Source: Dictyophora rubrovolvata | Lineage: Eukaryota > Basidiomycota > Agaricomycetes > Phallales > Phallaceae | Reading direction: 5' to 3' | NCBI GenBank assembly: GCA_029959195.1 | Contig: CP114123.1 | Span: 1,178,001-1,242,000 of the forward strand | Length of the DNA: 64,000 nt | In this document: positions 1 to 64,000 of the stretch, piece by piece | Layout of the letters: the number at the start of each line of letters is the position of its first letter | Numbering within the stretch: position 1 is the first letter of the stretch | Position numbers and translations under genes: made by a program | Notes under the pieces: model-generated | What the model saw: only the letters and a program-made list of their open reading frames with translations | The model's database searches: none | What the model was told of the DNA's origin: nothing

Positions 1-2039
1 TGCCGTAGTATTGACAATCGGACCACACAGCTATTCCTCAGAACGCGCTCGATAACTCATCCGGGTACTATTCTTACTCTGCAAACCCTGTTTCGCGATT
101 TTGCCCATAGTTTCCGATCTCCTTCACCTACTTCCGCGCTTGGTCATCAATCACCTGGACCTCGTCAAGTCATGTTCATCACCATATTTTGCGCAAGTGC
201 ATGCTCTGGAATTTATTTCGCAGATCATCAAGAACCTTTGCCTTTGTCTTTAGCATCGCATGGAAAGATAACATGTGATATCCTGCGCCACAAATTAAAG
301 AACCTTGGTTTGTTGCCGGTGACTACGCAAGACCTTCTGGATGTTTTAGTTAGTCCATGGTGTGAAAAACCAGGTCCGATATTGACTTGGGCTCAAGAGG
401 AGATAGAGATGTCAACTGAAGAATTGCAGGCTTTGGTGGAAGAAGCGGCTCTACAAAGTCTTAGGACGAGTTGCAAGGTAAAGGGGGATTGAATGTGTGC
501 ATATTATATTGACAAATCGGAATAGGGAAAGTTTCTCAAAAGACTCCTCGACGCATACGGCACTGTTGCAGAAAAGATTGAAAAGGAAGTGTTTGATCGC
601 TATCAAATCGACGTGAGTTCAGTGCCGGACCATTGGGTAGCGGACTGCACCAGTTTCCAAGCGCCTTTGAATATTGGACTGGAGTCAAGGGATACCCCCT
701 TCATAATTTCGGCTGCCCAGTCTATTATTGACGACGATGGAGAGGGAACTTTTGTCGCTGACCTTGGCGACGAAGAACCGTTTGAAGAAACATTTACTAC
801 GAAAGACAGTGCAATTCACGAACTCGTATGCCCATAAAGTGTTATGTTTATGTAGCTCCCATTGATAGGGGGGTTGTGTGTAGGGAGTTATTTCTCAGGA
901 TACTCTATCGTATCATATCCAGCTTGATACAGAGAACAACCTTCGTGTTAAGCGAAGACATTGGCCTATACGATACCTTTGGCAGACGGAGATGCAGCTG
1001 AAAAAGGCGTATCCATGCGGTTAGTTATTTATAATACAATCATGGTCTCATTGTAACTCTGATGATCTAATCATTCCATACATAGATGCAACGACCATTG
1101 GTCAATGGATCTATGAGAAATATGGGCCGAGGCACCCCGTTACTGCTATATTTATGACCCATGCGATAATTAACAGGACCGAGGACATCCTCAAGATCTA
1201 TTTGAACGACGACCCGCCCTATTCCCGTCCTGTACCTATTACGATGAATCATTTTTATATTATGGCAAAGTTAGGCAGAGATCCCGTGAGTATAGCATTT
1301 ATAGTTATTTAGAATTGATGACCAATTGCTTTACATAGTCCTGGTTAGTCTGGCAAGCGCTAGAATATGCTAAGTTTTACATGACCGAAGACGACTATAT
1401 TGGCTTGAATAGTAACCAAGTTGTCACCGAGGCACCCGTTTCTATGAAGATGGAGCAAACAACACCGGAATTGGATTCCAGGGAAAGACCGCCTGATGAT
1501 GGTACTCGTAAACGGCCACGTCGAAATACCGTCTCGGCGCCGTCGTATCTCATCCCAGACTCTGATGATGAAACCATTCAGGAAGACGGACTGTTCAACT
1601 ATAAGGACAGGAATGAGCGTAAAGGGAAGGGTAAAGCCAGGGCCGAATCACATTTACAGGGGTGGATCAAACATCTGTCCTCATTGCTCAAACAAGAGGA
1701 GAAAAAGGTATGTAGTAAAGTTACGATTACCATAACATTCTGACACTTTTTAGTACAAGGAGAAAAAGAAGCAGACACCGAAAGACGAAAATGGCAAACC
1801 AATTACACGCTGTCTTAAGGTATTACTTTCCTGGGCCTGAAAGAGACCTGCTAATTCTCTTCTATTAGAGCGAGTTTATGAAAAGTCTTGCTGTTCATTT
1901 ACGAGAATTACGAATCACGGAAGATATCTTCCGTAAAGGACGAGTCGATGATCCGGATAGTGATTCAGACTACTACCGTGACGATGGCGAATTCGTTTTG
2001 CGGTCTTCAAGGAACAAGAAAAGACGGTTTGAAGCATGA
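1..2039 (+). CDS. Unknown protein, 5' end outside the window
   Basis: I do not recognise this protein. The frame is open from base 1, so the start lies to the left. Seven exons join in frame: 1-477, 526-825, 899-1019, 1086-1285, 1339-1707, 1754-1819 and 1869-2039, with GT/AG introns of about 46-73 bases, giving at least 567 residues. The middle is a folded-looking region (exons 2-4, with segments such as HWPIRYLWQTEMQLKKAYPC and IGQWIYEKYGPRHPVTAIF). The C-terminal third is charged and probably disordered, with KRPRRN and KKRRF basic patches that could be nuclear signals and an acidic DPDSDSD stretch. A nuclear role is inference only. The clean phase across six introns makes a working gene likely. 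Confidence 0.7.
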
Positions 2040-3090
2040 TTGAATCTTTCCGGGACCTGGCTATGAGGCTTCATTAATCATTATGGACGCACTATCAATA
2101 ACTTTTTTGGGGAGATTATTCTGTATGTTGGGTCGTTCAAAATCATTCTGATGTAAAATATCTTGGGACTATGAAACTTTCGGATAGCGCCCTTCTCGTA
2201 AAGATATACTGGGCCCCGACTTTTGTTTCAATGTGAGAAGACATTCATTAATAGCATAGTTTAGTTTGTTAGGTCATGTAATCTTTAGATGGGACACACC
2301 CGCATGCTTAATTCATTCATGGCTTGTGGTCACTTGGTACCACCTACGGCATATGACAATGGATACTCGGACTACCGTAAAATCTGCATGCATGTCTCCT
2401 CGCTCAACTTCGTCGAAGTAGACTATTGTGAGGGAATTAAAATATGTGTGTGGTTCTAGCTGCGTGCCTACTAGTTAAAGAAGAGGCACTGGGCGCAGTG
2501 GAAAGCATGATTTGTGCTATCAATTTGGCAGGTCCTGTTTATTGAACAAGTCATGCTCAAATCGATCTTTCTAAGATTATGGGTATAAAGGAACGATCTT
2601 GAATATTTATGAAGATAGTGTGCATTCAGATCATGAGCACAAGCATGATCATGTCGAATACGATCATCCGCACCCACACACTAAGAGCCAAAGCGATCAA
2701 AGTCTCATTAGCCGGTAAACCTGCCGATGACTCGAGTCCAAACGGCTATTTATGTTGTAGCATAAAGGATACCAGAATCGCCGCTATCGAGAAATTAATA
2801 AGTCGAGAGCGCTTTTGATATTTTGCTTATAAAACTACCAGACTCGCCAATCCCGGTAAATGCCATCAATTTGAATTGGCACAGTTTTAGAATTAGATGT
2901 TGAAATTTGTTTCTAGGACTTATGTCTTGGAGGAACAAAGAATATGCCATGGGAATAAATTTCAGGCAGACGAAGACATAAAGTAGACATCAATTAAAGT
3001 TTTGTGAAATATCTAGTCTCCAAGTAAGTATGATCAAAAAAGAGTGCCCAGGCCCGAGGCCCATCGGAAAAGATCGTTGACGTCGATGCA
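2040..3090. other. Intergenic, no gene seen
   Basis: The interval between the unknown gene and the 3' end of the first DUF6533-like gene holds only short open frames on both strands with poor composition. I see no repeat, RNA gene or family signature. Similarity to unit B begins near 3096. Confidence 0.5.
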
Positions 3091-3234
3091 TGTGCCATGA
3101 GATAGATAAAGAAAACACGTATAAGGAAAGAACAAGAAACATTCTGGACAAACAACGGTATCTCGAAAAAATCGAAATGACAGACTACATAAGATAAATT
3201 GAACATCAACCAATGTAAAAATCACATAAACATT

Positions 3235-4970
3235 CTAGACCTCGGCCTCAGCAGCTTGAATGCTATCTGTAGATCCAGGTAAATTGTCATGATCACTGTC
3301 CCCAGCTTCCTCCTCCATATTTCTTTCAGGAGTGGCCATTTCCACAAGGAAGGATTGGTGCACGTGTTGAAGAACATTTGAAAATTGAAACGGTGGTAAA
3401 GACATTCGGCTAGCTTCAATTTTGGCCGAATTAAGGCGACGAAGATCGAGAGTGAAATTGGCCACTATATTTGCTGACAGACTTGTGATAGGTTAGTGAT
3501 AAAAGTATATGAGTTGAAACATCATCAACCTCACACATTTTGTATAACAGTATAACCCTGTGACACAAGAACCCGCTGGGAGGACTAATGGGGTTTAGTT
3601 AATGAACATGACGTTTGAGATCAAGGTAATTACACTTGTAAGCTAGAAAAAAAACGCAGTTCAAACTTGTCTCCACTTCACATGACTAAAAGCTTACCCA
3701 TTCAATGGGTGCATTGGCAACAGTAATGGTGATAACAAAACTTGTAAAAGCCATGACAAATTATGAGATGATTGACATGCAAGCTGAGTGCCTACCAACA
3801 TCTTAATATACCTGCAAGTTGCTCAATAACCCTTTCTCTAAAACTCATCCACACTTACTCTGTGTAAGAAGCACGGAAATGAGGCTTCTATCTTGAATTC
3901 CACCGTTGGATTTTAGTCTCCATACACCCCAGACTTTCCACATGCAAATGCCAAATATAAGTAAATCTGTAGAAATGGCGATGATATCACGGATAAAGTT
4001 AGCTAGGACCACTTTGGCTGACGACACACATGCAAATTTAGAATGAACCAAACACTCAGAAATGAGTATGAGTCATACTGGGGATTCCATTGCTTCAAAG
4101 TTTGTTAATGCATAAGGAACCTGAAGATTCCGCGTGAACTACAGACCTTGAACTACTAGCACATCCAGGAAATGTTATCACACCTATCAATAAAGAGTAA
4201 GCTTCACAATGATATAATATCTTCTTACCATATAAATACGAAATTAAGTAAGAAAAAAAACCAATGGCTAAAGCTGAAATGAGGATTTTATTTCCCTGGC
4301 ATATTGAATATGCTCGAATGATCAATAAGCCTAAGGTACATATGGCACATTAATAACTATCACACAAATGCCTTTTAAACAACCAAATGCTAGAACACAG
4401 ACCTTGAACACCGAAATATATTTGTAAGAAAAATAAAAAGTCTTGTATATCAGCGAGTATATTACAAGACCTTTGGGTTTCTGTTATTTCAGTTAATCTC
4501 AGGCGTGTATTGTATATTTTACCTTCCCGACTTCAAGAAATTTGGATATAACAACAATGAGAGATTGCAAGTACTAAGGCTTAGTATGCATATTCAACTC
4601 ACTGAGATAAAGCCTATTAGGATGCTAAGTCCCTGGTAAATCAAATTCCCATATCTTGCGAAAATGTACAATAGGGTAGGCAGGCTGAATGTCCTGAACC
4701 ATATATGCTCTTGTTCTTGCGAGAACGTTGTCAGAGTAGCATAGAAACTGAGTGCTGGAGGTTTGCTATCTTTGTAAGACTTTTTTTTGAGATGTCGGAT
4801 TGCTCACCCGTTGAACTGAAAATAACCAAGGTATAAACATAACTGATCCCATAATTAGATGAGATATAAAGACGGGTATAAAACAGAATTGACACATACA
4901 CTTCATAGGCCTCTTGAATAATGTCCGCACTGGCAGTTATAGCAGCTACGGTATTATTTGTGCTGTTCAT
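3235..4970 (-). CDS. DUF6533-like fungal membrane protein, copy A
   Basis: This is a multi-exon gene for an integral membrane protein of the type expanded in mushrooms (DUF6533/DUF6534-like); biochemical function is unknown for the family. The start is MNSTNNTVAAI at 4970. Downstream exons give the family's N-terminal signature (YATLTTFSQEQEHIW, then FSLPTLLYIFARYGNLI), a later helix ending in RAYSICQGNK (equivalent to the family's RTYAIYGRNK), then the helix IIAISTDLLIFGICMWKVW. The last exon (3465-3235) carries FTLDLRRLNSAKI, matching the usual C-terminal LDLR segment, plus an acidic tail. Exon joins were not fully resolved. Copy B at 25619-27302 is its paralogue in the same orientation. 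Several intronic frames are open, so exact splice sites need transcript data. Confidence 0.6.
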
Positions 4971-6060
4971 GATACGGAGAAGATAAATATTATGACTTGG
5001 GGTAATTGGCCTCGGTGTCGTGAGCTTGCAATCCTTACATGCAAAGAGCCCTTATTATAATAAATACGAGTCGAGTCACGATCAAATCGTGTCAATCATC
5101 ATGCATTAGGGCTCTGATGTCACTTGAAATAGTGAGGTTTTCAGTGGAGCGTAATGCAGACTGCTACAAGGGCTCACCACTTTTATCAATAAGTTGAGGT
5201 CGCATCGTGATGCGAATAGTAAAACCTGCCATGACTAAAAGGGATCAGTTGTAACCCGCAACTGAAATTATAGCTTGATAGCGGATGATCCGATTTCACA
5301 TCCAAACGAAGGTATTTCAGGGCCAAACCTATACGATAGTACCGAAACACCACCATTGTGAACCACCCAAAACACTATAACTGAACTGATTCAGAGTAAG
5401 GAGCCTGAAATTCACTGTTTGAAGTCGCAACATGGTATAGCCTTTAGATGGGGTTTGTACACATTGTGGCGGGCATGAACGTTTAGAGTATTCAGGACTA
5501 TAAGCTCAATCTTTCCAACTGATGGTCAGTTCGGTATTGGACCGAGCCCACTGGCAGATTTGTGGCACTTGAGGTGTTGGTGCATTGCGAAATGTACCCG
5601 ATTGTGAGATGGATATGTTACCACACATTACTATGGATAGAAGCAGAAGTATATCATATCTGCCATGATACTTTAGACTCATCACCCTGATCGGTAAACT
5701 ATTTGCGAACTAAAATCACGAATTCAAGTAGCGAGAGGGCTATTGAGTGATATCAACGACCAGTAAATCTGACGTTGTGTTGCCGCATGATTTACACATT
5801 CTTCATAGCCATAACACTCTAGTAAGTTATATTTAGTCAAGCATCGCGTACAAGGATGTAAAAACTTAATGCTCATCCGTGCGAAAACAAAAAACATGAG
5901 AACGATATGTCCCGAAAGTCATAAATACTGAAAGATATCACTTAATATGCTTCAAGCACAAAGGTAACCGAGAAAGGAACACTAATGTATCCGATATTAG
6001 TTTTGTTCGTATATCCAATCGTAAAGACGCCCTTTAGACAATTAGAGAAAATCACATTAT
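4971..6060. other. Upstream region of copy A, duplicated in part
   Basis: About 250 bases next to the start codon (to about 5220) match the region upstream of copy B (27303-27560), including a shared stretch around catgcattagggctc, so the duplication covers the promoter. Beyond that the two sides part. I see no gene in 5220-6060. Confidence 0.5.
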
Positions 6061-6347
6061 CTTTTGCAGACATTCTTACGATGATGACTTTAGCGGTGGA
6101 CCTGTTATTTCTGAAGTCAAAATAGCGATGAAACCGTCAATCACGGTCATATTATCGGTGATGCCGCCGACGGACAAGTAGTGATTAATCGCATTGCTAA
6201 ATGATTTAAAGGGGTTCAATATCTGTTTCCTCAGGTAATGGACTGACCCGGTCTTGTTCACCCGCTCATGTATTGATATTCGTAGAGTATAATTGAATTC
6301 CCGAAGGCAGTGTCGCCCGAAAATAAGTTCTGGTTCTGCTGACACTG

Positions 6348-7380
6348 GTGTTAACAAAGGTGCCTGTGATATTTATTGCCCACGAGCCAACCGCTGTGAT
6401 ACTTATTTCTAAGGCTTATACGGATTATGAGTTTTTTATGGAGAACATACTGCGTTGCCCTAGGTTAAATCTAAAAGACAATCGAAACATGATATTGCTG
6501 CTTTCTGCGAAGAAGGGTGTTAGTACATCGGTCAACGGCTTAAGCCAAAACGGGAACATACCGGAAGCAGGCGTCTCGATGGACGCATTGTATAACGATC
6601 AGTATAAGTATAAGGTGAACAGGTCTATCAATCAAAGGACGATACGCAATGAACACGGCCGAGCTATTCTCAAATGGCATGACTTACATGATACACACGT
6701 ATTGGCGGGCGGTCCGTTTTGTACAATATCGAAAATCGCCGCCACCGTTGAAAGTCTCTTCACACGCGGCAACTTGAATGACCTCATTTCAGAGATCAAA
6801 ACAAACTTGATATGCAGTAGTTTTGGCTAAGTACACATCGAAGAGGTAGATGCGCCGCTACCCGACTTGACATTTATGTACACGTTGTTGAGGCTTGGGT
6901 ATGAACTGGATGATAAGCGGCGAGTTAGGATTGGGTTGGCGGATGGTGTTTCCAGCGTATATTCGTTGTGGTATTCGTAGTTGTGCCCTCCTATACCCAC
7001 GCCAGGTACGAGGATTTCCACACGTCAGAACCTCTTAGAAGGTTTTACTGAAACAGCATTTTTCATCATGTAGCGCAGAACATGCTGTCAATAAAAAACT
7101 CGCAGATACGCCAGAAATGTACTTGCTTGCGCTCGTGCAACTTGCTACAACGGAACCCGATGAAGAGTCTGCCTTTATTACTTCGAGTGAGGTACGTTCC
7201 TTTGTTTGATTTAGTCTTTTTATCGCACATGTCCAGCGCCGGATTAACGCCGAAACCGCCCTGATGGCCTTAATTTTGAGAGACCCGTATTTGCTGCGCA
7301 TCACAAATGCCGTGCACTGGGCAACTCCGAGTCCGAGCCCAGCTCAGCATGTGGCAAATCCAGTACCCCGTACCACTTAA
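6348..7380 (+). CDS. Unrecognised gene, exon structure unresolved
   Basis: A long open frame runs from 6348 to 6830 (160 codons; segments such as YTDYEFFMENILRCPRLNL and HGRAILKWHDLHDTHVLAGG). It is followed by a frame at about 6831-6980 (VDAPLPDLTFMYTLLRLGYE). A last pair of exons follows at about 7070-7192 and 7240-7380 (LADTPEMYLLALVQLATTEP, then RINAETALMALILRDPYLLR), joined by a GT/AG intron and ending in TAA. A further frame at 6070-6180 (DDDFSGGPVISEVKIAMKPS) may be an upstream exon. Composition looks coding, but I could not join the first parts in one frame without guessing. It could be a decayed gene. The opposite strand is also open over parts of this stretch, probably as a shadow. 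No family was recognised, and unit B has no equivalent. Confidence 0.35.
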
Positions 7381-7431
7381 GCCTTTGTTGTCTTATCTCT
7401 CAGCCAAATCCTCATTTTTGTTCCTATTCCT

Positions 7432-8883
7432 ATGATTAAAGAAGATGAACGCGAAGTGTTGGAGCAGTTTCGGAAGGAGATTATGGAGGAGGGGATCGTT
7501 TCGGAAGGAGATACTATAGGAACGGATGATGCCACTTTCCTGTCGGTTCTAAAGACTGCTGCAATTTGATATCTTTTTTGACGGTCTTTGCATTTGATAG
7601 GCGATTCTTGCGAGCTCGCAAGTACAAAATTGAGGATGCCAAAAAGATGATAGCTAATTGTCAAGAATGGCGGAGGACGGTAGAGGGTGTTGGCATGGAT
7701 GCGTTGTACGACGAAATCGATCCATTGGATGTCAGTATTGCCTTGACTAAGCGGTTTATCCAAACCCAATTCTTTTTTTATTACCTTTGTTATAGTACCC
7801 AGAAAGAGAGATCGTGACGAAACACTGGCCCTTTTATTATCACAAGGTATGAGAGACCGACTTGATTCTTCCTCCAACTTCCAAGCTGTTACCAATGCTG
7901 AAAATCTGCAGACAGATAAAGTTCGTTTACTCATGCTCGGTTCTTCGTACTGGAATTGATGAGAGATTCTAGGAAGGGCGTCCAATTCATATTGAAGTAT
8001 TCGGAAAACTCGACGTCAACGCCCGTTAGTATCCACCGATATCGATCGATTACCCTTTCCATTTTTGAAATACTAGTTCCTGATGAATTAAATAGTACTC
8101 CGCGAAGTAGACAGTGATCGACAGTGGAAGACTCTCCTTGCTAACTGCGAGTTGGGCCCCCGAGAGGGCCATCCAGCTTGTTCAAAAGCTAAAGGCTCTC
8201 CCATTTCTTCGTCTATCTGCCTAGTCGACGTGAAAGGCTTCAGGTTTATTCAAGTCTTGCTCAACTAACAAAATCTCGTCCTCATATTCTCCATTTTTTC
8301 TTCGCTTATTCTAGTATACAGAAATTTTGGTCGGCAAAATCCTATCTGAGATTATCATTCCAGATCGCACAAGACTATTACCCAGAAACGTATGTCGCCT
8401 CCTATTCCATATGAGCTCCGAGCAAAGTGACTACTTCATACCAGCCTGGCTAAACTAATTATTATCAATGCGCCTACCACTTTCACTTTCATGTGGAACA
8501 TCGTGAAAGCCTGGCTCGCTCCAGAGACTAATCAGAAAGTGGTCATTTTAGGTATCATCTAGAGATTCATAATGATGGTTTTATTCGATCCGAGCATTCA
8601 TTTTTTAGGACCGGACTACAAATCTTTCTTGTTGGAACACATAGACGAGGAAAACCTTCCAACGGAGTATGGAGGAACTTGCACGTGTGAAGGCCTTGGT
8701 GGATGCGCTCTTTCTGGTGCTGGACCGTGGTTGGAAGGGAGAGTTTATAAGGGACGGGGGCCTTCTCGATTCAAGCCAAAGTCACAGCAAGAGACAAACG
8801 GAGGAGAGACGGAATTGGAAAGTGATAAGGAAAAAGCTCCTGATCCGATACACAAGGTTGAGGTTGTGGCTGAAGTAGTTTAA
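7432..8883 (+). CDS. Sec14-like CRAL-TRIO phospholipid transfer protein, copy A
   Basis: Sec14-type proteins bind phosphatidylinositol and other lipids in the cytosol and hand them to membrane enzymes. Nine exons join in frame (7432-7541, 7601-7730, 7796-7846, 7912-7920, 7973-8024, 8096-8243, 8315-8389, 8445-8551, 8609-8883), giving 318 residues, about the usual length. Family marks in order are the CRAL-TRIO N-terminal helix bundle (FLRARKYKIEDAKKMI), YPEREIVTKHWPFYYHKTDK, EGRPIHIEVFG, VDVKGF, FWSAKSYLRLSFQIAQDYYPET, LIINAPTTFTFMWNIVKAWL, the core GPDYKSFLLEHIDEENLPTE and the final YGGTCTCEGLGGC. Exon 4 is only 9 bases (Thr-Asp-Lys). The ATG at 7432 is the only one in frame before the domain; an extra upstream coding exon cannot be excluded, since yeast Sec14 has some 20 more residues there. 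Paralogue: 32720-34135. Confidence 0.85.
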
Positions 8884-9043
8884 ACCACTTTCTATTTGTT
8901 TCTCTTTTCTTTATTTGAGTTTTGTACGTGAATCACTGTCGACTAATTTAAAGACGGGTTTTTAACGGTTCCTGAGCATAAGCATTACAGAAGGTCAATT
9001 GGCCAGTAATCTCCGGGAAAAATGCTCACTCCCGTTGGACGAA

Positions 9044-9546
9044 AGGTTCATTCTTACGATTAAATTTTGGTCAGCATTAGAACCGAAACTTTCAATACAG
9101 CGACAAATGCCAAGAAGGGGTGCTGTTTATAAATGATAGAGCTGGATTGCTTGCGCTGGAAGTCGACCAAAACTACTAAATATTTCTAGCGACATTATAG
9201 TTGTAATATCAGATTTACATATAATGTCAATGGATATCGGATTCAGAACACCATTGACGCAACATATTCTCGTTTCAGAAAGTGTTATTTATTTTTCTCC
9301 CCTCATTATCGCGGCGCATAACGTATCCATTTTGAAAGCTTACCTACCGAATCAATATGGGTTTTGTGCCCGGACTCGCGATGGGACTGGCTCATATCGA
9401 AAGGGGTTTATGTTAGGCAGATATATATTTCTGCACAAGCAATCCAGCTCTACTAGTATCATTTAAAAACCCCTTCTTGACATTTGTCGCTGTATTGAAA
9501 GCTTCGGTTCTAATGCTGATCAAAATTCAGTCGTAGGAATGAACCT
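9044..9546. mobile_element. Hairpin element with 113-bp inverted arms
   Basis: The arms 9044-9156 and 9433-9546 are inverted copies of each other, with some substitutions and small gaps. Both start aggttcatt and share agcattagaaccgaa and caatacagcgacaaatg. The 276-base interior holds one copy of a repeat also found at 13200-13345 and 28060-28250. No target-site duplication or transposase was seen, so its class is open: a non-autonomous foldback element is the simplest reading, an inverted duplication the alternative. It lies just upstream of the point where the GMC promoter becomes similar to unit B. The open frame at 9224-9466 inside it is probably chance. Confidence 0.65.
9228..9430 (+). 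repeat. Dispersed repeat, copy 1 (inside the hairpin)
   Basis: This unit of about 200 bases contains tggatatcggattcagaaca at the left and tgggttttgtgcccggactc and tatcgaaagg towards the right. It recurs, with indels, at 13200-13345 and 28060-28250. All three lie in the same orientation and flank GMC or DUF6533-like genes of the duplicated units. Confidence 0.7.
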
Positions 9547-9996
9547 CACCTCCACACGCCCAACCGGGGCAGGTAACAGGTTGTCTTCACATAATCTAGC
9601 TTCAGTTTCCATTCAGTCATCGGCGTCAAATCCTAAGCGGCATCGAGTGAATTGTTGTGATTGGACAATTCCAGGTTAGATCAGGTGAAAATCTTCTGCA
9701 CCCTCACTAGGCCTCACTAGCACTGCTCAGTTGGGCGTATAACAGTACACGCATTGGCCGGGGCAGGCGCCGTGACTCTGTACAATCGAGATTTTCTTCG
9801 ACAATTTTACCATTCCATTCGAATACTTCGCAACACGTGTTCATTCTACAATCTATCAATACAAGGAACTTTATTGGTCATGGTCGTTGCCGTTGACTGT
9901 TGGTCATACCCTCACTCCGCTATGACATCTTAGACTTGGATATGGCTAATGTGTCTCCCCTTGGGGACAGGCCTCACGAACGGTTGGTCTACATCC

Positions 9997-12941
9997 ATGA
10001 CTTCCTCTCTCTTTGCAACTATTGAACAGGTTTCTGGGACTTCTTTCGACGTGGTCATCGTGGGTAAGTACGCATTCGCGACTTAATATATATACCATCT
10101 GAAATAATTCCACAGGCGGAGGAGTGAAGTTCCACTTTTCGTTGTAGCACAGGTTGAATATTGAAATCTATTCTTTTTAAGACTGCAGGTTGCGCTTTGG
10201 CAGCGCGGCTCACTGAGAAATCAAACAATACTGTTCTTGTTCTTGAAGCTGGACCTGCTCACTTGAATGATGCGTCTATTGGTAGGATCTATCTTTTCAG
10301 GTACATTTGCCAATAAACAGATCCCTACCTGTTCAAATAGATACACCAGCCATACACTTCCAACAGCTGTTGAACCCTAATTATGATTGGATGTTTCCCA
10401 CCGTAAAAACAATTTTCAGAATTACCTGAAAGAAGAAAGAAATTGATTCGTATATAATTAGTCTCCACAGGGAAACCATATGCAAGGCAGAGAGATATGG
10501 AACAGGTATAGTTTTCTTCAATAACCATTCTATTGTTCCTGAACGCTCTTCATTACAGAGGTAAAGGACTCGGAGGGACCTCCAATATGAATGGTATGAT
10601 GTGGACTCGTCCCGGAAGGGAGGAAATTGACGGTAAGCCAAGCGATGATAATCCCAAATCTTCCTGATAGTAAAGTCATAGCTTGGGAAAGATTGGGAAA
10701 TCCTGGATGGAATTACGATAACTTTATTCCATATGTCAAACGAGCAGAAAAGTACCCCCGGATTATCCCGTGCTATTGCATACTATTGAGTCTTGACAAT
10801 TAATAGGTTCCATCCGCCAACGGAGACTACTATCAAGCGGGAGTTACTAGCGGTGGATCCAAATTGGTTCGGAAAAGATGGTAAATCGCAATATTTGACT
10901 ATGACATTTCTCTCGTCCTCACCTCTCTTCCTTATAAAAGGACCCATAGATATTTGTTACCCTGAATCCTCGACCAATGCCGGACCTATTATCCGAGATG
11001 TAAGTGAAGTCGTCGAAGAAAAACAATTGTACCAGCGCTGATTGCACCGTCATCACAGACGGTACGAAATCTTGGTATACCGCTCATTAATGATCCCGTA
11101 ATTCGGTATTCCACTTGGAGGGATAAAATTTGCTCACTCTATCGTCATAGGTCAATGGACGATATCGTGGAACATGGATTTCCCCCACCACCATTAATCC
11201 CCAAAGCCTTAGTCGCTCGACTTCATTCAAGGTACATAGCACCAAATTTTTTCGTCGTCTCACTGGGTCATGGTGTGACTATAGGGCTACATCCTGCCAA
11301 ATCTTGAGAGAAAAAATCTTTTTGTCCTTCCCAACGCATTTGTTACCAAACTTTTGTTCGATGAAACTACTGAGGGACCTATTACGGCCAAAGGGGTAGA
11401 GTTCCAATATGGAAACCAAATCCATACTGTTAGAGCCGCCAAGGAAGTGGTAATCTCCGCTGGGTAGTGTGGAATCCCTGTTTCGGCTCAGACTAGAAGC
11501 TAAAATAAATTCAGGTCACTCAACGCCTCATATTTTGGAGCTAAGCGGAATCGGAAACCCTTCAATTTTGGAGCAAGCCGGCATTCCTGTACATGTCAAT
11601 CTCCCTGGAGTCGGCACCAATTTGCAAGAGCATGGTGGAGACGTCAGTATTTGTTTTGGTAGGTCAATAGGTGTTCCTAAAATGTCTTATATCCGTGACG
11701 TGAGCGCGTATTCCTGTAGAAATTCGTCCCGATGGTGGTATTCAAAGCCTTGATCTTTTAAGTGATCCCATATTCGCTGCGCAACAGCACAAGCTTTAGT
11801 GAGTATCAGTTCTTTCCCTAGCTTGATTAACTAAATGAATATTGTCCAGTCAAGAAAGAAAACCAGGAAACCTGCTCGCCACTGTCCTAGGCAGCGTTAC
11901 CTACTTATCCCTGAAAAACCTCTTTGGTGATGCAGTTGAGAATACCATTTCCCGTCATGAGCAGTATCTTCAAGAGAATTCACCTAAAAGTGAAGGCCTC
12001 AAACACCAATATGAATTTCAACTAGAGCGGCTTCGTAATCAGGAATTGTCAGTCTTTGAGATTGTTGTGAATCCGAGTATTTCGGCAGGGAAGTGGTCTG
12101 GTAAGCTCGTTATGTTATTAAGAGTCTCAAAAAGGAATAATGTATTGTATTCTTTCAATAGACAGAGCGGAGCCGGGGAAGAGCTATGTGTCGTTCATCA
12201 TGATTCTAAATAACCCTTTCTCTAGAGGAACTATGGTATGTCTATTTCAAGTATGGAAATAGTCTTAATTGGAACTACCTGTTTTTAGCACGTCACTACG
12301 TCAGACCCATTTGCTGCGAGCAGAACCGACCCGCGAGACCTTGATTCTCCAATCGATCTGGACATTATGCTGGAAGGGTTCAAATTTGTGCGTGCATTGG
12401 CTAATCATGAGCCATTCAAAGGAGTTGTTGCCAAGGAAGTTAGCCCTGGCCCTGCTGTAAGCTCTGATGAAGATATCATCCGTGAGTGAAAACTACTAGA
12501 ATATTAGCCACGACAAGTGAGATGTAACGAAGCCTTCACCTTGTCTAGAGCATCTTAAAGACAATTTTTACACAAATTGGCGTGAGTAGCAGATTTTCTA
12601 TTTTAAATAGTCAAACTAATGGCACTGTGTACAGACACCGCTGGCACTGCCTCTATGCTTCCACGGGATAAAGGTGGCGTTGTCGACCCAAAGCTCAAGA
12701 TTTATGGCACAACGAACGTTCGGGTAGCTGATATATCTATTATTCCCCTTCACGTCGGTGCGCACACACAATGTAAGCTTTTTGTGGTTGGTATTAGTCT
12801 GAGAATGGCCATGCTAAATTGCATTCGTATCTCAGGCATGGCGTACGGAATCGGGGAAAAAGGTGTGTATTTTGGGAATTGAGAGCAAATGGTATTCACT
12901 GTTAAGTAGCTGCCGAGATAATCCTTGAAGAGCTTGTGTAA
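9997..12941 (+). pseudogene. GMC oxidoreductase, copy A, apparently frameshifted
   Basis: GMC proteins are FAD flavoenzymes that oxidise alcohols, sugars or aryl alcohols, often secreted in mushrooms. The start at 9997 ([11 protein letters not shown]) leads to the FAD-binding [19 protein letters not shown], formed across two introns with a spliced start at 10187. Later come GKGLGGTSNMNGMMWTRP (signature 1), [12 protein letters not shown], the [20 protein letters not shown] region (signature 2), [19 protein letters not shown] with the active-site His, [11 protein letters not shown], and a short last exon [10 protein letters not shown] ending at 12941. No signal peptide is evident, so it is probably intracellular. 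Compared with copy B, about two bases are missing near 11520-11524, just after an acceptor site, which breaks the frame in signature 2. I saw no alternative splice that restores it. Everything else looks intact, so it is a recent pseudogene or a sequence error. The strand is opposite to copy B. Confidence 0.75.
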
Positions 12942-13199
12942 TCCTGGAAGAAATTGTTTGCTATGTTGTAACTTTATCAGCTTTATACAAGCGCAGCAGT
13001 TGTAATATTAGTTCGTGAACAATACGTATCTTTTATCTAATTACTCGCTACTCGCCCCCGCTTTCAACATTATGAATGAATGTAGGTCAACTATGTGTTA
13101 TGGTTGATTATCTGAAGTCAGGTTGTTGCAACTGATAAACCGGGGAGAATACCACTACTCAGAATTTTTGGATCTTTTCCGTTTTCTATAATATGCAAT
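12942..13199. other. 3' flank of GMC copy A, no gene seen
   Basis: This stretch holds the 3' flank of GMC copy A, with only a few dozen bases similar to copy B after the stop codon. No other signal was seen. Confidence 0.4.
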
Positions 13200-13345
13200 G
13201 GTTTTCCTCATTATCGTGGCGCATAACGCATCCATTTTGGAAGCTTACCGAATCAATATGGGTTTTGTGCCCGGACTCGCGATGGGTCACTGCCATTCAT
13301 ATCGAAAGGAGTTTATCTTAAGCAGATACTTGCAAAAAATAGAAC
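13200..13345 (+). repeat. Dispersed repeat, copy 2
   Basis: This copy shares tgggttttgtgcccggactc and the tatcgaaaggagtttatctt end with the copies at 9228 and 28060. It continues rightwards into about 130 bases (to 13480) that also match unit B on either side of the foldback element there. The uninterrupted stretch near 13378-13400 is therefore the empty-site equivalent of that insertion. Confidence 0.7.
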
Positions 13346-13480
13346 TTTTGAAAATCCGTTGAGTTTGAGTTTCAGAGTGAGATGAGATTCATAAATTTGA
13401 AGTCTGAGGAAAAAAGTAGCATACGGGAGGGGTCTTTATATGTTTTATGAGTTTACAAAAAGGAAAAGAGATGAGTCATA

Positions 13481-14079
13481 AAGAGTCATAAAGGGCTCCT
13501 GTCACTGTGGAAAAAACCGCGCCGGAATTGGTCTGGGACTATTATTGGATTTACCAATGGTACACCCAGAATGTCCACCCAGAAGTCCCACTATAAATTC
13601 AGTGATGGTACCACAATTTTTTGAGTGGTTCTTCACTCTTTTTCCACTCCTGTTTTTCTGGAAAGCATATTTTTAAAAATTTGGAACTTCCAGCCTAATT
13701 CAGTGGTTTTCACAATAAAGCACATCTGGTATTCGAGCTCAGTTATCTGTTTTTCTTTTAGCTCACTTATCACTTATTTATTGGATATAAAATTTATTTT
13801 ATTATTATTATATTAAACTAGATAATTATTTAAGTACAAATTAATTCTAATATCTAACTTTGGTAATGGATTAACACTAAATAAGTAGATAATACATGTT
13901 GCAAAAACCTAAACAGGTTAATTAACCCAAACTAGATGTGTGAGACATGCGAGGTGCAGCTTAGGATAATTAAGGGTTAATTAACCATTCAAAGAATCAA
14001 CATACCTCATAGCCATCTAAAAAACCTGAATTCCTGAATTAGAGTAAATTAACCCTCTTTGACACAAATTTGAGATTTC
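13481..14079. other. AT-rich spacer, no gene seen
   Basis: The stretch is very AT-rich around 13740-13870. No frame with coding character was seen. The right end is the target site of the solo LTR that follows. Confidence 0.45.
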
Positions 14080-14944
14080 TGTTAAGTACCGATTCTTGGG
14101 TATCGGTGACAAATGTATAAACGTTAATAATTGTATTTAATGATAATACAAACGTCACTGTAATGTCGTAGAGCGTGGTCTCAACCTGAGTGGGTTGTAC
14201 CATGACAGTCCTCTGGATGTTGGCTCTACTTGTCTTGACATTGTTCGGGATCTTCGAGTCGTCGGAGAATATCGTTGAGCCAAAGCTCTAAGAAGTCTAA
14301 AATGATCTGGTAGAATAGATTGTCGACTAGAAAGCAGAAGAACAAGAGATGGAAGAAGTAGCGGATCCAATGCCGGAACGGCATTGTCGCTACGGACGGT
14401 TTAGATTTAAAGTGTTTGGAAATGATGGAAGCGCTATTGGGAAATGAAGACTATATTGAGATATTGAACTAGGTTTGATATTAAGTCTAAAGAGCAGTCT
14501 AGCTATGAAGTATAGAAGGCTTTATATACAAGTACGCTAGATGTTTGAATCTCAGTTCAAAATAGATAACGAACTTGAGAATGTATACATGTCATAACAT
14601 TTCATGAGTATCATGGGTGTATGCAGGGCCGGTTTGCCATGTGGCAAACATGAGGCAACAAGAACAAAGGGAAAACACACATACAAGGACCTACGACCAT
14701 CATAGATGATCTCATGTGCGGTTTGGAACTAGAATATAGACCAAAGGTCTATCTGCGGCTTACTGTAAGTCCCAGGAGGACGACGGTGTCTAGGACTTTG
14801 TGAAAATGGCAATGAAGTCTGATAAGACTTCCGGTTGTAGCATCTGCGAAGCGATCATGATAAGATAATGTTTAAGTACGATAAGATAAGGGAATATAAT
14901 AAGGAATCCATATCACTAGTGATGTCATGAATCGGATCATGACA
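14080..14944. mobile_element. Solo LTR, family alpha, 865 bp
   Basis: The element begins TGTTAAGTACC and ends GGATCATGACA, with the TG...CA ends of LTR retroelements. It is flanked by the 5-bp target duplication ATTTC (14075-14079 and 14945-14949). No coding region adjoins it, so it is a solo LTR left by recombination. A second copy, carrying two later insertions, lies at 22279-24082. The two copies differ mainly by C/T and G/A changes. Confidence 0.85.
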
Positions 14945-14949
14945 ATTTC

Positions 14950-15679
14950 TGGAAATTTCAACTACAGATGAGATATACTTTTTCTTTGGTATTCAAGTTT
15001 TTAAGCTCACTCCAAGTGTATGTATGTTTTTGAAATCATTGTGTATATTGAAAATGCTGATTATATACATAGTGCAAGTTATATGTAAGGGATTTGTTTT
15101 AGATTTAGAATAAACTTGACTCCTAATAAAATATAAAAGAGTTTTTGTTTAGGGATTGTTCAGCAACTAAAAGTCCTGTTATTGAAGGTGAGACACTTGA
15201 AGGAAGATTTGAACTTAAGAATTAAGTTCAAATTAGTAGAGATAGATAGGGACTTATTACTAAGTCCTTGAGAATAGAGAAAGATAAGAGGAAAAAAGAC
15301 CAATTTGATTGGTAAGCACTTTGGTGCACAACAGTAGTTACAAGATAGATTATTTACAAGAAAAATGAGCCCCTATTTATACACCTTGAGCAAGTACAAA
15401 TAGCTCCAAACATTAGTAAGAGAAACATCATGTGAGAGATAAGAAATTACTTAAAAAGGAAGTGAATGAATAATAGTGGATCAGGGAAAATTATAGTGAG
15501 ACAGGGAAGTGGAGAGAGATGATAAGAAAATAAAAGGGTTCCTGGAACTAAGTCATCTGACTGTTCCTGAAAGATAAGATACATTACAAATAAAGGATTA
15601 TTAAAGCAAGCAGGAACTAAAAAAAGAATAAAGGAAATACTTTTTTTTGGGTAGATAAGGGAGGAAATCATGAAATACA
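14950..15679. other. AT-rich stretch, possible old LTR
   Basis: No gene was seen. On the minus strand a TATAAATAG box near 15375-15385 suggests the promoter of a worn LTR, which could belong to the Gypsy relic to the right, but I could not define its ends. Confidence 0.3.
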
Positions 15680-18120
15680 TGACAATGAGGATATTGTCAA
15701 TATACACGGCGATGACACCTTCTGAGATCATGTCCTCAAAGATTTTGTTCATCATCGTCTGGAAGGTGGCTGGACTGTTAGTAAGGCCGAAAAACATCAC
15801 TAAAGATTCGAAAAGGCCTCTGTTAGTACGAAACGTGGCCTTCCACTCATCGCCTTCCTTTATCCACACATTGTTGTAGCCCCATTGAACATCGAGCTTT
15901 GTGAAGTAGTGGGCACCCTGCAACTTATTGACGAGTTCCGGGATAAGGGGCAATGGATAACGGTTCTTGATCGTCATCACATTCAGAGCCTGGTAATCCT
16001 GAATGAGACGAAGGGAACCATCCTTCTTTTTGATAAAGAAGACTGGTGAGGCCATTGGCAATTTTGAGAGTCGGATCCATCCTGATTTGAGGTTTTCCTC
16101 TAGAAACGCATCCAACTCAGCCTGTTCCTTCGGTGACAGCGGGTAGATCTTACTGGATTTGGGCTCCAAACCAGAGACGAATTCTATTGGGTGATCCCAT
16201 TTCTTTGACATCGGTAGCAAATCAAAGGATTCTTTGGAAAAGATGTCGTCAAAGTCATGGAATTGTTCAGGCACGATATCACGAAAGCCCTTGAGGGCTG
16301 GAGCATCTAAATTCCTGGCGTGAGCTTGAGCAAGTCTTTGTGAGATGGTCTCGGTTGCGCCAACATGATGGAACTTGGGTCCAGTGTCAACCATCGAAAT
16401 ACCAAAGAGTCGATCGCCATCCTCAAGCTGGAGCTCATCTTCCATGTCTGCCAGATCAGGCATGTCAGGATCTTCAGCCTCAGTGTTGTCAAGCTTCACA
16501 TCTGCAGACATTCGGATCTGTCAAAAGGAACGTTTAGTGCGATGACCCGAAGGCCAGCTAGGCGCACAGGAATGACATTGGGGACTACAACGCGTCAGTT
16601 CTACCTCTCCAGCAGTATAATCAATCACCGGATTGTGGGCCTTGAACCAAGGTAGCCCCAGTAATACGGGATATTTCCCAAGTGTGGTAACAGCAAATAG
16701 GACACGTTCAGAATGGGACCGATACCTCATAACCAGATCAACCACATGTGTGATAGCACCAGCCTGGTTGGGTGTACCATCAACATTGAATACAGGAATA
16801 GGTTTCAGGAGTTTGACAGTCGGGAGTCGATGTCTCTCAATGAACTCGCGGTTCAAGAACATACCACTAGCACCCATATCAAGCATGGCTTTGCTGGCGA
16901 TCAAATCTCCTGTGTCAGTACTCTGGAGCTCTACTGAGATTTCAAGTTTCTGAGTACTGGCAGTGGCTGCGAGTCGATATTCAGAGGGTAATGACTTCTG
17001 CTTCGAAGTCAAGAGTCGTGGAGGTGGTGGCATAGAAGAAGGTGTAGGGAGAGGAGGGTTTTTAGGAGATACAGCAGGGGTAATAGGATTCGAATTACTA
17101 TTATCATTTTGTTCACGATCTATGTACAAAACATTGAATCTATTGAATGTTGGCAATGAGGGTGTATCCTTCACTTGTTGCCTTCCTGAAAATCCTCTGT
17201 TGCTACTGGAGCAGGAGTCTCTTCTTCCTCTGTTGGTCCAGGCCCTGCACGACTCTGCACTTCTGCAACATCCTTCTGGGCAAGGAGCAGTTTGACAAGG
17301 TTGTCAATCTCGTCTGTGTTCACGAAATGAATGTCATGCGTATGAGGACAATCGCGCATGAGATGCCCAGCTTGTCCACAATGGTAACATCTAGTGGATT
17401 CTGCAGTCATCCGTCGACATGTGGCATCAACATCCATTGGGTCATGACGTTGTTGAGGAGGTTGAACCGGAATCGATGGCCTAGGCGGAGCAGCAGCAAA
17501 CCCAGGAGCAACTGGCCTAGGAGGTGGGAATGGAGGTGGTTGGTACTGGGGGATAGCAGGTCTTAGAGGCAGGAAGGGTGCCAGTCTAGGACGAGACATA
17601 GGAGCCATCGTTAAGGAATTAGGAATCGACGGGGTTGGGAGTTGGTGACGTTGAGTGGCACTAAAAGCTTCATTTGCTCTTCTATCTTGATCAAAAATGC
17701 ACACAGCCTTGACCCAGCCTTCGAAATCCTCGTATGTGGGTCAGCTCTGCATGGTAGCGATCTTGGACTGAATTGTCGGGTCTAGTCCTTGTCGAAAGTG
17801 TGTTGTGATGGCGAAGCCATCCATGAAGCCTGCACGTTCTATGAGGACATTGAAGGAGTCCACATAATCCTCTACAGTTCAACCTCCTTGAGCATATCTG
17901 CCAGATAGGAGGAGGTTGAGGGCATCATCGCGTTCGGTTAAGGGCAGAAATTCCTCTTCGAACTTGAGTCGGAATTCTCCCCAAGTTGCGAAAGGAATGA
18001 TACCTGCAAGGTACTTCTGTAGCAGGCTATTGGCAAAAACATGGGCGTGGCCGTTGTTCATATACGATAGTGTCCAAATGATCATTTCTTGGTCGGTCAC
18101 GAAATCCTTGCTACATGCGC
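15680..18120 (-). mobile_element. Truncated Ty3/Gypsy retrotransposon relic
   Basis: On the minus strand, right to left, are a gag region (18100-17171) with a CCHC zinc knuckle (CYHCGQAGHLMRDC), an aspartic protease region (17174-16521, around AMLDMGASGMFLN), and the first half of a reverse transcriptase (16511-15680). The last has PLPLIPELVNKLQGAHYFTK and FGLTNSPATFQTMMNKIF. The order gag-protease-RT and the RT motifs place it in Ty3/Gypsy. The rest of RT, RNase H and integrase are absent, and no matching pair of LTRs was found. It is broken, with several interruptions in addition to the missing 3' half, and is a fossil. The parts are still easy to read, so it is not very old. Confidence 0.85.
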
Positions 18121-18603
18121 TGTAACGATCCGAAGATAATAGCTAAATGTCGTAGCTATATATACAATCAGAAAAACTACGAAGATATTTTGTTTGAGGC
18201 CGTCTAGTCTCCGTGGAGCGGGTCCTGGTGCTGATTTCGTAAGGAGGAGGGTGGGGGAATAATATGATATTTAGTGTATGTGTGCGTCGATATAAAACCA
18301 ACAACAACAAAAAATAAAACGATCCTAAGATTGTGTGTGTGTGAGAGGGACGATAAATGTGAGTTGCGATAAAATGGTGAGTCAATACGCCGTCGATAAT
18401 ACAGCAATGATAATCTGTTTTAAAGTTAGTAAGGCTTCAACGACAATACGAATCGTTGAGTTTATACTCCGAGGCCTCACTCAGAGTAATCCAAAGAAAT
18501 AGACGTGAGCGTAGAAATAGACTAGAGACGAAACTTGACTTGAACTTGACTTAAACTGAACTAAAACTTGAGACAACCGTTCCGGTAGATTGCTGCTGTT
18601 ACA
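18121..18603. mobile_element. Possible solo LTR, TGTAACG...GTTACA
   Basis: The gag region stops abruptly at 18120, where a segment begins TGTAACGATCC and ends GCTGTTACA near 18603. These are inverted TGTAAC/GTTACA ends typical of LTRs. No clear target duplication was found and the gag does not resume on the far side, so the call is tentative. Confidence 0.4.
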
Positions 18604-18933
18604 ATTATTTACATGCAGTATATATACCATTTGGAAACATAAAGGAAAGCAGAATGATCACTCATCATTCGCCATGATAACAAAAGGAAACAAAAAGAGA
18701 ACAAAGAAACAAAAGAAAAAGGAGAAAACGATGGAGGATACAATTACAGAAAAAGGGGAATTGCATATGTGGTTAGGGGGAATAGGAGAAATATGTTGAA
18801 ACAAAAGAGAAACAAAAAGAGATCAAAAGAAAACGATGAAACCGGATTCCCAGCATAGCTTTACTAAAATTACCATCTGGCACTTCTCGCGCTACCTCTT
18901 ACCCAAAACTATAATCTTACCATCCCAAACTTC
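18604..18933. other. Purine-rich spacer, no gene seen
   Basis: The stretch contains A/G-rich simple sequence (for example around 18690-18730) and nothing else recognisable. Confidence 0.4.
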
Positions 18934-19512
18934 TTACTGATCTGGTTCTTGTTGATGAGATCTTCTTCTTCGTGGCTGTGGCGCAATAATAATGGCTATG
19001 GCAACGCTTAACAATATCAGATCTTGAACGAGATTGGATTGGAGATCGGAATAGGAAGGGAGGGTTTGATTTCCAACAGAGTAGTCGGGAGGGGATGGGA
19101 TGGCAGATAGGGGTGCGTCTATGAATAAGAATTGAGTATAACTTCGAAATTGATGACGAAAGACCAGTCTCCAGATTGATTCTTCTTGACGATTTGTTGA
19201 AAGGAACTCGACAAACTCATACGATTCGTCCATGACATTGACATTGGTTCGTTCGTACAGGGTTAAAGCTCATGGATATCCTATCTCCAGATCGTCATAA
19301 GGAATAGTAATCTCCATTAGTGGCTGTGGAGTAATCGGAAGCATTGTGGAGGGGTCGACATCAATTTCAGAAACAAGAGTATTGTAAACGTGAAGTCGTG
19401 AGAGGAAATTAGGGTTGGGTCCGAATCTGAGAGAAGAACGATATTCAAAAGGGAAGAAAGGGAGTTGAAAAAGGGGAATAGGGGAAGTAGGAGTATCGTT
19501 ATTGTCTGACAT
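18934..19512 (-). pseudogene. Small gene family of unknown type, copy 1
   Basis: One frame is open from MSDNNDTPTSPIPLF (19512) to 18934, with a single in-frame stop at about 19270-19272 that splits it into 80 and 99 codons. It shares with copies 2 and 3 a Ser/Pro-rich start, a segment of the form Y-x(9,11)-D(I/L)D-x(2)-T-x-LP-x(2)-P-x-PL (here LVSEIDVDPSTMLPITPQPL), and a second segment ending in FLFIDAP (FLVLDVP in copy 2). The C terminus has a hydrophobic stretch (LILLSVAIAIIIA) followed by basic residues, suggesting a membrane tail in this copy. I recognise no domain. It is a broken gene, unless the stop lies in an unseen intron. Confidence 0.5.
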
Positions 19513-19617
19513 GATGATATGAGTTAACCAAAATTTTTAAGCGCTAATGAAATGTCCAGAAAGAAAGAAGGAGATGAAATACAAATCTAATCGCTTATCC
19601 TAATCAAGCCTTTTGTC

Positions 19618-20274
19618 CTAATTTCGTCCAAGAAGGTTTGAGCAAACGCGTTGGATCTTTTGGAAGGATCGTTTGGATGGAGAAGAGGGGAGAGATATTG
19701 GTTCTGGCGAATGGGGTGAAAAACGAGACATTTGAGGATCTACAGGAACAAGATTGGCTGGTCTATATGGGCTATGTTTTTGTGTTTTTATGTTTTTCAT
19801 GACAACCCAACGACTTGGCACATCTAGAACCAGGAATGTAAATTCGAACCCTTCTTGTGTCACTAACCAAATCCGATATGAGTCTTTAACGGCTGATTCG
19901 GGTGTAGAATAAACGTTGATAATTGTAAACCAGTCTAATCATTCCTCGATATAAACCTTTTCTCCAAACATGAGACCGGGGTGAACCAAATCTGAACTTC
20001 TGCATTGACGAATAATAAGAGGTGGAGGGAACTTCGGGAGGTACATTTCTTCGTCGATGTCGAGACTCGCATATTGGGAACTATAGATATAAAGAGTCGT
20101 ATGCAGATCCAAATCGTATGTCCTTGGACTGGAAGGCGAAAAATGAAAAGGTGATATAGATTCATCGTCGGAGGGGGGTAATGACTCGGTGGGAGATGCT
20201 GGAATGGGCAAAGAGATTGATGATGTATAGTGAAATGAAAATGCGGCCATTTTTCGTAAGGGTTTTGATTTCAA
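19618..20274 (-). pseudogene. Small gene family of unknown type, copy 2
   Basis: Copy 2 begins MKSKPLRKMAAFSF at 20274. It has the shared segment YASLDIDEEMYLPKFPPPLI, then one in-frame stop (19939-19941). The frame stays open beyond it through LDWFTIINVYSTPES and YRIWLVTQEGFEFTFLVLD to 19618. The part after the stop clearly belongs to the same protein, since copy 3 has the matching EEWFIVMNMY. The upstream flank (gattttggtgcgcgacag near 20355) also resembles that of copy 3 (near 21770), so the copies were duplicated with their 5' flank. The function is unknown. Confidence 0.5.
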
Positions 20275-20860
20275 GAGGCTGTGGTGTATCGGTTAAGTTT
20301 TTGGTAGTTTGAAACTCCGCTTTGAACCAAAATTCGGAACGTTTCCTTATTAGGAAGATTTTGGTGCGCGACAGCGCTCATATAGATCTGGACAGAGTTC
20401 CAGAACATGCGTCCTTTGTTTCTATCACCATCAAAGGACTGAGGCACTGCAGGACGGGTATTACGAGAATTTTGTGAATCTCACGTGGAAGGTGGAGCTG
20501 ATGCTCAGACAGGGGGAACATTGGCAGATTGAGGGTTTACTGGAGGTTCTGACAGAGAGTCAGACGGGAGTTGAGGTTGAAGAAACAGTTCAAGACAAGA
20601 TAGGAGTTATTCGAGTTGAGTGTTGCACGTAAGGAAATTTTGTTCCATAGCCACAAGGCGTTGCTCTAGATTCAGAGTAGCCTGGTTGGGTTCCATGATA
20701 GTAAAAATAGCCTAGGTGCACAGTAAGAAGGATGGGAAGGGTCAAGTTATAGGCGGAGCACGAGGAAAGACTCGAGATGGAACGAGTCGTTGTCGAGGAC
20801 AATTTTCCGAAGGTGGACATTGATAGAAATGACCAGTCCCGGGGTAGAAGTTTGTTCTAC

Positions 20861-21265
20861 TGTCAGAGCTACTCACTCAGACTAGAGGGAGGGGATCCTA
20901 AGCAAAATATATTCTAGGAATAATACTAACTCACCTAGAGGGAGGGGATCCTAAGAGAACAAACTTAGGGATCCCTCCTCTAGGGCTACTAACTATATAC
21001 TATGAAAAATGGCGAAGGCCACACATAGCCTTCAGTTCGTGGACTGGGTGCAGATACGTGCCGTTCCCAGACTTTTAGCTGGGACCTAGGCCATGGCTCT
21101 GACGAGAACGGGCGCTCAGCGCCTGTTGAAGGGAAATGGGAATATGGAAGGAGAGGGAAATGCAAGAGATGGGATAGAATATGAGAAATATGGAAATAAA
21201 TAAAATAGACTAGAACCAAAGATAAATGTAGGAAAATAAGGGGACAGCGCTAGCATACCCTGACA
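20861..21265 (+). mobile_element. Solo LTR, family beta, 405 bp, in small-gene copy 3
   Basis: The element runs from TGTCAGAGCTAC to ACCCTGACA. It cuts the reading frame of small-gene copy 3. The flanking 5-mers do not match, so a deletion or rearrangement may have followed. Inside it, a perfect 21-base direct repeat (20882-20902 and 20935-20955) contains GGATCC. The second unit also pairs with 20964-20983 to form a hairpin. Other copies lie at 22386-22792 and, inverted, at 24119-24524. Ends only, of the same kind, occur at about 21805-21829 and 25437-25471. Confidence 0.8.
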
Positions 21266-21701
21266 CTGTGTCCAGTAGACATATGTGGATCATGTACATA
21301 TTCATCACAATGAACCATTCTTCATATCCTTCTAACCATAATCGTATTCCAAAAGAAACCTTCTTATCACCTGCATTTGAATACAAGATCAGATCCAAAG
21401 CTTTATATTGACCAATAATAATGGGGTTTGGGTATAATGGTAATAAGGTGGAGGGATCGAGGTTGAGGTGCGCATAGGATGTGAAGTAGATGTAGTACTG
21501 AGTGTCCAAATCACAGAGATTGATATCAGGAGTAGGAGGGATAAAACGAAAACAATCAGAGTCATTGATAGAAGGAGTGTGAAGAGATGGCAGGGAACAA
21601 AAAGAGCAAATCTGGAGTGAGGACATATCTTTTGTATCAATGTTTTTGGAATAAAAAAATATTTGGACATGGGTTTTGGGTAGTTGCAAAAGTGAATTCA
21701 A
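21266..21701 (-). pseudogene. Small gene family of unknown type, copy 3, cut by an LTR
   Basis: Copy 3 begins MNSLLQLPKTHVQIF at 21701 and contains the shared segment YAHLNLDPSTLLPLYPNPII and then WLEGYEEWFIVMNMYM. At 21265 the frame runs into the beta LTR and the remainder of the gene was not found on the far side. Up to that point it is the longest uninterrupted member and the best guide to the family: about 110 residues before the WF(I/T)(I/V)(M/I)N motif. No domain was recognised. Confidence 0.55.
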
Positions 21702-22273
21702 GCTCTGAGGGACATATCGTAGGATTAGGGAATCTTCAGAACATTTACCCTAATTTTTGCCAAATATAGATTTTGGTGTGCAACAATGGAAGAAAAGAAG
21801 GGGACGACACTAGTGTACCCTGACATTTTCCATCACGTTCTATAAGATTCTAACGAAACATGATGTAGACAAGAACTATTAAGTACTATTCTATTTTTGT
21901 ACTTTCTTTGTTCTTGACCCTGCACGATTTAACTAGTATTTAAACTTACTATAAATATGTAGTTAAAGTTGTCTTGAAATTGAACTTTGATTCGATTCAA
22001 TATTATCTTTGTTAAACTCTTATTTGTGTTACAAATTGTTTCTATCTCAAACTCCCGTTTTCTCCAAATCTCCATTCTCCTCGTCTTTGATGACTCTGTC
22101 ATCAAAGGCCTCATTTCTCTTCAAATTCTGTCTTTGTGAGTGTACATTTGTCACAATTCAAATTGAGGAACATTTCAAGTCTTTGGAGTAGGTGTAACAC
22201 ACAAGTTGAAGCCAGGTTCCTCATTATACTTGTTTTATCAATTTCATGATCTTGAACAATTTCAGATCTTGAC
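21702..22273. other. Spacer with a beta-LTR end fragment
   Basis: A fragment near 21805-21829 (cactagtgtaccctgaca) matches the last bases of the beta LTR. The remainder to 22270 is AT-rich with no coding character. Confidence 0.4.
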
Positions 22274-22385
22274 AGGGATGTTAAGTACCAATTCTCGGGT
22301 ATTGACAACAAATGTATATACATTAATAATTGTATCTAATGATAATACAAACATCACCGTAATGTCGTAGAGCGCGGTCTCAACC

Positions 22386-22792
22386 TGTCAGAGCTACTCA
22401 CTCAGACTAGAGGGAGGGGATCCTAAGTAAAATGTATTTTGGAAAAATACTAACTCACCTAGAGGGAGGGGATCCTAAGAGAACAAACTTAGGGATCCCT
22501 CCTCTAGGGCTACTAACTATATACTATGAAAAAACGGTGAAGGCCATACGCGGCCTTCGGTTAATAGACTGGGCGCAGATACACACCAGTCCTGGATCTT
22601 TAGCCAGAGCCTAGGCCATGGCTCTGATGGGAACGGGCACTCAGCACCTGTTGGAGGGAAAGAAGGGAATACGGAAGGAAGGGGGAATGCAGGAAATGGG
22701 ATAAAATACAAGAAATAAGGAAATGAATAAGATAAACCAGAACCAAAGATAAACGAAGGAAAATAAGGGGACAATGCTAGTGTACCCTGACA
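22386..22792 (+). mobile_element. Solo LTR, family beta, 407 bp, nested in alpha
   Basis: The element runs from TGTCAGAGCTAC to ACCCTGACA and is flanked by the 5-bp duplication CAACC (22381-22385, 22793-22797). The uninterrupted version of the site is visible in the other alpha copy near 14186. Confidence 0.9.
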
Positions 22793-23408
22793 CAACCTGA
22801 GTGGGTTGTACCATGACAGTCCTCTGGACATTGGCTCTACTTGTCTTGACATCATTGGGAATCTTCGAGTCATCAGAGAATATCGTTGAGCCAAAGCTCT
22901 AAGAAGTCTAAAACGATCTGGTAGAATAGATCGTCAACTAGAAAGCAGAAGAACAGGAGATGGAAGAAGTAGCAGATCCAATGCTGGAACAGCGTTGTCG
23001 CTACGGATAGTTTGGATTTAAAGTGTTTGGAAATGATGGAAGCGTTATTGGGAAATGAAGACTATATTGAGATATCGAACTAGGTTTGATATTAAGTCTA
23101 AAGAGAAGTCTAGCTACGAAGTATAGAAGGCTTTATATACAAGTACGCTAGATGTTTGAATCTCAGTTTGAAATAGATAACGAACTTGAGAATGTATACA
23201 TGTCATAACATTTCATGAGTATCATGAGTGTATGCAGGGTTGGTTTGTCATGTGGCAAACATGAGGCAACAAGAACAAAGGGAAACACATACAAGGACCT
23301 ACGACCATCATAGATGATCTCATATGTGGTTTGGAACTAGAATATAGACCAAAGGTCTATCTGCGGCTTACTGTAAGTCCTAGGAAGATGACGGTGTCTA
23401 GGACTTCA

Positions 23409-23934
23409 TGTTACATACAGCAGTCTGGGACTATCCCAGATATCTCCAAGAAAGTCTGGACCGCTAGGGACGGACAGAAGACGGAGTACGGAAGTACGGG
23501 ATGAGGGACTCGGCTTCAGCTTATAAGCTGTGCCCACTCACCCAGCTTTATATATCCCTCAATTTCAGAGTGGCAGGGACTTAGAGAGTACGAGATGAGA
23601 CTAATAAAGCTGATATTCAGACTAGGGATCCACAGCTGGAAACTGGGGGTTTAAATACAAGAGGGAACAGAACTACAGGAATGGGGATAAGAATAAATAA
23701 GGAAAGGTAGCATATGGTTGTACACAGCTAGGGGTGATGATTATAAAATCTTCGTTCCTTATTACTAAGAGTCAGGAGCTGGTTTCCCCATAAGGAAGGT
23801 GATGGACTTGAAGTCCGGACAGAGTACTGACAAGTATGGGATGGGATTGCTACGGAGATGTGGGGTGAGTACGGAAATAAGCGGAATGGGATCGGACTTC
23901 CAAATAAGGAAGGTGTGGCATGCGGAGTGTGACA
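23409..23934 (+). mobile_element. Solo LTR, family gamma, 526 bp, nested in alpha
   Basis: The element runs from TGTTACATACAG to AGTGTGACA. The flanking 5-mers CTTCA (23404-23408) and CTTCG (23935-23939) differ by one transition at a CpG. The other alpha copy shows the uninterrupted site near 14794. An inverted, longer relative is at 24558-25214. Confidence 0.85.
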
Positions 23935-24118
23935 CTTCGTGAAACAGCGATGAAGTCTGACAAGACTTCCGGTCGTAGCGTCTGCAAAGTGATCATGATA
24001 AGATAATGTTTAAGTACAATACAATAAGGGAATATGATAAGAAATCTGTATTGCTAGTGATGTCATGAATCGGATCATGACAAGGGAGGAAAACCTAAGA
24101 GAACAAGCTTAGGGTTTT

Positions 24119-24524
24119 TGTCAGGGTACGCTAACGCCGTCCCTTTTGTTTCTTCCATTTATCTTCGGTTCCTATCTATTTTATTTATTCCCCCACTTCT
24201 TGTATTTTATCCCACTCCTTGTCTTCCCCTTTCCTTCCATATTTCCATTTTTCCCTTTAACAGGCACTGAGCGCCCATTCCCATCAGAGCCATGGCCTAG
24301 GCCCTGGCTAAAAGTCTGGGACCGGTGCGTATCTGCACCCAGTCCATGAACTGACAGCCACATATGGCCTTCACCGTTTTTCATAGTATATAGTTAGTAG
24401 CCCTAGAGGAGGGATCCCTAAGTTTGTTCTCTTAGGATCCCCTCCCTCTAGGTGAGTTAGTATTTTTCCCAAAATATAATTGCTTAGGATCCCCTCCCTC
24501 TAGTCTGAGTGAGTACCCCTGACA
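24119..24524 (-). mobile_element. Solo LTR, family beta, inverted, 406 bp
   Basis: Read on the minus strand it begins TGTCAGGGGTAC and ends CCCTGACA, matching the beta copies. The duplication GTTTT flanks it perfectly (24114-24118, 24525-24529). It sits in an older relic whose remaining bases (24088-24118 and 24530-24557) still show a beta-like hairpin, cctaagagaacaagcttagg. Confidence 0.88.
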
Positions 24525-24557
24525 GTTTTCCCTCTAGAGATAGAGACTATATATAAT

Positions 24558-25214
24558 TGTCATGCCCCGCGTGCCCCGTAGCCCAAATCCGGACATATCC
24601 GAACTCCGTACACTATCCCGTCCCACTCCCCCAACTCCGCACTCTGTGTTCTTGTCCGTACCCCGTATCACAGAATTTCCTTATGGGGAATTCTGTCCCG
24701 CACACTTAGCAACAAGGTACCTAGATTATATTATCATCATCTTGGCTTGCACTAGTCAATTCCCACTTTCCCTTATTTGTCATTATCCCCATTTACGTAG
24801 TTCCGCTCCCTCCTGTATTTAAACCCCAGCTCCCTCAGCTGTGGATCCTCAGTCTGAATATAATCAGTTTAATCAGTTACTCTCTCATCTCCAGTCCGCC
24901 TCATACTCTTAATCCATATTGCGTAGTTGGCTTGGACTTAACGTTCGAGTCAACTCGTACTTATCGTTCACGTCATCTTCGATGACGTGGACTTGTACTC
25001 TGTCGTCATATCACATGTCGTCGGACTTGTACGTACTTGCGTACTTCCTCATATTCCGAAATCAAGGGATATCGTAAGCTGGGCGAGTGGGCGCAACATA
25101 TAAGTTGAAGCCAAGTCCCTCACCCCGTACTTCAGTACTCCGTCTCCCGTCTGACCCCGTGGTCCAGACTTCTTCGGAACTATCCAGAATAGCTTCAGGC
25201 TACCGTATGTAACA
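24558..25214 (-). mobile_element. Solo LTR, family gamma, inverted, 657 bp
   Basis: Read on the minus strand it begins TGTTACATACGG and ends GGCATGACA. The duplication ATAAT flanks it perfectly (24553-24557, 25215-25219). It shares blocks such as gtctggacc, agacggagtac and cgcccactcgcccagc-like sequence with the gamma copy at 23409. Confidence 0.88.
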
Positions 25215-25474
25215 ATAATACAGGATAGGTACTCATAATTAATAGAGAGATCTCCACAGGATCCATGGTGATAAATTCAAGGATTGCAAAGTGATTCAAG
25301 AGTTTGATTGAAGATCAAATGAAGGAAATAAAGAGTGAATGGAAATAAGAGAAATGGTTTGGAACAATGAAATGATCTGAACTTCAAGACTTTGAAGTTC
25401 AAGGAAGTGATCAAAAATGGAATGGACGAACTAGTGTACTCTGACAGGAACAGTACTAGCATACCCTGACAGAG
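25215..25474. repeat. Remnant of an older LTR, with two beta-like ends
   Basis: Two near-tandem ends (ctagtgtactctgaca at 25437-25452 and ctagcataccctgaca at 25456-25471) close this stretch. The left part of the same old element may be the bases at about 22270-22278 and 24083-24118, separated by the younger insertions. It abuts exactly the point (about 25475) where similarity to unit A begins. Confidence 0.45.
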
Positions 25475-25618
25475 ATAGATAAAGAAAATACATATAAGGA
25501 AAGAACAAGAAAATCCTGGGATAAACAATAGCATCTCAACAAATTGCAATGACAGACTAAGATAATTGAATGTCAACCCAACTTAACTCATCAAGTAAAA
25601 ACCACATATGGAAACATT

Positions 25619-27302
25619 CTAATCCCCAGCAGCTTGAATGACATTCATAGATCCATGTAAATTATCATGATCATTGTCTCCAGCTTCCTCCTCCATATTT
25701 CTTTCTTCAGGAGTGGACATTTCCACAAGAAAGGATTGGTGCACATGTTGAAGAACATTTGAAAATTGAAGTGGCAGTAAAGACATCTGGCTAGCTTGAA
25801 TTTTGACTGAATTAAGGCGACGAAGATCAAGAGTAAAATCAGCCACTAGAGCTGCTGACAGACTTGTGATAGGTCAGTGATAAGAGGATATGAATTGAAA
25901 CATCCACCTCACGCATCTTGTATAAAAGTATAACTCTGTGACACACAAGACTAGGAGGACTAATCAGGTTAAGATAATAAACATGATATGTGAGAAACAA
26001 TTACACTTTCAAGCTAAAAAAATGACAGTTCAAATTGACCTGGTAATATATCATTACACCAGCAAACACTCACCCATGTAATAGGTACATTAGCAATAGC
26101 AATAGTGACAACAAAGCTTTTGAAGAAAGTCATAATAACTTATGAGATGATCAATACAGAGAATGAGTGCTTACCAACATCTTAATATACCTGCAAGTCA
26201 CTCAATAACCCTTACTTCAAAAACCCACCCAAACTTACTTTGTGTAAGAAGTACAGAAATGAGGCTACTACTACTTTGAATTCCATTATTGCATTTTAGT
26301 CTCCATATACCCCAGACTTTCCGCATGAAAATGCCAAATATAAGTAAATCTGTGGAAAGGGCAATAATGATACCAATAACATCAAGTAGGGCCAGTCTGG
26401 CTGATACATGCAAATTTAAAATGAGCCAAATACTTAGAAATGAGCATGAGCCATACCAGTGGGGCTGGTGATTGCATTGTTTGTTAATGCATAAGAAACC
26501 TGAAGATTCTGCATGAACAGACCTTGTAATACATCCAGAAAATGCTATTGTCCCTACCAATAAAGAGTAAGGTAATGAGCTTCATGATTATCAGGTCCTT
26601 ACCATACAGATTTACACTGAAGTAAGAGAGAAAACCAAAGGCAAAAGCTGAAATGACAATTTTATTTCCTTTGCATATTGAATATGCCCAAATGACCAAT
26701 AAGCCTAAGGCAACTATTAGATAAATGTCTTGGAAACAACTAAATAATAGAACACAGACCTTGAACACCAATATATGGCAAAATAAAAATGGTGTTTTGT
26801 ACAACAGCAAGTATACAAGATCTTTGAGTTTCTGTTTTTTTCAGTCAATCTCAGCATGTATTAGGATATTTTACCTTCCTGGCTTCAAGAAAGTTGGATG
26901 AGAGCTTCCAAGTACTAAGGCTACACATATTCAACTCACTGTGATGAAGCTTAGTGAAATCCCAAGTCCCTGGTTGATCAAAATCCCATATCTTGTGAAA
27001 ATGTACAATAGTGTAGACAGGCTGAATGGCCTGGACCATATATGCTCTTTCTCTTGGGAGAATGTTATCAGAGTAGCATATAAAAGAAGTGCTGGAGGTT
27101 TGCTGTCTTTGTAAGACTTTCTTTTCGAGACGTCAGATTGCTCACTTGTTGAACTGAAAATGACCAATGTATAAACATAACTAATTCCATAATTAAATAA
27201 GATATAATGATGGGCATAAAACAAAATTGATGCATACTCTTCATAGACCTCTTGAGTAATGTCCGCAGTCATAGCAGCTATGGTATTGTTTGTGCCATTC
27301 AT
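25619..27302 (-). CDS. DUF6533-like fungal membrane protein, copy B
   Basis: This paralogue of the gene at 3235-4970 has the same order and orientation. The start is MNGTNNTIAAMTADITQEV at 27302. Family marks are ALLLYATLITFSQEKEHIW, PFSLSTLLYIFTRYGILINQ, IVALGLLVIWAYSICKGNK, IGIIIALSTDLLIFGIFM and, in the last exon (25846-25619), FTLDLRRLNSVKIQ with an acidic tail (ERNMEEEAGDNDHD). Several transmembrane helices are evident, so it is probably a plasma- or endomembrane protein; the family has no established function. Exon joins were not all resolved. Its 3' flank is replaced after 25475 by LTR relics. Confidence 0.6.
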
Positions 27303-28059
27303 GATACAGAGAGGATAAATGATTTATAGTGATTATAATTTGGAGTAATTGTCAGCTTTGGTGGCATGAACCTGTAATCCTTACAAGCCCTTAAATATGA
27401 TTTGAGTCATGATCAAATCATCTCAATCATCATGCATTAGAGCTCGGGTGTCACTTGAATTAACTTTGAAACAGTGGGGTTATAAACAGAGCATGATGGT
27501 AGCACCAGATTGAAAGGAACCCAAGACCCACCACTTGAATTGAGGTCGCATAGTGATTCAAATACTAGAGTGTTCCAATTAAATGAAAAGTATTTTGCCA
27601 TTAGTGGGTATGTTCATCTCATCATCGTAGTAAGTTTCCTACATTGAGTTTGTGTGTCAGCTCCCATTAGTGGCACACGGGATCATGCTTTTGAATTGTA
27701 GGTTCCACAATTGATATGTATGCTTGTTGACTTCGAGTCCCAATGGCAGTACTCATTTGCCGGATGAATGCTGATGGATACGGACTCTTGGAGGATTAGA
27801 ATAAGAGTGGCGAAGAACTTGAGGTTCTGGCTACCTCGGTAATGTAGGGTTTGCCTTTTCGAGACACGGCAGAACTTTTATCAAGTGCGAACCAAATCAT
27901 CCATGTGAAATAAATGTTGATTCACTGGATGAGAAGGGAAACCCTGTCAACGAGAAACAAAATGACTTCCATCAATCAACACTATTTCATGAGCCCTTGA
28001 CTCTATTCGTGTTCCGCTTTCGCAATGGCCCATGACAACTAGAGTCCCGGTCTCTACTA
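27303..28059. other. Upstream region of copy B
   Basis: 27303-27560 matches the promoter side of copy A. From 27560 to 28060 I see no gene, RNA or family match. Confidence 0.45.
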
Positions 28060-28250
28060 CATGGATATCGGATTCAGAACATCACACAACATATTCTTGT
28101 TTCAGAAAGTTTTATTTGTTTTTCTTTCCTTTCCTCATTATCATGGCGCATGGGTTTTGTGCCCGGACTCGCAATAGGTCACCGGTCACCGTTGGTTCAT
28201 ATCGAAAGGAGTTTATCTTAGGCAGATACTTGCGGAAAATAGAACTTTGA
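28060..28250 (+). repeat. Dispersed repeat, copy 3
   Basis: This copy has tggatatcggattcagaaca at its left end and gtgcccggactcgcaatagg and tatcgaaaggagtttatctt at the right, as in the copies at 9228 and 13200. In unit B it lies between the DUF6533-like and GMC genes; in unit A the matching copy lies beyond the GMC gene. Confidence 0.7.
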
Positions 28251-28287
28251 AAATGCGTCCAGTCTAAGTTTGAGAGTGAGATGAGAG

Positions 28288-28689
28288 CAGACTCCTACCC
28301 AATCGCTTTTCACATTTTAGCGACTATCCCAGGGTGCGGGGTTTTAATAATATGGGTGTATATGGGTGTTGTGCGTGAATTTTAGAACTCCGGAACTTTA
28401 TTGTCGCAGAAAATGTGAAAAGACGACTGGCAAAAAATGTTAAGCAAGCATGCCATGTTTGGCCCACTTGAGTGGGCTTTGTCCAACCGACGCATCACCT
28501 GCGCATCCAGTGGGCCAAACATGGCACGCTCGCTTAACATTTTTTGCCAGTCGTCTTTTCACATTTTCTGCGACAATAAAGTTCCAGAGTTCTAAAATTC
28601 ACGCACAACACCCATATACACCCATATTATTAAAACCCCGCACCCTGGGATAGTCGCTAAAATGTGAAAAGCGATTGGGTAGGAGTCTG
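28288..28689. mobile_element. 402-bp foldback DNA transposon, Mutator-like
   Basis: Two 181-base arms (28288-28468 and 28509-28689) are inverted copies with three differences that I can count, all transitions, around a 40-base loop. The ends read CAGACTCCTACCC. A perfect 9-bp duplication AGATGAGAG flanks it (28279-28287 and 28690-28698). A 9-bp duplication with long terminal inverted repeats is characteristic of Mutator-like elements; assignment from size alone is inference. It codes for nothing and would depend on a transposase elsewhere. The high match between arms suggests a young insertion. The paralogous sequence near 13378-13400 lacks it. Confidence 0.9.
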
Positions 28690-28698
28690 AGATGAGAG

Positions 28699-28924
28699 TC
28701 GTAAATTTGAAGTCTGAGGGAAAAAGTAGTATACGGGAGGGATTTTTATATGTTTTATGAGTTTACAAAAAGGGAAAAGAGATGAATCATAAAGAGTCAA
28801 GGATGAGTCAAAAAATAAAGAGACATGAGTTAGAGAAATGATTTAGAATTGTGTACGGCCCGCTAACGAGTCGTTGCGGCGATTCTCGAGTAAGCCGACC
28901 CTTACAACAGCATAACTTCCAGGA
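28699..28924. other. Spacer between foldback element and GMC copy B
   Basis: 28699-28830 continues the match with 13390-13500 of unit A. The rest is the 3' flank of the inverted GMC gene. Confidence 0.45.
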
Positions 28925-31861
28925 TTACACAAGCTCTTCAAGGATTATCTCGGCAGCTACGAAATAATGTTAACATTAAATTCCATTTTCTCTCAATTCT
29001 CAAAATGCACACCTTTTTCTCCGATTCCGTATGCCATACCTAAAACACAAATGCAATTTAGCACGGTCATTCTCAGACAATTAAAAAAGTTTACATTGTG
29101 TGTGAACGCCGACGTGAAGGGGAATAATAGATATATCAACCACCCGAATGTTCGTCGTGCCATAAACCTTTAGCTTTGGGTCGACGACACCACCTTTATC
29201 GCGCGGAAGCATAGATGCGGTTCCAGCGGTGTCTGTACATCCTCAGTGTTTATTAGTCCGACTGCTAAAATAGAAAATCGTGTTACTAACGCCAAACTGT
29301 GGAAAAATTGTCTTTGAGATGCTCTAGACAATGGTAAGGCTTCGTTACATTTCACTTAATACTAGTATTTTTCACTCACGGATGATATCTTCGTCAGAGG
29401 TTACAGCAGGACCAGGGCTAACCTCCTTGACAACAACTCCTTTGAATGGCTCATGATTAGCCAATTCACGCACAAACTTGAATCCTTCCAGCATAATGTC
29501 CACGTCAATTTGAGAATCAAGGTCTCGCGGGTCGATCCTGCTCGCAGCAAATGGGTCTGACGTGGTGACGTGCTAAAAACGAATAGTTCCGATTAAGATC
29601 ATTTCCACGCTTGAGATAGACATACCACTGTTCCTCTCGAGAAAGGGTTATTTAGAATCGTGAAGAACGACACGTAGTTCTTCCCCGGCTCCGCTCTGTC
29701 TATTGAAAGAATACAATACATTATTTCCCTTTACTTCATAACATAACGAACTTACCAGACCACTTCCCTGCCGAAATACTCGGATTCGCAACAACCTCAA
29801 AGACCGACAATTCCTGATTACGAAGCCGCTCTAGTTGAAATTCATACTGGTGCTTGAGGCCTTCACTTTTAGGTGAATCCTCTTGAAGATACCGCTCATG
29901 ACGGGCAATGATCTTTTCAACTGCATCACCAAAGAGGTTCTTCAAGGATAAGTAAGTAGCGCCGCCTAGGACAGTGGCGAGCATGCTTTCTGGGTTTCTT
30001 TCCTGACTGGACAATATTCATTTAGCTAATCAAGCTGGGGAAAGAACTGATGCTCACTAAAGCTTGTGCTGTTGCGCAGCGAATGTGGGATCACTTAAAA
30101 GATCAAGGCTTTGAATACCACCATCGGGACGAATTTCTACAGGAATACGCGCTCACGTCGCGGATATACGACATTTTAGCAACACCTATTGACCTACCAA
30201 AACAAATACTGACGTCTCCACCATGCTCTTGCAAATTGGTGCCGACTCCAGGGAGATTGACATGTACAGGAATACCGACCTGCTCCAAAACTGAAGGGTT
30301 TCCGATTCCGCTTAGCTCCAAAATTTGAGGCGTTTTGAGTGACCTGAATTTATTTTAGCTTCTAGTCTGAGCTGAAACAGGGATTAGACACTACCCAGAG
30401 GAAATTACCACTTCCTTGGCGGCTCTAACAGTATGGATTTGGTTTCCATATTGGAACTCTACCCCTTTGGCCGTAATAGGTCCCTCAGTAGTTTCATCGA
30501 ACAAAAGTTTGGTAACAAATGCGTTGGGAAGGACAAAAAGATTTTTTCTCTCAAGATTTGGCAGGATGTAGCCCTATAGTCACACCATGACCCAGTGAGA
30601 CGACGAAAAAATTTGGTGCTATGTACCTTGAATGAAGTCGAGCGACTAAGGCTTTGAGGATTAACGGTGGTGGGCGAAATCCATGTTCCACAATATCGTC
30701 CGTTGACCTATGACGATACAGTGAGTGAGCAAATTTTATCCCTCCAAGTGGAATACCGAATTACGGAATCATTGATGAGCGGTATACCAAGATTTCGTAT
30801 CGTCTGTGATGATGGGCAATCAGCGCTAGTACAATTGTCGTTCTTCGACGACTTCACTTACATCTCGGACAACGGGCCCGGCACCGGTCGAGGATTCAGG
30901 GTAACAAATATCTATGGGTCCTTTTATAAGAAAGCGAGGTGAGGACGAGAGAACTGTGATAATGAAATATTTTGATTTACCATCTTTTCCGAACCAATTT
31001 GGATCCACCGCTAGTAACTCCCGCTTGATAGTAGTCTCCGTTGGCGGATGGAACCTATTAATTGTCAAGACTCAATAGCATGCAATAGCACGGGATAATC
31101 CGGGGGTACTTTTCTGCTCGTTTGACATATGGAATAAAGTTATCGTAATTCCATCCAGGATTTCCCAATCTTTCCCAAGCTATGACTTTACTATCAGGAA
31201 GATTTGGCATTATCATCGCTTGGCTTACCGTCAATTTCCTCCTTCCCGGGACGAGTCCACATCATAGCGTTCATATTAGAGGATCCTCCGAGTCCTTTAC
31301 CCCTGTAATGAAGAGCGTTCAGGAACAATAGAATGGTTATTGAAGAAAACTATACCTGTTCCATATCTCTCTGCCTTGCATATGATTTCTCTGTGGAGAC
31401 TAATTATATACGAATCAATTTCTTTCTTCTTTCAGGTAATTCTGAAAATTGTTTTTACGGTAAGGAACATCCAATCATAATTAGGGTTTAACAGTTGTTG
31501 GAAGTGTGTGGCCGGTGTATCTATTTGAACAGGTAGGGATCTGTTGGCAAATGTACAGAAAAAGATAGATCCCACCGATAGATGCATCATTCAAGTGAGC
31601 AGGTCCAGCTTCAAGAACAAGAACAGTATTGTTTAATTTCTCAGTGAGCCGCGCTGCCAAAGCGCAACCTGCAGTCTTGAAAAGAATAGATTTCAATATT
31701 CAACCAGTGTTACAACGAAAAGTGGAACTTCACTCCTCCGCCTGTGGAATTTCAGATGGTATACATATATATTAAGTCGTGAATGCGTACTTACCCACGA
31801 TGACTACATCGAAAGAAATCCCAGAAACCTGTTCAATAGTTGCAAAGAGAGAGGAAGTCAT
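28925..31861 (-). CDS. GMC-family FAD oxidoreductase, copy B
   Basis: Predicted to oxidise an alcohol or similar substrate with FAD; the substrate is unknown. It starts at 31861 ([14 protein letters not shown]). The FAD-binding [16 protein letters not shown] is built across two introns. GMC signature 1 ([16 protein letters not shown] region near 31240) and an intact signature 2 ([14 protein letters not shown], near 30330) follow, then [13 protein letters not shown] and the active-site His in [15 protein letters not shown], with the last exon [10 protein letters not shown] ending at 28925. More than a dozen short introns interrupt it. There is no obvious signal peptide. Copy A at 9997-12941 is very similar but has lost the frame in signature 2, so this is the copy likely to work. 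It is divergent from the Sec14 gene at 32720, leaving an 858-base shared promoter region. The start is set by position before the Rossmann motif. Confidence 0.82.
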
Positions 31862-32719
31862 GGATGTAGTAGACCAACCGTTCGCGAGGCCTGTCCCCAA
31901 GGGGAGACACATTAACCATATGTTTAAGATGTCATAACCGAGTGAGAGTATGACCAACAGTCAACGGCAATAACCATGGCCAATGAAGTTCCTTGTATTG
32001 ATAGATTGTAGAATGAACACGTGTTGCGAAGTATTTGAACGTGGTAAAGTTGTCGAAGGAAATCTCGATTTGTACCGAGTCTGCCCAATGCGTGTACTGT
32101 TATACGCCCAACTGAGGGTGCAGAAGATTTTCACCTGATGTAGCAAAACCTCCCAATCACATCGATGCCGCTTAGGATTTGACGCCGATGACTGAATAGA
32201 AACTTAACTGAGCTGAAGCCAGATTATGTGAAGACAACCTGCCCCCGGTTGGGCGTGTGGGGGTGAGAATTAGTCCAGTCGGTGTTCAAGAGGTATAGCA
32301 CATCTTCACATGATATGCTAACATCTCTGTGGGCCAAGAAGGTTAAGAAGACGCTGTAGCTTGAGCATTCATATATTCATAAACCGAAGCATGAGACGAG
32401 AGGCGAGCTTTGAGAACGTTGCCAACCAATAGATAAATATCCCCAACCAGATAAGCTTGAAATAACTGATTTAACCTTATCTTTTTCCTTAAAGAATTCT
32501 CGTTCTTAAACGTCAAACACTGGAAGAAAAAGAAAAATCAGGTAAGATGCAGCGAACTGTCTCCGTTAGCGCTCGTTTCGCCGCTGCGCATATTTGAGAA
32601 TGCCGTGCCCGAGTCCGAACTCAAAAGATTGACATGTGTACGGTTTCCGCGGAAACCGTACATGTGGCAGACGGCTGCGGACCGGGCGAATATCTGTTTG
32701 TCAATCAACTCAACACCCA
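31862..32719. promoter_or_regulatory. Shared divergent promoter region, GMC B / Sec14 B
   Basis: This region separates two divergently transcribed genes. Its left part (to about 32270) is similar to the GMC copy A promoter (9550-9996, inverted). The right part contains the palindrome listed separately. No clear TATA box was chosen for either gene. Confidence 0.5.
32637..32662. promoter_or_regulatory. Perfect 26-bp palindrome
   Basis: The half-site tgtacggtttccg is followed directly by its inverse, centred between 32649 and 32650. It contains CGG and CCG triplets in inverted arrangement and lies 58 bases before the Sec14 B start codon. Fungal Zn2Cys6 factors often bind inverted CGG triplets, so an operator role is possible but inferred. 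No equivalent was seen before the Sec14 A gene. Confidence 0.55.
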
Positions 32720-34135
32720 ATGCTTCAAGACCATGAGCGCGAAGCGTTGGAGCAGTTTCGGAAAGAAGTTATAGACGAAGGAATCGTTTCGCCTGGGGAT
32801 ACTATAGGAACGGATGATAGTACTTTACTGTCAGTTTGACGGCCATTACGTTTTTATATCTTCTGATAAACATTGATTATTCCCTTCAGGCGATTTTTGC
32901 GAGCTCGCAAACTCAAAATCGAGGATGCAAAGGAGATGATAGCCAATTGTCAAAAATGGCGGAGGTCGGTAGAGGGTGTTGGTATGGATGCATTATACGA
33001 CGAAGTAGACCCGTTAGATGTGAGTGTCGCCTCAACTAAACACTTTATCTCATTCTTTTTTGACTTTTGTTAGTACCCAGAAAGAGAGGCCGCAACGAAA
33101 CACTGGCCTTTTTATTATCACAAAGTATGATGCGATTTATCCCTTTTCTGGCCTCTAATGTTGAAGACGGAGATTGCAGATCGATAAAGTTTGTTAACCA
33201 TCATACAATCTTACAATTTTTTTGTGCTGGAGCTGATGAAATTATAGGAAGGACGTCCAATTCACTTTGAGGGACTCGGGAGACTTGACATCAACGCGCG
33301 TTAGTATTTGTATATTTCATCGGCTGGCCTTTGTATATTATGGATCGCTGGTTTCTAAAAAGTTGATAGTATACAATGAAGTAGACAGCGACCGACAGTG
33401 GAAGGCTCTCCTAACGAATGCCGAGTTCGGGACTCGCGAGGCTTATCCAGCCTGTTCAAAGGCTAAAGGCACTCCTGTCTCGTCAACCGTTTGTCTGGCA
33501 GACATGGGGGGATTCAGGTTAATTCGATTGCATGTCCAGCGAAGTCAATCTTTTTTATTTCTTTGCTCATTCCAGTATACAGAAGTTTTGGTCGGCAAAA
33601 AGCTTCCTGAAGGCATCATCCCAAGTTTCCAAAGACTATTACCCAGAAACGTATTTAGTTTCTTCTTTTATACGGCTTATAATCAAAATTTACAAAGATT
33701 TTACCACACCAGGATGGCCAAACTCATCGTGATTAATGCACCTGCTGCTTTCACTTTCGTGTGGAACATTGCGAAGGCATGGCTTGACCCAGAAACTAGG
33801 GAGAAAGTGATTATTCTAGGTATTACTGCAGACTCTCAAAAAGAAACGGCTAGGTTTTTATGAATTGACTCTTAGGGTCAGACTACAGATCCTTTTTGTT
33901 GGAACACATAGATGAGGAAAATCTCCCAACAGAATACGGAGGAACTTGCACATGTGAAGGTCTTGGCGGATGTGCTTTTTCTAGTGATGGACCTTGGTTG
34001 GAAGGAAGAGCGTCCTTCAAAAACAAGCCCAATCTACAACAAGAATCGGACAAAGTGATGACCACCGTAGAAAATGACAAGGAAAAGGTCAACGGTTCGA
34101 TGCGCGAGGCTGAAGCTATAGCTGAGGTAGTTTGA
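32720..34135 (+). CDS. Sec14-like CRAL-TRIO phospholipid transfer protein, copy B
   Basis: This paralogue of the gene at 7432-8883 has the same exon plan. Exons 1-5 are 32720-32829, 32890-33019, 33074-33124, 33180-33188 and 33248-33299, identical in length (110, 130, 51, 9 and 52 bases) to those of copy A. The start is MLQDHEREALEQFRKE. Domain marks are FLRARKLKIEDAKEMI, YPEREAATKHWPFYYHK, EGRPIHFEGLGRLDINA, FWSAKSFLKASSQVSKDYYP, LIVINAPAAFTFVWNIAKAW and SDYRSFLLEHIDEENLPTEY followed by GGTCTCEGLGGC. The C-terminal tail differs from copy A. Likely cytosolic, exchanging phosphatidylinositol or related lipids. It lies between a divergent GMC gene and a UDP-glycosyltransferase in the same direction, 442 bases downstream. 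Confidence 0.85.
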
Positions 34136-34577
34136 ACTTCAAACCTGGCGTTTTTTGTTTATTTATTTGGATATCAAGCCCGATTTCATAGTTTATCGGG
34201 CAAACTATAAATTATCGCAAAATTATCGTCCTGATTCAGCGTCAATCACAGGGCGCTTAAATAACGGCTACTTTTATATTTGTCTTTTTCAACTTTTGTT
34301 CATGCCGTCAAGCTCATTTTGCACGCATTAAAAGAGAATATTGATTTTCTCCTATAATCATCAAGATTCAATAGCAACATGGACAACATATCCTCATTTC
34401 GCAAGGCTATTGGGTGCGCGGGTCGCACAAGACCTGGTCAGCAGCAAGGCACAAGCTCGGGCAAAGCTATTACACCGTCCCCTCTCTCGGTCATCTGTCG
34501 CCGAGACATGATTAAAGACAAGATAAGATGTCAAACGATGGACAGCCTCATCTCAAGTATTTTCCACATTCAACTCA

Positions 34578-36699
34578 ATGGTTCATCATCTGGTCTTTGT
34601 TACTGGATCTTCAATAGGTGAGAAAATACGTATATTCTACACCTTTTTGCTGATGGCTGTTTTCGTCCCGACGCAAACAGGCCATATCACACCCCTTGTA
34701 GCTTTGGCCGCCAAACTTGTTCATGAGAACCCCGAGTTTACCATAACCGTTCCCGTGTTGGGAGACTATGGAAAGATTGCAGAGAAGATGCTGTTGAAAC
34801 ATTTCACAGAAGATAAGCTACACTTGAGAGAAAACGTTCGGTAAGAGTTTGGTCTGTCCAGTCGACCGCGTTGGAGTCTGTAAACTCAAGCTTGAAAGTC
34901 TCATCAACCTAGGAGGAGAGGGAAAAGATCCTTTCCCCTTGATTGGTCATTTGATCACGCACTACGAAGCCTTTTACTCGTCTTTATACGCGGAGGAAGA
35001 TGTTAAATGTGCAACTGGACGAGTTTATTCCGCTATCCCGAAACCCCGGATGGTTTTGTTAGACGTAATTTTTGTCCTCTCTTTACGAAGGAATCTATGG
35101 TCAATTAAGATTCTCTACAGTGTTTTTTGTATGATTTGCTGTTGGTATCTCGGAAAATCAGTCAGCATCACGTCCCGATCTTCGGTTGGCTACCCTTCGG
35201 TACTGGTTACACCCTTTATTATTACGCCCCCGAGAAGTATGGTGGACGTGGCGATCTTTCCCAGAAAGCAGCCATTTTATCAGAAAAAAACGGTGGTGAC
35301 TTTGAGAAAGTAGAGGCCGAGGCACGTTTTCTTTTGTCTCGTGCCGTTCTTATTGATGAACATTCTTTAGCTATATTTCTCTTATAGCGCTCAAGGCGAA
35401 GTCGTCAGATTACCTGGTCTTCCTCCTGTTTATGATTATGAGATAGTTCAACGTGACGACATAGTCAGTCTCCTGTCAATTTTTCTCCGAGAAACCTTCT
35501 TGATGATGAACCAATCTAGAGTTTGGGGACGTTGAGCAGTTTTACCTTGCAACTCATCAAGACTACGGGAAAGTAAGGGTTTTTTCCTTTGGGAAGCAAT
35601 ATCACACTCAGAATCCCCCAAAGGTTTTTGCGCGAATGTGACGGAGCGGTGTCTACGAGCAACAATGTTTTAGAACCCGAGATTAATGCTGCCTTCCGAG
35701 AGTGGTTCAGCGAAACCAATAAATCGTCTTACTTTATTGGTCCTGTACTCCCTCCTGACACGCCTGAGCTTTCCAGTATCACTAAAAAACAAGATTTGGG
35801 GTTGTCTGAGGATGGAAACAAAGTGCAGGCCTTCCTTGACAGGATCCTCCAAAGTCACGGGGAAAAATCCATGTTAAATGTACGTCGAGTCTTCATTTTC
35901 ATTCATTAAAGAGACATTTTTGCGAATGAATTCTATACCTATTTAGATCGCTTTCGGCTCGTTCTTTTGGCCCCCAGGAGATAGTGTTTGGACAGTCCTT
36001 GAGACCATCATAGAAATGAAAATACCATTCGTGAGTGTTGACTCTTTATCTACCTCATGGCCTGTACGATAACATCATTGATAGATCTTGTCATATGTTA
36101 GGGGAGAGCTTCCACCTCGTATCAAAGCATTAGTGGACTCATACCAAGACTGCATCGTTCCCAAATGGGCACCTCAGCACGTCATCCTTTCTCATAAGGT
36201 AGGAATGGGGGTCACCTCTCATAATTTTTAATCGAATATCATAATCACAGGCAACAGGATGGTTTATGACCCATTGCGGTTTAAACAGCACATCAGAGGC
36301 GATATTCCATGGTGTGCCAATGTATGTATCCGTGTCGTATTTATAAGACGATTTGCTAATTGAAATTTCATGATATCCAGGATTGCATGGCCTATTCACG
36401 GTGACCAGCCTGCACTGTCCATAAGTATCAGCGCCGTTCTTGATGTAGCGTATAGGCTAGTAGAAGGAGGCATCGGAAGCGGCCTTCTGCCTCGTTATGG
36501 AGGCTATCAGCCGAAGGGAACTTCTGAATCTGTTGTTCAAGAATTCAAAGACGTTTGGGCAAAAGCTCAAGGTGAAGATGGTGCCCGTAAACGATTGAAC
36601 GTTCAGATATTACAGGAGAAGGTCAGGGCTTTATGGAAAGTGAATGGGTCTTCTTTGAGAAATTTCAAAACGTTTGCGGATTACTGTTCAAAGAATTAA
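34578..36699 (+). CDS. UDP-glycosyltransferase (GT1-like)
   Basis: Transfers a sugar from a UDP-sugar to a small lipophilic acceptor; the acceptor is unknown. It starts MVHHLVFVTGSSI at 34578, and a first intron then gives GHITPLVALAAKLVHENPEF, with the catalytic His of the GT1 fold in GHITP. Middle exons carry ISQHHVPIFGWLPFGTGY, FLRECDGAVSTSNNVLEPEI and YFIGPVLPPD. The C-terminal UDP-binding motif spans about 36155-36415: VPKWAPQHVILSHK, ATGWFMTHCGLNSTSEAIFH, GVPMIAWPIHGDQP, with the HCG-x-NS, E and DQ residues present. The frame closes with FKTFADYCSKN at 36699. Introns are many and short; the join after LHLRENV uses an acceptor near 34895 to keep the frame. Unit A has no counterpart. Together with the GMC and Sec14 genes it may form a small metabolic cluster. 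Confidence 0.83.
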
Positions 36700-37047
36700 T
36701 GTTAGCTTTTGATACTTGGCAGTTGGCTGACACTGTAAATGAATAAGGAAAGGGATTCCTTCAATACACACTAAGAAAAATAGGCGTAAGACCAAATTGT
36801 CTTGTGTTTTTCATGGCAATTGTCATTTCATTTGAGGGACGCAGTAGCCCATTGACATTCAATACTCAGCGTAAAGGCTCACCGGCACCATCCCCGAAGG
36901 TTATACTTGTTTGTTTATGATCATTTACTGTCACCTTGTCACACATGCAAGGGTTCCCGCAACACCAGGCGCCTCTAGTTTCTCACCTCACTCGCTCCGA
37001 AGCGCGTTGGTTTCGCTCTTAACACTGCACCGGCTTCCCTCAAGTAT
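36700..37047. other. Intergenic, no gene seen
   Basis: 3' flank of the glycosyltransferase and 5' flank of the LYR gene. No clear signal. Confidence 0.4.
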
Positions 37048-37424
37048 ATGCCTTCAGGCCTCCAGCGAGAGGTTTTGCATTTGTACAGACAGTGGGCCGC
37101 TTCAATTTCTCTCACTCCACAGATTCAAACGATACTTATCCTTTGAGATCGCTTCGCACCATACGAACCAAGCCGGCACCAGCTCGATGGAAGTTTTTAC
37201 TCGCCATCCGGTATTATTTCCGCGTTCCAGGCGATACCATCTCTCCTCGAGATTTCGGGACTATTGAATTCTTATTGCGAAAGGCACGGCGGATGCTGGA
37301 CACCTGGCAAAGCGATAGCGTGAAAGATTGTTGGGTCAGTGATGACATGCTGAAATGGGAAAGGGACACCGGTGGTGGCTGGAGGCAGCCCTGGGGGAAA
37401 GAGAACAAAGTGGCAATACGCTAA
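37048..37424 (+). CDS. SDH6: LYR-motif protein, SDHAF1/Sdh6-like succinate dehydrogenase assembly factor
   Basis: The family helps insert or protect the iron-sulphur clusters of the succinate dehydrogenase subunit Sdh2 in the mitochondrial matrix. Two exons (37048-37091 and 37148-37424, 56-base intron) give 106 residues, the normal size. The start is MPSGLQREVLHLYR, with the LYR motif at residues 12-14. After the splice follow SLRTIRTKPAPARWKF, the basic FLLAIRYYFR, and DFGTIEFLLRKARRMLDTW, the family's conserved FxTIExLLRxGxRQLE block. The first exon and intron are needed to bring LYR and the second part into one frame; a reading without the intron ends at a stop. Weak point: the tail (KWERDTGGGWRQPWGKENK) is longer than in yeast. 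Confidence 0.78.
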
Positions 37425-40400
37425 AAATCCTCATGGTGAGGTGTTTTACCAGTTTTCCCTCGTGAGTATCTTGACTGACTTTGGAATGTGTGAAATTCTA
37501 TTTGTCAGTGAACGTGGGGGTGACCACCCCTTATACTGCCAAGGCCGCTCGTGCTTTCTTGCTGAGTGTCCGGATGTTCGGAGGCGTATGAAACTTAGCA
37601 AAATCAGGTCCAAACCTACAATTAACAGTTATGTGAAGGGGTTTGGGTTTACCGTACCCGCTTGATAAAGATTTCGGAACATATGATCAGAATTGCAATC
37701 TCGATCATCACAATCCCGACCAAGCGGATGATGTATACGCATATTGGCTTGTCATCATTATATCCCATTGAGTTATATTGACGATCTTTCCAAGAACCAA
37801 TTTGGTTTGTTCGAGTGAGATTCATAATTACGACATGGCTTGCTTTTTTTTTCAAATATCAATTTGGTCTCACTCAGCGTGCAGTGTAGGTAAGCCATTA
37901 AATTGTTTGGTGAAACCCATTCCGACAAACAGAATGCCGTCAGTTTTATTGATGCGGGTTACTTTCTCAATCAACGATCCGGAATTGAGACCTTCGTGCG
38001 CTGAGGTAGCTTTTCCTTTTCTTTGGGTGCACCGGCTATTACTGGACCGGTATGGTACATGACGTGGGCGTGAATTTAACAAATTTGGAGATATTAACTT
38101 GTGTGTGGATTTTATCATCCCCCTTCTTGCCGATATTCCCGAAAGGGCGAACGGGACTCAGTGCTGTGAATTTGATGTGGACCTCAGTCAAGCTTGTGAG
38201 TCTACTTCCAATTATAACTACAATATTTGAGTAGCTATCAGATTTAGATGTACTTTATCACTTCAGCATTATTTGTGTAGCAGTCGGTCAAACTGAGTGG
38301 AAACAGATGTTATTTCAACTTGTAACACGTTTCGGAGCTGCGTGTCAAAACAAAATCACCGTAGAGTTTTTCTCGGGGTTGTCAAGCGTCCTATATTATA
38401 AATCCTGGTATGTGTACCGGGTTAGGTAGACAATTTAAACTATACCGGGTTTGAGACTCTGCCTCGGATTGGCCGCCCCTTACATGCCCATATGCATCTA
38501 AGTAACTAAGTTTCGTAAATTTCGGATATGCCTAAGCTGCGCGCAGCTTGAAGGAAGTTGCCTTGTCACTTTTTCTAACTAGGCAACGTTCCTGATTCGC
38601 TTTTTTTTACCGATGAAGTTTGCCAACTCATTGCTGTTCAACAGGGACTTCGAGACTCTTTACTGGGCCTGGCTGTAATCATATTCACCACTTTAATTAT
38701 CACTTTTCTTCGAGATCAACGATCACCGAAGCCAATGCGCAGCTGTCGTCTTTATAATAACTGCGTTTCCTCCAAAAATGGTCAATAAAGGCCAGGGCTC
38801 GTTGGGAAAGGAGATTAAGTTCATTATGGTAATAATTCAATTGAGCTTCCGGCTAAAATATACATGTTTAGTTCTGAATTGGAGTTGCATTCCAGAGGTT
38901 GCGGGAAGCCAGCGTACAAACTCAGAACTTGAGCCCAGGCCTTGTTTCTCAAAACGTCAATACACAGCCTCTGACGATCCTGAACCGCATTCGGACCGAC
39001 TTCGGTGATCGTTGTTTCCTACTTAGGATCGATGATGCTTTGCCTATGTTTTTCTCATCTCTTAAGAGCCTTAAAACCTCGCTGAGATACTAAGCAATTG
39101 TTCTGCTTCTCATTTTTCACTTTATAAACCTAAAAACGAATGAATTAGGCTTTATACAACCCAATGACTACAATCAAACCTCGGCTACTTTTTCAATTCC
39201 TTCAGAAGTAAGCCTACACAATAATATCAGTGACTCCATGTTGGAATAAATTCCAAGGTTCCTGTCAACTGGAAATGTCACATTTATCTGGACTGAGGTG
39301 AGGTGGGGACTCTGCACAGCTGAGATTGTATTTGCCTTCTAGCACGTAAGTAAGGCTAACTAATATTGATTGCGGTCACATACAATAGAAAATTCTAAAA
39401 GGGGAGGGCTTATCAGGATAAGGGGTAAAATGGAAGTTGAAGACCAGTCAATTTAGTGCCATTAACGATCTGAGATTGAGATCATATGTGGTATTCAGAG
39501 AACCCACCATGACCAAGATCCTTCAAACAACGTTAGGACTAAGGTTAGTAGACTCCCTGTCCTGTTGCGACATCTCAACTGCCAATTTGACATCTCAGTG
39601 CCGCTGGGTTATTGGCAAATTTTCTCGCGACATTTCGGTTTTATTATTATCTGGAATAAATGAAGGCATATCTCTGTTCTCATCCGATAATAATAATAAT
39701 CCTGAGACGTGGAAACTGGTGATTAGTCCATGTTTGTTTTTATCTATATATAAATTGTCAACTGAGGTGGCAAGTCTATTCACATATTTTTGAAAAAGGG
39801 TAACGTGTTAACCCACCTATCACTTCTGTACTCCCAGGCTTATGTCCGCCGAGGACTTTTTTCTGGTGTTAATGAACCAATGCTTGTCGAAAGCCGGACT
39901 CTTGAATCGGAATTGCGTAACGCGAGGCTTAATGACATTGGCGGTAGTTCAAAGGTGACGATTTGATTCTTCAGCGTTTCAGTGAGATACTGATTTATAT
40001 AAAACAAAAAAGTCTGACAAAGTGTACTTTGATTTAACCAAAATGGAATTGAACCCGTTTCCGTTCGGATCTAAGGCTCGCGATTAGCTCGAACGAGTGT
40101 AGGCTCTCAGTTTGGCACACGGAGCAAAAATGAATGGCTGCTATCCCAAACTTTCAGCTAGTTGATCACGGTTCTCAGACGCCAAAAGACATTATCACCC
40201 AAAACGTGACACTTGGGCTGTGCAGGCCTCGGGACTTGAGCTTATCGGCTTGCCAATGAAGCAGTGACGATGTCGCTTTGGGGATGTCAAACGCTGTCAA
40301 AGGTCCAAAAGAGATCAATTGTTTGACAGAAGGGTTTCGTTGAAAGCCTTTTTGTTTTTCTTGGCTATTCTTTCTTCTGCGCCTATCTGTAATTGCAATT

Positions 40401-42735
40401 TCTTACGGACATATATCTTTGCGATTCCGCTGTGTTCTATCTTGCGAAGTAAGGCAACATTAATTCTTCAAAAGGAATTCATGGATAACCACGCGTCTCG
40501 GACTCGGGTTCCCTCAGGCCTCCAACCCAAATTTGCAATAAATATGTAACGGAATCATAATTAGATTTGCCTATATTTACTCATTTCACCCGGCAGTGCC
40601 CACGGATGATAGTAGTATATTAACGATCCTTCCGAACGCGGTAAATGTAAGAACACATTCTTGTTCTTTCATATTTGATTTTCCAAGCTGGAGCGCTAGC
40701 CCTGGCACATGCAAGCGATGAAACGGTGGTTATGACAGTGCGAGGATCTCTTGAGTTGATTAATGTCAATGTAGGTACGTGACTAAGGTCATGATACTTG
40801 GCCTCCTTGCGCTGCCCTTGAAATGCGCAAGTTGGCTGTAAGGTATTAAAGGTACATGAATTGGTTGGTCTGATTGGACTTACATGATTAGAATAGATAG
40901 CACAGCCGTTCGAATGCATACAAGGCTACGTTCTTTCATGAGACATTTAGCACTGGCAGACGTCGTTTCAAGCTGCTTCCGAACCGGCATGGCATAAGGA
41001 TCATACATGTAAAAATTCCGCGCACTTGAAAATGAATTGAATTACGGGAGTCCTACCAGAACCAGAAATTCGGCGGTTCCTTTCGGTTTTCTCCAGTTCT
41101 CTCTGAGGCTCCCCAGTTTGTCTATATTATATCTTACCTGGCTTCCTTATTGGATTTTGGAATTTTTGTGAAGGTCACACAGTTCATATATGTACTTACA
41201 TTATCAGGTGTGTAAACAATATTGAAATTTATCCGGAGAGTGCCGATTGCACACAGCAAACAAGATGACGATCCTGAGCCCGTTCTTCCAGTTCGGAAAA
41301 GTCAGGCTTGGATTCGAGCTCGCCTCGCCTCTCCTCTCCTTTTCAAAATTATGGGACGTGTCAGTTAGCCCTGGGTTTACGAGTTCCAGTCTCAGTTTCT
41401 AGTACACATGCACCGCACGCAATGAAACTTTAATTTTAATTTTAATTTCTTCCTTCTCTTTATTTCAGCCCACCTCTGCAACCGCTGAACTAGTGCATTG
41501 ACAGTTACATAGGTAACGTTATGTACATAACTTCAACGTTTGAGCTCCTTTTGAGCTTTCGCGGAGTGATCTCCCTCATCTTCTCCGGACGGAACGAAAT
41601 CTTGATCTCTCTCCCGCCCACCGAAATCGATCTTTAAGTTCTGACACTGCCTGACATTTAGTATTTGATCCCAGGACCCAGCAGTGGTTGAGCGTTTACC
41701 GCGTTTAAAGTTTAACGGAATTGGCCTGAACCTTATTATTTAAGTAAGAAAAAAAAGACTCGGAGTATTAAATAACTCTTTTCTCAAAAATAAAATCTCT
41801 TTATTGGAGGATATACCATGACTGACTTTTGAATTGACTTTCCTTTTACAGAAGACATAGCGTGATTTTAGGGAAATGCAGTGAACACCGAGCACTGCGC
41901 TACTAGCATCGCAATCAGGAGGTCTGACATGCACGTCCGCCGTCCGCGTCAGTAGTCATGCGCACCGAAACCTTGTCCGTGTCAAGTCTGATCTCTTATA
42001 TGATCACCGGCATGTACATAAAATTTGAATTGAAGAAAAAACCACTCGCACACAAACGATTTAACATGCATTACATTATTCGAATTCGAATTCGAAGAAA
42101 GAATGTGCCAGTGCCACCCATAAGGCTGACATCAAAACGATCAATGGTGTCATCTCCGATACGGAGTCTTCCTTTTTTTTCTTAAAAAATTATATTTACA
42201 TATATTTGTCATTTCTATATGCGGATTGGGATCGGCGGGGTTAACCTCAACCAAGTTTTTTTGCTTACTTGGGGTGCATTGCACTCACGACGGAATTTTA
42301 ATGTATCCGGACCGTAATAAGCAGACTTCTGACACCCGTGTTTGAGAGGACCAACTTTACCCCACGCGTTCCTATGGAATTCAATTTAACAATACTACTA
42401 CATTTTTATTTCGGCAGAATAGAGCAAAGGAGTGAATCAGATTTTTATTCAACAGCACTGTCGCAGTGGGGTATCAACAATAATAGAATGCGAACTAGAG
42501 GAAAAAAATTGAAAGAGGGTGATTGATTGCAGTAGCAGAAAAAAAAGCCAAAATGATGCTCGTGATGATAATTAAAATAAAACAACTTCAAAAACAAATG
42601 AAGAGAGTTGATGATGTTCGCAGGGCTGTTGATACAGATGGGAAAGTGGGATCGTGGGATGGGGGAAACAAACACATGAGTAGAGAAACAGAATTATATT
42701 CATACAGTTTATTATCAAAAAGAGAAAAAATAAGG
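37425..42735. other. Gene-poor stretch with possible gene remnants
   Basis: A short frame at 37433-37680, directly after the LYR gene, contains VGVTTPYTAKAARAFLLSVR but no known family. Three segments on the plus strand look coding in composition and could be exons of one decayed gene: 38899-39093 (VNTQPLTILNRIRTDFGDRC), 39437-39600, and about 39838-39955 (VNEPMLVESRTLESELRNAR). I could not join them. From 40000 to 42735 nothing beyond simple A/T tracts was seen. No tRNA was found. Confidence 0.3.
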
Positions 42736-45730
42736 TCAATCATCTTCAACTTTTATCGTTAACTCTGGTTGCGGTGTACATTCGGGCGTCAAGGGAGTAT
42801 GAGCAGGAGGGACAGGGGTCGTTTCTAAAAATCCAGGCGCGGTATATAGACTCCAAAAGGTTTTCATATTAATATATGTGAGTTTGGCAATTCGACTTGC
42901 CAGGTGTTTGATTTCGGGCATGAGAGGTTCAAGACCTGCTGAAACAGCAGCGGGGGATGGAACGATGGTAATGGGTCGGTGTAAAGGTACGTGATGGTGG
43001 GGGTGGTTGTGGTGGGATGAAGGTGGTGGTGCTCTAGAATGATTAGGGGTTTGAGGGTTGAGATTAAGCAATGAGGGAAGAGATCCCCGTCTTAAATCGG
43101 GGAATAAAGGGGTATTATATAGTGCAGCTGTAGAGGTCAAATCTGAAAGACCTTCGAGAGGAATCTGAGTCGACGCGTCTTCACCAGAAGTAGCCAAACT
43201 AGCTGAAATCATGTGTAAAGTCATTTTCGCAGCTGTACTCGCCACTTCTGTTGCCAGTAATTTTCGTAATCGCGCCGTTAGTGGACTGGAACGCCGCATA
43301 TGCGTGTCTAACCACGATCGAAGGAGTGAGATAGATTCGTGGGATGGCATTCGGCGGTGTTGGGGGTGGTTGAAACGTGATGAGTAGTCGTCGCTTTCGT
43401 AAACTCTTTGTTGATCGCGTTTTGTATATTCCGCTCTCATAGCAATATGTAAAGCAACATTCTCCATTCCATCTTTCCACGTTTTACGCGTCTGGTCCTG
43501 ATTACCGTTATCCAGTGTAGCAGCACCGTCACCATGTTGTTGACGTCTACTATCGTCAATGCTGGAATAATCATCCCAAAAGAAACAACTTCCGAATTTC
43601 CGCGGCGCGATACTCCAGATTTCTTTCTTCACACCATCAATCACCCAGTCCTCCAATTTAAACGTCGACTTGACATACGGGGGCATGGCTTTTCGATCGT
43701 CTTCGCGCTCCGAATTGACATTCAGATTGAAATTATTGACATTAGCAGTAGACGAGGACGTTGATGGTGCTGATGATGTTGTTGTTGTTGTTGTTGATGA
43801 TGATCCGTTATGGTCTTGCTTGGCGAATACAAGCATCCTCCAGCCCATCAATAAAACATACAGCGCTGTCAGATCAGCAGCATCGCAAATCAACTGGGCA
43901 ATGCGATTAGAGTCCAACCACAGCGTTTCAGGCCACGACAGCTGGTTCGTTGCACTCGAACAATGCCGTTTGAACTCGTGGACGTGTTGACCCGACGTTT
44001 TGACGGCGTTCCGTAAGCGAATATCGCGCATGGGTAAGACGACTCCGCATTGGCAGACGTAGCTATCAAATGTCGGAGGGTTGAAAATCATGTCAGTTAA
44101 GGACGCGATGAAAGCCAAGTGGATTCTGAAACCGTGAGGATAACTTTCCAAGGGTGAACAGGTCAGGAGGCCGTTAGTGTTATTAGTTTTGCGGGTTAAA
44201 GAGTCGCGAATGTTGGATAGCATTGCTTGACCAGTGCTGGTGGAGAATTCATCGGCGGAATCATTTCCCGGTCGTGGGTATGACATAATATTGGCGTACG
44301 CATGGTTGAAAAATCTTTGAGCATTGTCTAGAGTCGTGAGTCCTCGTTGAACTTTGTCGATAAAAGCGCGGTGGAGAAAATCTGGACCATGGGTGATAAG
44401 GAATGGTCTGAGATGATGTAAGTGATGGTTGGCAATATCCTGACAAATAAGCTGTTTGGTAAAGTGCTATGTAGGGTGAGAGAATTGAAAAAGTTACCAA
44501 TTTCATCAACTCGAGAATCTCGAAACACAATCTTAAGGAAGCAACAGTTCGCCTGATGGATCGTTGACCGTCCGTGAACGGTAGGAACTCACTTGTGGAA
44601 AATGGGGGACCAAACAAGCCGCTGGGATTAAGATCACCTTTCGCCACGGCTACCATGACATCAACTTTCCCATCTCTCATTGGAGCGCAGTGTGCTTTTA
44701 AAAGCTGACCCATGAGGGTGAAGAGACCAGCAGGTTCATAGAGACCGTGACGCAGTTCGTGGTCTATAAATAGGATGTCGATTCCGGAAAGGACTTGGGA
44801 AAGGGAGAGACTTCTTTCTGATGAAACAGAGCCAATGACATAGGAAAGAACTTCGGTGAGAGTGCATAGCAAGGCTGGCACCCGTCTGACAGAGGCAGGA
44901 GACGAGACGGTGGAGTGAATGGGAGAATCAACGGCTTGAGGATCGGTCCCTGCGTGTAGATATGCAGAATAATATTTTTCAGACCATGGGGGAGGAGTGG
45001 GAGGCCGAGTACGTTTATTATGATTATGCTGCTTGTACTTGTCAAGAGCGTGTTCCAGCTCATGGAGAACGGAGTCCCAGTATTGATCCGCAATGTATTG
45101 CTTACGCCCGCCGTTCATAGTACGAAATTGAAGACCGGAGTCAAATAAGAAGTCGTGACCTAATAAGTAGATTGAAAGAGAAAAATAAAAGTAGAAAAAA
45201 AGGGTTTTGTCCCCGTGATTGTCAGGACAAATGACGCGAACAAGAAAAGACATTTACGCACGTAATTGGGGATGCCTAAGTATAACGTCCAAATCCAGCT
45301 CCTTCAGCATCTCACGATTAATTGGTGGGAAAACATCAACGTGAGGAGAATTCTGCTCTTGTGATGAGCTCGACGGGATACCAGTACCAGACGAAGGTGG
45401 GGGTTGTGGTGGAGGAGGAGGCGAATCATCGGGCACATGCATAGAGGGTGACAATGCACCACTAGTACGAAGATGATAGTAATTTTGAGAAGGAGGAGGA
45501 TCGACACTGGATTGTTGTGAGCATTTCATGAGCGTGGACTGGCTCGTCGCGGAGGCTGGGGACGGAAGCCTGGAAGACGTAGAGGAGTCCGGGACCATCG
45601 AGAGACGGGATCTCTTGGACGAGTGTGCACATAGGGAATCGTCATTGGACTTGCGTTTGTGGTGATGGGCGACCATGCGGACAAATTCAAAATTGTGGGG
45701 ACTTTGGGATGCACGAGAGAAAGGGAACAA
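42736..45730 (-). CDS. SOK1: TCP11/Sok1 family protein
   Basis: Sok1-type proteins act near cAMP/PKA signalling in yeast; TCP11 relatives bind PKA regulators in animal sperm. Three exons (45730-45262, 45159-44498, 44439-42736) join in frame to 944 residues. The N-terminal third is a Ser/Pro-rich, low-complexity region with a basic KRSRLS patch. The TCP11 domain begins at DLDVILRHPQLRHDFLFDSG (across the first intron, donor gtgcgt) and continues through IADQYWDSVLHELEHALDKY, SGIDILFIDHELRHGLYEPA, LLKAHCAPMRD, LCFEILELMKLDIANHHLHH and LRPFLITHGPDFLHRAFID. The C-terminal half has Thr/Ser and His runs (near 43770-43800 and 43000-43020). Two possible starts exist; the upstream one at 45730 gives MFPFSRASQ, the inner one at 45676 gives MVAHHHKRK. 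The symbol is by family, not orthology. Confidence 0.82.
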
Positions 45731-47549
45731 GACGGTATGAGATTATATACACGGCATGGATTATTATGCAGTATTGCAACAAGAGCGTTATTTTTATTTT
45801 TTTTTACTTTTTTTATTTTGGTATATTTTTTCTAAAATAATTTCCAGGTCCCTCAGGCCTTGGGAAATATTCTGTTGGTTGGAAATAAAATATGTAAATA
45901 TATAATTACATAATATTATCTCACCTTCCTAAAGCGGTGGATTCACCATCAACGATCTCCCATATATGGATATGAGCTAATTTCTCAGTTCCGTGAAATG
46001 CTTTTTGATGCAATGGTGCCGCCGTGATGGGCGACGTGGTCCCTGCTCAGCACAAGTACCCATAATTGATTCCCACTGCTGTACGTGCAGCGTGTATTAC
46101 TACCCGCTCATAGAGCTTCAAGTCGATCAATTTCAGGGAGAGCGTGCATTGAAGTGGCCCGTGGTTCCACTTTTGGCCAGGAGGTGAAGAACCCTCGCAT
46201 AAAGATTCAGAGAAGTACAATCAAGGTACATCCCAAATATATGTATATGTAATGTATTCAAAGGCGAGCTATAATCCTTTTTTATGGCCCTGACAGCCAT
46301 ATGAAATGACAATGACATAACCCATTTTCCGAAAATATTCACATGAACTTGGTGTGAGAGAAACTTCAAGTTGATTCCGGTTAAAAAGTGCAAAAAGTGC
46401 CCGAAAATTAAGTAAAGTAGAAACCACCGACTCATGGCCAGTGCTCGTCTAGTAGAATAAGAGATATGTACACTAATTCTCTACCTTTTGAAGTAATGGC
46501 GGTCTAGAAGGTACCGCGCCTCACCGGCTGTGGTCTGAAACTTGAACCTTCGCTGGAAAAAATTTACCAGATCTATGGCAACAAGTCTTGGGTAAAAAAT
46601 TACTTATCGATGGTCTCAGATTCATACGCCTAACTATTTCAAATCATTCGTCTGTCAGTGCTAGTAACCGGGCCGCTGTACTATGTACACACCTATAGTG
46701 ATAACCAAAATATCAAGGCAATGCACTGTGCATGTCGCAAAGATGTCGGATATTATTCTCCGGTCGAAAAATCCATATTTGCAGTATTTATAGTATTGTT
46801 TTAAGAGTCGTATCCCCCCCTAAAAAATAAACTGGAAAAACGAATCAGGACGGCCAATCTGATGTCCAGGCGAGTCATGTCCAAACTGGTTGAGGCCGAA
46901 AGTTCCTCAACATGCCTCAGGATCATGGCCTTCAGCTTCAGGCTTCAGCCCTTCCAATGAAGACGAATTTCAATTTTGGGCGACGATATCGATGCTAATA
47001 TCCCGTTAATTTGGGAACGATATTCGTTAATCAATCGATTGCGTCTCGGAAAGATCCTTCCGTACTACGCAGCTCATTTACTTCGATCAGAATACTCGCT
47101 GTATTATAATCAAGACATTGAAAACTTATATGCCACCTCAGTAAAGCATGAATGAACACCTGATTGAGCTCGAGCACTAGTAGTCCCATCAAAATCGTCA
47201 GGACGATGAATAATATACATATACCACGTGCTAGTAGTAATAAGCTCATGAAGTATGGTCATCTTTTTTGGTATGTAGCTCAAAAGATAGTAGTAATAGA
47301 ATCAGATTTATAGCTATATCGGGTTGTACTGTAAGTCAGGTCTACTAGTAGATTATACAAAATGGAAACTATGTTATGTAAAGCTGGAGCATCTATCCCA
47401 TTGTCAGGAGGCGGCGAGTACTTCATGAAGGGGCTGCAGCCATAATGTGGGTGTTATAGTGGTCGCTGTTTTCCTTCTTCGCATTCTTTCTACCAGCCAG
47501 TTGAAGTGTTCGTCGATGCCGTATTAATTGTTGTGCTGGCAGACAGGCT
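45731..47549. other. Gene-poor stretch, upstream of TCP11/Sok1
   Basis: This is the probable promoter side of the TCP11 gene, with T-rich runs at 45790-45835. No gene was recognised up to the LINE relic. Confidence 0.4.
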
Positions 47550-47880
47550 GTCTAGCTTAGAAAGGACCAGAGGGCGGGAAGATACATGTCGTTGTTGAGC
47601 AGACCACGCAGGTTGGAAAAGTAGAAGGGAAGGGTTTTGCGCATCCGACCTCTGGCTTCGCGGTGTGCCTCAGGCTGGTCGTGCAAGAGAACTTGAAGGT
47701 GGATGACGGACTCGTTTCTCTCGGCGCATTTGGGGTAGATGGGAGTGTCAGACCGTTGGATACGATGTAGATGCGCGTTTAGAGGAGCGTGACCGGTTCG
47801 TAGTTGAATGACTCGGAGTGTGCTGGCGCGTCGTCTTTCAAGATCTCGTGACATCTTCCAGATGGCGCCGTCTCATCGAT
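47550..47880 (-). mobile_element. LINE relic, 3' end of the reverse-transcriptase ORF
   Basis: The minus-strand frame 47854-47552 (100 codons) matches the C-terminal region of fungal Tad/I-type LINE proteins. It has LRVIQLRTGHAPLNAHLHRI, then the remains of the zinc-binding knuckle (PKCAERNESVIHLQVLL) with the first Cys of CPxC and the last Cys lost, then the LPFYFSNLRGLLN end. Everything upstream (endonuclease, RT core) is missing, as expected for a 5'-truncated insertion. No poly-A tail or target duplication was identified. Confidence 0.65.
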
Positions 47881-50800
47881 GGCTCTCAGACGCCTGCATC
47901 TAGCTCTGAGCTCAAAAGATAGGTCTTATTTTGGGTGGCGCTATAAACCCGTAGCTAATTACTTTATGGCATTTGAGATTGCGCTGAGTTCGGGGATGTG
48001 CATATAATAGTGTATCACACCACGTGCTACGCCTTTACGAAGGTCTTCCTAAACCCCAGTGATGCTAAATCAATTATGTAGTATTGTTGTCTGTTATTTA
48101 TTCGTAATTTTCATGTACAGTAGACTAGTATGTCTGACATGGGGGTGACCCGATGAATATTAACGAATACGTATAGCGGTCTAAGTGCCAAGTGCCGGTG
48201 CGGAGGCCGCCGCTCTGCGTCGCAACCGACCTAAACCTTTAAACTCTACACTAGTGAATATAATGCCCGGTCAAAGAGTTTATGTGAGCCTAGAGCTCAA
48301 ACATATTTCTTTCCTTGTGTGAAAAAAACCTTATCACAATAGCAAAGCAGTCTCACCTCAAGGCCTCACGGTTAAGGTTACCACTAGCAGAGTCTACTAA
48401 GCGATTAACCGGTAGACCGTAGTTCTGAATCCTCATGTAGACAAGTATCTGAGACTTTGCCTCATCGCGTCGTTTTTCTCCTATCCAAAGCCACAGAAAA
48501 AGACCGGGGCATAATTTGCCGCAAAATACATAGCGGGTGTGATGATGGCCGTTTAGCGTTGCATTATCGCCGCCAGCCCAGACTGTTCGCTGCCCGCAGT
48601 CAAACACTGAGGGTATCTGAAAAGTTTTACCGCTGAGATCATGGTCATTTCCCAGTGTACTTGATCTACCGGTTCCACCCGTTCGTCAATATCATAGCTT
48701 ATATATCACGCTTCCACGAACTTACTTTAAAAATCTACTAATCTTAATGATCGAATGAAATTCCGCCATCATTACTAGTCACCAGTCACTGACCGCCTAT
48801 GGCAGACTCGGGCTCGTTCCGGAAGACCACTGGCATCAAACCCCTTAGATCCCAGATGTCATACGCATAATATTCATTTCCAGTGACCACACTGGCATCG
48901 TCATGGACATTCTGGCAAATCACCTCATTGGAGAACGAGTTGAAGGGGAGACTAAATTCATATCTAGATTTATGTAAATCCTGCATCAGTATAAATATAG
49001 CGCTTCCTCGTCCTCCTTACCTAGTCCTACCAAAAATACTTATGAGAAGCCTCCCTTCTAGATAGGGCTCTGGGTTTCACGATATACATAGAGCAAGGAG
49101 ATATCCTCGCGGACAACGAGGAGCCTTACAGTTTTATCAATTAACCGTAAGTTGGACTTGAGAAACGTAAATCACATACGTACTAGATGATCAAAGCACA
49201 GGTTCTAAAAGCGATGGAAACGTCGCTTGCGAGATAAATATATATCATTTCACAGAACCCGATTCGAAGTCGAATTAACATTTTCACTGTCCTCGGAAGG
49301 ACAAATGATAGCTTGCCGCCCATCGGGTCAAATAACCGTTTTCCCTAGATTGCACTAACCTTCAAAAGAAGCTGATGAGACTTGAAATTCTTCTCTCGCA
49401 TGTGGCGAGGAAAATTAATATTTTTTTCGGATTTTCATCCACCAGTGGAAAAAAGTCTTGATTTGGGGCTTCGGAAGGGGAACAGTGGATAATATGCGCA
49501 CGGATGAATCATGGGAGTATCTAGCCGCTACTAGTAACCGAGCTTTCAAGCTGAAGAACGTGGTTTCAGAGTTTACCAGGGGGTTAACTTTCGCGATGGG
49601 TATGATTGCTTAAAAGGGGAATTCCAGGCTGGTATCCTTGGATGAGACTTCTTATTCTGAACGTGACCTAAAAAAAGTCTTTGTTAACTCCGCCGAAAAG
49701 GAGGGGGAACAATGGTTATCATGCCGTTCAAGATGCGTACACGAAAGTTATCCGATCGTGCCACTGGTTTCGGGACTTCAAACGTGGCTGAAGGATAGCC
49801 CTCTCGCTCCGGGATAACTATAACAGAATTTTAGTTTTACGTGTAACATAGCGGAATAAATAAGCTTTTAACTACCGATATGAAATGGAAGAGAGGTCCC
49901 CTTTCACGATAACTTGAATCAGAATGCACACATGGCACATCCAAAAGTCTATGACCTTAGGGTTTTACTAATAATTAGTATCAGTATACATAACTCCCCT
50001 CAAGTCCCAGATTAGATGCAAATGTTCATCAACTCACTTAGAAGTCTAAGCTTTTTGGTTAGAGCTATCACAACCTGCACAGCCTTCGCAAATTAATTAA
50101 TCACTATCACTGCGGTTTGAAAAAGTTCCTACGCCAACGATCATACATAAATGATGCCCTCACCGGCTTTGTTGAAAATCATAGAACTGACCCTTACTAA
50201 AGTTGTGCGATGAATTTGTCATATTACTGTTCGTTTCACCCTAAAAAAAACCCTCGCTCTCCTTTTCGTCCGACAAAGTTGGCAAAGCGACAAGGTGATT
50301 GCTTTGGAAGCCATTCAGACGCTAGGAGAAAAGTTCCAAGTCGCAGTTTGCAGTTTGTCTGAAGTCTTTTTTTTTGTAGCTGACTTGACCTGGTTGATGT
50401 TAGCAGAGTTAGTTGTCCCATTTTCCCGTCGATTATGAACTAGGAACACAGAGCTTCGGGGTTGCACCCGGATTGAATTGAATTAGCATTTAGCCGGGTG
50501 TATGCGGTGTGCGGTGCGCGTAGTACCGCTGTACACTTCCGAGCTCATTTCGACAACGCTTGTGAGCGCGTTTTCAAAATTTTTGCAACTTACCTGCACT
50601 GCATAGCTCCGTCCGGGTTTCTAAGCTTTACCGTTTTCCGAAAGGTTGGGTTGGTTTTAGAAGCTGGGCTGTTTTTGAATGGCAGGGACAGGTCACAGGA
50701 ACTCGTTCTACCAGTAGCGAATTCGCGGAATGAAAGGGTCTGACTATATAACGCTAATATTTGAATGTATGCTGTTTGGTTGATATCATTTACATCTCAA

Positions 50801-52289
50801 CTCGAACTTACTGCAAATCAGCTGACTCGGAGCTGGCATAACGCAATTGTCAAAATGACCAGTGCGCCTGAACTTTTTTCTCCAAGCAACCGAGACGTCT
50901 GGTCTTTTTCCTGCGTTCGTAGTGTATATCGTCAACACTATTCTAAATGTAAGGCAATGAAGGTGTACCATATGCATCTCGTACAGTGTTGAGACCCATG
51001 GACCGGTTGGGCGGGGCATGATGCGACTAATAATTATCTTTAAACTCCACCTGCAAAAAAGATATATTCTGAGAATTGGCCGCGCCTAGATTTTCAAATT
51101 CTTAATTTATAACCCATTTGAGAGATCTTTTTTGGTGGATGCCAGAATCCTCCTAAACCATGTGTAAACACTCCGATGTGAATTAGTCCACGGAGGAAAC
51201 GGAGGTCGAGGTGTGTTGATATCATGATATCTTTTTTTCAAATCGGGGTATAGTAGTGACTAGAATACAAAGGTCAATACAAAACGTGTTACTACCGCCA
51301 CTCTTGTAAGCGCTGAGTTGATCCATCTAAAAACAATAGATTTAAATATACTCCAGAAGAGACTATTTCTTACCAAAACCAGTGAACATCCAACTTTGCT
51401 GGTCAGAATCCAAGTTAACTCCGATCTCAAAAGAGTCGAAGTTTTCCAAGTTCCAACAAGATGCTTTCGAACTTGCTGACAGATAAAATCGAATGCCAAG
51501 TATCCATTGTGAATAGGACAGTAGTGTCGAATTTGTAAAACCGGCGAATAGGGTATCCGCGTATACTATGTACCAGCGAAATAGATCCGAAGCGTAAGGT
51601 AATAAGAGAATGCTCACAAATTCAATCATCTCAGCCGAGCCGACGGCTAAGTGCGTGCTTCGAAAGAAGAAGCCCCGAGTTTGAAGGATCGTGAGCGCTA
51701 GATAATATATGTATTCTGAGAATTCGAAGCCGGTAAGTATATCGGAATTACCCGAATTATCGGGTAACTCGAAGTATTTTTAAGCCAGAATCGTTTAGAT
51801 CTCACAGCTCTGGAGTCTTTAATTTTATTTTTGTCCGATGGTGAACTTTAATCCAGTGTCAATCAGCATTTAACGTTTACTAACTGTCCTGTTTCTTTTG
51901 TTGAAGCACTTGCTTACATCTAGGAAGAACCAATGCCAATCACGGCTTTTGAGTCCGGGTCGTTGCCACTGCTGTCGTCGGACTATCATCTCATCTAGCA
52001 GGCAACTCAGTTCAAGTCGTAACTCAGCTCAACTGCGGTAAGTACGACTTCAACTGAGGTGAGATGGTCGCTTTCTCACCCACTCCCACCATCTCATCAT
52101 TGTTCGAGTTAATTGTCGTCATGTCGCAGGTATCTCTTATATTAGCAGCAGTGGCAGGTCGATCCGACGCCTTAAGCTTAAGCTTTAGGTTCACGGTGTC
52201 ATAATACACAAGACGGTTGTCCTTTGCAGCGCAATTGATCTGTCGCATATCTTATCCGTCATCTTTTTAATGAAGATACCTCACCTTGC
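47881..52289. other. Gene-poor stretch, no convincing gene
   Basis: Only scattered short frames are present. One on the minus strand at 51629-51363 (FRWYIVYADTLFAGF, SWMFTGFGK) could be part of a decayed gene with a splice to 51330, and one at 48986-48786 (NEYYAYDIWDLRGLMPVVF) has coding-like composition, but neither shows a known family. Confidence 0.35.
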
Positions 52290-52332
52290 TATAAAAAGTC
52301 TCCTCGGTCAAATCTCAGTTCTTATATGAAAC

Positions 52333-52542
52333 ATGGCAATCGTTGATTGCGTGGCACGTTTTTTTAGGCCAAAACATCCCCAAACCCTAAAGTTATTTCT
52401 CGCGTTGGGACTAGTATTAGTAGCGTCAATAACAAGTTTCCCATCTTATCATAAATTGAAAAGGTGTGGTCCATTCTGCGTAGTAGCTAGTGGTCCGACT
52501 AACAAATTTTTACTCCTAGTATCTGAAAACTTGATCCTATAA
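52333..52542 (+). CDS. Possible small hydrophobic protein of unknown type
   Basis: A 69-codon frame begins 35 bases after the end of a good TATA box (TATAAAAAG at 52290-52298), a spacing seen in strongly expressed fungal genes. The protein has a hydrophobic segment at about residues 18-36 (TLKLFLALGLVLVASITSF) preceded by basic residues, like a signal anchor, and three Cys. No family was recognised, and an intron could extend it. It is listed because promoter and start fit together, but a chance frame is quite possible. Confidence 0.25.
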   Translation: MAIVDCVARFFRPKHPQTLKLFLALGLVLVASITSFPSYHKLKRCGPFCVVASGPTNKFLLLVSENLIL

Positions 52543-53173
52543 TGGCCGTCGAGGCAGAAGTCATTTCTTGAAAACTTCGCCTATATTCTATTGGCTCCAA
52601 AGTGTATCGGTCCGCATGGTCGACTGAGACCATGCCGCGCCTCATATGTATGTACTTGGAGTATCGGCTTCTGGATAAATATCCCACAGCAAGGTCATAA
52701 CACCTAAGTACAAAGTCATGAGGAAACCCCCAAGCTCAGGTGCCAGAACATCCAAACAGATTCTTTTTTTCTGGTTCACAAAAGAAGGACAGCTGCATTT
52801 TTTTCTTCTGGATCTTTAGATCTTTGCCCTTCCTGTTTTCTCTAATCGTAATAGCTCTCATTTTGGTTCCCATCATCACACCTTGAATAAACGGGTTTCT
52901 CAATCATCATGTCATCGTGTCAAGCCCATATGTTCAACATGGCTGGCCTTTTTGTACATTTGCATTCAGTCATTGTCAGGGTTCATATAATTCTTAATCA
53001 TTCATTGATGAAACCAAAGTCATTCATGTGATGACTAGTGACTATATTATATATGTGGGTAAAGGAAAACGATGTCAAAAACATTGATATTGTGTCCATT
53101 TTAACATTTCGTGAAGGATAAAAAACAATTTTTCAAAAAACAAAAGATCCACCACGCGATCTAACCAACTTTT
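52543..53173. other. 3' flank of VMA2, no gene seen
   Basis: An AT-rich stretch between the small frame and the convergent end of the V-ATPase gene. No signal was recognised. Confidence 0.4.
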
Positions 53174-55244
53174 TTACTCGTCATCAACGAGCTTGACCTC
53201 TTTTGTCGATTTGGTAACTTCGTCAACTCCCGTTGTATGTCGCTTCGTAGACTTGCGTTGATAGAATTCAGCCAATATCTTCGGGCTAATACGATTTAGT
53301 TGCTCCTTGGGGAACAATCGCAAAAGCGTCCAGGCAAGGTCAAGTGACTCGAAGATCGACCGTGACTCATAGGCACCTACGTAAAAACATTGTGATCAGT
53401 GACTTTTTTTTTCTCATCTGGTTCTGATTGTGCTACCTTGCCCAACAAAATCTTTTTCGAACTTATCCAAGAACTCCAGTGCGAGCTTGTCTTCCGGAGA
53501 CAAGGCCTCTTCACCAACTACGGCTTTCATGGCAGCCGCATCACGTCCAATGGCATACTTGGCATACTTTTTTTTTAGAAAAATAAATGAAATCAACAAA
53601 AAAAAATATATTAGACAAGCCGGTAGACCAACCAGTTGGTTAGACACGTCTGCATGGTCTTTACGTGTGAGCTTTTCCCCGATAGCACTCTTCATCAGCC
53701 GAGATAAAGATGGCAGCACATTGATCGGCGGGTAGATCTGTCTATTGTGCAATTGTCGATCAACAAAGATTTGGCCTTCAGTAATATATCCAGTTAAATC
53801 TGGAATGGGATGCGTTATATCTGCAACATAAGGACAGGTTTGTAAGGCGAAAGAGACAGCATATTGTAAACATGGCATAGTACCATCATTTGGCATAGTC
53901 AAAATGGGTATCTGGGTGATAGAACCATTTCGACCCTCTACACGTCCTGCACGTTCGTATATGGTTGATAAGTCGGTGTACATGTAACCGGGATACCCGC
54001 GACGGCCAGGAACTTCTTCTCGTGCAGCAGAAACCTACAAATACAGCTACATAAGCTGCAAAAGACTCTCTCCTGGCCACATACCTCACGTAGAGCATCA
54101 GCGTACGAGCTCATATCCGTAAGAATGACCAAGACGTGTTTTTCTAATTGATATGCATAGTATTCGGCGGTAGTCAACGCCAGTCGGGGTGTAATAATCC
54201 GTTCAATTGTCGGGTCATTAGCCAAGTTAAGGAACAATGTAACACGTTCTATACTACCACTTTGTTGGAAATCCTTTTGGAAGTATTGGGCGGTTTCTCT
54301 GTTAACACCCATAGCCGCGAATACGATGGAGAAATTCTCTGAACTGCCATCAAGTACGTCCTTTGACGGTCCTCTGACTAGCCCTGCTTGTCGACAAATC
54401 TGAGCTGCAATCTGGTATCGTTATCAGGTAAACGATATTCTAAACTGATCTCCATCTTCTACACTTACTTCATTATGCGGCAGACCTGCTGCCGAGAAAA
54501 TGGGGATTTTTTGTCCACGAGCAATAGAGTTCATTACATCTATGGTTGAAATACCGGTTTGAATCATTTCCTCCGGGTATACTCGGGAATAAGGGTTAAT
54601 CGGAGAGCCTAGGAAAATGATGCATAAGGTGACAACTATCAACTTTTCATTGAAAATACCATTGATATCCAGGAAATCTTCAGCAAAGACCTTTGGTCCA
54701 TTATCGATCGGGTTACCGGATCCATTGAAAACACGACCCAACATATCTTCAGAAACAGGGAGCTTCATGCTACTCCCCGTGAATTCAGCATGGGTAGCCC
54801 TAACGTCGATTCCGGAGGTTCCTTCGAAAACCTGTACGATAGCTTTCTTTCCTTGCACTTCCAGCACTTGACCGCCGCGTTTGGAACCATCCGGAAGAGT
54901 CAACGTGACGATTTCATTATAGGAAGCAAACTACAGAACGATAAGGAGGTGGTCCGGAGGAACCGGGGAAAGAAACCGACATGCCTTGACATTGTCCAGA
55001 ACAACCAACGGTCTAATGAGTTGGATCATTCAGCATGATCAAAAAACATTACGCCGGCCTACAATAGTAACTTACCCATTCACACCTACAACTGTTCTAT
55101 AATCTAATAAAGAGCTCATACTATCAATAGCTGAAGGAAAATAGGAGCTCCTTCCTTACCTACACGGGGATTAACGTTGAACTCGCTTACCACCGCAGCG
55201 GCATTGATTTGAGCAAGTTCCCTATCAGACAGTGCAGGACCCAT
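53174..55244 (-). CDS. VMA2: V-type proton ATPase subunit B
   Basis: Non-catalytic nucleotide-binding subunit of the V1 sector, which acidifies vacuoles and endosomes. The start at 55244 is [20 protein letters not shown]. Exons follow with [180 protein letters not shown] and the C-terminal [20 protein letters not shown], ending VDDE at 53174. The P-loop is absent, as is normal for subunit B. About nine exons have introns of 50-100 bases; one intron near 53565-53635 has a long T-rich tract. The identification is very firm, since the family is highly conserved. Confidence 0.97.
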
Positions 55245-55471
55245 TGACAAAACCAACCTCTTTCAGTAAAAATGAAGAGGTCTTGCTGGAGGAGGAGGCT
55301 AAAGACAAGGCGTAGTTGAAGTGTCGTCAACGGGCGGCTCTTTGGAAAGGAAATATTCTCACGATAAGAGATCCGATAAAATTACTATGCCAAGTGCTAG
55401 TATCTAGTATTTCAAGACTTTGTGAAAACTAGCTTCAGTTTACAAATACACGAGATTTTAGTTTCAAGTAT

Positions 55472-56962
55472 CTAGACTACTCGTCTAATCTTAAAAACAT
55501 GTCCAATTACATCAACCACAGCCTCCATTCTTGCAATATTATTATGTCCACCCCATTTACTTCGCAAAAACACAACTTTACCCACATTATCCGCACGCTC
55601 GAAATGCACGATTTGTCCAACATTCTTTATATCTTCCACCCTTATCAGTTCTTTTCTCAATAGGTGACGTTCTTGCTCCCTTTTTCGAATTTCCGGCCAT
55701 TGTTCCGAACTGACGGCCATGTTTAGTTTGCCAGAAGGGAGAAGAGGCGGAGGAAGACTAGGCTCGGCAAGTTTGTCGAAAATATCAATCGAATGATCCA
55801 CTGTGATATCAAAGTCATCTTCGGCGTGGACAAGAATTATGTCTGTTTTGACGTCCTAAGTTCCCCTGGTTAGACATATTATATGCAAACGTATCGTTTA
55901 CTCACCAATATTGCCTTTTGCGTATCAAAAGTCGTTTTAAGAAATTTAAGCAGGGATTCTAGAAGGTTTACTCAAAATTACATCTGAGATATGAAGATCG
56001 AAAGCCGGTACCAACTCTGAACAAGTGGGAAGTGCCGTAAAGGCCCTAATACTGGAATGAGACCCAGTATGCTATATGTTTCCAAGAGTACTGGAAGCGA
56101 CGAAAACGGAGCCAATAAAACCAGTCCTTTCATTCGCGTACCTGAAAAGGAAAGCTCGCGCTGAGAAACGCATGCAATATGATAAGATATACGCACCTTC
56201 ATTGCTTAAATCACGAGCTAGACCTGTCGCGACAGCTGTTCCTAGACTTTGGCCAACCAAAATCAAATCTGCAGCATCAGCACCATTCTGAACGGCCCAG
56301 TCCCAAGCGGCGTGCGCGTCCAAGTTAAGTCCGGACTCGGAAGGTGTCCCCTCTGAATCGGCGAAACCTCTATAGTCTACGACTAACACATTTGAGTTTA
56401 ATCGAGAGGCAAAACCTTTGTATGTCTGGATTCTGAACGATACGGCACGAGTGCCAGCATTTCCATGAAAGAATATAATGGTTGGGAATAAACGTAAAGC
56501 CGATGAAATGGACGCAGGCGAAAGAGGGGAAGAAGGACTTGACGAGGGACTAGAAGGTGAATCGTATGATTTCGCGTAATATGAATCGGACAGCATAAAC
56601 CAAGCTCCTAAAGTTACATTGTCTGAAGTAGTAATGTTGATGTTTGCGGTTTTCTGCGCTGTAAAAGACGGTTTGGACGGTGCCGATATGAACGAAACCC
56701 AAACTTACGAGCTAGTCCGTATTTCTCTGGAAGAGAAAAGTCAGCGAACAAGGGCCATTTGAATTTATGCAAGTAAATCAGCCTGAAACGCAAAGTTTGA
56801 ACGTTAACATTTCTACGCGCGTGAGCAGATTCGAACGCACTGGGTCTGGAAGAATGGTACAGTAAGCAGAAATAAAAAGGTGACATAAATTGCACCATTA
56901 TATATTAAAAAGTAGTGCGCTTTTCTAAGAAAACCAGTTTGGTTCAAAGCATCATCCGGCAT
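55472..56962 (-). CDS. ABHD12/BEM46-type membrane-anchored serine hydrolase
   Basis: An alpha/beta hydrolase with an N-terminal membrane anchor; relatives act on lysophospholipids or monoacylglycerols at ER or other membranes. The start at 56962 (MPDDALNQTGFLRKAHYFLI) leads into the helix YVTFLFLLTVPFFQT. Next exons give HKFKWPLFADFSLPEKYGLA, then, across an intron ending near 56680, NINITTSDNVTLGAWFMLSD. The hydrolase core shows the oxyanion HGNAGTRA, NVLVVDYRGFADSEGTPSE, nucleophile GQSLGTAVATG, an acid residue in VHAEDDFDI and the final His in WGGHNNIARM. A longer start at 57022 is possible but lacks support. A Ser/Pro insert (YDSPSSPSSSPSSPLSP) lies before the oxyanion loop. Tandem with VMA2 and BUD22 on the minus strand. 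Confidence 0.85.
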
Positions 56963-57080
56963 GACAACTATGTATGAGTTGCCACTTGTTGGTGCAAATG
57001 TAAAAGGCAGGGACGGAAGCAAATGATGAATGTACTCCTAACCGACCTTTTGCAAAACTCTAGCGTACTAATAACATGTT

Positions 57081-58583
57081 TCAACTAAAGACTATCTTTT
57101 TTCCTTGAGGAGGAAGTATTTGTGCGCTTTCCTTGGACTTCAACATTCTCTTTGCCTCCCAAGACGGGTGTAAAGTTGCTTTACTAGTTTCGACTGGCTT
57201 AGCTCGAGAAGGCACGAGTAGTTTATTCGGACGACCTGTGTCGAGAAATTGACCCTTGTTATCTTTTCTTGTTCTTGTCTTCTCATCCTTAACATAACTT
57301 TGAGATGGAGCAATTCCCCGTTCCTTTCTGATATGTTTCGCATTTTTCCCGTATTTCTTTGCCCAAATCCTAAAAGTAACCTATGAAAATGGCTGTCAAA
57401 AAAATTAGGACCTAATAGGAGACTCACGCCTGACGAGCTCGTTGACCTCGTCTATTCTTTCTCTCCATTATTGGTTCTTCTTCCCCGGAATTGAATTCTG
57501 AATCTGAGTCACCCTGCACATATCCAACAGAAAGAGAGGGTAAAAACTGAGAGTTTATGTTGTTCTCTGGTAGTTCCGTATTTTTCTTCGATCGTGATAC
57601 TTTGGCAGGTTTCTTTGAAGGAGGAAGTGATATTGAAACATCATCACTAGAGTATGCTTCTTCGACATCATCGTCCAACGAGCCTGACTCCCAACCGACA
57701 GTCTCGATCAACTCTTCCTCGTCATCGTTCGATACATAGTCATTAGATGACGCCTTCTCGTTAGGAGAATGAGAGGTTGCGTTTATTGGGGCTATACCGG
57801 TCCACTCTTCATCTTCCCCATCTGATTTATTTTGGGCTTCTAGAGTGGCGTTTTCTTGGTCCGAGTGTGGATATAAGTTCTTTATGAGGCCATTAACTGC
57901 CGCAGTAGTCTCCGATGCCAAAACAGGGGAGCTTAGCATTTTATTCTCGACTTTCTGGACCTGAGGATCTGTTGATCTCTGTGCGGTGGAAAATGCAAAT
58001 GAGGTCAAGGTGTTAAGAAGTATCTCATTGGAAGATAATAATTTGTCCTTTCGTATCTTAGATGCCAAAGCTAGTCCTGAAATACGTTCCAAATCGATTT
58101 TCTACAAGTACGTTAGTCAAAATGACCGTCACGCCAGATGATTGAGATTGAATACTTTGAGAATCTCCAGCTGAGATTCCAATTCGACGACATTAACCTT
58201 GGACGGTTCATTATCTTTGACTTTCCTGGCAAAAAAAGGGCAATGAGTGGTTTGAAGGTTAAGTAACAAGGAAACACCGAGTCACCTAACTTCTCTCATA
58301 CGCTTTACCAAACGCTGAACTTCGAAACCCTTTGCCTTTTTGGCAGCTTTCTTCAGCTCTTTGGCATAATGGTGCTTTGAAACAAGTCAAAACTCGCTGT
58401 TCAACTAATCAAGAGAATAGAAAGACGCACAACCTTCCCGTGCAGAAGGGTAGACGGATCGGTCTAATCTCGAAGAAAACAGTTAACTTGCCAGGCAGGA
58501 ACCTCAACAAACTGACGGAAATGACTTACTTTAGTTACTTCCGACCATTTTCTTTTCTTTCCGGCGATAATGTTAGTGCTCAT
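57081..58583 (-). CDS. BUD22: BUD22 family ribosome-biogenesis protein
   Basis: Bud22 works in the nucleolus in 18S rRNA maturation and small-subunit assembly. The start at 58583 reads MSTNIIAGKKRKWSEVTK. Short exons then give HHYAKELKKAAKKAKGFEVQ and RLVKRMREVRKVKDNEPSKV, followed by VELESQLEILKVFNLNHLKI. A long exon (58092-57424) holds ALASKIRKDKLL and an acidic, disordered middle (DDEEELIETVGWESGSLDDD). The C terminus is the conserved BUD22 end: MERKNRRGQRARQAIWAKKY, then LHPSWEAKRMLKSKES, stop at 57081. Domain order and length (about 430 residues) agree with fungal Bud22. Five or six small introns, all GT/AG. Confidence 0.85.
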
Positions 58584-58789
58584 CGTTAGCTTTCGAGAAG
58601 GGCACACAGCCGTCGCAAAACAGAAAGCTTTACATATTACATAACTAACGTTCAGTTTGACGAACTCAACTGTACCAGTTTAGAGCACCAGGTTTCAGGT
58701 TCACAGAACTTTTTCAATTATTTATTAAGCTCAATGCGCCTGTAGTTTGAAATGGGACTATAAGCGGAACTCTAGTATAACAGCAGGAG

Positions 58790-60672
58790 TCAAATACGGG
58801 GATCATTATTACTCGCTAACTCGTCTTTGGGGAGAATAGTACCTAAATCTACAACAGTATAAAAAGAAAATGTCTTCGTCTCGAGGAGGGCTGCCGTTTT
58901 GGGAGTCTTGGCTCCTCCACCTTCAACTTCAGAAGAGCCGATATCATCAGAGCGATATGTATATGAAACAAACATGTTGAACTATCAGAAAAACATTCAG
59001 AAGCCCTGATCGGGAAAAAGGCCAGCTCATAAGTAGACAAACCTTGACATCTCCTTGACCGTCTTTGCCGATAACGACTTCACCACCGATCACCGTGGTA
59101 TTCGCCTTCTTCTCCAAGACGCCAACAGTTTTATTTCTGGTCTTGGTACGGACTTCCCTTTCCGGTGCAGAAAGCCCTCGCATCTCGAGGAGCTCATCGA
59201 TGTCATCTGTTTCATTGTCAAACATTCCATCATCATCTTCATATTCCCAGGCCTCAGCATATGCAGCAATGGAGAAGGCAGCTGCAGGCAGCGATACGGC
59301 AAATGCCGGTCTCTTTCCTGCCGGTTGTGAGGTACGTTGCATGGAGAGTTTGACCGTGATAGGATCGTATAAAGGATTAGTTAGGGTGATATGAAATGGG
59401 TATGTTTTGCCAGCTTGCATTTGAAGGGGTCCAGATTTGTCGTCCTCTGCGCTCTGTTTCGCTGTGACAGATCGTTTCAATTTATCTAGGGTGGGGAGCG
59501 GAGGGGTAAACGAGGGCAAGGTGACCGTAATTGCAGGAAGATAGTTGACAGCGACCAACTTAATCTTGTACTTGACGGATTGAGCTTTCTGCTCCGGTTT
59601 AATGAGAATATGGCGACATGAAGGACAGCGTTTTGATTTCTTCGAGTGAAGGGGTATACGTAATGGCCTTAAGTTACTGGCAGAACATGAAAAACAGTAA
59701 CAAGGTGAAGACCCCGACAGAATTTACCTAACTTGCAACGATGGAGTCCAGCTGCTGATCCACCGTTGTTCCAATGTCGCAACCTCGGCGATATCTTCTA
59801 GTGTCGCCAAAAAGTTGACATCGTCTTCACCTCCGCCCTGAGCCAACGTGATATTAGCACTAGCTTCGAACCTACTTCGATAAGGAGGAAGTTCATCTTT
59901 ATGAAAGTTCTTCTCAGATTTTGAACGTCGGCCGGTATATTTGGCGACCCCGGGAATATCACGGGATAAAGCTGATGAAGCAGCGGCGGTAATTGGATTT
60001 ACATGCGTAGATGTAGCATGGCTATTAGAAGTGGGGTTTGAAACTCGGATGAAGTGTTCAAAGTGTTCTTTCAACCGTTCAAATTCCAAGGACTCGGGAG
60101 CTGAATCTTCATACTTTTGCAATTGTACTAGGAACACAAAGTCATGAAAGGGCATCAATAAAAATACACGCGAAGCTTACCTGCGAGGCCCGTTGGTTTA
60201 TCGAAAACAATTCCAACATCTGCAGAATCCCATCGACATGCATTACAGTATAAAAAGAACGGCGGCTCGCCGATTGTACTAGTAAGAATGGGGCTTAGTC
60301 GAGGATCTTCTGGTTCGGGGGGATCGGAGGGAACCACCGAGAGGGTGTTCCTACAAAGTGGACACAAGAAACAATTACGCGCGCATCTGAAAAGAGAGAT
60401 TAGCTAGTGCCTACAAATTGTCAAAGAAAGAAAGCAGCTAACCTATTCTTTTCAGCTCGTACACTCGCGCTAGGTACCTCAAAGAGACAATTAGGACAGT
60501 AATAGCCGCTAACTTCAATAGACACGCAATGGTCACATCTTATGGCATCGCATTCTTCACAAAAGTACAACGTATTTAAAGGATGAAATGAGTAAGAGGA
60601 GGATGATAAATTCGGCGGAGGCGGAACCTGAGAGGCAGATTGGCAAGGGCAGTAGTAAAGCACGGAGGGCAT
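58790..60672 (-). CDS. Dynactin subunit p62 (DCTN4-like)
   Basis: p62 sits at the pointed end of the dynactin complex, which links dynein to cargo on microtubules. The start at 60672 is MPSVLYYCPCQSASQ. The N-terminal zinc-rich part has the Cys pairs CEECDAIRCDHC, CPNC, CPLC and CNAC. The rest includes WDSADVGIVFDKPTGLA, EFERLKEHFEHFIRV, LEQRWISSWTPSLQVS, a further RCPSCRHIL pair, YKIKLVAVNYLPAITV and KTYPFHITLTNPLYDPITVK, ending FYTVVDLGTILPKDE and stop at 58790. Six or so exons. A long acidic loop (EYEDDDGMFDNETDDIDELL) lies before the last segments. It is divergent from the coiled-coil gene at 60752, with only 79 bases between start codons. Confidence 0.85.
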
Positions 60673-60751
60673 GTTTCGCTGACATAAGAAAAGTCGATTT
60701 TGTCCGGACGGTCCAGGGCGAGTGCGGCATCTCTTCCTTGACCGGTGCGCC

Positions 60752-63263
60752 ATGTCCACAGTGCGTGTGGATGCGCTTGAGGTGATATACGAAGACGATG
60801 ATGAAGGCGCTGTTTCCAGCAATGGATCTGACGAGGAAGACTACGAGGACGACGATCCTCATACCTCGCTCCATGGTCATCCGGACCACCTTCATTCTGG
60901 AGAGTTTACCGAGAGTAGAGTATCTGAGAAAAAGGTTTTACAAGCCCTTAGGGCCGAAAATAAGGAGCTCAGGTCTCATCTTACTGTCTTAGCAAGGGAG
61001 GTTGAGCGAGCTGATACGGAGCTCGCTCGGTGGCGTGCTAGATATCGAAAATTAGAAGACGAACGGGACGCTTTGAAGCGAGAATCCGACAGAATATTTC
61101 TAGCTAATTCCGAAAGATCGAATATGGGAGATTCTTCTCGGCCTTCTCAATATACAGTTGCATATTCCACTGCAAATGTTGACAGTTCAGAAAGCTTAGA
61201 TCTAAGTCGGGTGCGCGAATACCGTGTACTTTTCTCTTTTTCTTTGTATATATTGCTTATTATTTCTCTAGCATCAGCGGTCTAACGACACCGAACGTAT
61301 TGCTTCTATTCTTGTTAGCAATACTCCTTCCTATGAGTCACCACCAGGTATCCCGGTTCATCGCGGTCGCCTCCGCCAGCAGGCTGTCACCCAAGATAGC
61401 CTGAACAACTCGGCCCTTAAAGAGCTACCTCATCACCCTGTTGGGGAATTCAATAACGGCAGACTTTCGGCTCGACCTCTCAATTCAGAAGCTCTTCCCT
61501 TCTCGCCTTCCTGGCTTGGACCAAAGGTTCCTGTTAAAGAAGGTTCCATCAACGGCAAACACAATAATGTAATTAATCATGCTAATTATAATGTATCACC
61601 TATTACTTCAGATTCGACGGCCAGTCCTAATGGAATGCCACATTCTTCCAACTCGTTAAAACCAAGGGATGGATCGAGCCTTATAACCCAAGAGGGACGT
61701 TTCGTAACTCCCTCAGGAATTAGAACAACAATTTCTCCCGGGTCAACCATCACATCGGCTTCACAGCAGTCTGGCTCATCCACTTCCAACGCTGTTCAAC
61801 CAATTCAACCGCCACGTCAAAAATCCGTTGATTCCTTGGGAAGGTCAGCTTCCACAGCATCGACAGTATCCAACTCCTCATCACATGCTTCCACCGTGTC
61901 TTCGAGCGTATCCCCCTCGTCTTCACAACCGATTTCGCCCACACCCTACTCTCCGAAAAAACGAACAAACACCTTAGCCAAACAGCCCTCTTTTGAGCTC
62001 ACTCCTACTATCGTATCGACCGATGGATTTCAAAGTGGGGCGCTTGTACAGACGCTTCGGGGTCGTGCAAAAGATATCTTGGAAGGACGTGCTAGTCCTG
62101 GTATCGTCCGCGCTACAGAACGAAATTCCTTGGCTAGGTCTTTAGACGCTCCAGTTTCTATTCATCCGGCTCTCGTTAACGGAAATATCACGCACAACAA
62201 TAGGGCCGACAGTATGAGAGACGGTGAAATAGCACCTACGTCTTCGAGACGCACTACAAGGAGCCCACACGTTTCCTGGGCCGACAACGGTCGGGCACAT
62301 CCCGCGATTACTAATGATTCTGTAGATATTGATACAGAAGACATGAGAGCGGGTCCTAGGAACGTTCCAATACCAAACCATCATAGCAATGTCAAGGAAC
62401 GGCCGCGTAATGCTGAAAATTCGAAAGCAGACACTATGAATTCCAACGACAACATCACAAGTAGTTCGGTCTCTCGGCCCAGCGACCTGCTCCCGCCAGA
62501 TCTCGAGGCTTATTTTGCAATGGCTAACAATGCTACGTTTCAGGAACACGTTGATCTGAACCGTAACAATAATCTAATGGCTGATATATTTGTACAATCG
62601 AAATACCCATATACCAATACCAATCTTCAGGAGGAGAATGGATTTACGCATTCTACTGCGCAGCTGCAATTCACACGCGCACTTACTCCAGGATCTAATT
62701 TGAACAGTACTGCTGGTCTTCCTGTAGGAATCAATGGAGCGCCCCTTTTTAGTAAGAACGTCTTTTTCAAGAAGCTCGGTACCATTATTAAAGTGACTAC
62801 AGATGTAATACCCATGACTAATCGAAACATTATTTCAACTCACAACGCACCTGTGGGCCATTCTCTACCGTCATTGAACACTTTTTCAGCGGACACACGA
62901 TCTTTTCCTCCTGAAACAATTGCATTACCTTCATCGTCAAGGAATGTTGTCTCGGTGCCTATGATTCCCCCTGCCACCGTTCATTCACCGCATCTCACAC
63001 AGTTCTCACCCGTCCCAGTTCTCCAACATGATCCTGAGTATGGACCTGTAATAGTACATGGACCTTTGCCACCACGGCACCACCAGCATGGTCACTCAAC
63101 TCATCATCCAAGTTCCAGAAGAAAACGCGAACCTGTCAGTGTTCCTCCCCGCCATTTAGGATTATCTCCAAACACCTCGGCTACAGGAGTTAGTGCAAAA
63201 CGAACTGGAACAAGGGCAGATCTCGAGGGAGGTTCCAGTAATCCAAATGGCTACGGATGGTAA
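60752..63263 (+). CDS. Coiled-coil, Ser-rich protein of unknown function
   Basis: Two exons (60752-61225 and 61272-63263, 46-base intron) join in frame to 821 residues. I do not recognise a family. The first exon has an acidic start (VIYEDDDEGAVSS, DEEDYEDDD), then a heptad-rich coiled coil of about 65 residues (LQALRAENKELRSHLTVLAR, RWRARYRKLEDERDALKRES). The second exon is long and mostly disordered: Ser/Thr-rich runs (STASTVSNSSSHASTVSSSV), proline patches and a His-rich end (PPRHHQHGHSTHHPSSRRKR). A short conserved-looking block (FQSGALVQTLRGRAKDILEG) may be a docking motif. An in-frame ATG at 60722 would add ten residues; I prefer 60752 because 60722 lies closer to the dynactin start. 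A scaffold role is inference. Confidence 0.7.
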
Positions 63264-63602
63264 TTGGGCACAGGATGCAAAAAAACAATGGTGATAGGAT
63301 AATATTGGACGTTTGTTTTGCCATATTTTTATGGACATGGACGCATTTTGTTTATTGAATTCTCTTTTGGCTATACTTGTCTGCTAGCAGATGTTTTGGG
63401 GACTATTTCAGGACAGTCTCATTCGCCTGTCAATTGTATTCATGTAGGACTTAGTTACCGAATCTTTCGACTGAAAGATTATATTTTCCTATACACTACC
63501 ACCAAAGTGATCATTGAAATGTAGCGCTACAAATACGAGAGCGGTCGTCTAAAGTAATGAGATAGTGCTGCTTACAAGTACTGCTTACATCATTGCCTCC
63601 AC
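63264..63602. other. Spacer, no gene seen
   Basis: The stretch lies between the stop at 63263 and the next start codon and shows no recognisable signal. Confidence 0.4.
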
Positions 63603-64000
63603 ATGAAGGACAAATCGAAACAGAAGAAAAAGTCTGCCCAGCAGCCTGCAAAAGAAATCACTGGGCCCAAAGCAGTGGTCGAACAAGGTTCATTAATATT
63701 AGAAGAGAGCGATAATGACGACTCGGGCATCGATGAAAAGGGGATGGACCGACTCATGGCAGCACTGGGTGAAGATGGGTTAGATGAAATTGGACAAAGC
63801 ATGCTCGAAACTCTGGACGGGAGTATTGCTGGTGATGAAAATTCAGAAAATTCAGAAGTCGAATCGTCAGACGAGGAAGACGAAGGAGAGAGTGAGGACA
63901 GCGAAGACGAAGATGAGGAGAATGAAGAGGGAGGAGAATATGTTCCTAAGGTTAAACTTAGAGCAGGATTGAGCAGCGACGAGGAAGATGAAGATGAAGA
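63603..64000 (+). CDS. Probable nucleolar acidic protein (Ebp2-like), 3' end outside the window
   Basis: The frame starts MKDKSKQKKKSAQQPAKE at 63603 and stays open to the window end (132 codons seen). A basic start is followed by GIDEKGMDRLMAALGEDGLD and then long acidic runs (SSDEEDEGESEDSEDEDEEN). This arrangement resembles the N-terminal part of fungal rRNA-processing protein Ebp2, which precedes its conserved domain, but the domain itself lies beyond the edge. Other nucleolar acidic proteins are possible. Confidence 0.45.
   Translation, partial: MKDKSKQKKKSAQQPAKEITGPKAVVEQGSLILEESDNDDSGIDEKGMDRLMAALGEDGLDEIGQSMLETLDGSIAGDENSENSEVESSDEEDEGESEDSEDEDEENEEGGEYVPKVKLRAGLSSDEEDEDE

Follow-up and report, generated by a model that had tools for sequence, protein, structure and literature searches.

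A low-copy family of non-autonomous foldback MITEs with 9-bp target site duplications in Dictyophora rubrovolvata

A 402-bp element in a 64,000-nucleotide stretch of DNA from Dictyophora rubrovolvata (the whole stretch analysed, hereafter "the window") is, in our judgement from its sequence, a real non-autonomous foldback MITE, and it represents a new family within a known type of element. The most probable reading, to which we assign a probability of roughly 80%, is that this MITE was moved by a transposase that makes a 9-base staggered cut in the target, most likely a MULE transposase, and that the enzyme's own element has been lost or has decayed ends. The window copy has nearly identical arms, related copies are present elsewhere in the genome, and a related site lacking the element was found in the same window.

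The element occupies window positions 28288-28689; a 40-base loop separates its two inverted arms, each 181 bases long. Its features are as follows (strand given where one applies):

28279..28287, left target site duplication, AGATGAGAG, identical to 28690-28698
28288..28468, plus strand, left arm of 181 bases, which starts CAGACTCCTACCC and has 3 differences relative to the right arm
28306..28318, plus strand, inner inverted repeat of the left arm, CTTTTCACATTTT, with its partner at 28410-28422
28410..28422, minus strand, partner of the inner inverted repeat of the left arm, AAAATGTGAAAAG
28469..28508, loop of 40 bases, probably the remainder of a longer interior after internal deletion
28509..28689, minus strand, right arm of 181 bases, which finishes in GGGTAGGAGTCTG
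28690..28698, right target site duplication, AGATGAGAG

The size of the element, the arms with their three differences, the loop and the perfect 9-bp duplication had been given in a first-pass annotation, and all were confirmed to the base. The arms account for 362 of the 402 bases, i.e., long inverted repeats make up most of the element. Their three mismatches are at arm positions 104, 159 and 163, and a repeat search lengthened the arms to 184 nt at 98%. The ends are symmetric (CAG...CTG). When duplication lengths of 4 to 14 were tried at these ends, only 9 was free of mismatches. The bare direct repeat around the element is 11 bases long (TGAGATGAGAG) because the TG to the left of the duplication is the same as the last two bases of the element; the duplication was set at 9 rather than 11 because the ends are symmetric and other copies show 9. 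Recurrence of a 9-mer at the same spacing was found for 4 of 63,580 start positions in the window, up to three of them inside the 11-base repeat. Within each arm, some of the outer portion recurs in inverted orientation (arm bases 19-31 against 123-135, 13/13 matching), and the element is therefore a nested palindrome. The 40 bases between the arms leave no room for a transposase gene. Folded as RNA, the strand of the element gave -345.8 kcal/mol, whereas 100 shuffled versions gave -108.65 ± 5.17 kcal/mol (z = -45.9). If transcribed, the element would give a hairpin of ~180 base pairs, which might serve as a source of double-stranded RNA.

The arm or its ends were present at no fewer than 16 loci (at least 16) on eight contigs of the 28.2-Mb genome. 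A DNA similarity search of the genome revealed 27 matching pieces at 11 loci, and an end-pattern search (15 sites; none in the backward control) added five loci. These locus counts are lower bounds, and two of the loci, C6:618433 and C8:658728, are linked to the family mainly through the 23-base end. A search for diverged relatives gave 10 matches, one of them at a new place, a further fragment at C8:924658. Two ends and a readable 9-bp duplication were found at 4 of the 16 loci, including the window, with three duplications matching at 9/9 bases and one at 8/9. The copies outside the window that are used below are:

C11:537941-538533, two-ended copy of 593 bp, GGAAAGAAC twice
C6:203905-204147, two-ended copy of 243 bp, AGCTCAGCA twice
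C10:1023394-1023443, two-ended copy of 50 bp, duplication GATCTATAT/GATCTATAC, matching at 8/9
about C7:1288563-1288654, decayed copy of ~92 bp, both arms left and left end damaged, duplication 7/9 as read by eye
C11:1443664, solo arm with the full 181 bases
C3:512969, arm ending where 39 bases of a local repeat start
C7:1784485, tandem pair, 64-bp

The longest two-ended copy found was the 593-bp one, and the 50-bp copy retains only ~24 bases of each end. Broken copies (single arms, parts, fragments) accounted for 11 of the 16 loci. The C11:1443664 solo arm was tried as the end of a long element and rejected: its 9-base flank occurred only once (≤1 mismatch) in 8.5 kb. We read it as a broken copy rather than as the end of an element of up to ~4 kb. 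The arm is thus not confined to the window, and duplication length is constant, at 9 bp in 4/4 two-ended copies with readable flanks; this length rests on the four copies plus one decayed copy, and is within the 8-11 bp range of MULEs (PMC6446971). Neither of the two outcomes named in the first-pass annotation as refuting, a lack of other copies or duplications of another length, was therefore observed.

In the window element, bases 183-402, including most of the loop, gave a 220-nt match at 95% to one side of the 593-bp copy. This match runs beyond the arm into the loop, and the 402-bp copy is probably related by internal deletion to some longer form resembling the 593-bp C11 copy. Part of the interior of the 593-bp copy resembles the copy at C1:1976k, where BLAST extended a 77% match ~120 bases into the interior; an interior-only search with the 593-bp copy scored just the copy itself and missed this match.

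Several further features were observed. A repeat of ~408 bp, read as LTRs, has three copies in the window (20860-21265, 22385-22792 and 24115-24525) and is found close to some of the foldback loci as well (C11:537404, C11:1440246 and 1442194, C3:514245); its first 39 bases adjoin the foldback arm at C3:513135/513136. Arms break at position 181 or 182 in three loci (L009 4344, window 28468, L011 4135). In the 593-bp copy, pairing of the two sides spans ~198 bases and runs past this 181/182 break, which is possibly a weak point of the palindrome. The decayed arm at L013 4073 (C5:1192073) adjoins a minus-strand open frame (2762-4063) that encodes zinc fingers; the frame's MOV-10 helical match is weak (22.9 bits vs. 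a Pfam cut-off of 24.8 bits). The minus strand of the window has a reverse transcriptase domain (PF00078) at 15450-16520.

The duplications of MULEs measure 8-11 bp, and their inverted ends, which range from 14 to 500 bp, are commonly hundreds of bp long (PMC6446971), and foldback elements are mostly placed in Mutator (PMC4079207). The Mutator-like label that the element had been given is likely but unproven: the 9-bp duplications and long arms are the reason for it, whereas three MULE loci lack these ends. In the mechanism that we propose, a transposase from another element, acting in trans, would have recognised the ends and inserted the MITE; a target cut with a 9-base stagger, followed by gap filling, would have produced the 9-bp duplication. 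The most likely enzyme is a transposase of the Mutator (MULE) superfamily; the element that encodes it may have been lost from the strain or may have ends too decayed for recognition.

MULE domains were found at three loci in the genome, two of them over the Pfam cut-off. At the best locus, the domain lies in a frame of 262 residues, after which comes a frame of 361 residues that has no Pfam match; this second frame has what we take to be a SWIM-like motif. The gene (L036 4560-6466; C8:1921060-1922966) has no recognisable inverted ends within 10 kb and may be a remnant or a domesticated gene. End-pattern searches yielded 15 sites (backward control 0), 17 sites (control 0) and 23 sites (control 18); none of these was at any of the three MULE loci, the nearest being ~96 kb off on C8. 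In the 23-site search, 16 sites had at most one mismatch and seven had two; one of these seven is a known arm (C3:512957), and the rest are not separable from noise. Neither the 402- nor the 593-bp copy had a BLAST match in the 9.4-10 kb surrounding any of the MULE loci. Inverted ends with an 8-11 bp duplication were sought around the MULE genes (9.4-10 kb each), and none was convincing. The candidates numbered 2, 7 and 2, the best having 4 mismatches in all and the other printed ones 5; judged without a shuffled control, they are taken as chance. A MULE transposase with ends matching the element, a search proposed along with the label, was thus not found at the three MULE loci (0/3) or the end-pattern sites. 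Pfam analysis of 10 of the 35 open frames of ≥130 residues near L008, L009, L011, L012, L013 and L014 revealed retrotransposon and host domains and no DNA transposase. Domain and end-pattern searches of the 28.2-Mb genome found no autonomous (self-mobile) copy.

The absence of foldback ends from all three MULE loci speaks for an alternative, in which the transposase that moved the MITE came from outside the MULE superfamily (hAT, KDZ or other). Six matches to the KDZ transposase domain and six to the hAT transposase domain are present in the genome, and the ends of the element start with CAG, as those of hAT elements often do. However, hAT and Zisupton duplications are usually 8 bp, whereas the four readable duplications here are 9 bp, and comparison of the KDZ and hAT matches with the foldback end-match coordinates revealed no co-location; these matches, like the MULE loci, are away from every end match. 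We consider this alternative unlikely, and a MULE transposase remains the preferred source of movement.

The family was compared with known systems. Tetris, a foldback element of Drosophila virilis, likewise lacks a conserved open frame and an autonomous copy as described, and its 8-10 bp duplications and three structurally complete copies liken it to the family here (PMC4079207). Tetris was assigned to Mutator by its duplication length and by the usual placing of foldbacks (PMC4079207). It has internal tandem 220-bp repeats, with possible homogenisation within elements (PMC4079207), and our family has one inner 13-bp inverted repeat per arm; the two are likened here by description. Tm1, a Mutator/Foldback element of root-knot nematodes, shares variable-length inverted ends, MITE-like members and duplications most often of 9 bp with the present family; it has transposase-encoding members, of which none was found here, and its ends are mostly tandem repeats of 13-15 bp (PMC3169594). 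With respect to the MULE superfamily as a whole, the 9-bp duplication and the inverted ends are within the stated range (PMC6446971); in contrast, no transposase was found in the family here, and its ends have no match near the three MULE-domain loci of the genome. The MarorhAT non-autonomous elements of the mushroom Marasmius oreades are likewise small non-autonomous DNA transposons (597-631 bp) whose ends are common to a longer relative; they differ in being of hAT type with a known autonomous partner, and a foldback structure is not part of the description used here (PMC9674265).

A light search of the open-access literature revealed no reports of foldback elements in basidiomycetes, no paper that by its title concerned a foldback MITE of a fungus, and one survey of MULEs in Basidiomycota. 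The suggestion that this class is seldom described in mushrooms therefore agrees with the search as regards foldbacks; it does not extend to MITEs as such, which have already been reported from mushrooms and are not new there.

The order of events at the insertion site was deduced from two related units in the window, unit B being the one interrupted by the element. The corresponding site in unit A is:

13380..13388, paralogous empty site with a single target copy, AGATGAGAT, from alignment of the joined flanks

This site is uninterrupted, as the first-pass annotation had described for the unit A flank, and agrees with the duplication at the element at 8/9 bases. Joined flanks with both copies of the duplication aligned to 13296-13488 at 87% (176/203), with one gap of 9 bases inside the duplication and two single-base gaps elsewhere. 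Joined flanks with one copy aligned to 13258-13488 at 87.5%. Because the related site is uninterrupted and has the target once, the element was most likely inserted later than the unit duplication, in agreement with the original proposal. The duplication itself proved less simple than had been proposed. The main duplicated body (9545-12950 vs. 28916-32267) is 90.0% identical over 3445 columns, with 212 mismatches and 132 gap positions, and is inverted; in contrast, the stretch around the insertion (13258-13488 vs. 28150-28799) is in direct orientation. Units A and B are therefore not simple copies, and the duplication came with, or was succeeded by, rearrangement. The left flank of the element has a third partial copy at 9230-9423, which stops short of the insertion point. 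A direct repeat (9301-9423/13206-13328; 127 columns, 88%) brackets unit A, and the combination of an inverted body with a direct right flank between the two units points to a complex duplication history.

The uninterrupted site could instead reflect precise excision of an element already present before the duplication. Excision of Muta1, an active MULE, was mostly precise in a yeast assay when duplications flanked the element (PMC5225508), so such an event has a precedent. However, the arms have only 3 differences in 181 bases, all at CpG, as against the 212 mismatches and 132 gap positions in the 3445 columns of the body; this argument is weaker if gene conversion keeps the arms alike. We regard prior excision as very improbable and insertion after the duplication as the preferred order. 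An in-place inverted duplication by replication error, with the 9-bp repeat as a by-product, was rejected: template switching can form long near-perfect inverted repeats, but the same ends and arms occur on other contigs, each time with another 9-bp duplication, an empty related site exists, and the other two-ended copies are decisive.

Arm differences were compared among seven arms from four loci (window, C11:537941, C11:1443664 and C6:203905, with the C6 copy compared over just 112 bases); the remaining 12 loci, which are fragments, short forms or too diverged, were set aside. Within the first 181 bases, 11 sites were variable; every one of them is a transition, and 8 fall at CpG. CpG-capable positions, i.e., those with CG in any arm, make up 20 of the 181 positions and hold these 8 variable sites (binomial p = 2.7e-6, an optimistic value because related arms are not independent). 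These findings suggest that after insertion the copies decayed mainly by CpG transitions, via cytosine methylation; such decay predicts that the elements are methylated. CpG-biased transposon decay was described in three basidiomycetes having only a Masc2-like Dnmt1 gene; the bias was strong in one of them and weak in the other two (PMC4352252). All three arm differences of the window copy are at CpG, and for this reason it looks young. The window insertion is apparently recent, which supports the earlier description of a young foldback MITE. There were 3 differences between the arms of the window copy, 3 between those of the 593-bp copy and 2-5 between arms of different elements (over 181 bases). 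Arms differ within an element about as much as between elements, as would be expected if the copies arose at roughly the same time from a source whose arms were nearly identical.

Palindromes of the family form a size series of 593, 402, 243, about 92 and 50 bp. Elements differ from one another at arm positions 63, 80 and 162, and the two arms of an element agree there where both are present. The 50-bp copy has changes of its own on both arms at positions 8 and 20, and the 92-bp copy at position 12. Of the 8 sites at which the two arms of an element disagree, 7 are private to one arm; the exception is position 119, at which the 593-bp copy has A on one arm and the C6 copy has A on the only arm that extends this far. 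This pattern, from few sites of which 80 and 162 are CpG and thus prone to repeated change, suggests that the arms were alike when inserted. A tentative explanation, which we consider possible though not probable, is that one arm was recopied from the other at or before each move (e.g., through a hairpin intermediate), and that either abutting ends of ~24 bases can still be moved or long palindromes collapse centrally after landing.

If the 50-bp member moved at that size, the transposase would need no more than about 24 bases of end sequence. The family adds to fungal genomes a low-copy foldback family with 9-bp duplications, together with an empty related site that informs on the order of events. 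The more interesting part of the finding is that the series of sizes reaches down to 50 bp and that the arms appear to be alike at insertion.
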